Source of the DNA: Lamprocystis purpurea DSM 4197
GTDB taxonomy: Bacteria; Pseudomonadota; Gammaproteobacteria; Chromatiales; Chromatiaceae
Length of the DNA: 64,000 bases
Direction of reading: 5' to 3'
Assembly (NCBI RefSeq): GCF_000379525.1
Contig: NZ_KB902498.1
Coordinates: forward strand, 12,488 to 76,487
The position numbers and the translations under genes are program-made. The notes beneath the pieces were generated by a model, which saw only the letters and a list, made by a program, of their open reading frames with translations, was not told where the DNA came from and did no database searches. Below are positions 1-64,000 of this stretch, in pieces. Each line of letters begins with the position of its first letter. Position 1 is the stretch's first letter.

Positions 1-13
1 GGCCTGTCCGGAC

Positions 14-39
14 AAAAGCGCGCTGCCGACAGCTTTTTT
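14..39 (+). terminator. Weak intrinsic terminator candidate
   Basis: AAAAGC pairs with GCTTTT, with an inner GCTG/CAGC helix, followed by a run of six T. It would end a gene lying left of the window. The stem is short, so this is tentative. Confidence 0.3.
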
Positions 40-115
40 CGGCTCAACGGTGACAAGATTACGGGCAGAAGTGGAGAATAGCGGCGGCATATTCTGCTCC
101 TTGGACCTGATCTGT

Positions 116-853
116 ATGTATAGCAACGACCGCCTGGTGATCCTCGACGCCGACGGCACCACGATTGATGCCTTCACTGCCATCGATCAGACCTTTGCCC
201 TCCACGGCATGGATATCGGACCGCTCGCCCGTTTTCAGAAGCGCCGTAACATGTTCAAGTATTTGGGGGGGCTCAAGGAGTTTCCGCGCAATCTGCGCAA
301 ACAGATCGCTGGCCGCAAGCGCTCCCGGCTGATCGACACCCTGACCGACGTCTACCGCGAGCAGGCCGCGCTCTATGCCGGGATCAGGGATCTGATGCAA
401 CAGCTCACGGAGCAGCCGGACCTGCGCATCGGGATCGTCACCCGTAACATCACCCGCGAGCCCGTGCTGACCCTGGAGCGCCTGTTCATCCGTCAGGGGT
501 TCGATCCGGGCCGTTTCGACTTTATTGTGCATCTGCCGCTGAGCGAGGAGAAGCTCACCGCGTTTCGGGACCTGCGCACGCGCTTTGCCGTCAATCCTGC
601 CCGAGCCTATGCGTGCGGCGACGAGGCCAAGGATTACCTGGCCGCCGTGGGTGCCGGCATGTATCCCTTCATGGTGTCCTATGGCTTCGAGGATTTCGAT
701 CGGCTGACCGCGCGGCACGGGATTCCGGCCGACGTCATCGCCCGGACCCCGGAGGAGTTGTGTGTCCGGGTCCTGAATGCCTTCGGGTTGGCGCCGCGGG
801 GCGGGAGTATCCCCGCGGGTATGGCCTTGACCATCGATCCGGGCCGGCCCTGA
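116..853 (+). CDS. HAD-superfamily hydrolase
   Basis: A 245-residue soluble protein of the haloacid dehalogenase superfamily, most likely a phosphatase; the substrate cannot be told from sequence. HAD motif I is DADGTT (nucleophile D11, acid/base D13), motif II is the Thr in IVTRN, and the acidic motif is GDEAKD near residue 180. A cap-like insert rich in Arg and Lys follows motif I. I chose the ATG at 116 because it places motif I ten residues from the N-terminus, as is usual; an upstream in-frame start at 50 adds 22 residues without recognisable homology. No operon partner: the next gene is convergent. Confidence 0.75.
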   Translation: MYSNDRLVILDADGTTIDAFTAIDQTFALHGMDIGPLARFQKRRNMFKYLGGLKEFPRNLRKQIAGRKRSRLIDTLTDVYREQAALYAGIRDLMQQLTEQPDLRIGIVTRNITREPVLTLERLFIRQGFDPGRFDFIVHLPLSEEKLTAFRDLRTRFAVNPARAYACGDEAKDYLAAVGAGMYPFMVSYGFEDFDRLTARHGIPADVIARTPEELCVRVLNAFGLAPRGGSIPAGMALTIDPGRP

Positions 854-923
854 TCGGTCGGCACTCAAGCGAGCAGGTCACGCGTCAAGAACAAGTTAAA
901 CACGAACAGAAGTGAGCTGTTTC

Positions 924-1520
924 CTATTCCTGGATACGGATCGGCGTGCCATCGCGTACCAGCCGCCAGATCTCGTCCATCTCGTGGTCCTGAACGGCAA
1001 TGCAGCCATCGGTCCAGTCGCGTCTGCGGTAATCTGCCCTGACCGTTTCGGAGCGGATGTGATTGGGCATTCCGTGCACCATGATCATGCCGCCCGGGTC
1101 CACGCCGAGCAGCTTTGCAAGTGCGCGATCCTGCTCGTTGGGGTAAGACACATGGATCGATTTGTAGTAATTGCTCCGCGGGTTGCGCCAATCCAGCAGG
1201 TAATCGCCGACCGGCGTGCTTTCGTCGCCTTCACGCATCTTGTGGCCCCGCGGGTTGTCGCCGAGGGCGATGCGGTATTCACGCAGCACCTTCCCGCGAT
1301 TGAGTAATTGCATCTTACGTTCGGACTTCTTGACCACCACGCGATCGGCATAGTTGGCCTGGGTCGTTTTCTCCCCGCCGCAACCCACGAACGACAGGGC
1401 AACGCTCAGTACAAGGGCCGCGGCGAGCGCGCGGCCGATTCGGCAAGGCCCGCGGCTGCCGATCGGCGCGGCGCGGCCCGCGGATGCTAAACGAGCAATA
1501 GGAGCTGATCGACCGGGCAT
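924..1520 (-). CDS. L,D-transpeptidase (YkuD) lipoprotein
   Basis: A 198-residue YkuD-fold protein expected to act in the periplasm on peptidoglycan stem peptides (3-3 crosslinks or attachment of proteins). The N-terminus has a hydrophobic segment ending in a lipobox-like SFVGC, so it is probably a lipoprotein. The C-terminal half has the family signature: HGMPN, then DWTDGCIAVQ with the catalytic Cys. The ATG at 1520 is preceded by AGGA at good spacing; a GTG at 1553 is the alternative. It stands alone, convergent with the HAD hydrolase gene. A second YkuD protein lies at 51913-52428. Confidence 0.85.
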   Translation of the reverse strand: MPGRSAPIARLASAGRAAPIGSRGPCRIGRALAAALVLSVALSFVGCGGEKTTQANYADRVVVKKSERKMQLLNRGKVLREYRIALGDNPRGHKMREGDESTPVGDYLLDWRNPRSNYYKSIHVSYPNEQDRALAKLLGVDPGGMIMVHGMPNHIRSETVRADYRRRDWTDGCIAVQDHEMDEIWRLVRDGTPIRIQE

Positions 1521-1641
1521 GGTTCTGGTCCTGAAGGGTGTGTCGGGGCACACCTGAGCTAGAAACGACTAACGGAATTCTAGCTAACCGGCTGGTTAGA
1601 AACAATGTCAGGTTATCGACTTGGCCCTCAGTCCTGCGCAG

Positions 1642-2838
1642 CTAGATACCCGGCAGAACGCGCAGGAACAGTGTCTTGAGATAGGCGGTCTCCGGGATCG
1701 CCGGATGCACCGGGTGATCGGGTCCTTGCTGACCGGTCTCCAGCAGTTGCAGGAAACGCCCGGCCCGCCGACCCGCTTGCCCGACGGTGCGCAGGAAGGT
1801 GTCGCGGTCCATATGGAAGGAGCAGGAGGAGGTGACCAGAAGCCCGCCCGGCGCCAGGAGTTCGATGCCCAGCCGGTTGAGCCGGGCATAGGCCTGAAGG
1901 CCTTCTTTCTCGTCCTTACGGCGCTTGATGAAGGCCGGGGGATCCAGCATGACCGTGTCGAACAGGCGGCCGTCGTCGCGCAGTCCGCGCAGGACCTCGA
2001 AGGCGTCGCCCTGCACGGGGTGAACGCGCGCGCCCAGACGGTTGCGCTCGGCGTTGGCCGCGACCCGCTCCAGGGCGTTCAGTGAGCTGTCGACGCAGGT
2101 GACCTCGTCCGCACCCAGGGCCGCCGCGCGCAGACCCCAGGCCCCGGTATAACTGCAGACATCCAGTACCCGCGAGCCCACGCCGAACCTGGCCAGGCGG
2201 GCGCGATTCTCCGCCTGATCGAAGAACCAGCCCGTCTTTTGGCCGCTCCGCGGGGCGACCTGGAAATCGAGTTCCTGTTCGGTGAGGATCAGATCGTCCG
2301 CCGGATCGCCCAGAACGGCCTCGACCCCCTGGATCAGCCCCTCCAGTTCGCGCATCGGCGTGTCGTTGCGCAGCAGAATGGTGCTGGGTCGCAGCACTTG
2401 TTCCAGGGCGGCGAGGATCTCGCCGCGGACCCGCTCCATCCCGGCCGTGGTGAGTTGGACACAGAGCAGGTCACCGTAGCGGTCGACGATCAACCCCGGC
2501 AGGCCGTCACTTTCGCCGAAGACCAGGCGATAGAACGGGCGCCGGTAGAGCCGTTCGCGCAGCGCCAGGGCGTCGTGGATCCGCGCGACCCAGAGCGCCG
2601 GGCTCAGGGGGCGCGCATGGTCCCGGCTGACCAGCCGGGCGCAGATCAGCGAGTGTGGATTGACATAGCCGTGGCCGATCCAGCGCTCATGGTCGCTGCG
2701 GACCTCCACCGCCTGACCGGGCGCCAGATCCTTCAAGGGGGTGGCCGCGGTGTCCACCTCGTTGCTGTAGATCCAGCAATGTCCGGCGAGTAGACGGCGT
2801 TCCTGGTCTTTGCGCAGTTGCAGCGGCAGGGGCTTCAT
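1642..2838 (-). CDS. rlmI: 23S rRNA (cytosine-C5) methyltransferase, RlmI family
   Basis: A 398-residue class I SAM-dependent rRNA methyltransferase of the RlmI type, which in E. coli makes m5C1962 of 23S rRNA. An N-terminal PUA-like RNA-binding region (about 1-75, with LLAGHCWIYSNEV) is followed by a middle domain and a Rossmann methyltransferase domain (SAM loop VLDVCSYTGAWG, then VTCVDSS, then MLDPPAFIK). The catalytic Cys is in the SSCSFHM motif near the C-terminus. The ATG at 2838 gives the family's usual start; the frame extends 20 residues further upstream without homology. It seems monocistronic. Confidence 0.88.
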   Translation of the reverse strand: MKPLPLQLRKDQERRLLAGHCWIYSNEVDTAATPLKDLAPGQAVEVRSDHERWIGHGYVNPHSLICARLVSRDHARPLSPALWVARIHDALALRERLYRRPFYRLVFGESDGLPGLIVDRYGDLLCVQLTTAGMERVRGEILAALEQVLRPSTILLRNDTPMRELEGLIQGVEAVLGDPADDLILTEQELDFQVAPRSGQKTGWFFDQAENRARLARFGVGSRVLDVCSYTGAWGLRAAALGADEVTCVDSSLNALERVAANAERNRLGARVHPVQGDAFEVLRGLRDDGRLFDTVMLDPPAFIKRRKDEKEGLQAYARLNRLGIELLAPGGLLVTSSCSFHMDRDTFLRTVGQAGRRAGRFLQLLETGQQGPDHPVHPAIPETAYLKTLFLRVLPGI

Positions 2839-3073
2839 GGGGGTAATCCTTGGTCGGTGTCGGTGGGAGGAAAAACTGGATTGAAGGCTGCGAACCACTG
2901 CTCAACGCCATGGCGGTTGCGGCCCAGCCGCCAGTCATCTTGGCGTTCTAGTCCCGGGACGGTCGCCGCAGTTGCGTCCGACTTGGGACTGCCTCGCTGT
3001 TTGACGCGAGCGCACCGCGCGCGTGCGCGGTGAGGGGCGGGTCAGCGGCCGTTCCGGCCGCCGGGGGTATGGA

Positions 3074-4960
3074 TCAACTGCCGACCTTGAGCTTCTGCCC
3101 CGGACGGATGCTATTGTCGTTGGGTCCCATCTTGTTCAGTTTACGCAGTTCTGCGACCGAGAGGCCGTTGCCGCTGGCAACCCGGAACAGGGTCTCCTGA
3201 GGTTTGACGACGTGCACCTTGGTCTTGGCTGACTTGTCTGCCTGCGCGGTCTTCGGCTCCGCCTTGGCAGCTTTGTCCGCGGACTTGGAAGCTTTCGCCT
3301 CTTTGGCGGTCTTGGCCTCCGCCTTGGCGACCTTGGGCTCGACCTTCGTCGGCTTCGCCTCTGCCTTGGCCGTCTTGGTCGCGGTTTTTGCCTTGTTTCC
3401 ATCGGCTTTCGCGGTCTTGGTCTCCGCCTTCGCGGCCTTGCGCGGCGGGCTGGTCTGGAGTTCCTCGACCGGTACGGACTTAGGCGCGGTCTTGGCGACC
3501 TTGGTTTTGGCCCTGGGAGCCGGCGGCGCCATCGGTGCCGTTTCGGGTTCGGCCTTGGCGATTCGCGGTTCGTCCTCGGATTCGATTCGTGCACTCTTGC
3601 GGAACGCGACCGTCGCGATCGGCTTGGCGTTTACCGCCTGGAAGGCCATGGCGGTCGCCGCGGTCCTGGTCGGCGGCGGCGCGGTGCGTGACGCCAACGC
3701 CGATCCGGAGTAGGACGGCGGCTGGCTGGCGACCCGACTCATGCTGCCGCCGGGCAGCCACACCGTGGTGCCCGCGGGCAGGTTGGCGCGTCCGTCACGG
3801 GCGGGCTCCCGCCAATGCAGATTCAGGCCGGCGAGGCTGGCGGTGGAGACACCGTAATGGCGTGCCACATGGTCCGCCGGCATGCTGTCGCGCAACACCA
3901 GACGGTCGCTGGACCAGGGCTTTTCGTAGGCCACACCCTCGGGGAAGTAGCGGCTCGGGTTGCCGGCCACTTCGCGGGCTGCCAGGAACTCGGCATAGTA
4001 GTTCCGGGAGGCGAATTTGAAATACTTGCCCTTGTAGTTGCGAACGACGTGCCCGAAATTGTGGCCGTACTGGGCCTTCGCATTCGCCATGCCGCCTTGA
4101 CCGTGGTTGTAGCTGGTGATCGCCAGCGGCCAACTGCCCAGGCGGTTGTGGGCCTCGGAGAGGTAGCGCGCGGCCCCTTGGGCGGAGATGATCGGGTCGT
4201 AGCGGTCATCTACCACGTTATTGACCTTCATGTAAATACGTCCGGTTGCCGGCATGAACTGCCAGACCCCGGCGGCACCCGCGCTGGAACGGGCGTTGGT
4301 CTGGTAGGACGACTCGACATGGGGCAGGTAGGCCAAGTCCTCCGGCAGCCCGGCGGAGCGCATGACCTCGCGGAAGGACTTTTCGTAGCGTCCGCTGATC
4401 TCCATGCCGCGGCGGAAACGTTCCCGCAGGCCGCGTTGGCTGCGTACCCGATCAGCGGCTCCGTAAAGTGCCCGGGTGCCGCCGGCCCGTTCGAATTTGG
4501 CCAGGAGTTCCTTATCCTGGGTGCTCAGCGGCTGATTCGTGGTCACCCGCCGCTCCAGCTCGCGCACCCGGTCCTCATGGTATTGCTGGCGTGAGCGGAC
4601 AAAGCCCTTTTGCGATTCGGTGTAGCCGTCACTGCCCGCGTCCGGCAGACGCACCACCTCGTAGATCACGCCCAGGTGCTCGTCGTCGTGGAAGGCGACC
4701 TGATTGCGGCTCCAGATGCCGTAAACATGACGCCAGAAGTCCACGTTGGGCTCGATCTCCGAAGGGACCGGAAATTCACCCGAGGTGCGGTAACCGCTAG
4801 CCGGGGGCTCATATCCGCCGGTGTCGTCGCGCTGATTCTCGCCTCCGCCGCAGCCCCCCAAGGCCAGAATGGCGGTCAGCATCAGGCCCCCAACCGCATA
4901 AGTGACCCAGTGCCAACGCCTTGCGCGTGGCGAGATGGTATTCGATGAAGCCGCAGCCAT
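3074..4960 (-). CDS. Membrane-bound lytic murein transglycosylase (MltD-like) with LysM
   Basis: A 628-residue lipoprotein that should cleave peptidoglycan glycan strands at the outer membrane. The lipobox is LALGGC (Cys37). The SLT domain starts near residue 195; catalytic Glu is E216 in HVESSYQ, followed by the AAGVWQFMPATGR motif. A first LysM-like segment lies near residues 360-405. Residues about 450-580 form a Lys/Ala-rich, histone H1-like linker built on AKAE/KTAK repeats, and a clear LysM ends the protein (HVVKPQETLFRVA to IRPGQKLKV). MltD proteins usually have two or more LysM domains but not such a long cationic linker. Flanking repeats suggest single-gene transcription. Confidence 0.9.
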   Translation of the reverse strand: MAAASSNTISPRARRWHWVTYAVGGLMLTAILALGGCGGGENQRDDTGGYEPPASGYRTSGEFPVPSEIEPNVDFWRHVYGIWSRNQVAFHDDEHLGVIYEVVRLPDAGSDGYTESQKGFVRSRQQYHEDRVRELERRVTTNQPLSTQDKELLAKFERAGGTRALYGAADRVRSQRGLRERFRRGMEISGRYEKSFREVMRSAGLPEDLAYLPHVESSYQTNARSSAGAAGVWQFMPATGRIYMKVNNVVDDRYDPIISAQGAARYLSEAHNRLGSWPLAITSYNHGQGGMANAKAQYGHNFGHVVRNYKGKYFKFASRNYYAEFLAAREVAGNPSRYFPEGVAYEKPWSSDRLVLRDSMPADHVARHYGVSTASLAGLNLHWREPARDGRANLPAGTTVWLPGGSMSRVASQPPSYSGSALASRTAPPPTRTAATAMAFQAVNAKPIATVAFRKSARIESEDEPRIAKAEPETAPMAPPAPRAKTKVAKTAPKSVPVEELQTSPPRKAAKAETKTAKADGNKAKTATKTAKAEAKPTKVEPKVAKAEAKTAKEAKASKSADKAAKAEPKTAQADKSAKTKVHVVKPQETLFRVASGNGLSVAELRKLNKMGPNDNSIRPGQKLKVGS

Positions 4961-5090
4961 GGTCCGTACTCCCCCCGAGCCTTAGATCACTGATCGTGCG
5001 CCGGAATAGCGCAGGGTGAAATCTTCGCTGATCAGCGTCTTGGAAGCAATCCATGAGACCACTTCGGGGAGCGCGGGTCTTGTCGGTCGA

Positions 5091-5175
5091 AACCGGACGC
5101 GGACAGCGAAGCCACGCGGTGCGAGAGCGTTCGGGGGCGTTACGATAAACTCGACAACGACAACGACAACGAGCG
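5091..5175 (+). repeat. Interspersed repeat family C with (CGACAA)n tail
   Basis: About 85 bp ending in tandem CGACAA units. It aligns with the reverse complement of 18232-18313: both share GCGGACAGCGAA, a GCGAGAG block, CGGGG, TACGATA and the CGACAA tract. It is intergenic in both places. A short tract of the same unit (AACGACAACGACGAG) lies at 5853-5867, upstream of maf. Confidence 0.6.
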
Positions 5176-5180
5176 TGTTT

Positions 5181-5245
5181 GTGCCTACCGTGATTTTCGG
5201 GAAAGGGTCTACCGACATGCAGGGGCGACTTAAGGCGCCCCTACC
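5181..5245 (-). repeat. REP-like palindromic repeat, family A, overlapping the maf stop
   Basis: Read on the minus strand it has the palindrome GTAGGGGCGCCTTAAGTCGC and onward, then GTCGGTAGA and CCCGAAAATCAC. The same order occurs at 7797-7851 and 45515-45575. The palindrome arm supplies the last codons and stop codon of maf. Confidence 0.7.
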
Positions 5246-5832
5246 TGACGACCCAGGGGGTCCAGCCCCTCGGACTCCAGCAGGGTGACCAGGCGGATCA
5301 AGGGCAGGCCGATGAGTGCACTGGGGTCGTCGCCCTCCAGGCGGGCGAAGAGCGCGATGCCCAATCCCTCGGATTTGAAGCTCCCGGCGCAGTCGTAGGG
5401 CTGCTCGCGGTCGAGGTAGGCCTCGATGCGGCGGCGCGTGAGTGGGCGGAAGTGGACATGGAAGGGTTCTACCAGGGTCTGGGTGCGCCCGGTGATGGCG
5501 TTGAGCAGACAGAGCCCGGTCTGGAAGACCAGGGTGCGTCCGGAGGCCCGTTCCAGTTGGGCGATCGCCTGCTCGCGGTTGCCCGGCTTGCCGAGCACCA
5601 GATCGTCGATACAGGCGACCTGATCGGCGCCGATGATGATGGCGTCCGGGTGGCGCTCGGCGGCGGCGTTCGCCTTGGCCTCCGCCAGGCGCAAGACCAT
5701 GACCTGCGGCGGCTCGTCGGGCCGACGGGTTTCGTCGACCTGCGGTGAGTCGGTCGTGAAGGGCAGGCCCAGCCGCGTCAGCAGGGCGCGCCGGAAGGGT
5801 GAGGTTGACGCGAGTACCAGGGGTTGATTCAT
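5230..5832 (-). CDS. maf: Maf-family nucleoside triphosphate pyrophosphatase (YceF subgroup)
   Basis: A 200-residue cytoplasmic Maf protein that hydrolyses non-canonical or modified NTPs to the monophosphates; the YceF subgroup prefers m7GTP. The N-terminal substrate loop is LASTSPFRRALL, followed by DETRRPDE, then ADQV with the conserved Asp, GKPGN, and FKSEGLG. The ATG at 5832 is the family start; the frame is open 10 codons upstream. The last residues (GRQVGAP) and the stop lie inside a REP-like palindrome, so the C-terminus may have been rewritten by the repeat. Neighbours on both sides are separated by repeats. Confidence 0.9.
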   Translation of the reverse strand: MNQPLVLASTSPFRRALLTRLGLPFTTDSPQVDETRRPDEPPQVMVLRLAEAKANAAAERHPDAIIIGADQVACIDDLVLGKPGNREQAIAQLERASGRTLVFQTGLCLLNAITGRTQTLVEPFHVHFRPLTRRRIEAYLDREQPYDCAGSFKSEGLGIALFARLEGDDPSALIGLPLIRLVTLLESEGLDPLGRQVGAP

Positions 5833-5906
5833 GGGGGATTCCGATAAATGAAACAACGACAACGACGAGACGCGACAGGCGTTCCCGATATGGTGGTGAA
5901 CGGTTC

Positions 5907-7094
5907 CTAAGCCTGTTCGCGTTCGATCCCGGCCGCGGCAAGCGCTGCCGTGGGATGCGCATGGGCCGCGAAGAACCGCATCATTTCGCGTGACGCATCG
6001 GGTCCCGTGCCATCGGTGAAACTGCCGCGCCGGTCGCCGCCGAACCAGGCATGACCAGCGCCGTGTACCAGCCAGTGCTCCGCGACCACCGTGCCGTCGG
6101 GTCCCTGGTGAGTCGTCTGTGTATAGGTGCGCTCAGTCCCCTCGGCCTGCCGTGTCTGCATCTGCGCTTGCGTTCGCGGCGGCACGCACTGGCTCACGAT
6201 GTGATCGCTATTGCGCGGATGGACGGTCTGGTCGCGGTCGCCGTGGAACACGATGGTCGGTGTTCCCGCGCCCGGGGCGGCGTCGGTCGATGCGCCCGCG
6301 CTTTGCATGACACCCAAGGCCGACGGCAAGTCATTGGCTGCCGCATAGGGGATGCCGGAGTGCGCGCCGACCGCGGCATAGAGTTCCGGATAGAGGGTGC
6401 CCATCGCGACGGCCATGGCGCCCCCGGCGGACAGGCCGGCGATGTAGATCCGCGCCGGATCGGCGTGATAGTTCGCGATCACTTCACGCGTCATCCCGGC
6501 GATCAGCGAAGGCTCACCGGCGCCGCGCTGCTGATGATCCACATTGAACCAGTTCCAGCACCGCGTCGGGTTGGCCGCGGACGATTGCGCCGGATACAGG
6601 ACCAGGCAGGGCCACTCCTCGGCAATCGCATTCCAGCGGGTGCCGACGGCGAAGTCGTCCGGACTCTGGGTGCAGCCGTGCAGCATCACCACCAGCGGTA
6701 ATGTCTGACCCGTGTAGGTGCTTGGGATGTAGAGCTTGTAGTCACGGGTCCCGGCGTGATTGACAAAGGTGCCGGCGCGAAACTCGCCCGGTGTAGGCGT
6801 GGCGCCCTGCGCCGGCGCAACGGGTTGCGGTGCGAAGGCGGGGAGTTGGAAGCGCGACCCATCCGGCGGCGTGGTGATGCCGAGGCGGGCGAGCAGGTCC
6901 GGGACGAATCCGCCGGCCGTACCAACTGCGTCGCCGGTGCCCGGTGGCGCTGCATCGCGTGCACCCGGTGCGCCGCGCGGCATCAGGCCAGCGAGTGTCT
7001 GCTGAATGCTGGTCGTCGCGGCGGCCGGACCGTCCCGGTGCAGGCGGGCCATCGCCTCGCGCATTCCGGCGAGCATTTTTTCATTGATCTTCAT
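5907..7094 (-). CDS. PHB depolymerase-family esterase
   Basis: A 395-residue alpha/beta hydrolase of the Esterase_phd family, which includes polyhydroxybutyrate depolymerases and feruloyl esterases. The first 40 residues resemble the short helical start often seen in PHB esterases of polymer-storing bacteria. Then come a Pro/Ala-rich linker and the catalytic domain from about residue 105: oxyanion region MLHGCTQ, nucleophile S222 in GLSAGG, Asp in FHGDRDQTV, His in VHGAGHAW. I see no signal peptide, which favours action on intracellular granules, but this is inference. The gene for a ribbon-helix-helix protein ends 22 nt upstream, suggesting an operon. Confidence 0.85.
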   Translation of the reverse strand: MKINEKMLAGMREAMARLHRDGPAAATTSIQQTLAGLMPRGAPGARDAAPPGTGDAVGTAGGFVPDLLARLGITTPPDGSRFQLPAFAPQPVAPAQGATPTPGEFRAGTFVNHAGTRDYKLYIPSTYTGQTLPLVVMLHGCTQSPDDFAVGTRWNAIAEEWPCLVLYPAQSSAANPTRCWNWFNVDHQQRGAGEPSLIAGMTREVIANYHADPARIYIAGLSAGGAMAVAMGTLYPELYAAVGAHSGIPYAAANDLPSALGVMQSAGASTDAAPGAGTPTIVFHGDRDQTVHPRNSDHIVSQCVPPRTQAQMQTRQAEGTERTYTQTTHQGPDGTVVAEHWLVHGAGHAWFGGDRRGSFTDGTGPDASREMMRFFAAHAHPTAALAAAGIEREQA

Positions 7095-7116
7095 AGAGAG
7101 TTTCCTGTTCTTTTAG

Positions 7117-7539
7117 TCATTTGATCCGCCCGGCGAGCGCGCTCTTGACGGCGGGGCTCGCGTGCAGGGCGCCCAGGACCACAACCGATTCGATCGTGGC
7201 GAGCGCCAGTTCCGGCGACACATCGGCACCGATGCTGGCCAGACCCAGGACCTGGATTTGCAGTTGCTCTCCCGCCCGCTGCACCGCCTCCAGATCGGCG
7301 CGCGAATAATGCTGCATCCCGAGCACCAGACTCTTGCGGGCGATCGTCTGGTGAACCGAGTCGGCGTGCTTGGCCAATTGGTTACGGATCGCGGTACGAA
7401 TCAGATCGGTGCGATTGGAGTAAAAGCCCTCCTGCACCAGGAGGTCGATCTGGCCGAGATCGACCGGTCCGAGATTGATCGTGATCTTCTCGGTGTCGCT
7501 GAGTTTAGGGCGAATATCGTGTACGCTCATCTTTGTCAT
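7117..7539 (-). CDS. CopG/ribbon-helix-helix family regulator
   Basis: A 140-residue protein with an RHH fold near residues 20-70 (KITINLGPVDLGQIDLLVQ, then the helix YSNRTDLIRTAIRNQL) and a C-terminal region with a SRADLEAVQ segment. RHH proteins bind DNA as dimers through paired beta strands. It lies just upstream of, and co-directional with, the PHB-type esterase gene, so it may regulate that gene and itself. The ATG at 7539 (MTKMS) is preferred; an in-frame ATG lies at 7530. A perfect 9-bp inverted repeat overlaps the upstream region. Confidence 0.75.
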   Translation of the reverse strand: MTKMSVHDIRPKLSDTEKITINLGPVDLGQIDLLVQEGFYSNRTDLIRTAIRNQLAKHADSVHQTIARKSLVLGMQHYSRADLEAVQRAGEQLQIQVLGLASIGADVSPELALATIESVVVLGALHASPAVKSALAGRIK

Positions 7540-7542
7540 GCG

Positions 7543-7580
7543 CCATCCATATAACATCTGCTGACCATCTGTATGGATGG
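7543..7580. promoter_or_regulatory. Inverted repeat, candidate operator
   Basis: CCATCCATA (7543-7551) and TATGGATGG (7572-7580) are perfect 9-bp arms with a 20-bp spacer, 3 bp upstream of the RHH gene start. Position and symmetry fit autoregulation by the RHH protein; this is an inference. Confidence 0.45.
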
Positions 7581-7642
7581 TATTCTACGCGCGAACGCAC
7601 GCATGTCAAGGTGCTCGGCGGGTCGGTGGCACGTGCTTCGCT

Positions 7643-7752
7643 GGGCCTTGATCAAGATTCCGGCCACTTGGGCTCGCCGGGTGCGTCGTCAGGCCATCCT
7701 GGCCTGACACCGTCAGGGCTGGAAGCCCTGACTACGCATACCGCTGGCCGGG
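7643..7752 (+). repeat. Dispersed repeat family D, copy 1
   Basis: About 110 bp containing two small palindromes, AGGCCATCCTGGCCT and AGGGCTGGAAGCCCT, flanked by TTGATCAAGATTCC and GCTGGCCGGGATT. The reverse complement of 51849-51945 has the same order at near identity. Confidence 0.75.
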
Positions 7753-7796
7753 ATTCCGCTCAAGGCCCTTCGCTGCAGGGGACGGCGCGCGGATCA

Positions 7797-7851
7797 GGGC
7801 GACTAAAGTCGCCCCTACACGTCGGTAGATCATTTCTCGGAAATCACCTAA
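7797..7851 (+). repeat. REP-like palindromic repeat, family A
   Basis: GGGCGACTAAAGTCGCCC palindrome followed by GTCGGTAGATC and GGAAATCACCTAA. It matches the copy at 45515-45575 across the palindrome and the tail. It lies downstream of the c-di-GMP gene, in a 340-bp gap that also holds family D; I see no gene there. Confidence 0.7.
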
Positions 7852-7900
7852 TCCGCGCCCAGCGCGGTATGCGATTGACGCATGTTGCCCTGGACGCGGT

Positions 7901-10336
7901 TTAGCCGTGCTTCACCGGGATGTCGCGATGCCCCATGCAGATCCGTGCGAACGCCGCTGGGGGCAGCGGCCGGCTGATCAGGTAGCCTTGCGCCATATCG
8001 CATCCCAGTTGACGCAGCAGCGCCCACTGATCCGGGGTCTCGACGCCTTCGGCGACCACCCGCAGTTGCAGGCGGTGGGCCATGGCGATCATGGCCGCGA
8101 TCAGCCCGACGTGCTTTTCGGACCCGGGTACCTGGAGGACGAAGCTGCGGTCGATTTTGATCACGCTGAAGGGCAGTTCGCCGAGCAGGGCCAGTGACGA
8201 ATAACCGGTACCGAAATCGTCCAGATGCAAGCTGACGCCCAGTGTCGTCAGGCGTTCGAGGATGGTGCGGGCCCGATCGGCCTTGTCCATCAGGGCGGTC
8301 TCGGTGACTTCCAGGGCGAGTCGATCGGGCGCCAGCCGGTAACGGTCAAGGAGTTCCGTGATTCGGTCGGGGAGATGCGCATCATCAAGTTGGACGGCGG
8401 ATAGATTGATAGCCAGGGGCGGCGGGGTGCAGACGGGCGCGTCCGCGTCGGTTGACTGCTGGTCCAGCCAGGCGCGAATTTGCATGCAGGCGGCGTCGAG
8501 CGCCCAATCACCGGCCTCGCGGATCAAGCCGGTCTGCTCCATCACCGGTATGAACTGCCCCGGCAGGAGTATCCGTCCCTGGGCATCGACGCAGCGCAGC
8601 AGGGTTTCGGCAGCGCACAGGCGCCCGGTGCGCAGATCGGCCTGGGCCTGATAGCGCAGCCGCAGGCCGCCCGTGGCCAGGATGGTGCGCAATCGTGTTT
8701 CCAGATCCAGGCGCTCGCGTGAGCGCTGGGTTTGCTCCGGCTGATAGAAGGCGAAGCCTTCGATGCCGGGACGCCGTTTGGCCTCATACATGGCGGTATC
8801 GGCATTGCGCATCAGGGTCTCTGCCGTGTTCCCATGGGCCGGGAACAGGGCGATACCGATACTGGGACGGGAGTAGAGCCGATGGCCGGCCGCGTCCAGT
8901 GGGGTGCTGAAGGCGGTGCTGATCCGCGCCGCCAGTTCCCCGGCGCCGCTGGCGGAGCCGACGCGTCGCGCGAGCACCGTGAACTCGTCACCACCCAGGC
9001 GCGCGACCAGGTCCGTGTTGCACAGGATGCGCTTGAGCCGCTCGGCGACCGCTTCGAGCAGGGCGTCGCCGACCCGGTGACCCAGGGTGTCGTTGACCTC
9101 TTTGAAACGGTCGAGATCGAGGAACAGGACCGCCAGCGGCTGGCGGTGGCGGCGCCCGTCCATCAGCGCCTGCTCCAGACAGTTGAGGAACAGTGTTCGG
9201 TTGGGTAGACCGGTGAGTGGGTCGTGGGTAGCCTGGTGCTGGACCTGGTCCTCGGCCCGCTTGCGATCCGTGATGTCGTGCAGCATGATCAGGGAGGCTG
9301 GGAGGCCTTCCCATTCGGTCTCGGTCGCGGTGACCTCCGCGACTCCATAGCTGCCGTCCGGACGCAGGATGTCGAGTTCCGTTTGACTGCCGATGCTGGG
9401 CAGGCCGAACGGCAGGCCGTCCAGTTGCGCAGCGTTGCGCCCCAGCGATTTCTGGGCCGCCGGGTTGGAGAAGCGGATCAGTCCCTGGCGGTCGACCACC
9501 AGGATGCCGCTGTGGTTCTTGAGCACTACGTTGCTGAAGCTCGACTGCATGCGCTGCATCTGGTTTTGTGCCAGGCGTCGCGCGGAACAGTCACGCAGGA
9601 TGCTGATCGCTCCCCAGCGGCCGTCGTGCGTGATGGACGCAACGGAAGAAATCTCGACCGGAATGCGCCGGCCGTCCCGGTGCAGGGCCTCGATCTCGTG
9701 GGACCGGTCGCCGCTCGGGCTGTCCTCGTGAGAGAAAAAGTGAGTGCCGTCGGCCGTCGCGTCGGGGCGGGGTTTGCGGGGGGCGAGCCGGTCGTGGATC
9801 ACGCTGCCCAGGGCCTCGGCGGCGCTGTACCCGAAGAGTCGTTCGGCAGTCGTATTCCAGTAGGTGACGCGTCCCTCGCCGTCGGTGACGATGATCGCGC
9901 CCTGGGTCGCATCGGTCAGACGCCAGAAGGTCTCTTGGGCCTCACCCAGAGACTCCAGTCCCTGCCGCAGTTGCCGTTCCAGCGCCATGGCGCCGGCCGT
10001 GGCGGCCAGCAGGTTGTCACGGGTGTGACGCAGGTGGCGCTGATAGCCGGTCAGGATGATGGCCGTCAGGATCAGGTTGGCCGCGAGCGCGGCCGCGAAC
10101 ATCGACCGGGGCCGCGGTGCGGCCGCGCGTTCATAAGCGGCGGTGCGTTCGCCCGCCATGCGCGGTGCCGGTGTCCCGGTGGCGGGCGGCGCCGCGGCGA
10201 TGGCGCGGTCGGCGGCTGTCGTGACCTCCCCGCGCACCGGTCCGGGCAGCCAGACCCACCAGGCACAGGCGAGGACGATGGCCGCGCGGACCAGGGCGGG
10301 CGCGGACCAGGATCGACGCGTAGGGACTGCGGTCAT
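7901..10336 (-). CDS. PAS-PAS-GGDEF-EAL membrane protein (c-di-GMP turnover)
   Basis: An 811-residue inner-membrane sensor that could make and/or degrade cyclic di-GMP. A hydrophobic segment at about 12-32 and a TM helix near 80-98 bound a short periplasmic region. PAS domains lie near 140-250 ([15 protein letters not shown]) and 265-355. GGDEF follows ([10 protein letters not shown]; active site RLGGDEF intact). The upstream inhibitory RxxD site reads CNTD, so product inhibition is probably absent. EAL shows [28 protein letters not shown] and AEGVET, so phosphodiesterase residues are present. Signal unknown. It is flanked by repeats and appears monocistronic. Confidence 0.9.
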
Positions 10337-10582
10337 GTTTCTTATGTGCGTGCTGCGCTTAGGGCCTAGGAGGCTCAGCGGCGGTCGCCTGCCGGGCGTG
10401 AACCCTCATTGTATCGGGTAATGGGGTACTGTCGCGCGTGCCGGCCTGGGCCGGCGGTCTGTCCGTGGATGTGGATGGCTGACGCGATCTGCCGTGCGGC
10501 CAGGGCGGGCGTCGTGGGAGCCTGCTTCGGGTGCGGCGTTGTCCCGAGGTCGGTGGGCGATTGTGATGGGTTCGAGCCACAG

Positions 10583-10606
10583 AAAAAAGGGCCGCATGAG
10601 CGGCCC
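10583..10606 (-). terminator. Intrinsic terminator downstream of ftsH
   Basis: On the minus strand GGGCCGC-TCAT-GCGGCCC is followed by six T. It lies about 50 nt past the ftsH stop. Confidence 0.85.
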
Positions 10607-10658
10607 CGATGGTTGCTGCGCGGTCGAGCCGGGGTGATCGCACCCCGGCGGTCTGTGG

Positions 10659-12581
10659 TCAGATCCCCCGTACGCTCGGTCCGGCGATCGGCGGGTCTTG
10701 CAGCGGCTTACCGCCGGTTGCCGGGTTGCTGCCGCGGGGCGGGAGCGTGGGTCCGGTGTCCTCGACCGGTTCGCGGGCCGGCCGGCCGGACATGATGTCG
10801 TCAATCTGATCCCGGTCGATGGTCTCAAAGCGCAGCAGGGCATCGGCCATGGCGTGGAGTTTGTCCATGTTCTCGTTGAGCAGGTCCTGCGCACGCCGGT
10901 AGTTGCGGTCGATGATGATCCGCACCTCCTGGTCGATGGACTGCGCCGTGTCCGCGGAGATCTGGCGCTGCTGAGTCACCGAATGGCCGAGGAAGACCTC
11001 GCCCTCCTCGTCCGCATAGGCCAAGGGCCCCAGGTTGTCGGAGAGCCCGAAACGGGTCACCATTTTGCGGGCAATCGCGGTGGCGCGTTCAATGTCGTTG
11101 GACGCACCGGTGGTGACATGCTCGGGCCCAAAGATCAGCTCCTCCGCCAGGCGCCCGCCGAACAGGCTGGAGATTTGGCTTTCCAGCTGGCGCTTGCTCA
11201 TGCTGTAGCGGTCGCGCTCCGGCAGGAAGAGGGTGACACCCAGCGCCCGACCGCGCGGGATGATGCTGACCTTGTGCACCGGGTCATGCTCGGGGACCAG
11301 GCGGCCGACGATGGCATGACCGGCCTCGTGATAGGCGGTCAGCTTCTTCTCGGTCTCGGACATCACCATGCTGCGCCGTTCAGCGCCCATCATGATCTTG
11401 TCCTTGGCCTTCTCGAACATCTGCATGTTCACGGCGGTGAGACCGGCGCGCGCGGCGAACAGGGCGGCCTCATTGACCAGATTGGCCAGGTCGGCGCCGG
11501 AGAAGCCGGGGGTACCGCGGGCGATGGTGCGGGCGACCACGTCCTCGGCCAGAGGCACCTTGCGCATGTGCACCTCCAAGATGGCGGTGCGACCGGCCAG
11601 ATCCGGCAGTCCGACCACCACCTGACGGTCGAAACGACCGGGCCGCAGCAGCGCCGGATCGAGCACGTCGGCCCGGTTGGTGGCGGCGATCACGATGATG
11701 CCCTCATTACCGGCGAAGCCGTCCATCTCCACCAGCAGTTGGTTCAAGGTCTGCTCGCGCTCGTCGTGCCCGCCGCCCAGACCGGCACCGCGGCGGCGGC
11801 CGACCGCGTCGATTTCATCAATGAAGATGATGCAGGGGGCGCTTTTCTTGGCCTGCTCGAACAGGTCGCGGACGCGCGAGGCGCCGACGCCGACGAACAT
11901 TTCAACAAAGTCCGAGCCGGAAATGCTGAAGAACGGCACCTTGGCTTCGCCTGCAATAGCGCGCGCCAGCAGGGTCTTACCGGTACCGGGGGGGCCGACC
12001 ATCAGCACGCCGCGCGGGATGTGCCCGCCAAGACTCGAGAATTTTTGCGGGTTACGCAGGAAGTCGACCAGTTCGCCGACTTCCTCTTTGGCCTCCTCGA
12101 CCCCGGCGACATCGCGTAAGGTCACCTTGACGTCACCCTCCGCGTGCTGACGGGCGCGACTCTTGCCGAAGCTGAAGATCCCGCCGGGACCGCCGCCGCC
12201 GGAGTTGCGGCGCATGAACCAAATCCAGACGCCGACCAGCAACAGGAAGGGCAGCCAGGCGACCAGCATCTGGACCATCACACTGGGTTGCGCCGGGGGC
12301 TCGGCATGAATCACCACGCCGTTTTTCAGGAGATCGGCGACCAGGCCGGGATCATCGGGGTTGAAGGTCTCGAAGCGCGAGCCATCGGTGCGGGTGCCCT
12401 TGATGGTTTGATCCTGGATGCGCACCTCTTCTATGGCACCGTCGGACACCTCGCTCAGGAACTGACTGTAGCTCAGGTTCCGTGCCTCGATCTGGCTTGG
12501 CGCGCTCATTCCATTGAACATCATCACTAACCACAGGGATACGCCGACCCAGAGCAAAATGTTGAAGTTTTTCGCATTCAT
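10659..12581 (-). CDS. ftsH: ATP-dependent zinc metalloprotease FtsH
   Basis: A 640-residue inner-membrane AAA+ protease that degrades unneeded or damaged membrane and regulatory proteins. There are two TM helices (about 7-24 and 104-123) with the periplasmic region between them. Walker A is GPPGTGKT at 196-203, Walker B is [11 protein letters not shown], the second region of homology is [20 protein letters not shown], and the zinc site is HEAGH near 419. Length matches the family. In many gammaproteobacteria ftsH follows rlmE; here it does not. A good terminator lies downstream. Confidence 0.97.
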
Positions 12582-12839
12582 GTCCTGTCTCGATCCTCAC
12601 TCGGTGCGCTGAATTGCGGCGCCGTTTTGTTGTAAGCGTGTTGCAGTTGCGTTGCGGTCTACATCGGGGCAACGCGGCGAAACCCAACCGATCGCCTGGG
12701 CGATAGTCCGGTCCGCAAGGACCCGACAGCCCAGGATGGAACGTCCGCCGGCACCCTGTTGTCCGAAGGCTCGCGGACACACTTTCAGACTGGCGAAGCA
12801 CCGTCTCAGAACCGCAATACTGACCTAAAGTAGAATCTA

Positions 12840-13760
12840 ATGAAACCCACCTGGACTCTTACCGCCTTGGGACTTGTCACCGGGACTCTCGTCGGTGCCT
12901 TGGGTTACGCCCAGTTGTTCGCCTCCGCCGAGGTGCCTGCCGTGCCATCAGGGACAACCGCGGCTGCCGATGCCCCCGCGTTGTCGGCGCCGCCCGCGTC
13001 TGTACCGCCCGCGTCTGCACCGGTTGCCAAAGTCACGGCCGCGACTGCGCCGGTCGTGCCGTCGGCGCCGGTTGTGGCCGCGGCGCCGGAGCCGACGGCC
13101 GATCCGCGCGTCGCGACGTTACTTGCCGCCTGGCGCGACGCCGAGGCGCGTCTGGCCGACCTCCAGGCGCGGTTGGTCCAGGTCGAGCAGACCCTGGCGG
13201 GCCGGATCGCGGCAGGCGATACGAGCCTGGACCGTCCAACCGCGCCGCGAACCCCCGATGAGCGACGGACCACGCTGGTTGCGGCCGGGGTCGACGCCGG
13301 GCTTGCGGATGACATCATCTGGCAGGAAGCGCGGTTGGAGCTGGATCGGCTGACCCTGCGCGATCGGGCGGTGCGCGAAGGCTGGATCGGCACTGACCGC
13401 TATCGTGAGGAAGCGGGTCAGCTCGGCGGGGAGGCGCGACCGTTGCGGGACGAGATCGGCGACCTGGCCTATGACCGCTATCTCTATCTGACGGGTGAGG
13501 ACAACCGGGTCGCGGTCGCCGCGGTACTTCCGGGTTCGGCGGCCGAGGCGGTCGGACTCCAGGCGGGAGACCTTATCGAATCCTATGCCGGCGAGCGGAT
13601 GTACGCCGCCGACGCATTGCGCGACGGCACCACCCAGGGTGAGTCCGGAGAACTGGTGCCGGTGCGGGTGCGGCGCGGCCGCGGGATCGTCGAGGTGTGG
13701 GTCCCTCGCGGACCCCTGGGTATCCGGCTCGACATGACGCGGGCCGAGCCGTTGCCGTGA
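12840..13760 (+). CDS. Exported PDZ-like domain protein of unknown function
   Basis: A 306-residue protein with an N-terminal hydrophobic segment (about 7-28) that may be a signal anchor. An Ala/Pro/Val-rich linker (to about 85) leads to a predicted coiled-coil region (ARLADLQARLVQVEQ). The C-terminal ~85 residues look like a PDZ domain, with VLPGSAAEAVGLQAGDLIESY as the ligand-groove and carboxylate-loop equivalent. No protease domain is present. It is divergent from ftsH with a 258-bp gap. Function unknown; a periplasmic adaptor is possible. Confidence 0.65.
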   Translation: MKPTWTLTALGLVTGTLVGALGYAQLFASAEVPAVPSGTTAAADAPALSAPPASVPPASAPVAKVTAATAPVVPSAPVVAAAPEPTADPRVATLLAAWRDAEARLADLQARLVQVEQTLAGRIAAGDTSLDRPTAPRTPDERRTTLVAAGVDAGLADDIIWQEARLELDRLTLRDRAVREGWIGTDRYREEAGQLGGEARPLRDEIGDLAYDRYLYLTGEDNRVAVAAVLPGSAAEAVGLQAGDLIESYAGERMYAADALRDGTTQGESGELVPVRVRRGRGIVEVWVPRGPLGIRLDMTRAEPLP

Positions 13761-13941
13761 CGCGGCGCGGTTGATTCGGTGGTCCGGACCCGCGCCCTGT
13801 GCTACAAACGCCATCTTGCGCCGGGTGTTCTTGCCCGGCCCCAGCGTCGCGAGCAAATCCATGCCGGAACCCAGTACACCAGCCCTGATCAAGACCCCGC
13901 GAGCGATGGGCCGGACAACCGAGAGCCGGGAGGCTTAAGCC

Positions 13942-15018
13942 ATGTCACTGGGTCCGATCATGGTGGACTTGGCCGGTCCGGAGTTGACCGCCGAGGATCG
14001 CGAGTTGCTGCGTCACCCGGCCGTGGGCGGTGTCATCCTATTTTCCCGCAACTACGCGTCGCCTGAGCAGTTGGCGGGGTTGACCGCGGCGATCCATGCT
14101 CTGCGGGAACCGCGCTTGCTGATCGGTGTGGATCAAGAGGGCGGGCGGGTCCAGCGCTTTCGCGACGGTTTCACCCGGCTGCCGGCGGCCGGGCGTTTTG
14201 GCGCACTCTATGCCGCCGACCCGCGGCGTGCCTGTGCCGCTTGCGCCGACGTGGCCTGGTTGATGGCGGCCGAGTTGCGGGCGGCGGGGGTGGACTTCAG
14301 CTTCGCTCCGGTCCTGGATCTGGATCGGGGCATCAGTCAGGTTATCGGTGACCGCGGCTTCGGTGCGCGGGTGACCCAAGTCGTGGACTTGGCTACGGCT
14401 TGGACCTCCGGGGTCCGCCAGGCCGGGATGGCGGCAGTGGGTAAACACTTCCCTGGGCACGGCGGGGTGGCGGCCGACTCCCATACGGCGCTGCCGATTG
14501 ACGAACGCGACCTGGCTGACCTCCTGGCCGCTGACCTGATCCCCTTCGCACGACTGATCGAACACGGGTTGGAGGCGGTGATGCCGGCTCACGTCATCTA
14601 TCCCCGTGTTGCGGCGGAGCCCGCCGGATTCTCCGCGGTCTGGTTGCGCGACCTGTTGCGCGGACGTCTCGGTTTTGCGGGCGTCATCTTCAGCGATGAC
14701 CTCAATATGGCCGCGGCCGATGCCGGCGGCGGCTATGTGGAGCGCGCTCAGGCGGCCGCGCGCGCCGGCTGTGACATGCTGCTGATCTGCAACAATCGTC
14801 CGGCCGCGGTCGCGATCGTCCAGGCCTTTCGTGAAAACCATGATCCTGCCGGCCAGTTACGCCTGTTGAGGATGCACGGACGCGGTGACCCCGAACCCGC
14901 GCGACTGCACGAAGCGCCGCGCTGGCAGGCGGGTGTGCGCCAGGTCGCCCTGTTGGAAGACCTGGCGACCCTCGACCTGGCGCTCGACGATCCCACCCGC
15001 CACCCATCACCGACGTGA
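13942..15018 (+). CDS. nagZ: Beta-N-acetylhexosaminidase
   Basis: A 358-residue GH3 enzyme that releases GlcNAc from anhydromuropeptides during cytoplasmic murein recycling. The signatures are GVDQEGGRVQRF near the N-terminus, KHFPGHGGVAADSH (catalytic His/Asp dyad loop) and the nucleophile Asp in IFSDDLNM. The start ATG follows GGAGG. It overlaps hpt by 4 nt (GTGA), so the two genes are translationally coupled. NagZ products feed AmpR/AmpC induction in organisms that have it; no ampC is in the window. Confidence 0.95.
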   Translation: MSLGPIMVDLAGPELTAEDRELLRHPAVGGVILFSRNYASPEQLAGLTAAIHALREPRLLIGVDQEGGRVQRFRDGFTRLPAAGRFGALYAADPRRACAACADVAWLMAAELRAAGVDFSFAPVLDLDRGISQVIGDRGFGARVTQVVDLATAWTSGVRQAGMAAVGKHFPGHGGVAADSHTALPIDERDLADLLAADLIPFARLIEHGLEAVMPAHVIYPRVAAEPAGFSAVWLRDLLRGRLGFAGVIFSDDLNMAAADAGGGYVERAQAAARAGCDMLLICNNRPAAVAIVQAFRENHDPAGQLRLLRMHGRGDPEPARLHEAPRWQAGVRQVALLEDLATLDLALDDPTRHPSPT

Positions 15019-15578
15019 ATCACCCTATGAAGCTTTCCCCCGAGACTTACACGGCGGTCGCCGACCGTGCCGAGTGCCTGGTCACCCAGGACGCGATGGA
15101 GCAGGCGATCGACCGCATGGCCGAGGCCATCAGCGAGCGCTTGGCCGGGACCGACCCGCTGGTGCTCTGTGTCATGAGCGGGGGGGTCATCGCCACCGGC
15201 CTGCTGCTGCCCCGACTCAACTTTCAGTTGCGGCTGGGTCATGTCCATGTCGGTCGCTACCAGGGAACGACCAGCGGCGGCGAGTTGGTCTGGCACTACC
15301 GCCCGACGGAAGCCATCCGCGGGGAACAGGTACTGATCGTGGACGATATCCTGGACGAGGGCGTGACCCTGGACGCCATCGTGCGGGCCTGCCGCGAAGA
15401 CGGAGCGGCAGGGGTACACGCGGCGGTTCTGGTGGAGAAACGGCGGCCCCATGTCTGCGAGGCCGATTTCGTGGGTGTCCAGGTCCCCGACCGCTACCTC
15501 TTCGGCTACGGTTTGGACTATAAGAGCTACTTTCGAAACGTTCCTGGCGTCTTCGCCGTGGCCATCGGGGACTGTTGA
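15015..15578 (+). CDS. hpt: Hypoxanthine-guanine phosphoribosyltransferase
   Basis: A 187-residue type I PRTase that converts hypoxanthine or guanine plus PRPP to IMP or GMP. The PRPP loop is LIVDDILDEGVTL, and the pyrophosphate-binding VMSGGV lies near residue 57. The GTG start at 15015 overlaps the nagZ stop; an ATG at 15027 is a possible alternative. The next purine gene, a methylthioinosine phosphorylase, releases hypoxanthine, which this enzyme would re-use. Confidence 0.9.
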   Translation: MNHPMKLSPETYTAVADRAECLVTQDAMEQAIDRMAEAISERLAGTDPLVLCVMSGGVIATGLLLPRLNFQLRLGHVHVGRYQGTTSGGELVWHYRPTEAIRGEQVLIVDDILDEGVTLDAIVRACREDGAAGVHAAVLVEKRRPHVCEADFVGVQVPDRYLFGYGLDYKSYFRNVPGVFAVAIGDC

Positions 15579-15776
15579 TTGGTATTCGATAAAACTCTGA
15601 TATAAATAGGGACTTTTTGACTCCAGGGCGATTTTGCGGTATCTCTTAGTCAACACGTTCGCGCGTGCACCGACCTTACGATCGGCACCGCATCGAAAAC
15701 GTGCCGAGTCGTGGGTGTCGCGGAAGCTTTTTGCCTTCCCCTTACGCTCGCGAGGTAATAACGAGGAGGATGGCTC

Positions 15777-16220
15777 ATGTATACACTAGACGGTTATCGC
15801 AGCACGCATGCTGAACTCCGGCAGATGATCGATGATCTCCGTTCGATCCTGACTAAGGATCAACTGCGGATCCGCCCGAATGCCAAGACCGCGTTTGAGT
15901 TGCTCTGTGATCTCGGCGAAAAGGTGCGCAGACACCTGGCCGAAGAAGATCGCGGGCTCTACCCCAGTCTGCTGATCCATGAGGATCCCAAGGTCAAGTC
16001 GATCGCTTGGGGGTTCATCAGCGGTGAGCGGCCGTTGCGTAAGACCTTCGACGACTACCACAAGCACTGGCTGAAGAACTGCGACTTCACGTTCAGCGAA
16101 GACTTCCTGACCGAGACCCATGAGGTTTTCGATATGGTTGGGCAGCGTATCGAGCGTGAGGAGCGGGTGCTCTTTCCCAAGCTGGTCGAGATCGGGATGT
16201 TCCAGGAGACGCGGATCTAG
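15777..16220 (+). CDS. Hemerythrin-domain protein
   Basis: A 147-residue four-helix protein of the hemerythrin/HHE type, predicted to bind a di-iron centre. Likely ligands are His11 in RSTHAEL, the HLAEEDRGLYP motif (HxxxD/E), a mid-protein HKHW pair, and EEVLFP-like EREERVLFP near the C-terminus. A strong Shine-Dalgarno (GAGGAGGA) lies 6 nt before the ATG. It inserts between hpt and the nucleoside phosphorylase and has its own strong terminator, so it is probably expressed separately. Roles of the family include O2, NO or iron sensing; none can be chosen here. Confidence 0.75.
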   Translation: MYTLDGYRSTHAELRQMIDDLRSILTKDQLRIRPNAKTAFELLCDLGEKVRRHLAEEDRGLYPSLLIHEDPKVKSIAWGFISGERPLRKTFDDYHKHWLKNCDFTFSEDFLTETHEVFDMVGQRIEREERVLFPKLVEIGMFQETRI

Positions 16221-16275
16221 ACCGCCCGGACTGCCCACGCGCAGTTCGACCGACGGCAGCGCCAGTTCAACCGTA

Positions 16276-16314
16276 CCGACGCCCCCACGCGCGTGGCGGC
16301 GCCGGTTTTTTTTT
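16276..16314 (+). terminator. Strong intrinsic terminator after hemerythrin gene
   Basis: A roughly 15-bp stem with two mismatches (16276-16290 with 16291-16305, centre CACGCGCGTG) is followed by nine T. It lies 56 nt past the stop codon. Confidence 0.9.
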
Positions 16315-16377
16315 GGCTTCCGCGGTCTCTGAGGTAGACTCACACCTTCATGTTCAGGTGACTCTTCAGAGGATGCG

Positions 16378-17127
16378 ATGGGTCTGCTCGCGATCATCGG
16401 GGGTTCGGGTTTTCAGCGCCTGCCCGGTTTTCAGGTTATCGAGGCGAAACCGCTCGACACCCCTTTCGGCGCCCCCTCGGCGCCCCTCGTGCACGGCTGC
16501 CTTGCCGGTCATCCGATCTTGTTCCTGCCCCGGCACGGTGAAGGTCATCGGTTGCCGCCGCATCGAGTCAACTATCGGGCCAACCTGTGGGCGCTGCACG
16601 CTTGCGGTGCGCAGCGCGTGCTCGGTCTGGCGGCCGTCGGCGGCATCACCGCGCGCTTCGGTCCGCGGGTCTTTGCGGTTCCCGATCAACTGATCGACTA
16701 CACCCATGGCCGTGACCAGAGTTTTCATGATGGCGACGCGGGTGCGGTGGCTCACGTGGATTTCACCGAGCCCTACTGCCCGGAGTTACGCATGGACCTG
16801 TTGCGCGCTTGCGCGGCCGCCGGGGTAGTCGCGGCCGCGCCTGCGACCTACGGCGTGACCCAGGGGCCGCGGCTGGAGACGGCGGCCGAGATCGCGCGGA
16901 TGGAACGCGACGGCTGTGATCTGGTGGGTATGACCGGTCTGCCGGAGGCCGCCCTGGCCCGCGAACTGGGTCTGTGTTACGCGAGTCTCGCGTTCGTGGT
17001 TAACTGGGCCGCTGGAAAAGGCGAGGGAGCAATCACCATGACCGCGATCGAAGCGCATCTTGGATTCTGTGCCGGGCAGTCGGGGCCGATCCTGGCGGCC
17101 CTGGCGGCCGGTTCCGGCGCGCCCTGA
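16378..17127 (+). CDS. S-methyl-5'-thioinosine phosphorylase (MTAP/PNP family)
   Basis: A 249-residue nucleoside phosphorylase of the MTAP/PNP class. It shows IIGGSGF at the N-terminus, the phosphate-site FLPRHGEGHRLPPH, the GVTQGPRLETAAEI segment and a GMTGLPEA motif. In Pseudomonas aeruginosa the homologue beside nagZ is specific for methylthioinosine and yields hypoxanthine plus methylthioribose-1-P. The same neighbourhood here (nagZ-hpt-this gene) supports that assignment over methylthioadenosine phosphorylase. The ATG is preceded by GAGGA. Confidence 0.85.
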   Translation: MGLLAIIGGSGFQRLPGFQVIEAKPLDTPFGAPSAPLVHGCLAGHPILFLPRHGEGHRLPPHRVNYRANLWALHACGAQRVLGLAAVGGITARFGPRVFAVPDQLIDYTHGRDQSFHDGDAGAVAHVDFTEPYCPELRMDLLRACAAAGVVAAAPATYGVTQGPRLETAAEIARMERDGCDLVGMTGLPEAALARELGLCYASLAFVVNWAAGKGEGAITMTAIEAHLGFCAGQSGPILAALAAGSGAP

Positions 17128-17205
17128 GACCGCGCCCGTGCCGCGTCCCGTAAACGCTCTCCCGTCTTCAATGTTGTTATCATTTCTTCTTATAGGCACC
17201 GAATT

Positions 17206-18123
17206 ATGACGAAGTCTGCCGCGGTTGTGGGTCTTGGCTGGTGGGCCAGGCTGATGCTGTGGTTGTTGGTGCTGGTGTTCGGCGTGCTCTACCTGGGGTC
17301 GATCAAGCGTCCTGAGACCGCGGTCGGGGCCCTGCATCCGCGCACGACACCGGCGACCCCGGAAGCGACGGCCCCGTCGGCGGTGGTGCCGACCGCGCCC
17401 CAGGTCGCCGGTGACCGCGCGGTCGAGCCCGCGGCGCCGACCGCGGGCTCCGCGTCCGGCGCCCTGCCGGTCCCGTCGCCGACCGTGGTGCAAGCGCCGG
17501 TCGCGGCACCGGCACCGGCACCGGCACCGGTGGCGGCGGCGGAATCGGCGGCCTTCGCCAATACCTTGATGAGCGGCCGTTCTATTCCGGAGCCGCAGGT
17601 GCCGGCCGATGCCGACATCAATGCAATGACAGCGGTCGATGTGCCCTTACCGCATCGGCCGGAAGCGGAATCAGCGTCTGCCGCGGATAAGCTCCAAGCG
17701 TCAGGGTCTCAGGTCTTACCTCAGGTCGTAGAGCCCCAGATCGTGGAACCTCAGGTCGCGGAGCCCCAGATCGCGGCGCCCCAGATCGCGGAGCCCGAGG
17801 TTGCGGAGCCTCAGATCGCGGAGCCTCAGGTCATGCCTGCCGCCGTGCCGGTCCCCTCGGTTTCCGGGGTCGTCTCCGCGGCGCCCCCGGCGACCGCCGC
17901 GCCGGTGCTTGTTCCCGCGCCTGCCGTGCAAGCACCGTCCGGGCCTGTCCCGGAACCGGCCGTGGCGTCTCGTCCGCGCCCGTCCGCGGTTCCCACGCGC
18001 GGACCTCAGGCGCCGCCGATGGCGGTGCCGACACCTTGGGGTTACTGGGGCCCGCCGGCACCGCCCTATGGCTATCCGGGATATCCACCCGGCTATGGGC
18101 CCACGCCCTACGCGCCGCGTTGA
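17206..18123 (+). CDS. Proline-rich membrane-anchored protein with PQxxEPQ repeats
   Basis: A 305-residue low-complexity protein. One TM helix lies at about 10-28 (ARLMLWLLVLVFGVLYL). The rest is Ala/Pro/Val-rich. Residues about 172-208 contain at least seven imperfect five-residue units of the EPQIA/EPQVA type, encoded by near-identical 15-bp DNA repeats at about 17712-17835. The C-terminus is Pro/Tyr/Gly-rich (PPYGYPGYPPGYG). No catalytic domain is visible. It could be a periplasm-spanning or cell-surface scaffold. The coding frame is supported by its length and the absence of a better ORF. Confidence 0.55.
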   Translation: MTKSAAVVGLGWWARLMLWLLVLVFGVLYLGSIKRPETAVGALHPRTTPATPEATAPSAVVPTAPQVAGDRAVEPAAPTAGSASGALPVPSPTVVQAPVAAPAPAPAPVAAAESAAFANTLMSGRSIPEPQVPADADINAMTAVDVPLPHRPEAESASAADKLQASGSQVLPQVVEPQIVEPQVAEPQIAAPQIAEPEVAEPQIAEPQVMPAAVPVPSVSGVVSAAPPATAAPVLVPAPAVQAPSGPVPEPAVASRPRPSAVPTRGPQAPPMAVPTPWGYWGPPAPPYGYPGYPPGYGPTPYAPR

Positions 18124-18231
18124 CCAGCAGGTCACTCCGAAAGGGCTGGCCCGGAGTCGGGTTGCGTTGGGCTAGGGAACCGTTCACTAATAGGCTAAAC
18201 AAGTTCATGTAGGGAACGCCGTCGGCGTCTC

Positions 18232-18313
18232 GGTTGTTGTCGTTGTCGTAATCGAGGATATCGTAGCGCCCCGGATTCTCTCGCCTCTTGGGGGTTCGCT
18301 GTCCGCGCTTGGT
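18232..18313 (-). repeat. Interspersed repeat family C, inverted copy
   Basis: The reverse complement aligns with 5091-5175. A second CGACAA tract in the opposite orientation follows at 18330-18357, so the element has CGACAA tails pointing outward. Confidence 0.6.
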
Positions 18314-18370
18314 TAGCATCGCAACCTCCGATTACGACAACGACAACGACAACGAAACGGTTGTGTTCGT

Positions 18371-18440
18371 GTTTATAGCTTTCGGACGTGATAACCGGCG
18401 TAGGGGCGGGTTTCAAACCCGCCCCTACACGAAGGTCTGT
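18371..18440 (-). repeat. REP-like palindromic repeat, family B
   Basis: GTAGGGGCGGGTTTCAAACC onward to CCTAC (18400-18428), with flanks matching the reverse complement of 41165-41229, including GGTTATCACGTCCGAA. It lies just past the sprT stop. The 320-bp gap 18124-18443 holds only repeats. Confidence 0.7.
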
Positions 18441-18443
18441 CAC

Positions 18444-18998
18444 TCAACAGATGCCGGCCAGGCCAGGCCGCGGACCCGGCCGCAGCGGGGTCGCGCAGTG
18501 GCGGCAAATATAGGTCCCGCCCGCTAAGATGCGGTTGTGACGAATACTGCTCAGCCGATGTTCCCGGCAGTCGCAGTGGTAATCGAACTCGCGCAGGGTG
18601 CGTCCGCTGGTGGCGGACAGGTCGTAGCGATGGCAGCGTTCCGGTTCGACTCCGAAGTAGCGCATGATCGCTTGCCACTCCGGTCCGTGCGGACGGATGC
18701 GCATGCCGTAGCGGGCGAAGGCCGCGAGATGCGCCACCTCATGAGGAACCGTGTCGGCCAGAAATGACGCGCGGTTGGCGCGCAGCAGGACCGGGTTGAA
18801 ACGGATGATGCAGGGGCCACGCAGCGCGAGGCGGGCCTGGCCGGCAGCCCGTCCCCGCAGGTCGAAACGAATCTGCGGCTCAGGAATCGCGATGCGCAGC
18901 CAAGCCCCGGCCGTGGTCAGCAGGTGATGGGTCCGCTCCCTGACGGTGTGCTGTAGCGCCTGCTCGTCCGCGGTGCCGTGGTGACTGGTGGTTGGCAT
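18444..18998 (-). CDS. sprT: SprT-like zinc metalloprotease-fold protein
   Basis: A 184-residue SprT-family protein. The zinc motif is HEVAHL near residue 90, with a downstream His/Glu region (RPHGPEW), and the C-terminal zinc-ribbon has YHCDC and YICRHC pairs. The family is related to the DNA-protein crosslink protease Spartan, but the bacterial role is not settled. The ATG at 18998 (MPTTSH) seems better than one nine codons upstream. It is divergent from the rimP operon. Confidence 0.85.
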   Translation of the reverse strand: MPTTSHHGTADEQALQHTVRERTHHLLTTAGAWLRIAIPEPQIRFDLRGRAAGQARLALRGPCIIRFNPVLLRANRASFLADTVPHEVAHLAAFARYGMRIRPHGPEWQAIMRYFGVEPERCHRYDLSATSGRTLREFDYHCDCREHRLSSIRHNRILAGGTYICRHCATPLRPGPRPGLAGIC

Positions 18999-19156
18999 GC
19001 GCCCATGGTCGCACCACCGCGCCAATTCCGGAAGTTCTCCAATACCGGATCAAGCGTCTTGCGCGCAGGACGCAGAAGACCTAGAATCCGAAGGCTAGCG
19101 TGCTTGACGGTCAGAGTTTTCCTCGAACGGGCATTGCCCCCGAATTTTCCGTCATG

Positions 19157-19180
19157 AACCCCGTCTTCCGGGGTTTTTTT
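19157..19180 (+). terminator. Intrinsic terminator in the rimP leader
   Basis: AACCCCG-TCTTC-CGGGGTT with seven T, 119 nt before rimP. No plus-strand gene ends upstream, so it may be an attenuator. Confidence 0.75.
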
Positions 19181-19241
19181 GTACTTCGCGAGGTGGGTCG
19201 CCCCGTCCACGGTGGTCCGTGGGGCCGGTCGACATCAGAAG

Positions 19242-19261
19242 TGGGCCATTGGCCCATTTTT
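19242..19261 (+). terminator. Second terminator-like hairpin in the rimP leader
   Basis: TGGGCC-ATT-GGCCCA followed by five T, 38 nt before the rimP ATG. With the first hairpin it suggests regulated read-through into the nusA operon. Confidence 0.6.
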
Positions 19262-19298
19262 CATTTTTGGGACGCGTTTTCCTTCAAGGTTTTTTGCA

Positions 19299-19802
19299 AT
19301 GCAGCCGGTTGACAGCACCCTGACGCAGTTGGCACTCCGCGTGGTGGAGTCCATGGGGTATGAACTGGTTGCCGTCGAGTTTTTTCAGCACGGCGGCGGG
19401 GCCGGGACGCTGCGGGTCTACATCGACCAGGCACAGGGCGTCACAGTGGACGACTGTGCTGCCGTGAGCCACCAGTTGAGCGGCGTCCTGGACGTGGAGG
19501 ACCCCTTGCCGGGTCATTACGATCTGGAGGTGTCCTCGCCCGGCCTGGATCGGCCCCTGGTGTTTCCGGAGCACTTCACGCGATTCGCCGGTCACCGGAT
19601 CAAGGTCCGGCTGGCCGAGAAGATCGAAGGTCGGCGCAAGTTGGAGGGTGTGCTGCTTGGGTTGGGGGCCCTGGATGAGGCCGCGGGCGCCCCGCCCGTG
19701 ATCATCCGGCTGGAGGCCGAGGGCCGGGTCTGGGAAATTCCGTTGGCAGTCCTGGAGTCCGCTCGTTTGGTACCTGATTTCGGAGACGCCGCGCACCGGT
19801 AA
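19299..19802 (+). CDS. rimP: Ribosome maturation factor RimP
   Basis: A 167-residue protein needed for 30S subunit maturation. Family signatures are MGYELVAVEF, LRVYIDQ, GVTVDDCAAVS, and YDLEVSSPGLDRPL. The ATG at 19299 gives the usual start; upstream in-frame codons run through the leader hairpins. It is the first gene of rimP-nusA-infB-rbfA-truB, a conserved order in gammaproteobacteria. Confidence 0.95.
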   Translation: MQPVDSTLTQLALRVVESMGYELVAVEFFQHGGGAGTLRVYIDQAQGVTVDDCAAVSHQLSGVLDVEDPLPGHYDLEVSSPGLDRPLVFPEHFTRFAGHRIKVRLAEKIEGRRKLEGVLLGLGALDEAAGAPPVIIRLEAEGRVWEIPLAVLESARLVPDFGDAAHR

Positions 19803-19841
19803 CGCTGGTCGCCGGTCGCACAGTGCTGAGTAAAAGAACGT

Positions 19842-21365
19842 ATGAGTAAAGAGATCCTGCTGGTCGTTGAGGCCGTATCCAACGAAAAAGATGTGCCCGA
19901 GGATGTGATCTTCGAGGCCATCGAGGCGGCGCTTGCCTCGGCGACCCGCAAGAAGCACGGTGGCGAGATCGAGGCGCGGGTGGTGATCGACCGCAAGACC
20001 GGCGACTACCGGACCTTCCGTCGCTGGGAGGTGATCGAGGACCCGGCGGCGGGCGTCCTGGAGGCCCCCGAACGCCAGATCACCCTGTCCGCTGCCGAGA
20101 TGCTGGAGCCCGGGCTCCAGGCCGGAGACTTCATGGAAGAGGAGATCGACTCGGAGCTGTTCGGGCGCATTGCCGCGCAGACCGCCAAACAGGTCATCGT
20201 TCAAAAGGTGCGGGAAGCAGAGCGTACCAAGATCGTCGATGCCTACACGAGCCGCAAGGGCGAACTGGTGACCGGCATCGTGAAGAAGGCGGATCGGGGC
20301 ACCATCCTGCTCGACCTGGGTAACAACGCCGAGGCACTGGTCCCCCGTGAGCACGTCATCCCCCGCGAATCGGTACGCACCGGCGACCGCCTGCGCGGTT
20401 ATCTGTTCGACGTGCGCGCCGAGGCCAAGGGGCCACAATTGTTCGTCAGCCGCACTGCCCCGGAACTGCTCATCGAGTTGTTCAAACTCGAGGTGCCGGA
20501 GGTTGGCGAGGGGCTGATCCAAATCCTGGGCGCTGCCCGTGACCCCGGCGCGCGCGCCAAGATCGCGGTGCGCACCAAAGATGCGCGGATCGACCCGGTG
20601 GGCGCCTGCGTCGGTATGCGCGGTTCGCGGGTGCAGGCGGTTTCCAACGAACTCAACGGCGAGCGTGTCGACATCATCCTCTACGACGATAACCCGGCTC
20701 AATACGTGATCAACGCTATGTCTCCGGCGGATGTGGTCTCCATCGTCATCGATGAGGAGTCGCGCAGCATGGACGTGGCGGTCAAGGAGGAGAATCTCTC
20801 CCAGGCCATCGGGCGCGGCGGGCAAAATGTGCGGCTCGCCAGCCAACTCACCGGCTGGGAACTCAATGTCATGAATGAAGAGGAGGCTGCCGCCAAGAGC
20901 GAGCAGGAGGCGCGCCGTTCGGTCCAGAGTTTCATGGATCAACTCGGCGTGGATGAGAACCTCGCGGCCATCCTGGTGGATGAGGGCTTTACCAGCGTTG
21001 ATGAGGTGGCCTATGTGCCGCTTGCGGAGATGCAGGCGATCGACGATCTGGATGAGGCCACGATCACCGAGCTGCGGCAACGCGCCAAGGACGTGTTGCT
21101 CACCCGCGCCATCGCGTCGGAGGAGGTGTTGGGAACTGAACCCGCGGCGGACCTGCTCGGCATGGAAGGGGTCGACGAGAGCCTTGCCTTCGCGCTGGCG
21201 GCGCGCGGGGTGACGACCATGGAGGATCTCGCCGAACAGTCGGTCGATGAGTTGATGGAAGTCGAGGGCATGGACGAAGAGCGGGCGGCGCGCTTGATCA
21301 TGAAAGCGCGTGAGCCCTGGTTTGCCGATGCGGGTGAGGAATCCCGCCAGGAGGTTCGTTCATGA
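19842..21365 (+). CDS. nusA: Transcription termination/antitermination factor NusA
   Basis: A 507-residue RNA polymerase-binding elongation factor. It has an N-terminal NusA domain (1-130), S1 (about 135-200, [16 protein letters not shown]), and KH1/KH2 (about 230-345, with [14 protein letters not shown] and [12 protein letters not shown]). Two C-terminal helix-hairpin acidic repeats follow, as in E. coli-type NusA. It lies 39 nt after rimP and overlaps infB by 4 nt (ATGA). In E. coli NusA regulates its own operon through the leader; the two hairpins before rimP would suit that. Confidence 0.97.
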
Positions 21366-24300
21366 GTGAAGTCACAGTCAAACAACTCGCCTCTACGGTC
21401 GGCATTCCGGTCGAACGCCTCCTGACCCAGCTCAGCGAGGCCGGTATCCGTGCCAGCGGCGCGGATTCCACCCTGACCGAGCAGGAAAAGCTGCAACTCC
21501 TGGGCTATCTGCGGCGCAGTCATGGCAAGGGGGGGGGCGAAGGTGGGGCTGACCCCAGTCAGGTCACACTCAAGCGCAAGTCGATGAGCGAGTTGCGCCA
21601 GCCGGCGGTGACCCCGCGTGCTCCCGGCGGTGGTAGCGGCGGTGCCGGCGGTTCGCGGCCGACCCCAACCGTGCGTGCCAAGACGGTGAGCGTGGAGGTG
21701 CGCCGCAAGCGGACTTACGTCAAGCGCGGCGATGAGCCGACGCCGGCCGAGGTGCCTGAGGAGGTTTCGGTCGAGATGGTCGTCGAGCCCGTAGCCGCGG
21801 CCATTGCGGCGACAGTGGTCGAGCGGCTGGCGGAAGTCGAAGCCGAAACCGAGGTCGAAACCGAGGTCGAAACCGAGGCTGAGGTCACCCCGGTCGCCGA
21901 GGCGCAGCTCACCCCGACGGCCCCGACGACCCCGCCCGCCCCGGCGGCGCCATCCCCGCCCCCGGTTGCCGCCGCGCCAACCCGGCCGACACCGCCGCTG
22001 CGGCGGCCGGCCGATTCCCCGCGGCCGCCGCCCCGCGATCGGCAGACGTTGCGTAGTATCCCCCATGACGGTGGTCGCCGCCGTACCGAGCTCGAAGCCT
22101 TGCGGGCGGAACAGGAAGCGCGGCGGTTGGCCGACCTGGAGGACCAGGAGCGGCGGGCGCGGGAAGACGAGGAGCGCCGTCGCGAGGCTGACGAGGCGCG
22201 CCGGGCGGCCGAGGTCGAGGCCCGGCGTCTGGCTGAAGAAGAGTCGCGGGCGGCGGTCGAACGTTCGGTTGTTGCCGCTGCCGCCGCGGCGGCCGCCGCC
22301 GCAGCGGCGCCCGAGGAAACCGTGCCGGCGGCCGCGCCGTCGGTGGTCGGCGAGCGTCAGGAAGACGAGCGGCCCGAGGCCGCGGTCGCGCGCCGCCGCC
22401 CCGAGGCCGCCAAACCAGCCAAGCGGCCTGCGGTGGCGGCTGCGGCCAAGAAAGTCCCCGAACTGTCGGAGAAGGAAAAATCGGTCAAGAAGGCCGGACG
22501 CAAAGATACGCTGCGGGCCCGTGATCAGGAGGCACCCCGCGCCGAATACGAGGAAGTCGATGGCGAGGCTGGCGGCGGGCGTCCGCGTCGCAAGCGCAAG
22601 GGCGCCAAGCCGCAGCTTCAGGACAAGCACCTGTTCCAGCGGCCGACCGCGCCGGTGGTGCGCGAGGTGGAGCTGCCCGAGACCATCTCAGTCGGTGAAT
22701 TGGCCAACCGGATGTCGATCAAGGTCGGCGATCTGATCAAAGAGCTCTTCAAACAGGGCATGATGGTCACGATCAACCAGGCCCTGGACCGTGATACGGC
22801 GACCCTGCTGGTCGAGGACATGGGTCATAAAGCGGTTATAGCCGATGAGCGTACCGCCGAGGACACCCTGATCGAAGAGGCCGACGAGCAGTCCGGCCAG
22901 GCCGAGGCCCAGCCGCGCGCGCCGGTCGTGACCATCATGGGTCACGTCGACCATGGCAAGACGTCGCTGCTGGACTATATCCGGCGGACCCGGGTGGCCT
23001 CCGGCGAGGCCGGCGGCATCACGCAGCACATCGGCGCCTACCATGTGGAGACCAATCGGGGGGTCATCTCCTTCCTGGACACCCCCGGCCATGCCGCCTT
23101 CTCGGCGATGCGTGCCCGCGGTGCCAAGGTCACCGACATCGTGGTCCTGGTGGTCGCGGCGGACGATGGCGTGATGCCCCAGACCATCGAGGCGATTCAC
23201 CATGCGCGGGCCTCCAAGGTGCCGATCGTGGTTGCCGTCAACAAGATGGACAAACCCGATGCCAATCCGGATCGGGTGATGCAGGAGCTGTCCCAGCACG
23301 ACGTGCTGACCGAGGAATGGGGCGGCGACACCATGCTGGTCAAGGTTTCGGCCAAGACCGGCGTTGGGATCGACGACCTGCTGGACGCCATTCTGCTGCA
23401 GGCCGAGGTGCTGGAGCTCAAGGCGCCGGTGGACGGGCCGGCCCGCGGGACCATCGTGGAATCCAGTCTGGACAAGGGCCGGGGTCCGGTGGCCACCATT
23501 CTGGTGCAGTCCGGAACCCTGCGCCGCGGCGACATGATCGTCAGCGGCGGGGAGTACGGCCGGGTGCGCGCCATGTTTGATGAGGCGGGGAACCCGATCG
23601 AGGCGGCTGGTCCGTCGATCCCGGTGCAGGTCCTGGGCCTCTCCGCCACCCCCAACGCCGGGGATGACGTGCTGGCGGTGGCTGACGAGCGCCGGGCCCG
23701 CGAAGTGGCGGAATTGCGCTCCACGCGGGTGCGCCGCTCCAAGCTGGACGAGAACCGCGGCGTGAGCCTGGATCAGATTTTCTCCCAGCTCAAGGACGGG
23801 GAGCTCAAGTCGGTCAACCTGATCGTCAAGGCCGACGTCCAGGGCAGTCTGGAAGCCCTGCGCGAGAGCTTGCTCAAGCTCACCAACGACGAGGTGAAGG
23901 TGATCCTGGTGGCCACCGGGGTAGGCGGCATCACCGAGTCCGACGCCAATCTGGCGGTGACCTCCAATGCCATCATCCTGGGCTTCAATGTCCGGGCCGA
24001 CGCGGCGGCGCGCCGGGTGGTGGAGGAGAAGGGCATCGATCTGCGTTACTACAGCATCATCTACGAGCTGATCGATGACGTGAAGAAGGCCATCTCCGGC
24101 CTGCTCAAGCCCATCGTGACCGAGGAGATCATCGGGATGGTGGAAGTGCGCGATGTCTTCCGTTCCTCCAAGTTCGGCGCCATCGCCGGCTGCATGGTGG
24201 TGGACGGGCTGATCAAGCGCAATAACCCCATTCGCGTTTTGCGCAACAACGTGGTGATCTATGAGGGGACGCTGGAGTCGCTGCGCCGCTTCAAGGACGA

Positions 24301-24418
24301 CGTGGCCGAAGTCAGGGCCGGCACCGATTGCGGCATCGGGGTGAAGAACTACAACGATGTTCAGGTCGGTGACCACATCGAGGTGTTCGAGCGCACCGAG
24401 CGGGCGCGGATCATATGA
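21362..24418 (+). CDS. infB: Translation initiation factor IF-2
   Basis: A 1018-residue GTPase that delivers fMet-tRNA to the 30S subunit; the length exceeds the 890 residues of E. coli IF-2. An IF2_N domain at the N-terminus is followed by a long charged, Ala/Pro/Arg-rich linker that includes a run of about a dozen Ala near residue 305. A second IF2_N-like segment ([19 protein letters not shown]) lies near 440. The G domain shows [13 protein letters not shown] and NKMD, and the C-terminal domains are complete. Linker expansion accounts for the extra length. Confidence 0.97.
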
Positions 24419-24440
24419 GCGTGGCGGCAGCGGATCAGGC

Positions 24441-24905
24441 ATGAAGGAATTCGATCGTACCGAGCGGATCGGTTCCGAACTCAAGCGCGAGCTCTATCAG
24501 GTGCTGCGCGATGAGGTTCGGGACCCGCGGTTGGGGAACATCACGGTGCAGGAGGTGCGGGTGGTCCGCGACCTGTCGCACGCCAAGGTTTTCTTTACCT
24601 GCTTCGGAGGGGAGGAAGACGCGGAGGAGCAGGCGCGGCTGCTGAACGGCCGCCTGTCCGGGTTCGTGCGTCATGCGCTGGCGCAACGGGTGCGGCTGCG
24701 GATCATGCCTCAACTCCATTTCGTCTATGACGCGTCCATCCTCGCCGGTGAACACTTGTCGCACCTGATCGACGTGGCGGTGCAGGGCAGTGGCGCGCCG
24801 ACCGACGACGCGCCGGCCGAAACCGCCAACAGCGTTGACGGCGCCGACGCGGCTGATGCGTCCTCACCCGCGTCGAGCACCGACGCCCAGGAGCAACCCC
24901 AATGA
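24441..24905 (+). CDS. rbfA: Ribosome-binding factor A
   Basis: A 154-residue KH-fold 30S maturation factor. It has the N-terminal DRTERIGSELKREL and the DLSHAKVFFTCFG strand-turn region. After about residue 118 comes a family-variable Ala/Asp/Ser-rich tail. The ATG at 24441 lies 22 nt after infB; an upstream in-frame ATG overlaps infB and adds unrelated sequence. It overlaps truB by 4 nt. Confidence 0.93.
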   Translation: MKEFDRTERIGSELKRELYQVLRDEVRDPRLGNITVQEVRVVRDLSHAKVFFTCFGGEEDAEEQARLLNGRLSGFVRHALAQRVRLRIMPQLHFVYDASILAGEHLSHLIDVAVQGSGAPTDDAPAETANSVDGADAADASSPASSTDAQEQPQ

Positions 24906-25828
24906 TGTCAGGGAGACGCCGCAGCCCGGGGCGTAACGTCACCGGGATTCTGTTGTTGGATAAGCCCCTGGGGCTCACCTCCAACGACGCCTTGCAACGG
25001 ATCAAGCGCCTGTATCGTGCCGCCAAGGCCGGCCATACCGGCAGTCTGGACCCGCTCGCCACCGGCCTGCTGCCGGTGTGCCTGGGGGCTGCCACTAAGT
25101 TTTCGGCCTTCCTGCTGGACGCCGACAAGCGCTACCGGGTCAAGGTGCTGCTCGGGGTCACCACCACTACCGCCGATGCGGAGGGTGAGGTGGTCGAGAC
25201 CAAACCCGTGGTGGGGGTGGATGCGGCACGTGTGCGCGACGTGCTGGCCGGTTTTCTGGGGCCGATCGATCAGTTGCCGCCCATGTATTCGGCGGTCAAG
25301 CATGCCGGCCAGCGACTCTACAAGCTGGCGCGTCAGGGACTGGAAGTCGAACGCACACCGCGCCGGATCCAGATCTTCTCAATGGATCTGCTGAGCTGCG
25401 AACTGCCTGAGATCGAACTCGAAGTGCACTGTTCCAAGGGCACCTATGTCCGCACCCTGGCCGAAGATATCGGTCGGGAACTCGGCTGCGGGGGGCATGT
25501 GAGTCAGTTGCGCCGCACTGGGGTCGGTCCCTACCTGGACACCCTGGTGCCCTTCGTCACCCTGGATCAGGTGCGTGACCTGGCGGACCAGGAGGGCGCG
25601 GCGCCGCAACTCGACGCGCTGCTGCTGCCGCTCGACTCCGCCCTGGGTCACTGGCCCGCGTTGCGCCTGTCGGCCGATGCGGCTTTTTACCTCCAGCAGG
25701 GTCAGGCGGTACTGGTTCCGCGGGCGCCGACCGAGGGGTTGGTGCGGCTGTACGATGTCTCCGAGCACTTTCTGGGTGTCGGCGAGATCCAGGATGACGG
25801 TAAGGTGCAGCCCAAGCGGTTGGTCTGA
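24902..25828 (+). CDS. truB: tRNA pseudouridine(55) synthase
   Basis: A 308-residue enzyme that makes pseudouridine 55 in the T-loop of tRNAs. The N-terminal GILLLDKPLGLTSN and the catalytic GHTGSLDPLATG (Asp in SLDP) are intact, as are the SAVKHAGQRLYKLAR region and the VHCSKGTYVRTLAEDIG motif. A C-terminal PUA-like domain follows. It starts at ATGATG overlapping the rbfA stop, so it is co-translated. Confidence 0.96.
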   Translation: MMSGRRRSPGRNVTGILLLDKPLGLTSNDALQRIKRLYRAAKAGHTGSLDPLATGLLPVCLGAATKFSAFLLDADKRYRVKVLLGVTTTTADAEGEVVETKPVVGVDAARVRDVLAGFLGPIDQLPPMYSAVKHAGQRLYKLARQGLEVERTPRRIQIFSMDLLSCELPEIELEVHCSKGTYVRTLAEDIGRELGCGGHVSQLRRTGVGPYLDTLVPFVTLDQVRDLADQEGAAPQLDALLLPLDSALGHWPALRLSADAAFYLQQGQAVLVPRAPTEGLVRLYDVSEHFLGVGEIQDDGKVQPKRLV

Positions 25829-25913
25829 GCGGCCGACGCGAGGTCCAACGCGTGTCGACTTGCCGATCCTCGGCGGTCGGCGCGGCAACGCATGTCTTCA
25901 AACGCACCATGGT

Positions 25914-25942
25914 TTGGAGCCGGTCCAGCGAGCCGGTAGAAT
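25914..25942 (+). promoter_or_regulatory. Candidate sigma-70 promoter for rpsO
   Basis: TTGGAG, a 17-bp spacer, then TAGAAT, about 115 nt before rpsO. Placement between truB and rpsO suits the separate rpsO promoter known in E. coli. Confidence 0.45.
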
Positions 25943-26056
25943 TTCGCGGTCTATCAATCGGTCCGATCCCCTGATGTCATTGTCGGGGTGATCAGCGGCG
26001 GCAGGTGCCGTCGGTACAGGACTTTTCATGTCCCCATTATTTTAAGGAGACCCTCA

Positions 26057-26326
26057 ATGACTATGAATGCCGCAGAGAAGAAAGAGATCGTCACCGCCTA
26101 CGCCCGGGGGGAGAACGATACCGGTTCCCCTGAGGTGCAGGTTGCCCTGTTGACGGCACGCATCCAGCAACTGACCGGACACTTCAGCATCCACAAGCAC
26201 GACCACCACTCGCGTCGCGGTCTGGTGCGCATGGTCAATTCCAGACGCAAGCTGCTCGACTACCTGAAGGGCAAGGATCTCGATCGCTATCGCGAGCTGA
26301 TTGCGCGACTCGGTCTGCGTCGCTAG
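26057..26326 (+). CDS. rpsO: 30S ribosomal protein S15
   Basis: An 89-residue ribosomal protein that binds 16S rRNA and helps nucleate the platform. It has the conserved [17 protein letters not shown] and the [11 protein letters not shown] basic loop. The ATG at 26057 follows AAGGAG at 7 nt. It precedes pnp, the classic rpsO-pnp arrangement. Confidence 0.97.
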
Positions 26327-26336
26327 ACGCTGCACT

Positions 26337-26401
26337 GGCGGACCCACGGCCATGGCCCTGAGTCCGCCCGCCCCGCGGCGGCTGGTTGTCGGCCGCCGGG
26401 G
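26337..26401 (+). promoter_or_regulatory. rpsO-pnp intergenic double hairpin
   Basis: GGCGGAC/GTCCGCC (26337-26368) encloses GGCCATGGCC, and a second stem is GGCGGC/GCCGCC (26377-26397). In E. coli an RNase III hairpin in this leader mediates pnp autoregulation. The position fits; the function is inferred. Confidence 0.5.
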
Positions 26402-26518
26402 CCAAACTCCCAGGCCTCGGGCGCCTGCCCGCAGGCCACCCGCGGTCCCCTACGCACCTGGAGCCTGTGGCGCAGGCGACTCTTTGCAAACCCGAGGCCG
26501 AGACCAGAGGACTGACCC

Positions 26519-28618
26519 GTGATTCCCACCCCCATTCGTAAGCAGTTTCAATTCGGCGATCAGACCGTCACCCTGGAGACCGGCGAGATCGCTCGCCAGG
26601 CCGATGGCGCGGTGCTCGTCAGTATGGGCGACACCGTGGTGCTGGTCACCGTGGTGGTGAGCAAGAAGCCCAGTCCGGAGCGCGATTTCCTGCCGTTGAC
26701 CGTCGACTATCAGGAAAAGACCTATGCCGCCGGCCGCATCCCCGGCGGCTTCTTCCGTCGCGAGGGCCGTCCGAGCGAAGGCGAGATCCTGACCTCGCGG
26801 CTGATCGACCGGCCGATCCGGCCCCTGTTCGCCGATGGTTTCACCAACGAAGTCCAGATCATCGCGACGGTCAAGTCGCTGAACCCGGCCGTGAACCCCG
26901 AGGTGCCGGCGCTGATCGGCACCTCCGCGGCCCTGGCCGTGGCCGGCGTGCCGTTCAACGGCCCCATCGGCGCGGCGCGGGTCGGCTACAAGAACGGCGA
27001 GTACATCCTGAACCCCGCCGTCATCGGCCTGGGTCCGGACAGCGACTTGGACCTGATCGTGGCCGGCACCGACAAGGCCGTGTTGATGGTCGAGTCCGAG
27101 GCGCGCGGCCTGTCCGAAGAAGTGATGCTGGGCGCCGTCCTGTTCGGCCATGACCAGATGCAGGTCGTCATTACCGCCATCCGCGAGCTGGCGGCTCAGG
27201 TCCACAAGGCGCAAATCCCCTTCAAGCCCGTGCTCCCTGACCCGCAACTGGCCGAGGCAGTGGCTCACGCCGGCGCCGGCCAGATCGCCGAGGGCTATAC
27301 CATCAAGGAGAAGATGGCTCGCTATGCCGTCCTGGACGAGATCCGGGCGGACATTCACGATCGGGTTACAGCGCTCGAAGGGTGCGTCTGGAACGCCCAG
27401 CAGATCCAGGGCGCCATCGAGCGGCTCGAGAGCGCGATCGTGCGCGGTCACATCATCGAGGGTCGGCCGCGCATCGACGGGCGCGACACCAAGACGGTGC
27501 GCCCCATCACCATCCGCACCGGCGTCCTGCCGCGCACCCACGGCTCCGCGCTCTTCACCCGCGGCGAGACCCAGGCGCTGGTCATCACCACCCTGGGCAC
27601 CGAGCGCGACAGCCAGATCATCGACGCACTGGACGGCGAGCGGCGCGAGCACTTCATGCTCCACTACAACTTCCCGCCCTTCTGCGTCGGCGAGATCGGC
27701 CGCGTCGGCAGCCCCAAGCGCCGCGAGATCGGTCACGGACGGCTCGCCAAGCGCGGTGTGCTGGCCGTCATGCCCGGCATCGAGGCCTTCCCCTATTCGG
27801 TGCGCGTCGTCTCCGAGATCACCGAATCCAACGGCTCCAGCTCCATGGCCAGCGTCTGCGGCACCAGCCTGTCGCTGATGGATGCCGGTGTGCCGATCAA
27901 GGGCGCGGTGGCTGGCGTGGCCATGGGCCTGATCAAGGAAGGCGAGAAGTTCGCCGTCCTCACCGACATCATGGGTGACGAAGACCATCTGGGCGACATG
28001 GACTTCAAGGTCGCCGGTACCGTCGAGGGCATCAACGCCCTGCAGATGGACATCAAGATCGAAGGGATCACCAAGGAGATCATGGAAATCGCCCTGGCCC
28101 AGGCGAAGGTCGGCCGGCTCCACATCCTGGGCGAGATGAACAAGGTCATCGACGTGCACCGCGCCGAGATGTCCGAGCATGCCCCGCGCATCATCGAACT
28201 CAAGATCCACCCGGAGAAGATTCGCGACGTCATCGGCAAGGGCGGCTCGGTCATCCGCGCCATCACCGAAGAGACCGGCGCCACCATCGACATCACCGAC
28301 GACGGCATCGTCAAAATCTTCTCGGTCGAGAAGGCCGCCGGTGAAGAAGCCAAGCGGCGCATCCGGCTCATCACCGCCGATGTCGAAGTGGGCAAGGTCT
28401 ACGAGGGCAAGGTCGCCCGCATCATGGACTTCGGCGCCTTCGTCACCATCCTCCCCGGCCGCGACGGCCTGGTGCACATCTCCCAGATCTGCGAGGAGCG
28501 CGTGCAGTCGGTCAGCGACAAGCTCAAGGAAGGTGATCAGGTCCGGGTCAAGGTCCTGGAAGTCGACAAGCAAGGGCGGATTCGGCTGAGCATGAAGGCG
28601 GTCGAGCTCGGCGAGTAA
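26519..28618 (+). CDS. pnp: Polyribonucleotide nucleotidyltransferase
   Basis: A 699-residue phosphorolytic 3'-5' exoribonuclease. Two RNase PH-like domains are joined by a helical domain (the first begins near RKQF, the second near RGETQALV). The KH domain has [16 protein letters not shown] and the S1 domain has [18 protein letters not shown]. The GTG start at 26519 gives the conserved N-terminus. An intrinsic terminator follows. Confidence 0.97.
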
Positions 28619-28666
28619 TTCGCCGATCGGACAGGTCCGGCCAATCGTGGCCGGCCGCGCCGGAGG

Positions 28667-28690
28667 AAGGGGCCGAATGGCCCCTTTTTT
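28667..28690 (+). terminator. Intrinsic terminator after pnp
   Basis: GGGGCC-GAAT-GGCCCC and six T, about 50 nt past the stop. Confidence 0.9.
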
Positions 28691-29189
28691 ATGTCCCCAG
28701 AATGCTCGGATTGACTTCTGGTGACGAAACGCTGCATCGTAGGTCGCGCCCCGTCCCTCGGCCCCTCGTGACTCCGCTCCGGAGACTGTGAAAGTCTTCG
28801 CCAATACCGCGGCGAAGCCGCGACTGGGAGCGCCGGCAGCCTGCCGGCCCGCCGCCGTCAGGCGGCGTTCGGAACCGATAAAAGCCTGATAAGTTACTGT
28901 AAAAATGACAAAGCACCCGGCGCTTCGCGCCGGGGCCGACAGGCTGTCGGCGGTCCCACTCGCCGCCTTGCGGCGGCGGATTGGCTGCTGCGGCGAATAC
29001 TTGCCCAATCTCTCCGGCATGTCACGCATCTGTTGGGCGCTTCGCGCCCCGAGGCCGGTGGGCAGCCAGTAGATCTCTGATTACAAAGCTCCACATCGTA
29101 ACCCGCCTCCGCAAGCTCCAATTTCGCACCCTGCCAAGCGCATCGACATCTTGCTCGACTTGCCGAAAGCGCGCATCTACAATTTGATT
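28691..29189. other. Gene-free stretch with small GC palindromes
   Basis: No credible coding region is seen. It contains several short inverted motifs such as GCCGGCAGCCTGCCGGC and GCCGCCTTGCGGCGGC. It marks the left edge of a region with many gene remnants. Confidence 0.4.
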
Positions 29190-29209
29190 ATGCTGACCTA
29201 TGACGAAAC

Positions 29210-29536
29210 ATGAAGAACGCATCTACTGGAACAGCATCCCCGCTCGACCGCACCGACTGGCCACGCGTCCGCGCCATGACTGACGCCGACATTTCCCACG
29301 ACGCCGACAGCCCCCGCACCACGGCCGCCGATTGGGAGGGCGCCGTACTCAAGCAGGATGGTGTCGTGGTGGGTCAGGTCAAGACTCGGGGGCCAAACCG
29401 CCGACCGACCAAGGAGCAGGTGGCGATCCGCTATAGCCCGGAGGTACTCGCCGCCTTCCGCGCCACCGGGCGCGGCTGGCAGACGCGCATGAACGAAGCG
29501 CTGAAGGATTGGCTCAAGGATCACACTCCGGCGTAG
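29210..29536 (+). CDS. brnA: BrnA-like antitoxin, toxin partner missing
   Basis: A 108-residue BrnA-family antitoxin. The middle TDWPRVRAMTDADI and the C-terminal RHH region (EQVAIRYSPEVLAAFRATGRGWQTRMNEALKDWL) are typical. BrnA normally follows brnT, whose RNase toxin it neutralises. Upstream, the ATG at 29190 encodes only MLTYDET before a stop at 29211; that resembles a BrnT N-terminus cut short. The first 12 residues of this ORF lack homology, so its true start is uncertain. Looks like an orphan antitoxin. Confidence 0.65.
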   Translation: MKNASTGTASPLDRTDWPRVRAMTDADISHDADSPRTTAADWEGAVLKQDGVVVGQVKTRGPNRRPTKEQVAIRYSPEVLAAFRATGRGWQTRMNEALKDWLKDHTPA

Positions 29537-29701
29537 TTCCCTCGCGGGCACATGCGAGTCGACACTGCCCGGCTACCCATGTTGCGGATATCGGCCACGC
29601 AAGAGCCGCAACCTGTGGCATGATCTGACCGTAAGAAAAACGCCACCAGGACAGGCGCGAAAACTATTCCGCCAAGTGCCGATTTGACGGTCAAGAGGAC
29701 C

Positions 29702-30058
29702 ATGAGCCCCGAACTGGAGTCCATCACCCGCGCGCAACGCGTTGACCGCCAGCTTGCCAAGGCTGGCTGAACCCGCTCGTCGCGCCGCGTGGTGGATGAA
29801 TTCTTCCTTTCCGGAGACAGGGCCGTGCGGGCGGATGACGGAGCAGCGGTCAAGGACGCGTTCATCGATAACGCCCTGGTCCTTCCGGATGGGTGCCCCA
29901 TTGCCATCGACGAGGTCAAGCGCAACTTGCGCGAGGCGCTGGAGGGTGAGTGCCAATCGGCGGGTTACGCGGACCGCGTGAAGCTCAAGTACGGCATCGA
30001 CCCCTTCGTCTTCCTCACCAACGGTGACGAGATCTGGTTCTGGCACCGCAGTCTGTAC
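29702..30058 (+). pseudogene. Type I restriction enzyme R subunit, N-terminal remnant
   Basis: The ATG at 29702 opens MSPELESITRAQRVDRQLAK, typical of HsdR, but TGA at 29768 interrupts it where the family has a Trp. The same frame continues: VVDEFFLSG, DNALVLPDGCPIAIDEVKR (an Asp where HsdR usually has Glu) and FVFLTNGDEIWFWHR. Homology stops near 30058, before the helicase domains. About 115 of roughly 800-1000 residues remain. No hsdM or hsdS is in the window. Confidence 0.75.
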
Positions 30059-30194
30059 TTGTTTCTGCTCCGGCACCGAGCTGAGTGGTCCTACGTAGAA
30101 ATCGTCGTACCTCTCCTAATTTCTCATTATTATCGACAGGTACGATCCTTTTGGAGGCTGCTACCACGTGCTGCGTGGGATGAGAGGCAAGGCC

Positions 30195-32699
30195 ATGTTC
30201 GAGCGGACAAGCGTCAGCAGCGACGAGGCCGATCCCATTGCCGGGGTTGTCCGGTGGCTTGGCCGCTACTTGGCCGGCGCACTCCTGTGGTTGGTTTGGG
30301 TGCCCGCGGCCTGGGCAGCCGACACCGCGACCCCGCCCGGCCCCGTCCTGGTCTTGGAGGCCGCGCAGGGTATCAAGGCATCCACTGCTGCCGCCCGCTG
30401 GCTCGCCGATCTGGAAGGGGAGTTGTCTGCCGCCAAGGCCAAGTGCCCTGCCGCCGCGGTGCCGACCTTGGACCCGAGTCTCCCATCCATGGCATTCCGT
30501 GTCCCGGTCTCGCCGGCCCGGCCGGTGGTGTACTCCAAAGACTCAGTCGTCAATCGCCTGGTGATGATCGCCCGCGATGGGCGCGGTTGTCCCTGGGGCG
30601 CCGTCACGGGTCGGTCCTTGCCATTCGGCGAACGCTCGCTGCTAAGCCCACTGGCAAACCTGCGCTTGCCGCTGGATGCCCCCGCTCAAGAAGTGACGGT
30701 CGTGATCCAGGACGGCAAGACGCTGCGCCCCTGGCTGCGCGTCGCCGCGGTTGAGACCTTCGACCGCGACAGTAGGCGGCTGTGGGTCTTGCTTGGCGCC
30801 TATACCGGCGCGTTCGCGGTGCTGCTCATCATCGGGTTGGGTCTGCGGCGCGCCCATCCGGGCATGCTCGCGAACGCCTATTGCGTCTACATCATCGCCC
30901 TCATGGTGTATCAGCTCCAGGCCCTGGGCATTGGACCCGCCTGGATCCCCGGCTGGCCCCAGGGGGACAACTTTGCCGTCATGCAGGGCGCCACGGCGGC
31001 CGCGGTCATGGCCAGCATTGCCGCGACCACTATTGCCTTCTTGCGCCCCAAGGGGACGCTGCGCCTAATTATCATCGGCGGCATGACGCTCGGTACGGGC
31101 GCCTTCCTCACCTCCGGGTGGTACCCCCCGGCCTACCGGATTGGCGCCCTGATCGTAATGTTGATGGCGATTCCGGGGACCGTGCTGCTGGTCCTCGGGC
31201 TGCGGACCAATGAGCCTTGGGTACGCTGGTTCGCCGTTGGAATGGTGGTGATGTTCATCGGGGGCGGCGCGCAGATGGCCACTGTTGTCTTCAACGGGGC
31301 GGGCTTGGGCACACTGGGTAGCTTTGTCTACATACCAGCCAATTTGGTCGACTCGGCCTGTTGGCTGATCTCGCTGTTTGTGCGGTTCAACGCTGAGCGT
31401 GCCAAGGACCAGGCGCGCCTGCTCCACGATGCAACCCATGACCGCCTGACCGGGCTGCCCAATCGCGCCTACCTCACCGCCTGGATGAACACCGGGGCCG
31501 CCGCCGCGGGCTGCCGCGGCTTGGTATTGATCGATCTGGACCGCTTCAAGGCTATAAACGATAACTTGGGCTATGCCGCCGGTGATGGCCTCTTGATCGC
31601 GGTGGCGCGATTGCTGGGGGATATCGTTCCGCCCACGGCCAGGGTGATCCACTTGGGTGCGGACGTGTTCGCCATCCTGTTGCACCGCGATGATGCTGCG
31701 AGCGATGCGCAAGCGGTCGCCATGCGGATCGTCGACCGTCTGCGCAAGCCCATCGCGCTGAAGGGCGGCTCGGTGCATGTGCGCGCCAGCATGGGTGTGG
31801 TCCGCGATGCTGCCGCGGACTGTAGGATCCTCGACATCCTGCGCGATGCTGACAGCGCCCTGAACCTGGCCAAGGTCGGTGGTGGTAACCGTTCCGTCGA
31901 CTTTCAGCCCGTCATGCGGGCGCCCGCGCTCAAGCGCTTCCGCTTGGAGCAGGACCTGGTGGAGGCGCTAAGCGGCGACGAGTTCCAGGTCTTCTACCAG
32001 CCGATTGTCGCCCTCGCCGATCAGCGGGCGGTGGGGATGGAGGCACTGATCCGCTGGCATCAACCGCGGCAGGGATGGCTATCGCCGGCGGACTTCATCC
32101 CGGTGGCGGAGGAGACCGGGCTCATTGTCCAGATCGGCGCCTGGGTCCTGTGGCGCACGGCCGTGCAGATTCAGGAATGGAAGCTGGCGGGCCGCTGGCG
32201 TCCGGGCTTTTATGTGAGCGTCAACCTGTCCGGAAATCAGTTGCTGGACGACGCACTGATCGGGCATTTGGATGCCGTGATCCTGCGTGGCGGCCTGTCT
32301 CCGGGGGAGTTGCGACTGGAACTGACCGAAACGGCAGTGATCGCCAACATCGGCGCGGCCTGCGATGTACTGCCCGCCCTGCGCGAGCGGCGCATACCGC
32401 TGTGCATGGACGACTTCGGAACCGGCTATTCGTCGTTGAGCTACTTGAATGAGTTGCCCTTCGACGTGCTCAAGATCGACCGCTCCTTCGTCACCGGGAT
32501 CGAGGCGCGCCAAGAGTCGCAAGTCCTGGTGCGGACCATCCTGGCGCTGGCCCAATCCATGGGATTGCAGGTGGTTGCGGAGGGCGTCGAGACCGAGGCC
32601 CAGGCGGCACTGCTGTTGTCCATGGGTTGCCCTTACGGTCAGGGCTATCACTTCGCACGGCCGTTGCCGGCGGGGCAGGCCGGCGATTGGCTCTCATGA
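30195..32699 (+). CDS. 7TM sensor with degenerate GGDEF and intact EAL domain
   Basis: An ~834-residue membrane protein. A signal-like segment (VRWLGRYLAGALLWLVW) leads to a periplasmic domain (to about residue 190), then seven or so TM helices (about 200-400), then GGDEF and EAL. The GGDEF active site reads HLGADVF, so it is probably inactive. EAL residues are intact ([43 protein letters not shown]), so it likely hydrolyses c-di-GMP. The layout matches 7TMR-DISM sensors. I chose the ATG at 30195; starts at 30168 and 30180 are possible. Confidence 0.85.
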   Translation: MFERTSVSSDEADPIAGVVRWLGRYLAGALLWLVWVPAAWAADTATPPGPVLVLEAAQGIKASTAAARWLADLEGELSAAKAKCPAAAVPTLDPSLPSMAFRVPVSPARPVVYSKDSVVNRLVMIARDGRGCPWGAVTGRSLPFGERSLLSPLANLRLPLDAPAQEVTVVIQDGKTLRPWLRVAAVETFDRDSRRLWVLLGAYTGAFAVLLIIGLGLRRAHPGMLANAYCVYIIALMVYQLQALGIGPAWIPGWPQGDNFAVMQGATAAAVMASIAATTIAFLRPKGTLRLIIIGGMTLGTGAFLTSGWYPPAYRIGALIVMLMAIPGTVLLVLGLRTNEPWVRWFAVGMVVMFIGGGAQMATVVFNGAGLGTLGSFVYIPANLVDSACWLISLFVRFNAERAKDQARLLHDATHDRLTGLPNRAYLTAWMNTGAAAAGCRGLVLIDLDRFKAINDNLGYAAGDGLLIAVARLLGDIVPPTARVIHLGADVFAILLHRDDAASDAQAVAMRIVDRLRKPIALKGGSVHVRASMGVVRDAAADCRILDILRDADSALNLAKVGGGNRSVDFQPVMRAPALKRFRLEQDLVEALSGDEFQVFYQPIVALADQRAVGMEALIRWHQPRQGWLSPADFIPVAEETGLIVQIGAWVLWRTAVQIQEWKLAGRWRPGFYVSVNLSGNQLLDDALIGHLDAVILRGGLSPGELRLELTETAVIANIGAACDVLPALRERRIPLCMDDFGTGYSSLSYLNELPFDVLKIDRSFVTGIEARQESQVLVRTILALAQSMGLQVVAEGVETEAQAALLLSMGCPYGQGYHFARPLPAGQAGDWLS

Positions 32700-32736
32700 T
32701 CGACTCACAGCACGCTTTCGATATCGGTTCCGGCCG

Positions 32737-32826
32737 ATCGGCGGTTGTGAGCACCGCGATACAGGCATCCGCTTCCGGCTCGTTTGGCAGAATAGCCATT
32801 CGAGCCGAAGTATCGACCACGATCAT
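32737..32826 (-). pseudogene. VapC-type PIN toxin, truncated after ~30 codons
   Basis: The frame begins MIVVDTSARMAILPNEPEAD, a typical PIN start with the first acidic residue. At about 32737 the homology ends and the frame runs antisense into the EAL gene. The ATGA overlap with the antitoxin is retained. The other acidic residues are missing, so no active toxin is expected. Confidence 0.7.
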
Positions 32827-33074
32827 CCGGGGAGGCCATCGTCGCCGTAGAGAACATCCTGGCTACGCGCGGCGTTCGGCCCGGCGGAGGCACATGCGGA
32901 CGCCCGGAGCGTTTCCAGCAGCGTCCGCTGGGCCTTGCTGTCCGGCATTGCCGCGATGGGAACCAGACGAACCCTGGCATGACCGCAGCGGGTCAATATC
33001 ACCTCGTCGCCAAGCTCGGCACCGCGTACCAGCTCGGTCAATTGCGCTTTGGCGTCGGTGACCGAAATCTGCAT
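32823..33074 (-). CDS. Phd/YefM-family antitoxin
   Basis: An 83-residue antitoxin with the N-terminal MQISVTDAKAQLTELVRGAE fold and the strand VILTRCGHARVRLVP. It would bind its toxin and its own promoter. It overlaps the truncated vapC by 4 nt and the toxin is lost, so this is an orphan antitoxin that could act as a residual repressor. Confidence 0.8.
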   Translation of the reverse strand: MQISVTDAKAQLTELVRGAELGDEVILTRCGHARVRLVPIAAMPDSKAQRTLLETLRASACASAGPNAARSQDVLYGDDGLPG

Positions 33075-33204
33075 TGGTATTCGTTCAGCGGCTCTCGCCG
33101 CGCGCCACCTGGTGCGCCGCTGCCCCGGTAAGGTCCGTCGGTGCGGGCGAGCCCCGGGCGAAGTGGCGCCCGATCCGCCGCTGAGCCCCTCAATCGCGCC
33201 GCGT

Positions 33205-33386
33205 GCCGACGAGGTGGGTCAGCTCGACCATACAGCGGACCTCCAGCTTCTCCAGCAGCCGGCTGCAATGCGCGCCATGCGCATGTCCAACGCCAGGGCG
33301 CTCCGGTTCGCAGCGGTCGAGATAGGCCTGCGCCGAGGCATAGGTCTCGGCCCGCAGGCCGACTGAACCGACCAGCTGGGCGCTGA
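33205..33386 (-). pseudogene. FixJ-like response-regulator receiver fragment
   Basis: One frame reads VGSVGLRAETYASAQAYLDR, typical of the second strand and helix of FixJ-type receivers. A second frame reads LALDMRM around the phosphoacceptor, and the first frame resumes with LLEKLEVR. A frame change and loss of both ends make it non-functional. Confidence 0.45.
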
Positions 33387-33610
33387 ATCTGATCGGAGAC
33401 GCGAGCCTGCACCTGTATCCCTCCGGCGCTTTAGATCCCGGCACCGCCTATGCCATCATGTCGTACGGAATGCGCAACGGGAGTTTCACCGGCAAGAAGC
33501 TGTCGGACTACATTTCCGGCGGCAATGCTGATTACCAGACCGTACGTTCAGTGAGTGGTATTCAGCGGCGGACGAGCGGGCCTATGCCGATCTTTGAATC
33601 AGGCGAGTGA
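33377..33610 (+). pseudogene. C-terminal fragment of a larger protein (possible muralytic enzyme)
   Basis: The frame WALNLIGDASLHLYPSGALD, then AYAIMSYGMRNGSFTGKKLS and DYISGGNADYQ, ends at TGA 33608. The SYGMRNGSFTGKKLSDYI stretch resembles the C-terminal part of some phage endolysin or chitinase-like proteins, from memory. No start or catalytic part is present. It abuts the antisense receiver fragment. Confidence 0.4.
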
Positions 33611-33613
33611 TTC

Positions 33614-34363
33614 TCAACCCTGTCGGCTCTCCCCGATCTGGTCGCAATATTGGCTGAGGTTGTCGGGAACGCCGGCAGGACAGACGCCGCATTCCCGGTT
33701 GCCGGGCACGGCATAATCGATGAACTTCGGGTAGGCGAGATTCAGTCCGTTCATCAACGCGACAAAGGATTCGAGTGAGCGGTTGCCGCCGAGCCGCGGG
33801 TTGCGTGTTTTCTCCTGCGCGATGCTCGATACCCAGCGTCCCTCGTAGTCGTGACCAGGGTAAACCAGCGTTTCGTCGGGCAGCGCGAAGAGTTTGCCGG
33901 CCACGCTGCGATACAAAGCCGTCGGGTCGCCGCTTTGGAAATCGGTGCGACCGCAGGCGTCGATCAGCAGTGCATCGCCGGTCAGGACCTGGTTGCCGAT
34001 ACGGTAGGCGTGATGACCGTCGGTGTGGCCCGGCGTGAAGAGCGGGTCGATGCGAAGACTGCCGACCAGCAGCGGCGTGCCTTCGGCGATTGGCAGGTCG
34101 ACGCAGGCGAGTCCATCGACGGCGGGATGGGCGATCCGGCTGCCGGCTTCGTGTTTGAGCCTGAGTGCCGAGGTGATGTGATCGGCGTGGACGTGCGTAT
34201 CGAGTGTCACGACGAGCTTCAGTCCGAGCGTCGCGACCTCGGCCAGATCGCGCTGCCAGGTGGGCAGAACCGGGTCGATCAGGATCGCCTCGCCGGTCTC
34301 TTCGCAGCCGAGCAGGTAGGTGTAGGTGCTGGAAACGGGCTCGAACAGTTGTCTGAACAGCAT
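33614..34363 (-). CDS. Persulfide dioxygenase (ETHE1-type MBL-fold)
   Basis: A 249-residue metallo-beta-lactamase-fold enzyme of the ETHE1/SDO type. It oxidises glutathione persulfide to sulfite using a mononuclear Fe(II). Metal motifs are HVHADHIT, TPGHTDGH, GDALLIDACGRTDFQ and YPGHDY. The CGRTDFQ segment distinguishes this group from glyoxalase II. The C-terminus has a Cys pair (ECGVCPAG). A good ribosome site (GGAG) precedes the ATG at 34363. It suits sulfur or sulfide detoxification. Confidence 0.88.
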   Translation of the reverse strand: MLFRQLFEPVSSTYTYLLGCEETGEAILIDPVLPTWQRDLAEVATLGLKLVVTLDTHVHADHITSALRLKHEAGSRIAHPAVDGLACVDLPIAEGTPLLVGSLRIDPLFTPGHTDGHHAYRIGNQVLTGDALLIDACGRTDFQSGDPTALYRSVAGKLFALPDETLVYPGHDYEGRWVSSIAQEKTRNPRLGGNRSLESFVALMNGLNLAYPKFIDYAVPGNRECGVCPAGVPDNLSQYCDQIGESRQG

Positions 34364-34388
34364 CTTGTGCTCCGTTATAAGGGTTGCA

Positions 34389-34425
34389 CCGGACGGGCTC
34401 GCCGGTCAAGGCGAGAACCGTCCGG
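34389..34425 (-). terminator. Stem-loop between CPXCG gene and persulfide dioxygenase gene
   Basis: CCGGACGG/CCGTCCGG with an inner CTCGCC/GGCGAG forms a long stem; no clear T-run. It may terminate the CPXCG gene or act in the leader of the dioxygenase gene. Confidence 0.4.
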
Positions 34426-34487
34426 CAAGGCGTTTGGTTTCTGGATGGTGGAGGTCGCAGACGTTGATGCGGTCGATCGGCTGGCGA

Positions 34488-34676
34488 TCAATCGTCGTCG
34501 CGGTGGGCTGTCACGCTGATCAGATTCCCCGCGTCGTCGACTTCGGCTTGGAATTCGATGGGCCGGCAGCAGACGGCGCAGTCCTCGATGTAGCGCTGGC
34601 TGCCGGCGGAACAGTCCACGGCGGTATCGAAGTCCTCGCCGCAGTAGGGACACTCGACTCGTATGTCTTCAAGCAT
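34488..34676 (-). CDS. CPXCG-type cysteine-rich zinc-ribbon protein
   Basis: A 62-residue protein with VECPYCGE and EDCAVCCRPIEF, two Cys pairs that should form one zinc ribbon. It matches the small CPXCG family of unknown function. The ATG at 34676 has AGGTGAT at the right distance; a GTG at 34685 is the alternative. It is co-directional with the dioxygenase gene, with a 124-bp gap. Confidence 0.8.
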   Translation of the reverse strand: MLEDIRVECPYCGEDFDTAVDCSAGSQRYIEDCAVCCRPIEFQAEVDDAGNLISVTAHRDDD

Positions 34677-34776
34677 CGGTATCACCTATTATAAAATGCG
34701 CGTCGGCGCAATAGCGTAGCGTATTGCGCCGAGTGATTGTAAAGTCTGTTTCACCTGATCCGGTGGTCCGCAATAG

Positions 34777-35098
34777 TTAGGGGCTGGTCAACGCATAGTC
34801 CACTGCCGCCTCGGCATGGATGGCGGTCGTGTCGAAGACCGGGACGCTGACGTCCGCCCAGGCGATCCCGCACCTGCTCATTCATCAGCCGGTAGTATTC
34901 GAGCGATGAGACCCAGCTCACGCCGCCGATGATGCCGATGGTTTCGATCCGACGCTCTGCCGCGCCTGCTTCTTCGGCTGCTGGGGAACCCTGCCTGGCG
35001 GCATCCGCAGCCGACAGCGGCAAGGCGGATGACTCGCCCCAGGCGCTGCCGGTCAGGAGCAGGCAGAGCAGGGCTGCATTGATCAGGTTTGCGTGCAT
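34777..35098 (-). pseudogene. Aspartate/glutamate racemase-family gene with internal deletion
   Basis: The N-terminal part has a signal peptide (MHANLINAALLCLLLTGSAW) and the racemase start IGIIGGVSWVSSLEYYRLMN. After DRLGG the frame shifts, and the other frame ends VPVFDTTAIHAEAAVDYALT, which is the family's C-terminus. About 150 residues, including most of the active site, are missing. A signal peptide on this family is unusual. Confidence 0.75.
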
Positions 35099-35497
35099 GG
35101 GAATCTCAACTCCGTCGTGTTGCTGGGATTGGGTGGAGCCGGTTGCGCGCGTGTCGGTCACTGCTTGGACCGGATCGGTGCGCTCCCGATCGGGCTGGGA
35201 GCGCCACGCATGGTCGATCAGGCATGGTAACTGAATCCGGCAATTGCTCACACAAAGACACCAAGGACACGAAGAAGAACAGAAGAAGAACAGAAGAAGA
35301 ACAGATCAAGGTTGCGCGAGCGACCGCCGGATGGCGGTTCAGGGCACGATCAGCCGGATGCAGTTCGCCGTGGCCCTCCCATCGCAGTTCGTACGCCACC
35401 GGCTGAAGCCTCCGTTGCGCGACGCACGGGCATGGCGGAAACGATGATCAAAGCCCCGATCCCATCCAAAAACATCGCATACCACACTGGGCGCGGT
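35099..35497. other. Gene-free stretch with a purine-rich repeat
   Basis: It contains CACAAAGACACCAAGGACAC (35250-35269), a motif seen widely as an interspersed repeat, followed by three tandem AGAAGAAGAAC-type units to about 35306. No supported gene. Confidence 0.4.
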
Positions 35498-36496
35498 TTA
35501 GACCCACCGTGGATCGCCCGTCAGGCAGATCGACAGCCAGGCTTCATCGACCGAGACGTCCATGGCGGTCCAGATCAGTTCCCGCAGTTGATCCTGCTGT
35601 GCGATGGTTTGCAGGGCGAATTCCGGTCCGACGACGATGTCGATCTCGATGAAATAGGTTCTGCCGGTCTTGACCACATGATGGACATACTTCTCGATCG
35701 CGTGCTCGGCGCTGAGCGTTTTCATAATGGCATCGAGGCGCCCGATCAGCGCATCGTTCACGTCCACCATCAGCAGGACCTCGCGCAGATTGCGATTGAG
35801 GATCCCCAGCGGCACGGGTAGCAGCAGCAGCGACATGGTCGCGACCAGGGCCGGGTCGGCATAGCTCGCCCAGGCGGTGCGGTAGGGTTCCGCGAGCGCG
35901 GGCAGGATCGCAAAGCCGATCAAAATCACCATGCTGAACGCAAAGTCCATGCCCCATTCCTTGGCGTCGGTGGCGACGAGTTGGGAGTCGAGGCGCCGTG
36001 CCAGAATCGACAGGTAGATCCAGAAGCCCAGACAGAGCACGGCGCTGACCAAGCTGAACCAGATGACACCCGCCGCATCGACCGTGGTGCCGCCCTCGCG
36101 GATGCCATTGATGCCGTTGATGAACGAATAGATGCAGATCACCAGGACGAGGAATCCTTTGACCGACTGAACCAGCGGTTCCACATGGGAATAGCCATAG
36201 GGAAAGCGCTTGTCCGCCGGTTTGACGATCAACTTGGCGGCCAGCAGGCTCAAGCCCCCGGCGACCAGGCTGAGCACGGAGAAGATCCCGTTGAGGATGA
36301 CGACTTCGGATTCCAGAAACAGACCGTAGGCGACGCTCCCGAGCCCGACCGCGACCACGCCCCAGATCGAGCGCCGCAACACCCGCTGTTCGATGACGTT
36401 CGCTTGCTGTACCGACCACTGCGTATCGCCGCTTGGCGGGGAGGATTCCGGCTGGGATCGCGGGTCGTCGGCCCGGTCGCCCGTGGCGGCGCTCAT
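35498..36496 (-). CDS. Cation diffusion facilitator-family transporter
   Basis: A 332-residue inner-membrane protein with about six TM helices and a C-terminal cytoplasmic domain, as in CDF exporters. It has the family's KRFPYGYSHVEPL after TM2 and ATDAKEWGMD in TM5. The usual TM2 acidic motif is replaced by LNGIFSVLSL, so metal binding may be atypical; the substrate is unknown. It is divergent from dnaE2. No metalloregulator is adjacent. Confidence 0.8.
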   Translation of the reverse strand: MSAATGDRADDPRSQPESSPPSGDTQWSVQQANVIEQRVLRRSIWGVVAVGLGSVAYGLFLESEVVILNGIFSVLSLVAGGLSLLAAKLIVKPADKRFPYGYSHVEPLVQSVKGFLVLVICIYSFINGINGIREGGTTVDAAGVIWFSLVSAVLCLGFWIYLSILARRLDSQLVATDAKEWGMDFAFSMVILIGFAILPALAEPYRTAWASYADPALVATMSLLLLPVPLGILNRNLREVLLMVDVNDALIGRLDAIMKTLSAEHAIEKYVHHVVKTGRTYFIEIDIVVGPEFALQTIAQQDQLRELIWTAMDVSVDEAWLSICLTGDPRWV

Positions 36497-36678
36497 GGTT
36501 GCCCCGCGTCACGCTCAGGCCCCAACCGGGTTCGACCGGGTCGGGTCATGGGCGCTGCCGTTGTTTGATTCGCCGTCATGTGGAGTTGCCTGTGTCGGTG
36601 GAGTCTTGAGCGGCCTTGGGTCCTGATCATCCGTCAGCCTCGCAAGGCGCAGATGTTACCGTGAAAATCCCCCGGCGA

Positions 36679-36943
36679 CCCGTGGGAGCGGCCTCCGGCT
36701 GCAATTCCAAATTTGGGCGGCACCGCGCGACCTCTGGTGGATGCGGCGCCCGCGACCGCCGTGCCAAGTCCCTGACACCGAGCGGCGCGCCTTATCCACC
36801 CTACAACGGAGCCGGTTTCGTAGGGTGGATAAGCGCAGCGCATCCACCATCGGCCTCTGCTGGGCCTCCGGCTGCGACGGGGCCTCGCGGGATAGCAGCA
36901 TTCACCGCGGCATCCCGTCGCGGCCGGAAGCCGCTCCCACGGG
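36679..36943. repeat. Nested inverted-repeat element, 265 bp
   Basis: Three nested perfect pairs: 36679-36692 with 36930-36943 (CCCGTGGGAGCGGC), 36735-36745 with 36839-36849 (TGGTGGATGCG), and 36791-36804 with 36820-36833 (CTTATCCACCCTAC). The outer flanks resemble those of the element at 40981-41072. The 460-bp gap upstream of dnaE2 holds this element and no gene. Confidence 0.8.
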
Positions 36944-36988
36944 AGAATTTCATTTTTGCGATGAGGCAGCGAGCCGCAATCCGGCAGA

Positions 36989-37008
36989 TACTGTATATTT
37001 ATACAGTC
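36989..37008 (+). promoter_or_regulatory. LexA (SOS) box upstream of dnaE2
   Basis: CTGTATATTTATACAG at 36991-37006 is a perfect palindromic match to the gammaproteobacterial LexA consensus (CTGT-N8-ACAG with an AT core). It ends 23 bp before the GTG start, so it should cover the promoter. Confidence 0.9.
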
Positions 37009-37029
37009 TCCCGCCAGGTGCCGATAACC

Positions 37030-40000
37030 GTGCTCCATGCCTCGATTCCGGCCTATGCCGAACTGCTATGCCGTTCCAATTTCAGCTTTCTCCAAGGGGC
37101 TTCGCACCCGGAGGAACTGGTCCGGCGCGCCCATGAACTGGGCTATGCGGCGCTCGCCCTGACCGACCTCTGCTCGCTGGCCGGGGTGGTGCGGGCGCAT
37201 GGGGAGGCGCGTACCCTGGGGCTGCACCTGATCATCGGTGCCGAGTTGACGGTGGAGGCCGGTCCGCGCCTGGCGGCCCTGGCGATGGATCGGGCGGGTT
37301 ACGGCAATCTCGCGCACCTGATCACGCGGGCGCGGCGGCGCGCACCTAAGGGGGAGGCGCGCGTGACGGCGGAGGACTTGGCCGATGGGTTGCCGGGCTG
37401 TCTGCTGATCTGGCTGCCGGGCGCGCAGGACAGCGCGGCGCAGCTGCGGGAGCAGGGCGACTGGCTGCGGCGGTTGGGTGCCGGACGGCTGTGGATCGGC
37501 GTGGTGGCGCACCGGCGCGGCGGCGATCTGGCCTGGCTGGCACGGCTGCGCGGGCTGGGTGCGGATTTGGGGCTGCCGCTCACCGCCTGCGGGGCGGCGG
37601 CCATGCATGTCGCGAATCGGCGTCCGCTGCTGGATACACTCACGGCTATTCGGCTCGGGGTGCGGGTCGATCAACTGGGTGCCGCGCTGGCCCAGAATCG
37701 GGAGCACCATCTGCGCGATCGGGCCGAACTGGCGCGCTTTTATCCGCCCGATCTGTTGGTGCAGACGCTGGTGCTGGCCGCGGCCTGCCGCTTTTCGTTG
37801 GATGAGCTGCGCTATGAATACCCGGATGAGCTGGTGCCGGTCGGTACCACGGCGGCGGCTCATTTGCGCCGGCTGACGGAGGCGGGCGCTGTGGTGCGCT
37901 GGCCGGACGGGATGCCGCCGCGGGTGCGCGGCCAGATCGAGCACGAACTGGCCCTGATCGCCGAACTGAAGTACGAACCCTATTTCCTCACCGTTCACGA
38001 TATCGTGCGCTTCGCCCGCTCCCGCGGCATCCTGTGTCAGGGCCGCGGGTCCGCCGCCAACTCGGCAGTCTGCTTTTGTTTGGGGATCACGGAAGTGGAC
38101 CCGGCGCGCATGGAGATGTTGTTCGAGCGCTTCATCTCGCGGGAGCGCGGCGAGCCGCCGGACATCGACGTGGACTTCGAGCACCAGCGCCGCGAAGAGG
38201 TGATCCAGTACATTTATGCCAAGTACGGTCGGGAGCGCGCCGCCCTGGCCGCGACGGTGATCAGCTACCGGCCCAAGAGCGCGGTGCGCGATGTCGGCAA
38301 GGCGCTGGGGATGGACCCGGATCAGGTGGACCGCCTGGCCCGCAACCTCAACTGGTGGGACGGGCAGGCGGTGCTTCCGGAGCGCCTGCTGGAGGTCGGG
38401 CTCGATCCCTACAACCCGCTGGTATTGAAGGTCATGCGCCTGGTGCATGAGATCCTGGGCTGTCCGCGCCATCTGTCCCAGCATGTCGGCGGTTTCGTGA
38501 TCTCCCGCGGTGAACTGTCCCGGCTGGTGCCGGTGGAGAACGCGGCCATGGACGGGCGCACCGTGATTCAGTGGGACAAGGATGACCTCGATACACTGGG
38601 GCTGCTCAAGGTGGACTGCCTGGCGCTGGGGATGCTCTCCGCCATCCGCCGCGCCCTGGACCTGATCAATGGCTGTCGCGGGAGCCGGCTGACGCTGGCC
38701 GACATCCCGCCGGAAGACCCGGCGGTCTACCAAATGATCCAGCGCGGCGAGACTACCGGGGTCTTCCAGATCGAGTCACGGGCGCAGATGGCCATGCTGC
38801 CGCGGCTCAAGCCGGCCTGTTTTTATGATCTGGTGATCGAGGTCGCCATCGTCCGGCCGGGTCCCATCCAGGGTGACATGGTGCATCCCTATCTGCGTCG
38901 TCGACAAGGATTGGAGCCGGTGAGCTATCCGTCGGCGGCGGTCAAGGAGGTGCTGGGACGCACCCTGGGGGTGCCGATCTTTCAGGAGCAGGTGATCAAG
39001 GTCGCGACGGTGGCGGCGGGCTTCTCGCCCGGCGAGGCCGATCAGGTGCGCCGTTCCATGGCCGCCTGGCGTCGCCGCGGCGGGCTGGAGTCGCTCAAGG
39101 GGCGGCTGATCGGCGGCATGTTGGAGCGCGGCTATGAGCGCGCCTTCGCCGAGCAGATTTATCAGCAGATTCTGGGTTTTGGTGAGTACGGTTTCCCCGA
39201 GTCGCACGCGGCCAGTTTCGCGCTGTTGGTCTATGTCTCCGCCTGGCTCAAGCACCATGCGCCGGCCGCCTTCTTCGCGGCCCTGATCAACAGTCAGCCG
39301 ATGGGCTTTTATGCGCCGGCCCAGTTGATTCGGGAGGCGCGTCGGCAGGGGGTGGAGGTGCGGCCGGTCGCGGTCACCGCGAGTGCCTGGGACTGTACGC
39401 TGGAGCCTGCCGGTGGCGGATCAGCGGGCCAAGGCGCCGCGTTCGCCAATGGCGAGCGGGGCGGGGTCGGATCTGAACAGCCGGCCCTGCGCTTGGGCTT
39501 GCGGTTGGTCAAGGGTCTGTCGCGGGCGGGCGCCGGGCGGCTGATCCAGGCGCGGGATGTCGCGCCCTGGTTGGATCTCACCGACCTGATCACCCGCGCC
39601 GCGCTCGATCGGGGGGATCTGAAGGCGCTGGCCCAGGCGGATGCACTGCAGCCGCTGGCGGGGCATCGCCACCGGGCGGCCTGGTCGGTCTCCGGTCTGA
39701 GTGCCGCACTGGGCACCGATCGCGGTGCGGCGGTCCAGGCGGCCTTGGCCCTCCCGCCGCCGCCCGCGGACCCCGTCGATCTCGCCGTGCTCGCCCCGCC
39801 CACCGAGGGGGCGGAGATCGTCGCCGATTACGGGAGCCTGGGGCTGAGTCTGCGCCGTCATCCCCTGGCCCTGCTGCGTCCGCAGTTAGCCGAGCGGCAC
39901 CTGCTGACCGCGGACGCGGTGGCGGTGGTGCCGCCGGGCGCGCGGGTCGCGACCGCCGGTTTGGTGATCAACCGCCAGCGTCCGGGTTCGGCCCATGACG

Positions 40001-40221
40001 TGACCTTCGTGACCCTGGAGGACGAGACCGGTCAGGTCAATCTGGTGGTCTGGAAGCACGTCGCCGAGCGTCAGCGCGCGGTGCTCCTAGGCGCACGGCT
40101 GCTGGGGGTCTATGGCGAGATTCAGCGTGAGGCCGGAGTCACGCACCTGATCGCCCGGCGGCTGGTGGATCATTCAGCCCTGCTCGGCGGGCTGGTGATC
40201 CGGTCGCGGGATTTTTGCTAA
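37030..40221 (+). CDS. dnaE2: Error-prone DNA polymerase III alpha subunit DnaE2
   Basis: A 1063-residue C-family polymerase used for SOS mutagenesis. The N-terminal PHP domain (YAELLCRSNFSFLQGASHPEE) lacks the long insertions of DnaE1. The polymerase core has GRGSAANS, PDIDVDFEH and the later GVFQIESRAQM. The C-terminal OB domain is present, without the tau-binding tail of DnaE1. The GTG at 37030 follows the LexA box; the frame is open to 36616, but the upstream part crosses a repeat and the operator. It usually needs ImuA and ImuB, which are not adjacent. Confidence 0.93.
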   Translation: MLHASIPAYAELLCRSNFSFLQGASHPEELVRRAHELGYAALALTDLCSLAGVVRAHGEARTLGLHLIIGAELTVEAGPRLAALAMDRAGYGNLAHLITRARRRAPKGEARVTAEDLADGLPGCLLIWLPGAQDSAAQLREQGDWLRRLGAGRLWIGVVAHRRGGDLAWLARLRGLGADLGLPLTACGAAAMHVANRRPLLDTLTAIRLGVRVDQLGAALAQNREHHLRDRAELARFYPPDLLVQTLVLAAACRFSLDELRYEYPDELVPVGTTAAAHLRRLTEAGAVVRWPDGMPPRVRGQIEHELALIAELKYEPYFLTVHDIVRFARSRGILCQGRGSAANSAVCFCLGITEVDPARMEMLFERFISRERGEPPDIDVDFEHQRREEVIQYIYAKYGRERAALAATVISYRPKSAVRDVGKALGMDPDQVDRLARNLNWWDGQAVLPERLLEVGLDPYNPLVLKVMRLVHEILGCPRHLSQHVGGFVISRGELSRLVPVENAAMDGRTVIQWDKDDLDTLGLLKVDCLALGMLSAIRRALDLINGCRGSRLTLADIPPEDPAVYQMIQRGETTGVFQIESRAQMAMLPRLKPACFYDLVIEVAIVRPGPIQGDMVHPYLRRRQGLEPVSYPSAAVKEVLGRTLGVPIFQEQVIKVATVAAGFSPGEADQVRRSMAAWRRRGGLESLKGRLIGGMLERGYERAFAEQIYQQILGFGEYGFPESHAASFALLVYVSAWLKHHAPAAFFAALINSQPMGFYAPAQLIREARRQGVEVRPVAVTASAWDCTLEPAGGGSAGQGAAFANGERGGVGSEQPALRLGLRLVKGLSRAGAGRLIQARDVAPWLDLTDLITRAALDRGDLKALAQADALQPLAGHRHRAAWSVSGLSAALGTDRGAAVQAALALPPPPADPVDLAVLAPPTEGAEIVADYGSLGLSLRRHPLALLRPQLAERHLLTADAVAVVPPGARVATAGLVINRQRPGSAHDVTFVTLEDETGQVNLVVWKHVAERQRAVLLGARLLGVYGEIQREAGVTHLIARRLVDHSALLGGLVIRSRDFC

Positions 40222-40260
40222 CCGTATTCAGGCCGATCCCCTCCTCCAGTCGATAAGCAG

Positions 40261-40569
40261 CTAACCCTCATCTCGGCGACCGCGCCAATAAGCGGGCTTC
40301 CGGCGGAAATGAGCGACCGCAACGATCGTGATGTTCTCAGGTTCCACTCTGTACACGACAGAAAACGGAAACCGCTGCGGAAAGACCCGGCGGGTACCGA
40401 ACTTCCAGGACGAACCCGCCAGTGGAAACCTGACGGCGAGTGCGACCGCTGCTTCAACCGAGGAACGAAACCGTTTACCCAGTCCTTGCTCGATTTCCTC
40501 GTAATAGACGACTTGGGCGAGAAACTCCCGACGCGCCTCGGCGAGAAAGCGGGCCGATCTCACTGACAC
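40261..40569 (-). CDS. RelE/ParE-type toxin
   Basis: A 102-residue toxin of the RelE/ParE superfamily with AEARREFLAQVVYYEEIEQGLGKRF, then FPQRFPFSVVYRVE and a terminal VAHFRRKPAYW. ParE-like members inhibit gyrase and RelE-like members cleave mRNA; the HxRRxPxYW ending is common in the ParE-like group. The ORF overlaps the antitoxin by 10 nt. Confidence 0.85.
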   Translation of the reverse strand: MSVRSARFLAEARREFLAQVVYYEEIEQGLGKRFRSSVEAAVALAVRFPLAGSSWKFGTRRVFPQRFPFSVVYRVEPENITIVAVAHFRRKPAYWRGRRDEG

Positions 40570-40790
40570 AGACGTCCGGCTTCGGCAAATACGTCCTCCG
40601 CGGCAATGGTCCGCGCCTCACCGCGCTCGATGGCGGCGATTCGCGCCTGGACTTCCGCCGCCCAAGCAGCCTCGATTTCAGGCAGAGAATCCCCTTCAAG
40701 GGACTCCAACAGTCGTTCGGCAAACTGCGCACGCTCCTCGGGGGAGAGATCGGTGGCGCGCTGGGAAAGCTCGACAAGAAGCTCGGACAT
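40560..40790 (-). CDS. Addiction-module antitoxin (unstable antitoxin family)
   Basis: A 76-residue protein of the addiction-module component family, with LSPEERAQFAERLLESLEG and IEAAWAAEVQARIAAIERGE. It pairs with the downstream RelE/ParE toxin. The ATG at 40790 (MSELLVEL) is the family start; the frame opens 13 codons earlier. Confidence 0.85.
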   Translation of the reverse strand: MSELLVELSQRATDLSPEERAQFAERLLESLEGDSLPEIEAAWAAEVQARIAAIERGEARTIAAEDVFAEAGRLCQ

Positions 40791-40980
40791 TGGATGACCT
40801 CCGACAGCAATGATTCGGGCCTTGATCATCGTTTCGGCCGGCGTCGGCCTGTCCGCAACTGGAGGCCGAGGCTTTAGCCGGTGGCGATTCCCGAGATCTC
40901 AAATAAAAGCAGTGGTGCCTGCGCGCTGGACCGGCTAACGGCCATGGAAGGAACAGCAGCCACCCCGGAAGATGAAAGTT

Positions 40981-41072
40981 CCCCGTGGGAGCGGCGTCCC
41001 GCCGCGATGCGGTCCCGCGGCGACTGCGAACGCTGCCCGGCCCCATCGCGGCGGGACGCCGCTCCCACGGGG
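40981..41072. repeat. Perfect 29-bp inverted repeat, 34-bp spacer
   Basis: Arms 40981-41009 and 41044-41072 (CCCCGTGGGAGCGGCGTCCC onward) are exact complements with a 34-bp spacer. The outer bases, GTGAAA on one side and TTTCAT on the other, match the element at 36679-36943. The gap 40830-41233 holds only repeats. Confidence 0.85.
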
Positions 41073-41164
41073 TCGCTGCGCGACTTTCACGGTAAAGCCT
41101 CGACCTCCAGTCGCCGGAACGATGACCAAGGCCCTTTTTATAGCCTTTGTACCTGATATCCAGA

Positions 41165-41229
41165 CAGACCCTTGGTGTAGGGGCGGGTTTTAAACCCGCC
41201 CCTACGTCCGGTTATCACGTCCGAATGCT
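41165..41229 (+). repeat. REP-like palindromic repeat, family B
   Basis: GTAGGGGCGGGTTTTAAACC onward to CCTAC (41177-41205), followed by GGTTATCACGTCCGAA. It matches the inverse of 18371-18440 and sits at the end of sohB. Confidence 0.75.
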
Positions 41230-41233
41230 ATCG

Positions 41234-42244
41234 TCAGCGCCCCACCCAGGCCGCCAGTCGCCCCGCCACCGCACTTTGCAGACTCGCCAGCAGCCGTTCG
41301 ATCGGCTTCTTGTGCGCGCTGTATTTGAGTTGCAGCAGGTCAGTGGTCTCGCTCGCGGTGAGCAGCAGGTCGTCACTGGTCTGGATGGCGTCGATCAGAC
41401 CCAAGGCGACCGCCTGGCTGCCGTGCCAATACTCGCCGGTGGCGACCCGCTCCAGGTCCAGGGCCGGGCGGTATTCGCGGATGAAATCCTTGAACAGGCC
41501 GTGGGTGTCTTCCAACTGCCCTTTGAGCTTCTCCCGCGCCGCGTCGGTGTTCTCACCGAACAGGGTCAGGGTGCGTTTGTACTCACCGGCGGTATGCAGC
41601 TCGAAGTCCACCCCGTGGCGCTCCAGCAACCGATGGAAGTTGGGCAGTTCCGCCAGGACACCGATGGAGCCGATGACCGCGAAGGGGGCGGCGACAATGC
41701 GGTCCGCCACGCACGCCATCAGATAGCCCCCGCTGGCCGCGACCTTGTCCACCGCGACCGTCAGGTGAATGCCTTTGGCGCGCAGCCGGGCGAGCTGTGA
41801 GGCGGCCAGCCCGTGCTCGTGGACTGTCCCGCCGGCGTTTTCGATCCGCACCAGCACCTGATCGCCGTCTCGCCGGTCGAGCAGGATGGTGGTGACCAGC
41901 ACCCGCAGGGCGGCGACCTCGGTGGCCCGCAGGTCGCCATTGAAGTCGATCACGAACAGCCGTTGGCGCTCCTCGGTCTGGGCTTTGTCGCGGGCCTTGC
42001 GGCGTTTGCGCTCGGCCTTGACATAGGCGCGGTACGCCTTCTTGGACAGGCAGGACTCCTTGAGCGCCTGCTCCAGGCTCTTATAGCGCTCGTTCAGGTC
42101 CAGAATCTCCAGACGGTCGCCGTCGTCGCTGCCGCCCATCCCCCGGCGGGCGCGCACGGCGGCCATCATCAGCAGCGCAATGGCCACCACGACCGTCAGC
42201 GTCTTAGCCAGGAACAGGCCGTACTGAAGCAGCAGGTCAATCAT
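41234..42244 (-). CDS. sohB: S49-family inner-membrane protease SohB
   Basis: A 336-residue membrane peptidase with an N-terminal TM helix (about 8-26) and a basic cytoplasmic stretch. The S49 catalytic region has the Ser in VAASGGYLMA and a Lys in GEYKRTLTLFG. The N-terminal extension (SohB_N) precedes the SppA-like domain. It is thought to act in the periplasm, but substrates are unknown. thyA lies just upstream (24-nt gap), so they may be co-transcribed. Confidence 0.92.
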   Translation of the reverse strand: MIDLLLQYGLFLAKTLTVVVAIALLMMAAVRARRGMGGSDDGDRLEILDLNERYKSLEQALKESCLSKKAYRAYVKAERKRRKARDKAQTEERQRLFVIDFNGDLRATEVAALRVLVTTILLDRRDGDQVLVRIENAGGTVHEHGLAASQLARLRAKGIHLTVAVDKVAASGGYLMACVADRIVAAPFAVIGSIGVLAELPNFHRLLERHGVDFELHTAGEYKRTLTLFGENTDAAREKLKGQLEDTHGLFKDFIREYRPALDLERVATGEYWHGSQAVALGLIDAIQTSDDLLLTASETTDLLQLKYSAHKKPIERLLASLQSAVAGRLAAWVGR

Positions 42245-42268
42245 CGCGTGCCTCCCGCGGTGCCGCGT

Positions 42269-43108
42269 TCAGACCGCGATGGGCGCGCGGATGGCCGGAT
42301 GGGGGTCATAGTCCAGGATCTGGATGTCCTCGAAGGTGTAGTCGAACAGACTGGGCGGGCGCCGCGCGAGCTGCAGCCGCGGCAGCGCGCGGGGCGCGCG
42401 GGCGAGTTGGGCGAACACGATGTCATCGGTCAGGTGGTTCCGGTAGAGGTGAAGATCACCGAAGCTGTGCACGAAGTCGCCGACTCCCAGATCGCACTGC
42501 TGTGCCACCAGGTGAGTGAGCAGCGCATAAGCCGCGATATTGAAGGGAACGCCGAGAAAGAGATCGGCACTGCGCTGATAGAGTTGGCAGGACAGCCGTC
42601 CATCCGCGACATAGAACTGAAACAGACAATGACAAGGGGCGAGCGCCATGCGCCCGGCCGCCGCATTGGCCTGAGGGGGCTGGGTCTCGTCCGGCAGGTC
42701 GGCCGGATTCCAGGCCGAGACCACCAGGCGGCGCGAATCCGGGCGGGTGCGGATGGTCGCGATCAGTTCGCCGAGTTGATCGATGGTACGCCCGTCCGGG
42801 CAGGCCCAACTGCGCCACTGGGCGCCGTAGATCGGCCCCAGGTCGCCGGAGGGCGCCGCCCACTCGTCCCAGATACTGACCCCGCGGGCCTGGAGGTCAC
42901 GGTTGTCGGTGGAGCCGGACAGGAACCACAGGAGTTCGTGAATGACGCTCTTGAGATGAATGCGTTTGGTCGTGAGCAGCGGGAAGCCCTGACTGAGATC
43001 GAAACGCACCTGGCGGCCGAACACCGAGCGCGTGCCAACCCCGGTCCGGTCGGGCTTGTCGCTGCCGTGGTCGATCACGTCCTGCAGCAAATCCAAATAG
43101 TGGCGCAT
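42269..43108 (-). CDS. thyA: Thymidylate synthase
   Basis: A 279-residue enzyme that converts dUMP and methylene-THF to dTMP and DHF. Catalytic Cys is in [11 protein letters not shown]; the folate/dUMP region [19 protein letters not shown] and the C-terminal [14 protein letters not shown] are intact. An insert in the [15 protein letters not shown] region explains the length beyond 264 residues. No folA is nearby. Confidence 0.96.
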
Positions 43109-43282
43109 CGGTTCTTCCGCACGGGTTCAAGCAGCCGCCAAGCTAACCACGAAGGAAGGTCAGACACAAATCCAGGGAGACCTTGAGGCTGGGCGTGTTG
43201 AAAAAAGATGTTCTTCTCGATGGCCTTGATCATCCTCCCGACCACCGGATCTCTCGGGTGATGTCCGCGAAAGAACCGACCC

Positions 43283-43364
43283 GTAGGAGCCCGCTTGCGG
43301 GCGACGGGTGGGGGCACAATGACGCGATTCCGGCAGGTCACGTCGCCCGCAAGCGGGCTCCTAC
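43283..43364. repeat. Perfect 24-bp inverted repeat, 34-bp spacer
   Basis: GTAGGAGCCCGCTTGCGGGC onward (43283-43306) is exactly complementary to 43341-43364. The 34-bp spacer equals that of 40981-41072. The 371-bp gap between gpmI and thyA holds this element and no gene. Confidence 0.85.
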
Positions 43365-43479
43365 CGCGGTTGATTCTTGATAGCGTCTGATCCGGAGATC
43401 ACCTTGTAAGGTGCGGCGAGGAACGAACCGCACTGCCGACCACTGCCGACGCTTGGTGCAGTTCGCGCCTCACCGCATC

Positions 43480-45027
43480 CTACACCGTCGCCGGCCCCAG
43501 CAGCAGCGAGCGCCCCTGCATCTGCTTGGGTTTCGGCAGCCCCATGAGCTGCAGGACCGTCGGCGCAATATCCGCCAGGCCGCCGCCGGTGGACAGCCGC
43601 CACTGGATTTCGTCGGCGACCAGACAGGGCACCGGGTAGACGGTGTGCTGGGTGTGCGGCTCGCCGCTGGCCGGGTCGATCATTTCATCGCAGTTGCCGT
43701 GGTCGGCGGTGAGGATGATCGAGTAACCCTGCGCCTTGGCGGCGTCCATGACGCGACCGGCCTCGCGGTCGAGTGTGCGGACCGCCTCGATGACCGACTC
43801 GCGCACGGCGGTGTGGCCGACCATGTCGCCATTGGCGAAGTTGACCACGATGAAGGGGAAGGCGCGGCTGTCGAGTGCCGTGATGACGGCGTCGGCCACC
43901 GCACTTGCGCTCATCTCGGGCTGCAGGTCATAGGTGGCGACCTTGGGCGAGGGGATCAGCACCCGCTCCTCGCCGGGGAAGGGGTCGCCGCGCCCGCCGT
44001 TGAAGAAAAAGGTCACGTGGGCGAATTTCTCGGTTTCGGCACAGTGGAACTGCGGGATCCCGGCGTCACTCAATATCTGGCCCAGCGTGACGTGCGGGAT
44101 GTCGTGGTCGAAGGCGAAGGGCAGGCCGTAGGTGTCGTCGTACTCCATGATGCAGGTGACCTGCACACCGGTGACGCCGTGGCGATGGAAGGGCTTGAAG
44201 TCCGGCTGGAAGAAAGCCTCGACCATCTGCCGCGGGCGGTCCTTGCGGAAATTGAAATGGATGACATGATCGCCGTCCTTGATCAATTCGGCACCGGCGA
44301 TGATGGTGGGGCGGATGAACTCGTCGTCCTCGCCCCCGGCATAGGCCAGGTCGATGCCGGCGGCGGCGGTGGCGGCATGTCGACCCTCGCCGTCGACCAG
44401 ACCGCGCCAGGCGATCTCGGTGCGCTCCCAGCGCTGATCCCGATCCATGGCGTAATAGCGCCCGATAACGGTGGCGATCTGCCCGCCGGCCGCCGCCAGG
44501 GCTTCTTCCACCGGCGGGAGGAAGGCTTTGGCCGAGCGCGGCGGGGTGTCGCGTCCGTCGGTGAACACATGGACCATGGGCCGCGCGCCTTCGCGCCGAC
44601 ACAGTTCGATGAGGGCGACGAGCTGGTTCACATGACTGTGCACGCCACCGTCCGAGACCAGCCCCATCAGGTGCACCGGCCGGCCCTGGGTCGCGGCGGC
44701 GCGCGCGGCGGCGGTCAGCACCGGGTTCTCGTAGAAGCTGCCGTCGGCGATGGCGGCGTCGATCAGCACCAAATCCTGTTTGACCACACAGCCGGAGCCC
44801 AGGGACATGTGCCCCACCTCCGAGTTGCCCATCTGCCCGTCCGGCAGACCGACCGCCAGACCCGATGCCTGCAAGGCACAGTGGGGATAGTGGGCGAAAT
44901 AGTCGTCGAACTTCGGTGTGTCGGCGATGGCGATGGCGTTATTGGCCTTGCTTGGATTGAGTCCGAAGCCGTCCAGGATGATCAGGATCACCGGTCGGCG
45001 CGGGACCATTGTTGTCTGGTCACTCAT
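43480..45027 (-). CDS. gpmI: 2,3-bisphosphoglycerate-independent phosphoglycerate mutase
   Basis: A 515-residue Mn-dependent mutase of glycolysis and gluconeogenesis. It has the first metal site LIILDGFG, the catalytic Ser in GQMGNSEVGH, and the second-site ADHGNCDEM. Length matches the family. It is divergent from the propeller protein gene, with a long repeat-filled gap. Confidence 0.97.
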   Translation of the reverse strand: MSDQTTMVPRRPVILIILDGFGLNPSKANNAIAIADTPKFDDYFAHYPHCALQASGLAVGLPDGQMGNSEVGHMSLGSGCVVKQDLVLIDAAIADGSFYENPVLTAAARAAATQGRPVHLMGLVSDGGVHSHVNQLVALIELCRREGARPMVHVFTDGRDTPPRSAKAFLPPVEEALAAAGGQIATVIGRYYAMDRDQRWERTEIAWRGLVDGEGRHAATAAAGIDLAYAGGEDDEFIRPTIIAGAELIKDGDHVIHFNFRKDRPRQMVEAFFQPDFKPFHRHGVTGVQVTCIMEYDDTYGLPFAFDHDIPHVTLGQILSDAGIPQFHCAETEKFAHVTFFFNGGRGDPFPGEERVLIPSPKVATYDLQPEMSASAVADAVITALDSRAFPFIVVNFANGDMVGHTAVRESVIEAVRTLDREAGRVMDAAKAQGYSIILTADHGNCDEMIDPASGEPHTQHTVYPVPCLVADEIQWRLSTGGGLADIAPTVLQLMGLPKPKQMQGRSLLLGPATV

Positions 45028-45298
45028 GGTCTTGCTCGCTGTATTTGGTCGGTGGATCGGTCGACGGGTGGCGCGGCCGGTCCGGGCGGGTCCGGCACAA
45101 AGGTTAGTAGTTTAGTGGGTCGGAGCGCCGGGGTGGTGGAAAGTTTTCCCTGAACATTTCCGCCGTACGGTAGTTAGCGGGTGATCAATGGGGGTTTTCC
45201 TTGCGGCGATCGGGGCGTTACAGTGCAATTTTGAAAACTGTGACGCGCATCACAGTTGTCTCGGTAAACCTTCTGAGCCGGCAGCCATCGGCGACATC

Positions 45299-45326
45299 TG
45301 TAGGGGCGACTTCAGTCGCCCCTATT
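45299..45326 (+). repeat. REP-like palindrome, family A core
   Basis: GGGGCGACTTCAGTCGCCCC with short flanks; the long tail seen in other copies is absent. The 577-bp gap 45028-45604 has this copy and another at 45515-45575, and no supported gene. Confidence 0.6.
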
Positions 45327-45514
45327 CGTGTCTTCACCCGAGCAATTGCCGGATTCAGGCGATTTCCGAAGAACTTCGTACCACGCGGGTTCAACCTCCG
45401 GCGACCGGGCCGACGCGACCGGAGGTCGACGCTTTAGCGGGCGGCGGCGCCGCGTTCGGCTGAAACCTCGACCTCCTGTCTGTTGTGCGGGTCCAGCAAG
45501 ATCCGCAGGGGGCC

Positions 45515-45575
45515 GTAGGGGCGACTAAAGTCGCCCCTACAGGTTGGTACATCTTTTCCCGAAAATCACCTTAGC
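45515..45575 (+). repeat. REP-like palindromic repeat, family A
   Basis: GTAGGGGCGACTAAAGTCGC onward to CCTAC, then GGTTGGTAC and CCCGAAAATCACCTTA. It ends 29 bp before the propeller protein gene. Confidence 0.75.
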
Positions 45576-45604
45576 TTCACCCATCTCACCCAAGGAGCCT
45601 CGCT

Positions 45605-48600
45605 ATGTTCAAGATCCTCCTACGACTGCGCCTCATCCCCGCCCTGCTGGCGCTGGCCAGCGGCCTGCTGGCCGCCGCGGCACCCGACCCCATCGTGCCC
45701 ACCGGCGGGGCGGGCGTCACCGCTCTCGCGGTGCCGCTGGTCCAACCAGCCGCACCGCCGGCCAGCGCGCCGACCGCCCCAGCCGCCCCGGCTCAGGCGC
45801 GGATCCAGGCCGACTACGGCAAGTTGCCCTACACCTTTGAGGCCAACGGCGGCCAGGCCGATGCCGCGGTCAAGTTCCTCGCGCGCGGCCCCGGCTACAG
45901 CCTGTTTCTGACGCCCGGTGAGGCGGTGCTGTCACTGCACACCAGTCAACCGAACCCGACGCCGCGGCCCCGGTTCGGCGCCCGGCCGGAGCCGGTGCCC
46001 GCGCCGACGCTGGCCGCGGTGCCGGAACCGGCCGCCGCGGCGACGCCCCCGGCGGTGCTGCGCCTGAGCCTGGTCGGCGCCAATCCCGACCCGGTCATCT
46101 ACGGCGAGGCGGCCCTGCCTGGCAAGGTCAACTACCTGCGCGGCAAGGACCCCGCGGCCTGGCGCACCGGGTTGTCCACTTATGCCAAGGTGCGCTATGA
46201 AGGCGTCTATCCCGGTGTCGATCTGGTCTATTACGGCACCCAGGGGCAACTGGAATATGACTTGGTGCTGGCTCCGGGAGCCGACCCCAAGATCATCCGG
46301 CTGGCCTTTGCGGGGGCGGATCAGATGCGGCTCGATGACACCGGCAATCTGGTCCTAACCCTGGGTGAAAGTCAGGTCGTCCAGCACAGCCCGCGGGTTT
46401 ATCAGGAGCGCAATGGGGAGCGCACGCCGATCCCCACCCGCTATGTGCTGGCGGACGACCAACAGGTGAGTCTGTCGGTCGGGGACTATGACGCCGGGCG
46501 CGCGTTGGTGATCGATCCGGTGTTGGTGTATTCCACCTATCTCGGCGGCAGCGGTGGCGCTGGCAATAGCGATGCCGATGCTGGCTGTAGCATCGCCGTG
46601 GACGGCGCCGGGAATGCCTACGTGACGGGATATACCGGATCCACCGACTTCCCGACACGCGATGCCTTGCAGCCCGACTTGGGCGGCGGATACGACGATG
46701 CTTTTGTCGCCAAGCTCAGTGCCGATGGCGACACGCTGGTCTACGCCACCTACCTCGGCGGTAGCGGCCTCGACATTGGCAATGCCATCGCCGTGGACGG
46801 CGCCGGTAATGCCTACCTGACGGGAGATACCTCCTCCACCGACTTTCCGACCTACCATGCCCTGCAGCCAAACTATGCCGGGAAATACGAAGATGCCTTT
46901 GTCGCCAAGCTCAGTGCCGATGGCGCCACGCTGGTCTATGCCAGCTACCTCGGCGGTGGCAACTTCGACTATGGCTACGGCATCGCCGTGGACGGCGCCG
47001 GGAATGCCTATGTGACGGGAGTTACCAGCTCAAACGACTTCCCGATCCGCCATGCCCTGCAGCCCGACTCCGGTGGAGTCTCAGATGCCTTTGTCGTCAA
47101 GCTCAGTACCGATGGCGAGACGTTGGTCTACGCCACCTATCTCGGCGGTAGCAGCACCGACTTTGGCAGACGCATCGCCGTGGACGGCGCGGGGAATGCC
47201 TACCTGACGGGATATACCGAGTCTACCGACTTCCCGACACGCCATGCCCTGCAGCCCGACTCCGGCGGAGACCGCGATGCCTTTGTCGCCAAGCTCAGTG
47301 CCGATGGCGCCACGCTGGTCTACGCCAGCTACCTCGGCGGTGGTAACTACGACGCTGGCTCTGGCATCGCCGTGGACGGCGCCGGGAATGCCTACCTTAC
47401 GGGAACGACCGCTTCCGCCGACTTCCCGACCTGCCAGGCCCTGCAGCCTGACTCCGGCGGATACGCCGATGCCTTTGTCGCCAAACTTAGTGCCGATGGC
47501 GCCACGCTTGTTTATGCCAGCTACCTCGGCGGTAGCGGCGGGGACGAGGGCAGTGGCATCGCCGTGGACGGCGCCGGGGGTGCCCACCTGATAGGACAGA
47601 CCGGCTCCCCCGACTTCCCGACCCGCGACGCCATCCAGCCGGCCAATGGCGGCGGGAATGACGCCTTTGTCGCCAAGCTAAGCGCCGATGGCGCAACGCT
47701 GGTCTACTCCACCTACCTCGGGGGCAGCGATCAGGAACAAGGGGCCGGCATCACCGTAGACGGTGCCGGGACTGCCTACCTGACCGGATTCACCGCTTCC
47801 GCCAACTTCCCGACCCGCGAGGCATTGCAGCCTGACGTCGGCGGCGGCGGAAACGGCGATGCTTTTATCGCCAAGATCGCGGCCGGGCCGGCCGCACGCG
47901 TGGCGGCGTTGCCCTGGCTCGCAGGTCTCGGCGATCTGACGGGTAATGGTTCCCAGCACCTTGCGGTCTTGTTCGCGGATGCCGCGGCGGGAGCGGTAAC
48001 CGCCCGGATCAAGAATGCCGCCACCGGAACCCAGATCCAGACCTTCGTCTTCGATCAAGCGTACGCGCCCCTGGATCTCGCCGTAGTCCCCGACCAGAAC
48101 GGCAACGGCGCCCCGGAGTTGGCGCTGCTGGGATGGCGCGCGACCGACAGCCGCGTCCAGGTCGAGCTGCGCGACACCCTCACCGGCGAGCGCTTGACCG
48201 CGGTCGCCTTCAACCCCGCCTTCGCGCCCCAGCGGCTGGCGGTTCTGCCCGATCGCAACGGCAACGGCGCGGTGGAACTGGCGGTGCTCGGCATCAAGGC
48301 CGGTAACGGGGCGATTGCCGCCGAGATCAAGGACGCCGCCACCGGCGCCGGGCTGGCGCAGGTGTTTTTCGCCAAGACCTTCCGACCCGTGGATTTCGCC
48401 GCGGTCGCCGACGCCAACGGCAACGGGGCCGCGGAACTCGCCGTACTGGGGGTCAATGCCGCCGGTCAGCCGCGGGTCGAACTGCGCGATAGCAGTAGCG
48501 CGGCCCTGGTGAAGGTCCTGTGGTCGCCGAACTGGACCACCCCGTTGAACCTGGCCGAGCTGCCGGACGCCAACGGCAATGGCACCCCGGAGATGGCGGT

Positions 48601-48991
48601 GCTGGGACAGGGGCGTTCGTCCGTCCTGGTGAAGACCGCGGATACGGGCACCGGCGACCAACTCGGGTTCGTCTACTACAACCCGAACTTCACGCCGCGC
48701 CAGGTGGCCGCGCTGCCCGACCTCAATGCCAATGGCGTGGCCGAACTGGCGGTGTTGAGCCGCGATGCCGCCGGTCAACTCAAGACCGAACTGCGCGATG
48801 CCGTCAGCGGTGTGCTGGTACGAAACCTCTGGTTCGATCACCTCGCCCCGCTGGACCTGGCGGTGCTGCCTGATCTGAATGGCAACGGCAGTCCGGAGAT
48901 CGCCGTGCTCGGCGTGCCGGCGGCGGGCGTGGCACAGGTCCTGATCAAGGATAGCGCGACCCAGGCGGTGGTCAGTCGGCTGGACTTCTAG
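45605..48991 (+). CDS. Secreted protein with seven SBBP repeats and seven NGNG repeats
   Basis: A 1128-residue protein. A signal peptide (about 1-27, IPALLALASGLLAAAAP) precedes a DUF-type domain seen before SBBP proteins (FEANGGQ, YPGVDLVYYG). Seven tandem SBBP units of about 63-68 residues follow (VYATYLGGS, IAVDGAGNAYLTG, DAFVAKLSADG), consistent with one seven-bladed propeller. The C-terminal half has seven repeats carrying DxNGNGxxELAVLG, resembling calcium-binding FG-GAP loops and probably a second propeller. No LPXTG or PEP-CTERM anchor is visible. Adhesion or surface binding is plausible. Confidence 0.8.
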   Translation: MFKILLRLRLIPALLALASGLLAAAAPDPIVPTGGAGVTALAVPLVQPAAPPASAPTAPAAPAQARIQADYGKLPYTFEANGGQADAAVKFLARGPGYSLFLTPGEAVLSLHTSQPNPTPRPRFGARPEPVPAPTLAAVPEPAAAATPPAVLRLSLVGANPDPVIYGEAALPGKVNYLRGKDPAAWRTGLSTYAKVRYEGVYPGVDLVYYGTQGQLEYDLVLAPGADPKIIRLAFAGADQMRLDDTGNLVLTLGESQVVQHSPRVYQERNGERTPIPTRYVLADDQQVSLSVGDYDAGRALVIDPVLVYSTYLGGSGGAGNSDADAGCSIAVDGAGNAYVTGYTGSTDFPTRDALQPDLGGGYDDAFVAKLSADGDTLVYATYLGGSGLDIGNAIAVDGAGNAYLTGDTSSTDFPTYHALQPNYAGKYEDAFVAKLSADGATLVYASYLGGGNFDYGYGIAVDGAGNAYVTGVTSSNDFPIRHALQPDSGGVSDAFVVKLSTDGETLVYATYLGGSSTDFGRRIAVDGAGNAYLTGYTESTDFPTRHALQPDSGGDRDAFVAKLSADGATLVYASYLGGGNYDAGSGIAVDGAGNAYLTGTTASADFPTCQALQPDSGGYADAFVAKLSADGATLVYASYLGGSGGDEGSGIAVDGAGGAHLIGQTGSPDFPTRDAIQPANGGGNDAFVAKLSADGATLVYSTYLGGSDQEQGAGITVDGAGTAYLTGFTASANFPTREALQPDVGGGGNGDAFIAKIAAGPAARVAALPWLAGLGDLTGNGSQHLAVLFADAAAGAVTARIKNAATGTQIQTFVFDQAYAPLDLAVVPDQNGNGAPELALLGWRATDSRVQVELRDTLTGERLTAVAFNPAFAPQRLAVLPDRNGNGAVELAVLGIKAGNGAIAAEIKDAATGAGLAQVFFAKTFRPVDFAAVADANGNGAAELAVLGVNAAGQPRVELRDSSSAALVKVLWSPNWTTPLNLAELPDANGNGTPEMAVLGQGRSSVLVKTADTGTGDQLGFVYYNPNFTPRQVAALPDLNANGVAELAVLSRDAAGQLKTELRDAVSGVLVRNLWFDHLAPLDLAVLPDLNGNGSPEIAVLGVPAAGVAQVLIKDSATQAVVSRLDF

Positions 48992-49172
48992 TCCTTAGTG
49001 GTGCCGGCTTCCAGCTGGCGCCAACCCGGCGGATGCGGTGAGGAACTGTGACTAGTGGCGAATGGGGCAACCTGTTGCATCGCGAACGATGCGGTTCGCG
49101 CCTCACCGCTTCCACGGGCGGCTGCGTATCAAACACCCAGCCGGTCCGTCCAACCAGTGTGTCGTTCACAGG

Positions 49173-49712
49173 TCACCGGCTGGAGCCCGCCTCGCCGGCC
49201 AGACGCAAGACCTCGGTGACCAGCCCGTCCGCTAACCGATAGCCTTGCCGCGATAGCTCCGTCAAGACCGGCGCGACGCGGTCAAGCAGAGCAGACCGTT
49301 TGGCGGCCAACAGCACTCCGGCCAGGCCCACCACGGGGACCCCGCGGCGCCTGGCGATCTCCCGGCCGCGGCGCTCGTCGATCAGCAGGAAGCGACAGCG
49401 GATTTGCTCGGCCAGCAGGATCGCCGACGCCTCCCCGCGGTCCAGCGACAGACACAGACGGTCAAGCTCCGGGTCACCGCTTTGGGCAAGCGGTCGCGGC
49501 TGTATTACGCCCGCGGCATGGGCGGACGACAACACCCGGGTTCCCGGTCGGTCCGAATCCAGGCACAACTCGTCCAGAACGGTTTCGGGAACCAGTACGG
49601 ACCCGTAAAGGGATGTCAGCAGCGACAGGCGGTCGATCCGGGCCAGGCCGATCAATGGTCCCGCGTCCGCGACGACAGCCTTGTTCACAAGGATACCGTC
49701 AGAGCGCGGCAT
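49173..49712 (-). CDS. DUF3368-family PIN-like toxin
   Basis: A 179-residue PIN-fold protein of the DUF3368 type. The N-terminal VVADAGPLIGLARI has the first Asp; later acids lie in LDRGEASAILLA and LLIDERRGREIARRRG. Such proteins pair with UPF0175 antitoxins. It overlaps the antitoxin by 14 nt and is downstream of it. Confidence 0.82.
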   Translation of the reverse strand: MPRSDGILVNKAVVADAGPLIGLARIDRLSLLTSLYGSVLVPETVLDELCLDSDRPGTRVLSSAHAAGVIQPRPLAQSGDPELDRLCLSLDRGEASAILLAEQIRCRFLLIDERRGREIARRRGVPVVGLAGVLLAAKRSALLDRVAPVLTELSRQGYRLADGLVTEVLRLAGEAGSSR

Positions 49713-50031
49713 CCAACTCGCCCGCTAATTCCTCCACCGGGTAGTCCACGGCGGCCAGGCCGAGCGACCCAAGCAGGTCGATAAATTCGCCCAAGGACAG
49801 CCCGGCAACCTTGGCCGCTTGCGCCAGGGTCAGTTGCCGACGCTCGAACAGACTCAGCGCCAAGGCGCGGTGGACCCCTTGATCCAGCAGCCGTCGGTCG
49901 AACGGCAAGGCGAGGATGGCAGGACGGCCGTGCTTCGTGATGAGGGAGATTTGGCCAAGCTCGGCGTCCTTCAGCAGGTCGCCGGAGCGGGTGCGGAGAT
50001 CCCGGACGGAGAAGACATCAAGCGTTTCCAT
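49699..50031 (-). CDS. Antitoxin with Phd-like N-terminus and UPF0175 C-terminus
   Basis: A 110-residue protein. Residues 1-45 (FSVRDLRTRSGDLLKDAELGQISLITKHGRPAI region) resemble Phd/YefM antitoxins, while residues about 55-100 resemble UPF0175 (LSLFERRQLTLAQAAKVAGL, then FIDLLGSLGL). A DNA-binding half joined to a PIN-binding half is sensible for an antitoxin. It overlaps its toxin gene. Confidence 0.78.
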   Translation of the reverse strand: METLDVFSVRDLRTRSGDLLKDAELGQISLITKHGRPAILALPFDRRLLDQGVHRALALSLFERRQLTLAQAAKVAGLSLGEFIDLLGSLGLAAVDYPVEELAGELDAAL

Positions 50032-50552
50032 GGAAAACCTCGAATATGTGTGCCTACAAAGCGTAGCATAAATCGACGCGCCAGGATCAGTCTACCCAGC
50101 CCGCCGATCACATCAGCAATCCGACCTAACCTCAGGCGATTGGCAACGGATCTATGGATCGCGGACTGACCGGCGGGTCCGCGGCGCGGACCGAGCACGG
50201 TCGGCCGGAGCGATCGGCAAGGCCGCGCGCCCTGCCGCTCAACAAAAATGGTCGGGGCCTTGGTCGGTAGAGCAAGAAACTTGGGCATTTCTGCCGTACC
50301 ATGCCTACCTTTGAGGTTGGGCAAGGACGCGGGCGAAGGAGCCGGATGGACGCTGCGGCGCGGCAGCCGTCGGCGGGCATCGGGCGGCCCAGGGCCGGAC
50401 GAGGGTTCATCACGCCCGCGCCGCCGTGAGGCGGGCGAAGCGGGTACATCATGGTCGCCGCCCGGAGTGACGCGAGTTCCGGGGAGCGCCACCGCCCTCG
50501 TTGCGGGCGGCAACATCACTGAGGGCCCAGATTACGGGCACGTGGAGGAATC
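50032..50552. other. Gene-free leader region upstream of glgC
   Basis: I see no credible gene in these 520 bp. Open frames here lack homology and ribosome sites. A good Shine-Dalgarno (GGAGGA, 50544-50549) precedes glgC. Confidence 0.4.
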
Positions 50553-51812
50553 ATGAATAACGATCGAATCATTGCTTTCGTCATGGCCGGCGGCCAAGGT
50601 GCGCGGCTCCAACCCCTGACCTCAGCCCGCTCCAAGCCTTCCGTGCCCTTCGGTTCCCGCTACCGCATCGTCGATTTCGTGCTCAGCAATCTGGTCAATT
50701 CCCAGATTCAGACCATCTATCTGCTGGTGCAATACAAGTCACAGTCCTTGATCGAGCATGTCCGCAAGGCCTGGACCATCTCGCCCTTGCTCCAGAGTCA
50801 GTTCGTCACCGTGGTGCCGCCGCAAATGCGTTCCGGCGATCATTGGTTTCAGGGGACCGCCGATGCCGTTCACCAGAACATCAACCTGATCGAGGAGCAT
50901 CGGCCCGACCTGGTGGTGGTGTTCGGGGCGGATCATATCTATCGGATGGATATCCGGCAGATGGTGGACTTCCACAAAGAGCGCCAGGCCGATGTGACCA
51001 TTGCCGCCCTGCCGGTGCCGCTGCGGGATGCCTCCTCGTTCGGTGTCATCGCCGCCAATGCGCAGGGACAGATCAGCGCGTTCGAGGAGAAGCCGGCCCA
51101 TCCCACGCCCTTGGCCACCGATCCCACCCAGGCCTATGCTTCCATGGGCAACTACGTCTTCAACACCGATGTGCTGCTCCAGGCGCTGCGCGAGACCCAG
51201 GAGGCCGGCGAGACCGATTTCGGTCACCATGTGCTGCCGCGACTGCTGCAAACCCATCGGCTGTTCGCCTATGACTTTGCCACCAACATCATTCCCGGTA
51301 TCAAGGATTACGAGGACCGCGTCTACTGGCGCGATGTGGGTAACATCGACGCCTACTTCGATGCCCATAAAGACGTGCTGGGCGCGCAACCGACGTTCGA
51401 TATGTTCAACCCCGAGTGGCCTGTATTCTCCAGCGGTTACCAGGGTCCGGTCGCGCGGATCCAGGGCGGTGAAATCCGCAACAGTCTGCTCGGTGCCGCT
51501 ACCGTGATCCATGAGGGAACGCGCATCACCAACTCCATCATCCGGCGCGAGACCGTGATCGAGGATGACGTGGTCCTGGAGAACTGCATCGTCATGGACT
51601 ATGTGCGGGTCTGCCGCGGAGCGCATCTGCGTAACGTGATCGTGGACCGCCATAACCTTATCGAAGCGGGCGAGCGAATCGGTTTCGATGCGGAAAAGGA
51701 CCGTCAGCGTTATACGGTGACGCCGGGCGGTGTGACCGTGATTCCCGCCGGCCGCGTCAGCTATTTCGCCCGTGATATTCGCGGGACCGGGCGCGGGGGG
51801 TATGGGGAGTGA
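50553..51812 (+). CDS. glgC: Glucose-1-phosphate adenylyltransferase
   Basis: A 419-residue enzyme making ADP-glucose for glycogen. It has the nucleotide loop AGGQGARLQPLT with SKPSVPFG, the substrate-site GTADAVHQN, and the FEEKP Lys region. The C-terminal left-handed beta-helix region (LLGAATVIHEGTRI) is present. Other glg genes are not in the window. The gene ends just before a dispersed repeat copy. Confidence 0.96.
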   Translation: MNNDRIIAFVMAGGQGARLQPLTSARSKPSVPFGSRYRIVDFVLSNLVNSQIQTIYLLVQYKSQSLIEHVRKAWTISPLLQSQFVTVVPPQMRSGDHWFQGTADAVHQNINLIEEHRPDLVVVFGADHIYRMDIRQMVDFHKERQADVTIAALPVPLRDASSFGVIAANAQGQISAFEEKPAHPTPLATDPTQAYASMGNYVFNTDVLLQALRETQEAGETDFGHHVLPRLLQTHRLFAYDFATNIIPGIKDYEDRVYWRDVGNIDAYFDAHKDVLGAQPTFDMFNPEWPVFSSGYQGPVARIQGGEIRNSLLGAATVIHEGTRITNSIIRRETVIEDDVVLENCIVMDYVRVCRGAHLRNVIVDRHNLIEAGERIGFDAEKDRQRYTVTPGGVTVIPAGRVSYFARDIRGTGRGGYGE

Positions 51813-51848
51813 GATCGCAATCGCGGGTGCGGAGGCCTTGATCGTAAT

Positions 51849-51945
51849 CCCGGCCAGCGGCGTGCGTAGTCAGGGCTTCCAGCCCTGACGGTGTCAGGCC
51901 AGGATGGCCTGACTACGCACGGGCGGAATCTTGATCGAGGCCGGT
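51849..51945 (-). repeat. Dispersed repeat family D, copy 2
   Basis: Inverse of 7643-7752, including GTCAGGGCTTCCAGCCCTGA and the flanking GGAATCTTGATC. It overlaps the last codons of the adjacent YkuD gene (stop at 51913), so it forms that gene's C-terminus. Confidence 0.75.
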
Positions 51946-52428
51946 GCGGATCTGTATCGGCGTCCCCACCGGGGTGGCATCGAACAAGTCCACCAGCTCC
52001 GCGCTGTGCATCCGGATGCAGCCATGCGAGCGGGGTTCTCCCAAGGGCACGCAGTCCGGGCAGCCGTGGATATAAATGAAGCGGCGGAGCGTGTCGACAC
52101 CGCCGCCGCGGTTGATGCCTGATTCGCATCCGGTCAGCCACAGGATGCGGGTCAAGATCCAGTCACGTTCCGGATAGGCCGCCGCCAGTTCAGGTCCGTA
52201 GATCTCGCCGGTCGGGCGGCGGGCACGGAACACGGTGCCGACGGGACAGCCGGCGCCGATGCGCAGCCGCACCCGGTGCAGTCCGCGCGGTGTGCAGCCA
52301 CTCCCGTTGAATTCTCCCACGCCGTTCAAGGCGGTCGAGACCGGGTAGCGGGTGCGCACCCGTCCTCCCGCAAAGAGGGTCAGGGTCTGGTTGTCGATAT
52401 CGATAGCGATATGGGATGACGTCGTCAT
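51913..52428 (-). CDS. L,D-transpeptidase (YkuD) family protein
   Basis: A 171-residue YkuD protein with IHGCPDCVPLGEPRSHGCIRM: catalytic His and Cys present. No signal peptide is evident from the ATG at 52428, unlike the lipoprotein at 924-1520; the frame is open to 52500. The C-terminal ILDQDSARA-like tail lies in a dispersed repeat. Confidence 0.85.
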   Translation of the reverse strand: MTTSSHIAIDIDNQTLTLFAGGRVRTRYPVSTALNGVGEFNGSGCTPRGLHRVRLRIGAGCPVGTVFRARRPTGEIYGPELAAAYPERDWILTRILWLTGCESGINRGGGVDTLRRFIYIHGCPDCVPLGEPRSHGCIRMHSAELVDLFDATPVGTPIQIRTGLDQDSARA

Positions 52429-52642
52429 TTTTTCTTTCTCGCCCCGGCATCGATGATCGTTCCGGCCAACTCCCGCCGAGGTCCTGGTAAGGCGTTCCAT
52501 CTTATCTTGTTGGTCTGTGCTCGCTGCGAGGTACCATCCATGGCACTGGATTCCGGCATCCTGCCGGAATGACGTAGCAACTTAAGTTGGAATGGGATAC
52601 CAGGTTGTAGGTCTGATCCATGAGATGTTCACAGATGATTTT

Positions 52643-54202
52643 TTATCTGTGAATATCTGTGACCTCTGTGGATACATCCGGATGATCGCTCTGGCCGGAG
52701 TGCCGATCATGGCCCTCGCCGCGCAGCCGCGCGAATGTCTCCGGGAAGCTGCGGATCAGGATATGCCGTGCCAGGTGGAAGGCAAAACTGTGTTGCTGGT
52801 TACGTGAATAATCGAAATAGCGGAACAGGGTCGTGGTCCCGGAATCACTCGACGGAGCCCAGCCGTATTTCACGCGCTTCATGCGGCTGGGGTAGAACCA
52901 GAACATGCGATAGAGGCTTTGCAGGAAGAAGTGCCGGTCGCGTTCATCCACGCGGTTCGAGGTATCCTTTTCCAGTTCGCGAATCAGTTGGTCGTAATAG
53001 GGGTCGTTGTCGTCGGCGCTGCGCCGCTCGCCGAGCATGCGCTTGGTCTCGAAATAGACGCGGTCCAGCGGAAGTTTGCGTCCCGGCGCATCCTCGCCGA
53101 TCAGTTCACGGGCCAGGTCTTCACTCACCTCCCCATAGGCGCGGCCGAGCAGGTCGAGCAGCAGCCGCTCATGCGGCTGCAATTCCGGCGGGAAGGCGAA
53201 CATGGCCCGCAGATTCGCCATGAAGATGAAGGCCACATCGGCCTCGCTCAGATCATCGAGCAGTTGGGTATGCGAGGTCCAATTGCGGACTTCCTTCAGG
53301 ATGGTGCCGTAGGCGGCCATGTAGGTGCCCTTGTCCTGCAGGTGATTGACCTTGGCGCGATTGTCCCATTCCCGGCTCAGGGCGTGCAGGAAGATCCGAT
53401 AACGCTGCTTGCGCTGTTCCGCCGGCCGCGGTGCGGTCAAGGGCAGCAGGGCGGTCAGGCTGCCCAAATAGTCGCGCACATAGACGGGACAGGCCGGTCC
53501 CGGCGGCCATTCGGGTTCGTCCTCCCGCTTGAAGAACAGTGAGAAGACCAGAGCGGCCCCGTCTCCTTGGTCCATCATCGCCTCCGCGGCGGCACAGCCG
53601 CGCAGTATCCCGCGGCGCAGGACGGAATACTCATCCGCGCGCTTATCTAGGATCCAGCGATTGACCTCGGCATCGCGTTTGGTATGGATGACCGGGGGGT
53701 GCAGTTTCGCCGCGGCAAACGCCTGCGTAATGGAGGTGAGCTGATCCCCGTGATTCGAGCAGAAGAGGATGTGCCGCTTTGGGAACCCGGCCTCGATCAG
53801 CAGTTCGGTGAAGATATGATAGCCTGCCACTTTTTTCAATTCATTGACGGCGGCTCGCCACACCGGTCCCAGGGGTTGACTATCGCCCCGCTGCTCCCGC
53901 AGATAGCCTTTCTCCCGCAGAAAGCTGTCGATCTCGGCGACACACTCCGGGTCATCCAGGTCGTAATCCTCATAGGGCTTCAGGTCGATATCGATGACCA
54001 CATAGTCGATTTCGCTCAAGCGCATGGGATCACGAACGAAACGCAAGGCGGCGAAGAAGGTGGTCTTGAGGGTGACGCCGCGGTCCTCCAGCCATTCTTT
54101 GAGGTCCTGCACGGCAGTCGGCGCGTCGGCCAGGCCGAAGACCTGATCAACGGTGGCCTGGATATCGCTTTCAAAGTCTTCGATCCACAGAAAATGGCTC
54201 AT
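52643..54202 (-). CDS. Receiver-domain protein with unrecognised output domain
   Basis: A 519-residue soluble protein. Residues 1-180 fit a response-regulator receiver: acidic pair E8-D9 (FLWIEDFESD), phosphoacceptor D71 in YVVIDIDL, S149 in HILFCSN and K175 in VIHTKRD. About 60 residues are inserted after D71. The other ~340 residues are helical, Arg-rich, and show no DNA-binding or enzymatic motif I recognise. The gene starts 5 nt after the histidine kinase-like gene, so the two should be partners. The last residues (DRHSGQSDHP...) may be variable. Confidence 0.7.
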   Translation of the reverse strand: MSHFLWIEDFESDIQATVDQVFGLADAPTAVQDLKEWLEDRGVTLKTTFFAALRFVRDPMRLSEIDYVVIDIDLKPYEDYDLDDPECVAEIDSFLREKGYLREQRGDSQPLGPVWRAAVNELKKVAGYHIFTELLIEAGFPKRHILFCSNHGDQLTSITQAFAAAKLHPPVIHTKRDAEVNRWILDKRADEYSVLRRGILRGCAAAEAMMDQGDGAALVFSLFFKREDEPEWPPGPACPVYVRDYLGSLTALLPLTAPRPAEQRKQRYRIFLHALSREWDNRAKVNHLQDKGTYMAAYGTILKEVRNWTSHTQLLDDLSEADVAFIFMANLRAMFAFPPELQPHERLLLDLLGRAYGEVSEDLARELIGEDAPGRKLPLDRVYFETKRMLGERRSADDNDPYYDQLIRELEKDTSNRVDERDRHFFLQSLYRMFWFYPSRMKRVKYGWAPSSDSGTTTLFRYFDYSRNQQHSFAFHLARHILIRSFPETFARLRGEGHDRHSGQSDHPDVSTEVTDIHR

Positions 54203-54207
54203 TGGCC

Positions 54208-55788
54208 CTACTCCAGGAACAGGTTTGCAGGTAACTGCAAGACCAAAGTGAATTGATGGCCGTCGGTAGCGGCGATGACCTGCCCGTCCAGCTTCTCAGT
54301 GAGTAAGCGTAAGAAATCATGGCCGCGCCCGCTCCCCTTGACCATCGCCGCGGCGCTTGGCGTGGTCGGGTTGCTGAAGCCCAGTTGCACGTGGCCGTCG
54401 GCGAGGTCGCACCAGGCGCGCGCCGGCGCGTGATCCGAGCATGCCGAGTATTTGAAGAGGTTGGTGAATGACTCGGTCAGCAGGATGGTCAAGAAGGATT
54501 CCGTGGTGCCGTAGGCGGTGAAGCGGATGGGTGCGTCCGCGAACCCGCGGGTGTGCAGCGGAAAACAGCGGGCACCGACCCACTCGCAGAGCAGCGGCAG
54601 GTCCGCCCGCGGGAGCAGTTCCATCAGTGACTGCTCCCACTCGCCGCGCAACTGTTCACCAAGGCGCAGGTGCCGCTCATGCCAATCCCGCAGCCGGGTG
54701 GCCCCCGGAACCAGCGCATTGTCACGCGCGTAACTCAGGAAATGTTGTTGGATACGTTCGCTCCCGCGCCTTGAGAGCAGTTGTCCGAGTGCGAGCCCCA
54801 GGGAGCGGATGGCGACCTGCTCCAGGCTGGAGTCGCCGCTATGGTCCTGCTGCAGCTTGCGGCGTAGCAGTTCGGTATCGGTTGAGATCAGGCTGAAAAT
54901 ATCGAGCAGACCGCGCATGGTGCTGACCGCCTCGCGATGCACCCAGGGGCTGTTCTCATGGTCCGTATTATAGATGATGCGGTCCAGTGAGCCGCGAAAT
55001 TTGTGCGCGACCAGGGCCATGACATCCTCCTGTTCTTTGTTCTTGGCACGCAGAATATCGGCGGCGTGGATGGCCTGCTCAGCCACTTTGGTCCTGGCAT
55101 TGAGCCGGCGAACATAACGCAGTTGGAACAGATAGCCGCGATAATATTCCTCGAACAGGACGATCAGACAGAAAATCGGGATGGTGAGTAAGGTCATCAG
55201 TTCCATGGCATGAGCGCCGTCGGTCGGTACGGTGTCGAGAAAGAACAGCACGCGAACCAGGACCAGCAGCGCGAACCCGATCATCAGGTAGGCGAGCCGG
55301 TTCAGATACCTGGGGTTGCGATTGGCATAGCGGATCGGATCGGAAAAGACGCGCAAGGCCGGATAGAAGACGGACAGGCGGTCGCCGCCTGGGGTATCGG
55401 GAATGAATGATTTGCCGACCCGCGCGATGCGGTGATGCGCCCGTCGCCCGTAGGTGGCGGCGACCGCGACCCCGGCGACATAGAGCCAGAAGACCGCGGG
55501 CCATTCGATGTAGATGGTGCTCAACGACGGCACCCGATCGGTCAGCAAATAGGCGACATAGGTGGTGAAATCCATCAGGCAGTAGCCGATGGCGATCTTC
55601 ATGAAGGTCGTGGTATGCACCGTCCAATGGTCCAGCCAGGCCCGGACACGGCGGATGGCGGGCAGTTCGGCGAAGAGCGGCAGCAGACGGTAAGGGCTGA
55701 GCGGTTGCAATGGGTGTGGTCCAGATGGTGGGTCAGGCGGGTGACGCAGCTGGCCTGACGCGGCGGATGAACCCGAACCTGGAAGCAT
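54208..55788 (-). CDS. Membrane histidine kinase-like protein
   Basis: A ~526-residue protein with four TM helices (about 63-83, 95-112, 165-184, 195-212) and a cytoplasmic half. An H-box-like VAHKFRGSLDRI (H262) is followed by a HATPase-like N-box ESFTNLFKYS near 441 and G-box GSGRGHDF near 490. The helix after His is KFRGS rather than E/DLRTP, so it is an atypical kinase. Its start is uncertain; an internal ATG at 55602 just precedes TM1. It runs directly into the receiver gene. Confidence 0.65.
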   Translation of the reverse strand: MLPGSGSSAASGQLRHPPDPPSGPHPLQPLSPYRLLPLFAELPAIRRVRAWLDHWTVHTTTFMKIAIGYCLMDFTTYVAYLLTDRVPSLSTIYIEWPAVFWLYVAGVAVAATYGRRAHHRIARVGKSFIPDTPGGDRLSVFYPALRVFSDPIRYANRNPRYLNRLAYLMIGFALLVLVRVLFFLDTVPTDGAHAMELMTLLTIPIFCLIVLFEEYYRGYLFQLRYVRRLNARTKVAEQAIHAADILRAKNKEQEDVMALVAHKFRGSLDRIIYNTDHENSPWVHREAVSTMRGLLDIFSLISTDTELLRRKLQQDHSGDSSLEQVAIRSLGLALGQLLSRRGSERIQQHFLSYARDNALVPGATRLRDWHERHLRLGEQLRGEWEQSLMELLPRADLPLLCEWVGARCFPLHTRGFADAPIRFTAYGTTESFLTILLTESFTNLFKYSACSDHAPARAWCDLADGHVQLGFSNPTTPSAAAMVKGSGRGHDFLRLLTEKLDGQVIAATDGHQFTLVLQLPANLFLE

Positions 55789-55925
55789 GGCTGCCGACGG
55801 TCCGTGAGGCGCGGCAGGGCGTGGGGGTGCGCGTTCCTAAGGGAAGCGATCAGGTCAGTCGTCAGTCGATTGGTATCTGCAGCCACACTGGGTCCATGAA
55901 TCAGGCGGCACGCGACACAAGACGC

Positions 55926-56028
55926 CTGGAGTCCAAGGCTTCAGCCTTCTTGATTCTGCCAGTCCTGGCGGGTCGACACAACCGGAACCGGGACTATAAC
56001 CGCTGGAGTCCACGACTTCAGCCGTGGC
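55926..56028. repeat. Paired CTGGAGTCCA repeats
   Basis: CTGGAGTCCA occurs at 55926-55935 and 56003-56012, each followed by a small palindrome (AAGGCTTCAGCCTT; CCACG/CGTGG). It lies in the 290-bp gap between the kinase-like gene and phoR; no gene is visible there. Confidence 0.5.
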
Positions 56029-56078
56029 GTTGCGTGCCAGGTCGACGCCGCGGACGCCAGGCGAGCGGCTGTCCGGGC

Positions 56079-57431
56079 TCATGAACAGTCGCGCTCCGCC
56101 TCAGGCGTGGTGACGCGGCGAATACACTCCAGGTCCAGTTCGGTTTGCTGCCGCACCATGCCCCGCGCCGGGGGGAACTGGCAGGCGAACCGGGAGCCGA
56201 CGCCCAGGGTGCTGGCGATCAGGAGACGGCCGCCGTGCCGTTTGAGAACGTGCTTGACGATGGCAAGCCCGAGACCGGTGCCGCCGGAGGCGCGCGAGCG
56301 GCCGCGATCCACGCGGTAGAAGCGCTCGGTGAGTCGCGGCAGGTGCTCCGCCGGGATGCCTTCGCCGTCGTCCGTCACCGTGAACAGCGGGTCGTCCGTA
56401 TCCGCGGTCCAGCGGATGTCGATGGTGGTGCCGTCGGGCGTGTGGCGCACCGCGTTGTGGATCAGATTGGCAAAGACGCTGCGCAGTTCGACCGGATTGC
56501 CGATCAGCAGCAGGGTCGCGTCCACGGCGACCCTGAAGTGGTGCCGGCCGGCGCTCAGGGTCTCGGCTTCATGGACGATATGGGCCAGATCCTCCGCGAC
56601 GTCGACCGGCACCTGGGTGGTGTCCTGGTCGGTCATCTCTAGCCGCGACAGGGTCAGCAGGTCGTCGATGATGGAGCGCATCCGCTCGGCCTGGTGTTGC
56701 ATCAACGTGAGCGGTCGACGGTGAGCGGGCGGGGTGGTCGGGGCATCCGCCAGGTTTTCCAGAAATCCGGTGATGACCGTCAGCGGGGTGCGCAGTTCGT
56801 GGGAGGCGTTGGCCACGAAGTCTCGCCGGATCATGTCGAGGTGATAGACCTTGGTGATGTCGCGGGCGACCACGAGCCGCTGGCGTTTGCGTTCGCCGAA
56901 GGGTGCGATGCGCAGCGACAAGGTGAGGGCGCGGTTGTGCTCGGGGGTGATGTCGAGCGGACGCATGTACTCGCCGGTCTCGATGAAGGTCACCAGTTCC
57001 GGATGCTCGATGAGATCGGCGAGTCGGCGGCCGTCGTCGCGCGGCCAGTGGATATCGAGCAACTCGGCAGCGGCCGGGTTGGCCCAGTCGATTTGCTGGA
57101 GTTTGTTCAGGGTCACCAGGGCGTCGGGTACCGCGTCCGCGGCCTCGCGGAAGCGGCGGCTGGAACGGATCTGGCGCTTGCGCCGCTTGCGCCCGCGCTG
57201 CTGATACTGGGCGATGCCGCGATAGATGTCGCCCCAGGGGCCGCGCGGGAACGGCGGCACCAGGCGGTGCTGGCGACGGATCAAGCGGACCAGCCGCAGC
57301 AGGTGATACAGATGGCGCGCGGCATAGGGCAGCAGCACCAGCGGCCAGACCCAGCCCGGCGGGACGCCGAACAGGAGCAGCGTGACACCCAGTGCGGCGG
57401 CAAGCGCCAGGAGGCCCAGCTCAAAGTTCAC
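56079..57431 (-). CDS. phoR: Phosphate-regulon sensor histidine kinase
   Basis: A 450-residue kinase/phosphatase that controls PhoB according to phosphate supply. Two close TM segments near the N-terminus (about 3-25 and 28-45), a charged linker, a PAS domain (about 95-190), then HisKA (ANASHELRTPLTVI) and HATPase (FANLIHNAVRHT, DDGEGIP, GGTGLGLAIVKHV). It begins 2 nt after phoB ends. pst genes are not in the window. Confidence 0.93.
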   Translation of the reverse strand: MNFELGLLALAAALGVTLLLFGVPPGWVWPLVLLPYAARHLYHLLRLVRLIRRQHRLVPPFPRGPWGDIYRGIAQYQQRGRKRRKRQIRSSRRFREAADAVPDALVTLNKLQQIDWANPAAAELLDIHWPRDDGRRLADLIEHPELVTFIETGEYMRPLDITPEHNRALTLSLRIAPFGERKRQRLVVARDITKVYHLDMIRRDFVANASHELRTPLTVITGFLENLADAPTTPPAHRRPLTLMQHQAERMRSIIDDLLTLSRLEMTDQDTTQVPVDVAEDLAHIVHEAETLSAGRHHFRVAVDATLLLIGNPVELRSVFANLIHNAVRHTPDGTTIDIRWTADTDDPLFTVTDDGEGIPAEHLPRLTERFYRVDRGRSRASGGTGLGLAIVKHVLKRHGGRLLIASTLGVGSRFACQFPPARGMVRQQTELDLECIRRVTTPEAERDCS

Positions 57432-57433
57432 GG

Positions 57434-58120
57434 TCAGGTCTTGTCGGACAGGCGGTAGCCGACGCCGCGCACGGTTTGCAGGAGTCGGTCATGTCCGGTC
57501 GGTTCCAGCGCCTTGCGCAGGCGCCGCACATGCACATCGACTGTTCGTTCCTCCACGTAGACCTGATCGCCCCAGACCTGATCGAGTAACTGGGAGCGGC
57601 TGAAGGCGCGGTCGCTGTGGGTCATCAGGAAGTGCAGCAGCCGATACTCGGTGGGTGCCACCTCGACCGGAGTGCCTTCGGCGCTGACCCGGTGGCTGAC
57701 ATTGTCGATGCGCAGTCCGCCGATCTCGATCTCCTCGGCGCACTCATCCGGCCGGGCGCGGCGCAGCACGGCGTTGATGCGGGCGACCATTTCACGCGGT
57801 GAGAAGGGCTTGGAAATATAATCATCGGCCCCGGTATCCAGCCCTTTGATCCGGTCCTCCTCTTCGCCGCGCGCGCTGACCATGATGATTGGCAGGGTGC
57901 GGGTCTTTGGACTTTGCTTGAGCTGCTGGGCGAGTTCCAGTCCGGAGCGGCCGGGGAGCATCCAGTCCAGCAGAATCAGGTCCGGGTTCTCGATCGTCAG
58001 TTGTTTACGCGCCTCGTCCGCATGTCCGGCTTCGATCACGTCGAAGCCCGCGGTTTCCAGTGTAAAGCGGATCACCTCGCGGATATCCGGTTCATCGTCG
58101 ACAACAAGGATGGTGGTCAT
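57434..58120 (-). CDS. phoB: Phosphate-regulon response regulator
   Basis: A 228-residue OmpR-family regulator. The receiver has DDEPDIRE, phosphoacceptor Asp in LILLDWML and SKPF; the winged helix has [13 protein letters not shown]. It binds Pho boxes when phosphorylated. The ATG at 58120 starts MTTILVVDD; the frame is open upstream. It is divergent from btaA, whose upstream region has four GTCA(C/T) repeats. Confidence 0.95.
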
Positions 58121-58290
58121 GGTGCTGCGGTCCTGCGGAGGTCGGGGTGGCGCAGGAGCGTCACGCTGACCTGGTTCTTGGCGACATGGGGCCGCCCCGG
58201 CGTGCGCCGGGGCGGATGCAAGCCGAGATTCTATGTACAACGGGTTACGGTTCGATGACCAAGGCGCCCCGGTATCGCGAGCGCAGTGGA

Positions 58291-58344
58291 GTCACATCAT
58301 GGTCACCGGGGAGTCATCGCCAGGTCACTTCAGGTCGGTACACT
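58291..58344 (+). promoter_or_regulatory. Tandem Pho boxes and -10 for btaAB
   Basis: GTCA(C/T) begins at 58291, 58302, 58313 and 58324, exactly 11 bp apart, i.e. two Pho boxes in tandem. TACACT (58339-58344) lies 10 bp past the last repeat, where a -10 is expected at PhoB-activated promoters. Confidence 0.8.
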
Positions 58345-58395
58345 CTCCCGACTTGCGCCCCAGCCGATCCCCACGACCTCATCCAGAGACTTGCC

Positions 58396-59595
58396 GTGAA
58401 AGCAGCCCTTACCCTTCGTGATCGTATCGACCAGGCCGTCTTCAACGCCATCTATGCCAGGTCACTGGTGTACAACACCTGCTGGGAGGATCCCGCGGTG
58501 GACCGCATCGCGCTGGACCTGCGGCCGGATGATACCCTGTTGGTGATCACCAGCGCCGGGTGTAACGTGCTGGATTATGCTTTGGCTGGGCCTCGGCGTA
58601 TCCACGCGGTGGACGCCAATCCGCGGCAGACGGCGCTGCTGGAACTTAAGTTGTCGGGTATCCGGCGCCTCGCCTTCGATGACTTCTTTGCCTTGTTCGG
58701 CAGCGGCGTCCACGACAGTTTCCGCGAGGTCTATCATGACAGCCTGCGCGCCGATCTCTCGCCGTTCGCCCAACAGTTTTGGGACGATCGTCTGCATTGG
58801 TTCAGCAGTCGGCAGGGGAGCTTTTACTTCCAGGGACTGTCCGGCACCGTGGCCCGCGCCTTTCACACCTACCTCAAGGTCCGCCCGCGCCTGGCGGCGA
58901 GCGTCGGGGAATTGTTTCAGGCCGGCAGCCTGGAGGATCAGCGAACCATCTATGACACCCGGGTTCAGCCGCTGATGTGGGGGCCGGGAATGAACTGGAC
59001 CCTGTCGCGTCAACTGACCATGAGTATGCTGGGGGTGCCCTATGCCCAGCGCCGTCAGGTCCAGGCGCAGCATCACCGCGGGGTGGCGGGTTTCATCCGC
59101 GAGGCGGTCGAGTATGTGTTCCGCGAGTTGCCGGTCTGGACCAATTATTTCTGGACTGTCTACATCAACGGGCATTACACGCAAAGCTGCTGTCCGGAGT
59201 ACCTGAAGCGCGACAATTTCCAGGCCCTCAAAGCGGGTCTCGCCGATCGGGTGGAGCCTCATACCTGTACCGTGACCGCCTTTCTCCAGTCGACCCCGGA
59301 GCGCATTTCCAAGTTCGTGCTGCTCGATCACATGGACTGGATGAGTTCCTATTACCCGGAGGCGCTGGCCGAGGAGTGGACCGCCATCCTGGACCGCGCC
59401 GCGCCGGGGGCGCGGGTGATCTTCCGTAGCGCCCATGCGGCTCCGGCCTATCTGGACCTGATCGAACTCGGCGAACAACGCACCCGACTGCGCGAACGCC
59501 TGGTCTTCCACGACGCCATGGCCCGCGATCTGCAGCGTCAGGATCGGGTGCACACCTATGCCGGTTTCCATGTCGCCGACCTGGCCGGGGCCTGA
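58396..59595 (+). CDS. btaA: SAM:diacylglycerol 3-amino-3-carboxypropyltransferase BtaA
   Basis: A 399-residue DUF3419 protein that moves the aminocarboxypropyl group of SAM onto diacylglycerol to give diacylglyceryl-homoserine. Family features: VYNTCWEDPAVDR, SAGCNVLDYAL (SAM loop), VDANPRQTALLELK and NYFWTVYINGHY. The GTG at 58396 starts VKAALTLRDRI; no better start lies near. btaB follows at 2 nt. Pho boxes suggest induction under phosphate starvation, when bacteria replace phospholipid. Confidence 0.92.
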   Translation: MKAALTLRDRIDQAVFNAIYARSLVYNTCWEDPAVDRIALDLRPDDTLLVITSAGCNVLDYALAGPRRIHAVDANPRQTALLELKLSGIRRLAFDDFFALFGSGVHDSFREVYHDSLRADLSPFAQQFWDDRLHWFSSRQGSFYFQGLSGTVARAFHTYLKVRPRLAASVGELFQAGSLEDQRTIYDTRVQPLMWGPGMNWTLSRQLTMSMLGVPYAQRRQVQAQHHRGVAGFIREAVEYVFRELPVWTNYFWTVYINGHYTQSCCPEYLKRDNFQALKAGLADRVEPHTCTVTAFLQSTPERISKFVLLDHMDWMSSYYPEALAEEWTAILDRAAPGARVIFRSAHAAPAYLDLIELGEQRTRLRERLVFHDAMARDLQRQDRVHTYAGFHVADLAGA

Positions 59596-59597
59596 CC

Positions 59598-60329
59598 ATG
59601 GGTGTCAGCGATGCCCAGGTCCTGTGGCGGCTGGTGCGCGGCCAGCCCCGTCGCGGCACTCTGGCGGAACGGCTGCAAGGTTTCTACGGTCCCCAGGCCG
59701 CGCACTATGACGCGTTCCGTGAGCGCCTGCTGCACGGCCGGGCGGAGTTGATGGAGCGGTTGGCTCCCGAACCCGGCGCGGTGGTGGTCGAACTGGGCGC
59801 CGGCACCGGGCGCAATCTGGGATTTCTGGGCGAGCGCCTGGCAACCCTGGAGTCAGTCACGTTGGTCGACCTGTGTTCGGCACTGCTCGAACAGGCGCGG
59901 CGGCGGACCCGCGGTCTGCCCAATGTGCGGGTGGTGGAGGCCGATGCCTGCACCTATCGCCCGGCGGCGCCGGTCGATCTGGTTTACTTCTCCTATTCGC
60001 TGACCATGATCCCGGACTGGGAGGCGGCGCTCCGCAACGCGCTCGCCATGCTCAAGCCGGGCGGCGCCCTGGGCGTGGTCGACTTCTACTGCTCGGATGT
60101 CGAGCCCGCGCCGGGACTGGTGCGGCACGGCGCCTTGACCCGCTGGTTCTGGCCGCGCTGGTTCGCCCATGACGGGGTGCGGCCCACGCCCGACCACCTG
60201 CGCGCCCTGCGCGGGTTCCTGCCCGACCATCAGTTATCGGAACACCGTGCCGCGGTGCCCTATTTGCCGGGGCTGCGCGTTCCTTACTATGTCTTTGTCG
60301 GGCGTCTGGCCGGCGAGTTCGCATCCTAG
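59598..60329 (+). CDS. btaB: Diacylglyceryl-homoserine N-methyltransferase BtaB
   Basis: A 243-residue class I methyltransferase. The SAM loop is VVELGAGTGRNL, with the acidic strand LVDLCSALL and the YFSYSLTMIPDW segment typical of BtaB. It trimethylates the homoserine headgroup to form DGTS. It begins 2 nt after btaA. The stop codon lies inside the left arm of a MITE-like repeat. Confidence 0.9.
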   Translation: MGVSDAQVLWRLVRGQPRRGTLAERLQGFYGPQAAHYDAFRERLLHGRAELMERLAPEPGAVVVELGAGTGRNLGFLGERLATLESVTLVDLCSALLEQARRRTRGLPNVRVVEADACTYRPAAPVDLVYFSYSLTMIPDWEAALRNALAMLKPGGALGVVDFYCSDVEPAPGLVRHGALTRWFWPRWFAHDGVRPTPDHLRALRGFLPDHQLSEHRAAVPYLPGLRVPYYVFVGRLAGEFAS

Positions 60330-60447
60330 CAGTTTGTCGGGCTTGCAGCGTAACAGATTGATGTTTCTCGATATGATGGTGTTCCCGAAAGGCGACGAAA
60401 CATCTATTTATCAATAAGTTATCAGCGTAAGCCCGATAGACTGCTAG
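60326..60447. repeat. MITE-like nested palindrome, 122 bp
   Basis: The ends are imperfect 21-bp inverted repeats (CTAGCAGTTTGTCGGGCTTGC; three mismatches with the complement of 60427-60447). Inside, GATGTTTC (60360-60367) pairs with GAAACATC (60397-60404). The interior is AT-richer than its surroundings. No transposase is present. Confidence 0.6.
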
Positions 60448-60706
60448 TAACCGGTTCCGCCTAAGACTGCTGGCCGGCACCTCAAGATTGGCTGGCGCAA
60501 CCGATCCATCTGCCGCAACTTCGTTATCTTGGTCGGTCCGCACGGAAATCAGCAACGTTGACCGGACGATCGACAGTCCGGATACTTCCGAGCTTACTCG
60601 GGGTGTATCGCATGCGGTTTCCCCAGAAGCCGTGGTTACGCCGAAATCACTGAGTATCGATGTTTTGCCGCAGACGCGGTTCGTGTCCGGAATTCGGGGA
60701 AAGCAC

Positions 60707-61153
60707 ATGACCGAGCGATACAGTGTCGCGGCCGAGCGGCATCATCGCGTGGCCGTAAGGTTGGAAGCCGACGGCGAAATCGACGACGCCGCCTACCATT
60801 ACGGACTGGTCGGTGAGAACGCCTTGAAATACGGCCTGCTCAAGTCCGGCGTAGTCCCGGCGTGGGATGCGGGTGGCATAAAACGGACAAATACGCCGAT
60901 GGGGAAGCATTTTCCTAAGTTGACCCCGATAATTCGGGACTTTATCGCCGACATTCGCTTGTTCGCAAGCGGATGCATCGGTGCCCAGATCCAGTCGGTA
61001 GTTGACGATCCGGCTTTTTTTGGCCGATTTCAGGGTTGGTCGATCGACATCCGCTACGCCGATGACCAATGTACCCCGGTGGACCCCGCTGATTGCGCGC
61101 GCTGGGCGCAGGATGCCGACCTGTTCCTGCGGCGGCTCGTGCTGATGGTCTGA
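60707..61153 (+). CDS. HEPN-like small protein (cassette gene 1)
   Basis: A 148-residue helical protein. DDAAYHYGLVGENALKYGL resembles the conserved helix of HEPN domains (A-x-H-x-x-G-x-x-x-E-x-A-L-K), and IDIRYADD resembles a later HEPN strand. The RxxxxH RNase motif is not visible, so it may be a non-catalytic or antitoxin-like member. GGGGA precedes the ATG; the frame extends to 60488 without homology. It is 10 nt before the next gene, so they form an operon. Confidence 0.6.
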   Translation: MTERYSVAAERHHRVAVRLEADGEIDDAAYHYGLVGENALKYGLLKSGVVPAWDAGGIKRTNTPMGKHFPKLTPIIRDFIADIRLFASGCIGAQIQSVVDDPAFFGRFQGWSIDIRYADDQCTPVDPADCARWAQDADLFLRRLVLMV

Positions 61154-61163
61154 GGATACCCTG

Positions 61164-62513
61164 GTGACATTGCGATTTCACGAAAGCCTGGGGCGCCTGG
61201 TGGCTGAAGTCGAAGCGGCAGGGATTCCGCTCGACGACGCGACGGTCTTCTTGCGTGATGGTGAAGGCCGCCTTATGGTCGCCCGTGAGTCGCTGCCCGA
61301 TGCGCAGGCCCTCGCAGCTAGCTTGAGCAAGACCTTGGGTGCCTATGCGTCCATGCGGCCGGTCATTGATGGGCGGATTGCGGCTGCCTTGGTCAAAGAT
61401 CAAGCGGCCAGCGAGATTCCTGTCGTGTTGCCTGGCCGTCCGGCAGAGGGGCCGCGGATCATCCGCATGGTGGACCGCCGTTTCGTCGGTGCGGACTGGA
61501 TGGTTCCTCCGGAACCGGTGCCGCAGGGTGGTCCGCCGAGGTTGGTATTCAGTTCCCTCAAGGGCGGCGTTGGACGTTCGACGGCACTGGCGGTCCTGGC
61601 CGCGGATCTGGCGCGACATGGACTCAAGGCGCTCGCTATTGATCTGGATTTGGAGGCACCAGGCATTGGATTCATGCTGCTGGATGCGTCAGAGGACCCG
61701 GCGCAGGATCGGCGCCCCAACTATGGCGTATTGGACTATCTCGTTGAGAACGGCTTGGGCGGTGTGGCCGATGAGGAGCTTTTCGATTTCGTCGGTGTCA
61801 GCCCGTTCACTGACGGCTCGGTTGATGTAGTGCCGGTGGTCGGACGGGTGACCGACCAGCACCCGGAGACGATGCTGGCGAAGTTGTCGCGGGCGCATGT
61901 CGAGGATGCAGGCAGCCGTGGGCCGATCTCGTTTACCAATCAAGTCCGCGAAATGGTCGACCGGTTTGCCGCACGTGCCGAATACGACGTGATCCTGATC
62001 GATGCGCGGGCCGGACTTGCGGAATCCAGTGCGCCGGCATTGCTGGCGCTAGGCGCTGAGATCCTGTTCTTCGGCGCGGATCAACCCCAGACCTTTCATA
62101 GTTATCGCTATCTTTTCGCCCATCTCCTGCATTGCTTCGGAACTGGCCCAAGTGGCTACCGGGATTGGCGCGGGCACCTGTCGTTCGTCCAGGCGAAAGC
62201 GCCCTCATCGGCCCAGCAGCGGATTGACTTCCGCGATCGGTTGCATGGCCTTTGTGCCGAGTTCCTCTACGATAAGGAAAGCCTGGCTGCCGATGGATCG
62301 GTCCAGGTTGCTGACTTCAATTTCGGTGTCGCCGATGCCGGACGTGGCGTTCCTCATGACGCCTTGTTCGTCGCATTTCATCCGGATTACATGGCCTTCG
62401 ATTCACCCTCCGATGGCACGCCCCTGGACCCTGACGTGTATCGCGGACCATTCGGTGATTTCCTGAATCGGACCTGGGATTTGCTCGGGTTGAGTCGGGA
62501 CGGCCGGACGTGA
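61164..62513 (+). CDS. KGGVGR-variant MinD/ParA-like ATPase (cassette gene 2)
   Basis: A 449-residue protein. Residues 1-95 form a small unrecognised domain. The deviant Walker A is KGGVGRST at 133-140; the catalytic-motif second Lys of KGGVGKT is Arg. DLDLEAPG follows, and VILIDARAGLAESS near 275 is the switch II region. The KGGVGR variant marks a known subgroup of ParA-like ATPases that I associate, from memory, with multi-gene cassettes. GTG start; overlaps gene 3 by 4 nt. Confidence 0.75.
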   Translation: MTLRFHESLGRLVAEVEAAGIPLDDATVFLRDGEGRLMVARESLPDAQALAASLSKTLGAYASMRPVIDGRIAAALVKDQAASEIPVVLPGRPAEGPRIIRMVDRRFVGADWMVPPEPVPQGGPPRLVFSSLKGGVGRSTALAVLAADLARHGLKALAIDLDLEAPGIGFMLLDASEDPAQDRRPNYGVLDYLVENGLGGVADEELFDFVGVSPFTDGSVDVVPVVGRVTDQHPETMLAKLSRAHVEDAGSRGPISFTNQVREMVDRFAARAEYDVILIDARAGLAESSAPALLALGAEILFFGADQPQTFHSYRYLFAHLLHCFGTGPSGYRDWRGHLSFVQAKAPSSAQQRIDFRDRLHGLCAEFLYDKESLAADGSVQVADFNFGVADAGRGVPHDALFVAFHPDYMAFDSPSDGTPLDPDVYRGPFGDFLNRTWDLLGLSRDGRT

Positions 62514-63997
62514 CTGCCGCTTTGTCAGGCGACCTCACCGCGATCCGGGCGGGTCTGGCAGCACTGCCTGACCTCGCACATCATGTCGCCGGGGACCCGG
62601 TCGAGCCTGATCAGATCTTCTTTCCATATGGCCATGATGCCGCGCTCAATCCGGATGTTGCCTTGGTGGTAGGCAATCGCGGCGTGGGCAAGAGTTTTTG
62701 GGCCAGTGCGCTGGCGGATGAAAAGGCGCGTTCCGCCATCGCCGAGGGCTATCGCGAATACCGTTATCAGCGCCGACTCGATGGTTTGACGGTTCGTTTT
62801 GGTTTCTCCGGTGGGGAGGGTGGCGGCAATGCACTGATCAGCAGCGCTCACATCACGGGTATGAAGTCAAAAACGCTGCCGCTACTCCTGTGGCGCGCTG
62901 CCGTCGTTCGCTGTTTGGCCCCGATTATCGAGCATGCGATACCTGCCAAATTCAATGACCTCATCGCCTGGATCAAGGACAACCCGGACGATCAGCAGGC
63001 GCTGTTTCGGAACGCGGACCGGGTATTGAGTGAAAAGAAAGAGCGCGTGCTGATTCTCTTTGATCAACTGGAGCAGATGGCGGACGATTGGAGCCGCATC
63101 AACGAGTTGACTAAAGGGCTGCTACAGACCGCATTGGCGATGAAGAGCTACAAGGCGATCCGACTCAAGATCTTCATGCGCCCCGACCAATTCGAGAATG
63201 CCTCCCTCTTCCAATTTCCTGACGGCTCGAAGATCCGAGGTGAGGCCCTGCGTCTATGGTGGCGCCCCACCGACCTGTACGCCTTGTTGTACTTTGAGTT
63301 GCTGCGATCCCCCGTATCAACCAAGGCGATTCGGGCGGTTTGTCGGGGTTTCGGGATTGTCCCCAGATCGAACCATCCGTCCAGATTACCTCAGGACTTG
63401 GTTACCAGCGAAGATCAGCAGCGGCGGGTGTTTGAAGTAATTGCCGGGGCGTTTATGGGGAGGGGAAAGAACCGCGGTGCTCCCTATACCTGGATGCCAC
63501 TGCACCTGAGTGACGCGCGCGGCGAGGTGTCGCCGAGGACCTTCCTGAAGGCGCTCAAGGCCGCCGCCGATCATGCGCAAGCCCCTACCGCTTCGGCTAT
63601 CGACTTCAACGACATCAATAACGGCGTCCGCGCCGCTTCCGATCATCGTCTGGCGGAATTACAAGAGGATTATCCCTGGGTGACCCAGGCATTGGAACCT
63701 TTGCACGGCGCCTCGGTGCCCGCGTTGAAAGACGAGATCTACAGTCGTTGGCGGTCAGCCGGTGTAGTGACGGAGATTCTTGACCGATATACCGGTACCC
63801 GTGCGCCGATCGATCTCGTCTTGGCGAACGAGTTTGAAACGGATGATGGTCAAATGGCCTCCCTCCTCAAACTCCTGCAAGACATCGGCGTGATGGACGT
63901 GCGTAAGAACGGCAAGATCGATGTGCCTGACATCTTCCGGGTCCGTGCGGGCATTTTACGCCGGGGCGGTGTTCCTCCCCAACAACGCCGGGCGTAA
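62510..63997 (+). CDS. P-loop NTPase of unknown function (cassette gene 3)
   Basis: A 495-residue protein with Walker A GNRGVGKS (55-62) and Walker B RVLILFDQLEQM (179-190). A C-terminal stretch with LLKLLQDIGVMDVRKNGKIDVPDIFR may be a winged helix. It resembles the large P-loop ATPases found with KGGVGR proteins, but I cannot place it in a named family with certainty. Start GTG overlaps gene 2. It ends 3 nt before the window edge, so more cassette genes may follow. Confidence 0.7.
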   Translation: MTAALSGDLTAIRAGLAALPDLAHHVAGDPVEPDQIFFPYGHDAALNPDVALVVGNRGVGKSFWASALADEKARSAIAEGYREYRYQRRLDGLTVRFGFSGGEGGGNALISSAHITGMKSKTLPLLLWRAAVVRCLAPIIEHAIPAKFNDLIAWIKDNPDDQQALFRNADRVLSEKKERVLILFDQLEQMADDWSRINELTKGLLQTALAMKSYKAIRLKIFMRPDQFENASLFQFPDGSKIRGEALRLWWRPTDLYALLYFELLRSPVSTKAIRAVCRGFGIVPRSNHPSRLPQDLVTSEDQQRRVFEVIAGAFMGRGKNRGAPYTWMPLHLSDARGEVSPRTFLKALKAAADHAQAPTASAIDFNDINNGVRAASDHRLAELQEDYPWVTQALEPLHGASVPALKDEIYSRWRSAGVVTEILDRYTGTRAPIDLVLANEFETDDGQMASLLKLLQDIGVMDVRKNGKIDVPDIFRVRAGILRRGGVPPQQRRA

Positions 63998-64000
63998 TAG

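Follow-up and report, generated by a model that had tools for sequence, protein, structure and literature searches.

Predicted PhoB control of the betaine-lipid genes btaAB through a conserved Pho-box promoter, next to phoBR in some Thiodictyon genomes

Betaine-lipid genes that stand back to back with the genes of the phosphate regulator raise two questions: whether their promoter is itself a target of PhoB, and whether such control has its source in the neighborhood. The locus studied here lies in a 64-kb stretch of DNA, referred to throughout as the window, from a 6.9-Mb genome (G000) of Thiodictyon, a genus of purple sulfur bacteria. The features of the locus, in order along the window, are as follows.

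56079-57431, minus strand: phoR, sensor kinase (TIGR02966, 405.9 bits, cut-off 334.2; PF11808 PhoR)
57434-58120, minus strand: phoB, response regulator (TIGR02154, a curated equivalog, 346.9 bits, cut-off 296.2)
58228-58259, minus strand: predicted Pho box and -10 of phoB itself, GTCAT-N6-GTAAC-N10-TAGAAT, with the -10 at 58228-58233; laid out as at btaA and facing phoB
58291-58328, plus strand: predicted tandem Pho box ahead of btaA, four GTCAY units at 11-bp steps
58339-58344, plus strand: -10-like hexamer TACACT, beginning 15 nt past the first base of the fourth GTCAY unit
58396-59595, plus strand: btaA, BtaA-type DUF3419 protein with a GTG start (PF11899, 392 bits, cut-off 28.2)
59598-60329, plus strand: btaB, putative class I SAM-dependent N-methyltransferase (Pfam methyltransferase families; assigned from homology and operon position)

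The regulator encoded here is 61% identical to E. coli PhoB. The btaA product is, by homology, a SAM:diacylglycerol 3-amino-3-carboxypropyltransferase, although the Pfam label of its family (PF11899) is still that of a domain of unknown function, and the DUF3419 gene is followed by that of a SAM methyltransferase, as befits a BtaA/BtaB pair. BtaB shares 35% identity across 162 aa with the methyltransferase encoded downstream of the DUF3419 gene in S. meliloti. The predicted BtaA model has a pLDDT of 91.1, and its fold matches in the PDB are only weak ones to SAM methyltransferases (best E 6.4e-3). Farther out on the btaB side, three genes (60488-63997, plus strand) have matches to PDC-M28, a candidate defence system of PADLOC (A 45.8, B 266.5, and C 430.1 bits). 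Two adjoining proteins of 519 and 526 aa (52643-54202 and 54208-55788, minus strand) are without a Pfam match at E <= 0.001 and are kept beside phoR in two other genomes of the genus, G004 and G006.

Judged from the gene families, the product of BtaA and BtaB is most likely DGTS. It is unlikely, in our estimate, that the DUF3419 protein and its methyltransferase make another aminolipid or metabolite from a PhoB-controlled promoter, a reading to which BtaA lends some weight in being only ~31% identical to an S. meliloti homologue and in having neither an NCBIfam match nor a sequence relative in the PDB. The company that btaA keeps argues otherwise. We compared 80 btaA loci, comprising 79 of the best 80 of 559 confirmed stretches together with the window (L213, in which the upstream DNA is cut, was dropped). 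A BtaB match lies downstream of btaA in all 80, and in 21 the flanks fetched around btaAB also contain a PlcP-like metallophosphoesterase gene, upstream in some (plcP-btaAB) and downstream in others (btaAB-plcP). The first of these orders is the type 1 arrangement of DGTS-making Phaeobacter, as given in the available part of PMC4796936.

The region ahead of btaA has the anatomy of a Pho-box promoter. Its direct repeats read GTCAC (58291-58295), GTCAC (58302-58306), GTCAT (58313-58317), and GTCAC (58324-58328), and the letters of the window bear out the four GTCA(C/T) repeats at exact 11-bp steps, with a -10 before btaAB, that an earlier note on this DNA had described. When up to one mismatch is allowed, GTCAY triples at 11-bp steps occur twice in the 64-kb window; each of the two is free of mismatches and lies inside the btaA array. 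The mean over dinucleotide shuffles of the window is 0.05, and 0 of 100 shuffles reached two. A consensus scan of 58100-58420 turned up no sigma-70 promoter that includes a -35 element. This is what substitution of PhoB for the -35 would predict, and the box stands where that element would be, at a fixed spacing of 15 nt from the -10. The E. coli K-12 promoters of phoA (GTCAT, GTCAC, TATAGT) and phoB (TTCAT, GTCAT, CATAAT) are built in the same way, with GTCAY-type repeats at 11 bp and a last unit that, by the measure used for btaA, lies 15 nt before the -10. They contain two units, whereas the btaA promoter of the window contains four, and the target genes differ.

Within its own genome, the btaA promoter ranks with those of classical Pho genes. 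The composite motif GTCAY-N6-GTCAY-N10-TANNNT occurs with 0 mismatches at just two sites in 6.9 Mb, ahead of btaA and of the pstS-pstC operon; with at most one mismatch it occurs at 21 sites, the phoB promoter (one mismatch) included, compared to 6 for a reversed-pattern control. The 15-nt spacing is common to the pstS and btaA promoters. In the pst operon, PstC scores 297.4 bits, well over the 196.45 of its cut-off, and PstS matches PF12849 and TIGR02136, the latter at 152 bits and under the cut-off of 206.6. Exact triple GTCAY arrays are confined in this genome to btaA and a second pstS-like gene (contig C157), which was named by reading its translation, without a family search. Several further Pho-box-like arrays lie at C157:76000-115000 (L086/L087), in the vicinity of genes for a phytase-like (PF13449) and a DUF1576 protein.

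The same genome encodes many response regulators of the OmpR family (at least 90 PhoB-model matches at E <= 0.001; of 136 candidates from the first look, 89 were scored), and one of these, rather than PhoB, might control btaAB through a similar 11-bp direct-repeat site. We give this little credence, as the btaA motif is common to the pst operon and phoB, which are classical PhoB targets in the same genome, and to E. coli phoA and phoB, and as an unrelated genome (L188, discussed below) has a PhoB-like regulator next to plcP-btaA.

The intergenic region also contains a second Pho box, absent from the earlier note, at 58228-58259 on the minus strand. It is divergent from the btaA array, and the inner edges of the two Pho promoters are 31 bp apart. 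A minus-strand box of like architecture that faces phoB points to two back-to-back Pho promoters in this region. Upstream of phoB, G004-G007 and G011 show this layout too, as does G010, where the hexamer reads TGTAAT; in G001 and G003 no Pho box was found within 300 bp ahead of phoB. Between the phoB -10 and the start codon, in what is likely the phoB leader, there is a GC-rich hairpin of 10 pairs (58192-58215, minus strand) with no T run after it, and the fold of 58118-58222 has a z-score of -2.43. That the four-unit array serves mainly for phoB autoregulation from a distance, with btaAB a passenger beside it, is highly improbable, and we rejected the array as phoB's own regulatory site: it does lie upstream of phoB too, and phoB adjoins it in 3 of 3 linked genomes, but phoB has a separate, correctly spaced minus-strand box, the plus-strand units are oriented toward btaA and have their -10 at 15 nt, and this layout recurs ahead of btaA where phoBR lie elsewhere.

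Relatives that retain btaAB also tend to retain its box. All six congeners with btaAB (G001, G003-G007) keep a box of 2 to 4 units with the -10 at 15 nt, and all four GTCAY units are preserved in G004 and G006; the promoter is identical in G001 and L151, an uncultured Thiodictyon sp. of the same genus. Twenty of 93 genomes, among them that of the window, have a DUF3419 gene, and 16 of these have a pair of units exactly 15 nt before TANNNT, compared to 0 of 20 at other offsets from 9 to 22. This count used the best locus per genome and accepted a unit pair at a minimum of 8 of 10 letters. The four misses are G044 (Thiohalocapsa marina) and the distant homologues G015, G018, and G058, with the gene start only approximate in G018 and G058.

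The 80 loci drawn from the best 80 of 559, seven of which overlap with the 20-genome set, give a similar result. A GTCAY pair stands exactly 15 nt before TANNNT in 67 of them. In the controls, no other offset between 9 and 22 gives more than 1 locus, the reverse strand gives 1, and shuffled sequences average 0.15 (maximum 1); Thiohalocapsa marina is again among the 13 loci without the motif. Other 260-bp segments from 68 of the 80 loci, 12 with shifted coordinates having been left out, contain the motif in 15 of 5,494 cases (0.3%). The 66 sites outside the window comprise 64 distinct 32-mers, with no spacer position at which one base is found in more than 31 of the 66, and with spacers this variable they are not duplicates of a single sequence. 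Some btaA contigs (L192, L196, L198, L215, and L221) carry MAG titles, such as Klebsiella pneumoniae, Bordetella parapertussis, and Chitinophaga pinensis, that may be mislabelled. A class-wide sample gave a BtaA match in 26 of 369 genomes, the window's own included. Among the other 25 loci, which include more distant BtaA branches, seven carry the motif, and four of these seven belong to the 8 most similar loci; other offsets never exceed 1 within an identity group. No PhoB or PhoR match was found near btaA in any of the 25, in flanks of up to 1.5 kb. From these counts, the footprint is strong in the window's branch of BtaA and patchy beyond it.

Taken together, the genome-wide rank and the 67 of 80 loci (best 80 of 559) support PhoB control well and indicate that it is not special to the window's genome, in which PhoB control of btaAB is very likely. 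The earlier note had proposed such control from the window, and the comparison with related genomes that it suggested came out in favor: the conserved box with its 15-nt -10 in relatives, where control is likewise predicted, strengthens that proposal.

The answer to our second question is different. The earlier note also tied btaAB directly to the regulator genes, and this link is real in the window; however, btaAB is divergent from phoBR in only three of the seven Thiodictyon genomes with btaA (G000, G004, and G006) and in no other relative examined, and the adjacency is not what carries the regulation. The three genomes are close to one another, with BtaA 98% identical. In G001, G003, and G005 btaAB and phoB are on different contigs, in G007 they are 1.7 Mb apart, and all four of these genomes retain the btaA box. 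Because the box is kept where phoBR are elsewhere, we rejected the linkage as an explanation of the Pho boxes; it looks like a recent, lineage-specific local rearrangement rather than the source of regulation. Among the 80 loci (best 80 of 559) there is one other case of a regulator next to btaA. This locus, L188, comes from an uncultured proteobacterium; here plcP-btaA diverges from the gene of a PhoB-like regulator that scores 277 bits, short of the 296.2 set for PhoB. A Pho box faces the regulator, and on the plcP side no site meets the motif. The plcP and btaA reading frames of this locus (L188:3219-4974) overlap by 4 nt.

The diacylglycerol used by BtaA may come from a PlcP-like phospholipase C, for which the window's genome has a candidate gene.

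C1:131008-131841: PlcP-like gene of the window's genome, apart from btaAB; LpxH-like metallophosphoesterase (LpxH 51.1 bits, cut-off 190.35)

The protein is 48% identical to its S. meliloti homologue. As expected of a PlcP, it is LpxH-like but distinct from the true LpxH of the genome (278.4 bits), and genes of its kind lie near btaAB in relatives; its phospholipase activity is putative. We found no conserved Pho promoter here, as the strict motif is present upstream of plcP-like genes in 0 of 23 loci, the window's genome included. A GTCAY-like pair (at least 9/10) precedes the gene in 8 of the 23, exact only in G000, G004, and G006, and none of the 8 is followed by TANNNT at 15 nt. With plcP-like genes lacking the strict motif, there is no support for Pho control of the diacylglycerol supply. 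We also considered that btaAB had been cut from an ancestral plcP-btaAB locus and set this aside, with no excision scar or direction of movement demonstrable; the other genes around plcP in the window's genome have 0 matches in the six btaAB loci compared.

In E. coli, PhoB works by class-II activation, in which sigma-70 RNA polymerase is recruited to the -10. We consider it quite probable that the window holds a divergent region with two PhoB-dependent promoters, one for btaAB and one for autoregulation of phoBR, and that BtaA and BtaB make DGTS at low phosphate. Phosphorylated PhoB would bind the 11-bp repeats of the four-unit box, which would stand for the -35 of btaAB, and the bound PhoB would recruit sigma-70 RNA polymerase to the TACACT -10, while on the minus strand the two-unit box and TAGAAT would drive phoBR. 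As phosphate falls, BtaA would convert diacylglycerol and SAM to diacylglyceryl-homoserine, which BtaB would methylate to the phosphorus-free lipid DGTS.

Besides the E. coli phoA and phoB promoters, the closest known systems are in alphaproteobacteria. In Sinorhizobium meliloti, btaAB is PhoB-regulated according to the available text of PMC3972451 and strongly induced under phosphate stress according to that of PMC8829014, and it resembles the window in its btaA-btaB order and in the PhoB regulation that we predict here. Despite this reported control (PMC3972451, available text), the strict composite motif has no match upstream of S. meliloti btaA, and, unlike in the window, no phoBR is annotated in the 6-kb stretch around the gene. 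The type 1 cluster plcP-btaA-btaB of Phaeobacter sp. MED193 places betaine-lipid genes in the phosphorus-starvation response, as predicted for the window, and the accessible portion of PMC4796936 reports that plcP gene clusters have putative Pho boxes and that DGTS is lost when plcP is absent. There plcP lies beside btaAB, whereas in the window's genome it is on a separate contig (C1). The same portion of PMC4796936 credits SAR86 with PlcP, and what is available of PMC13086504 has remodelling genes expressed by Gammaproteobacteria; lipid remodelling in general is thus no novelty in this class. Alphaproteobacteria and eukaryotes are the DGTS producers that the accessible parts of the cited literature (including PMC4796936 and PMC3972451) name. 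Our search, with most subscription journals outside the literature covered, found no report of betaine lipids in Thiodictyon, Chromatiaceae, Chromatiales, or purple sulfur bacteria; in the available part of PMC12619533, betaine-lipid and purple-sulfur terms are both present, in unrelated places.

The promoters described here very likely represent a known kind of system, Pho-regulated betaine-lipid synthesis, predicted in this case for purple sulfur bacteria and many beta- and gammaproteobacteria. The interest lies mainly in a promoter layout that is so constant across divergent genomes and in a predicted lipid response for which we found no report. More speculatively, betaine-lipid synthesis may be a core Pho output in these bacteria by way of one conserved class-II promoter, with a bidirectional PhoB region shared with phoBR in a Thiodictyon subgroup. 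If this were true, the extra tandem boxes would be coupled to phoB autoregulation and membrane remodelling would be switched on together with the regulator, and L188, in which a PhoB-like gene stands back to back with plcP-btaA, would as an independent case make the arrangement a recurrent one. We predict that purple sulfur bacteria, and many beta- and gammaproteobacteria that carry the window's branch of BtaA, would swap phospholipids for a betaine lipid at phosphate shortage, with the conserved promoter providing a sequence criterion for this response. Where DGTS is found in stratified lakes, a bacterial source would need to be considered.
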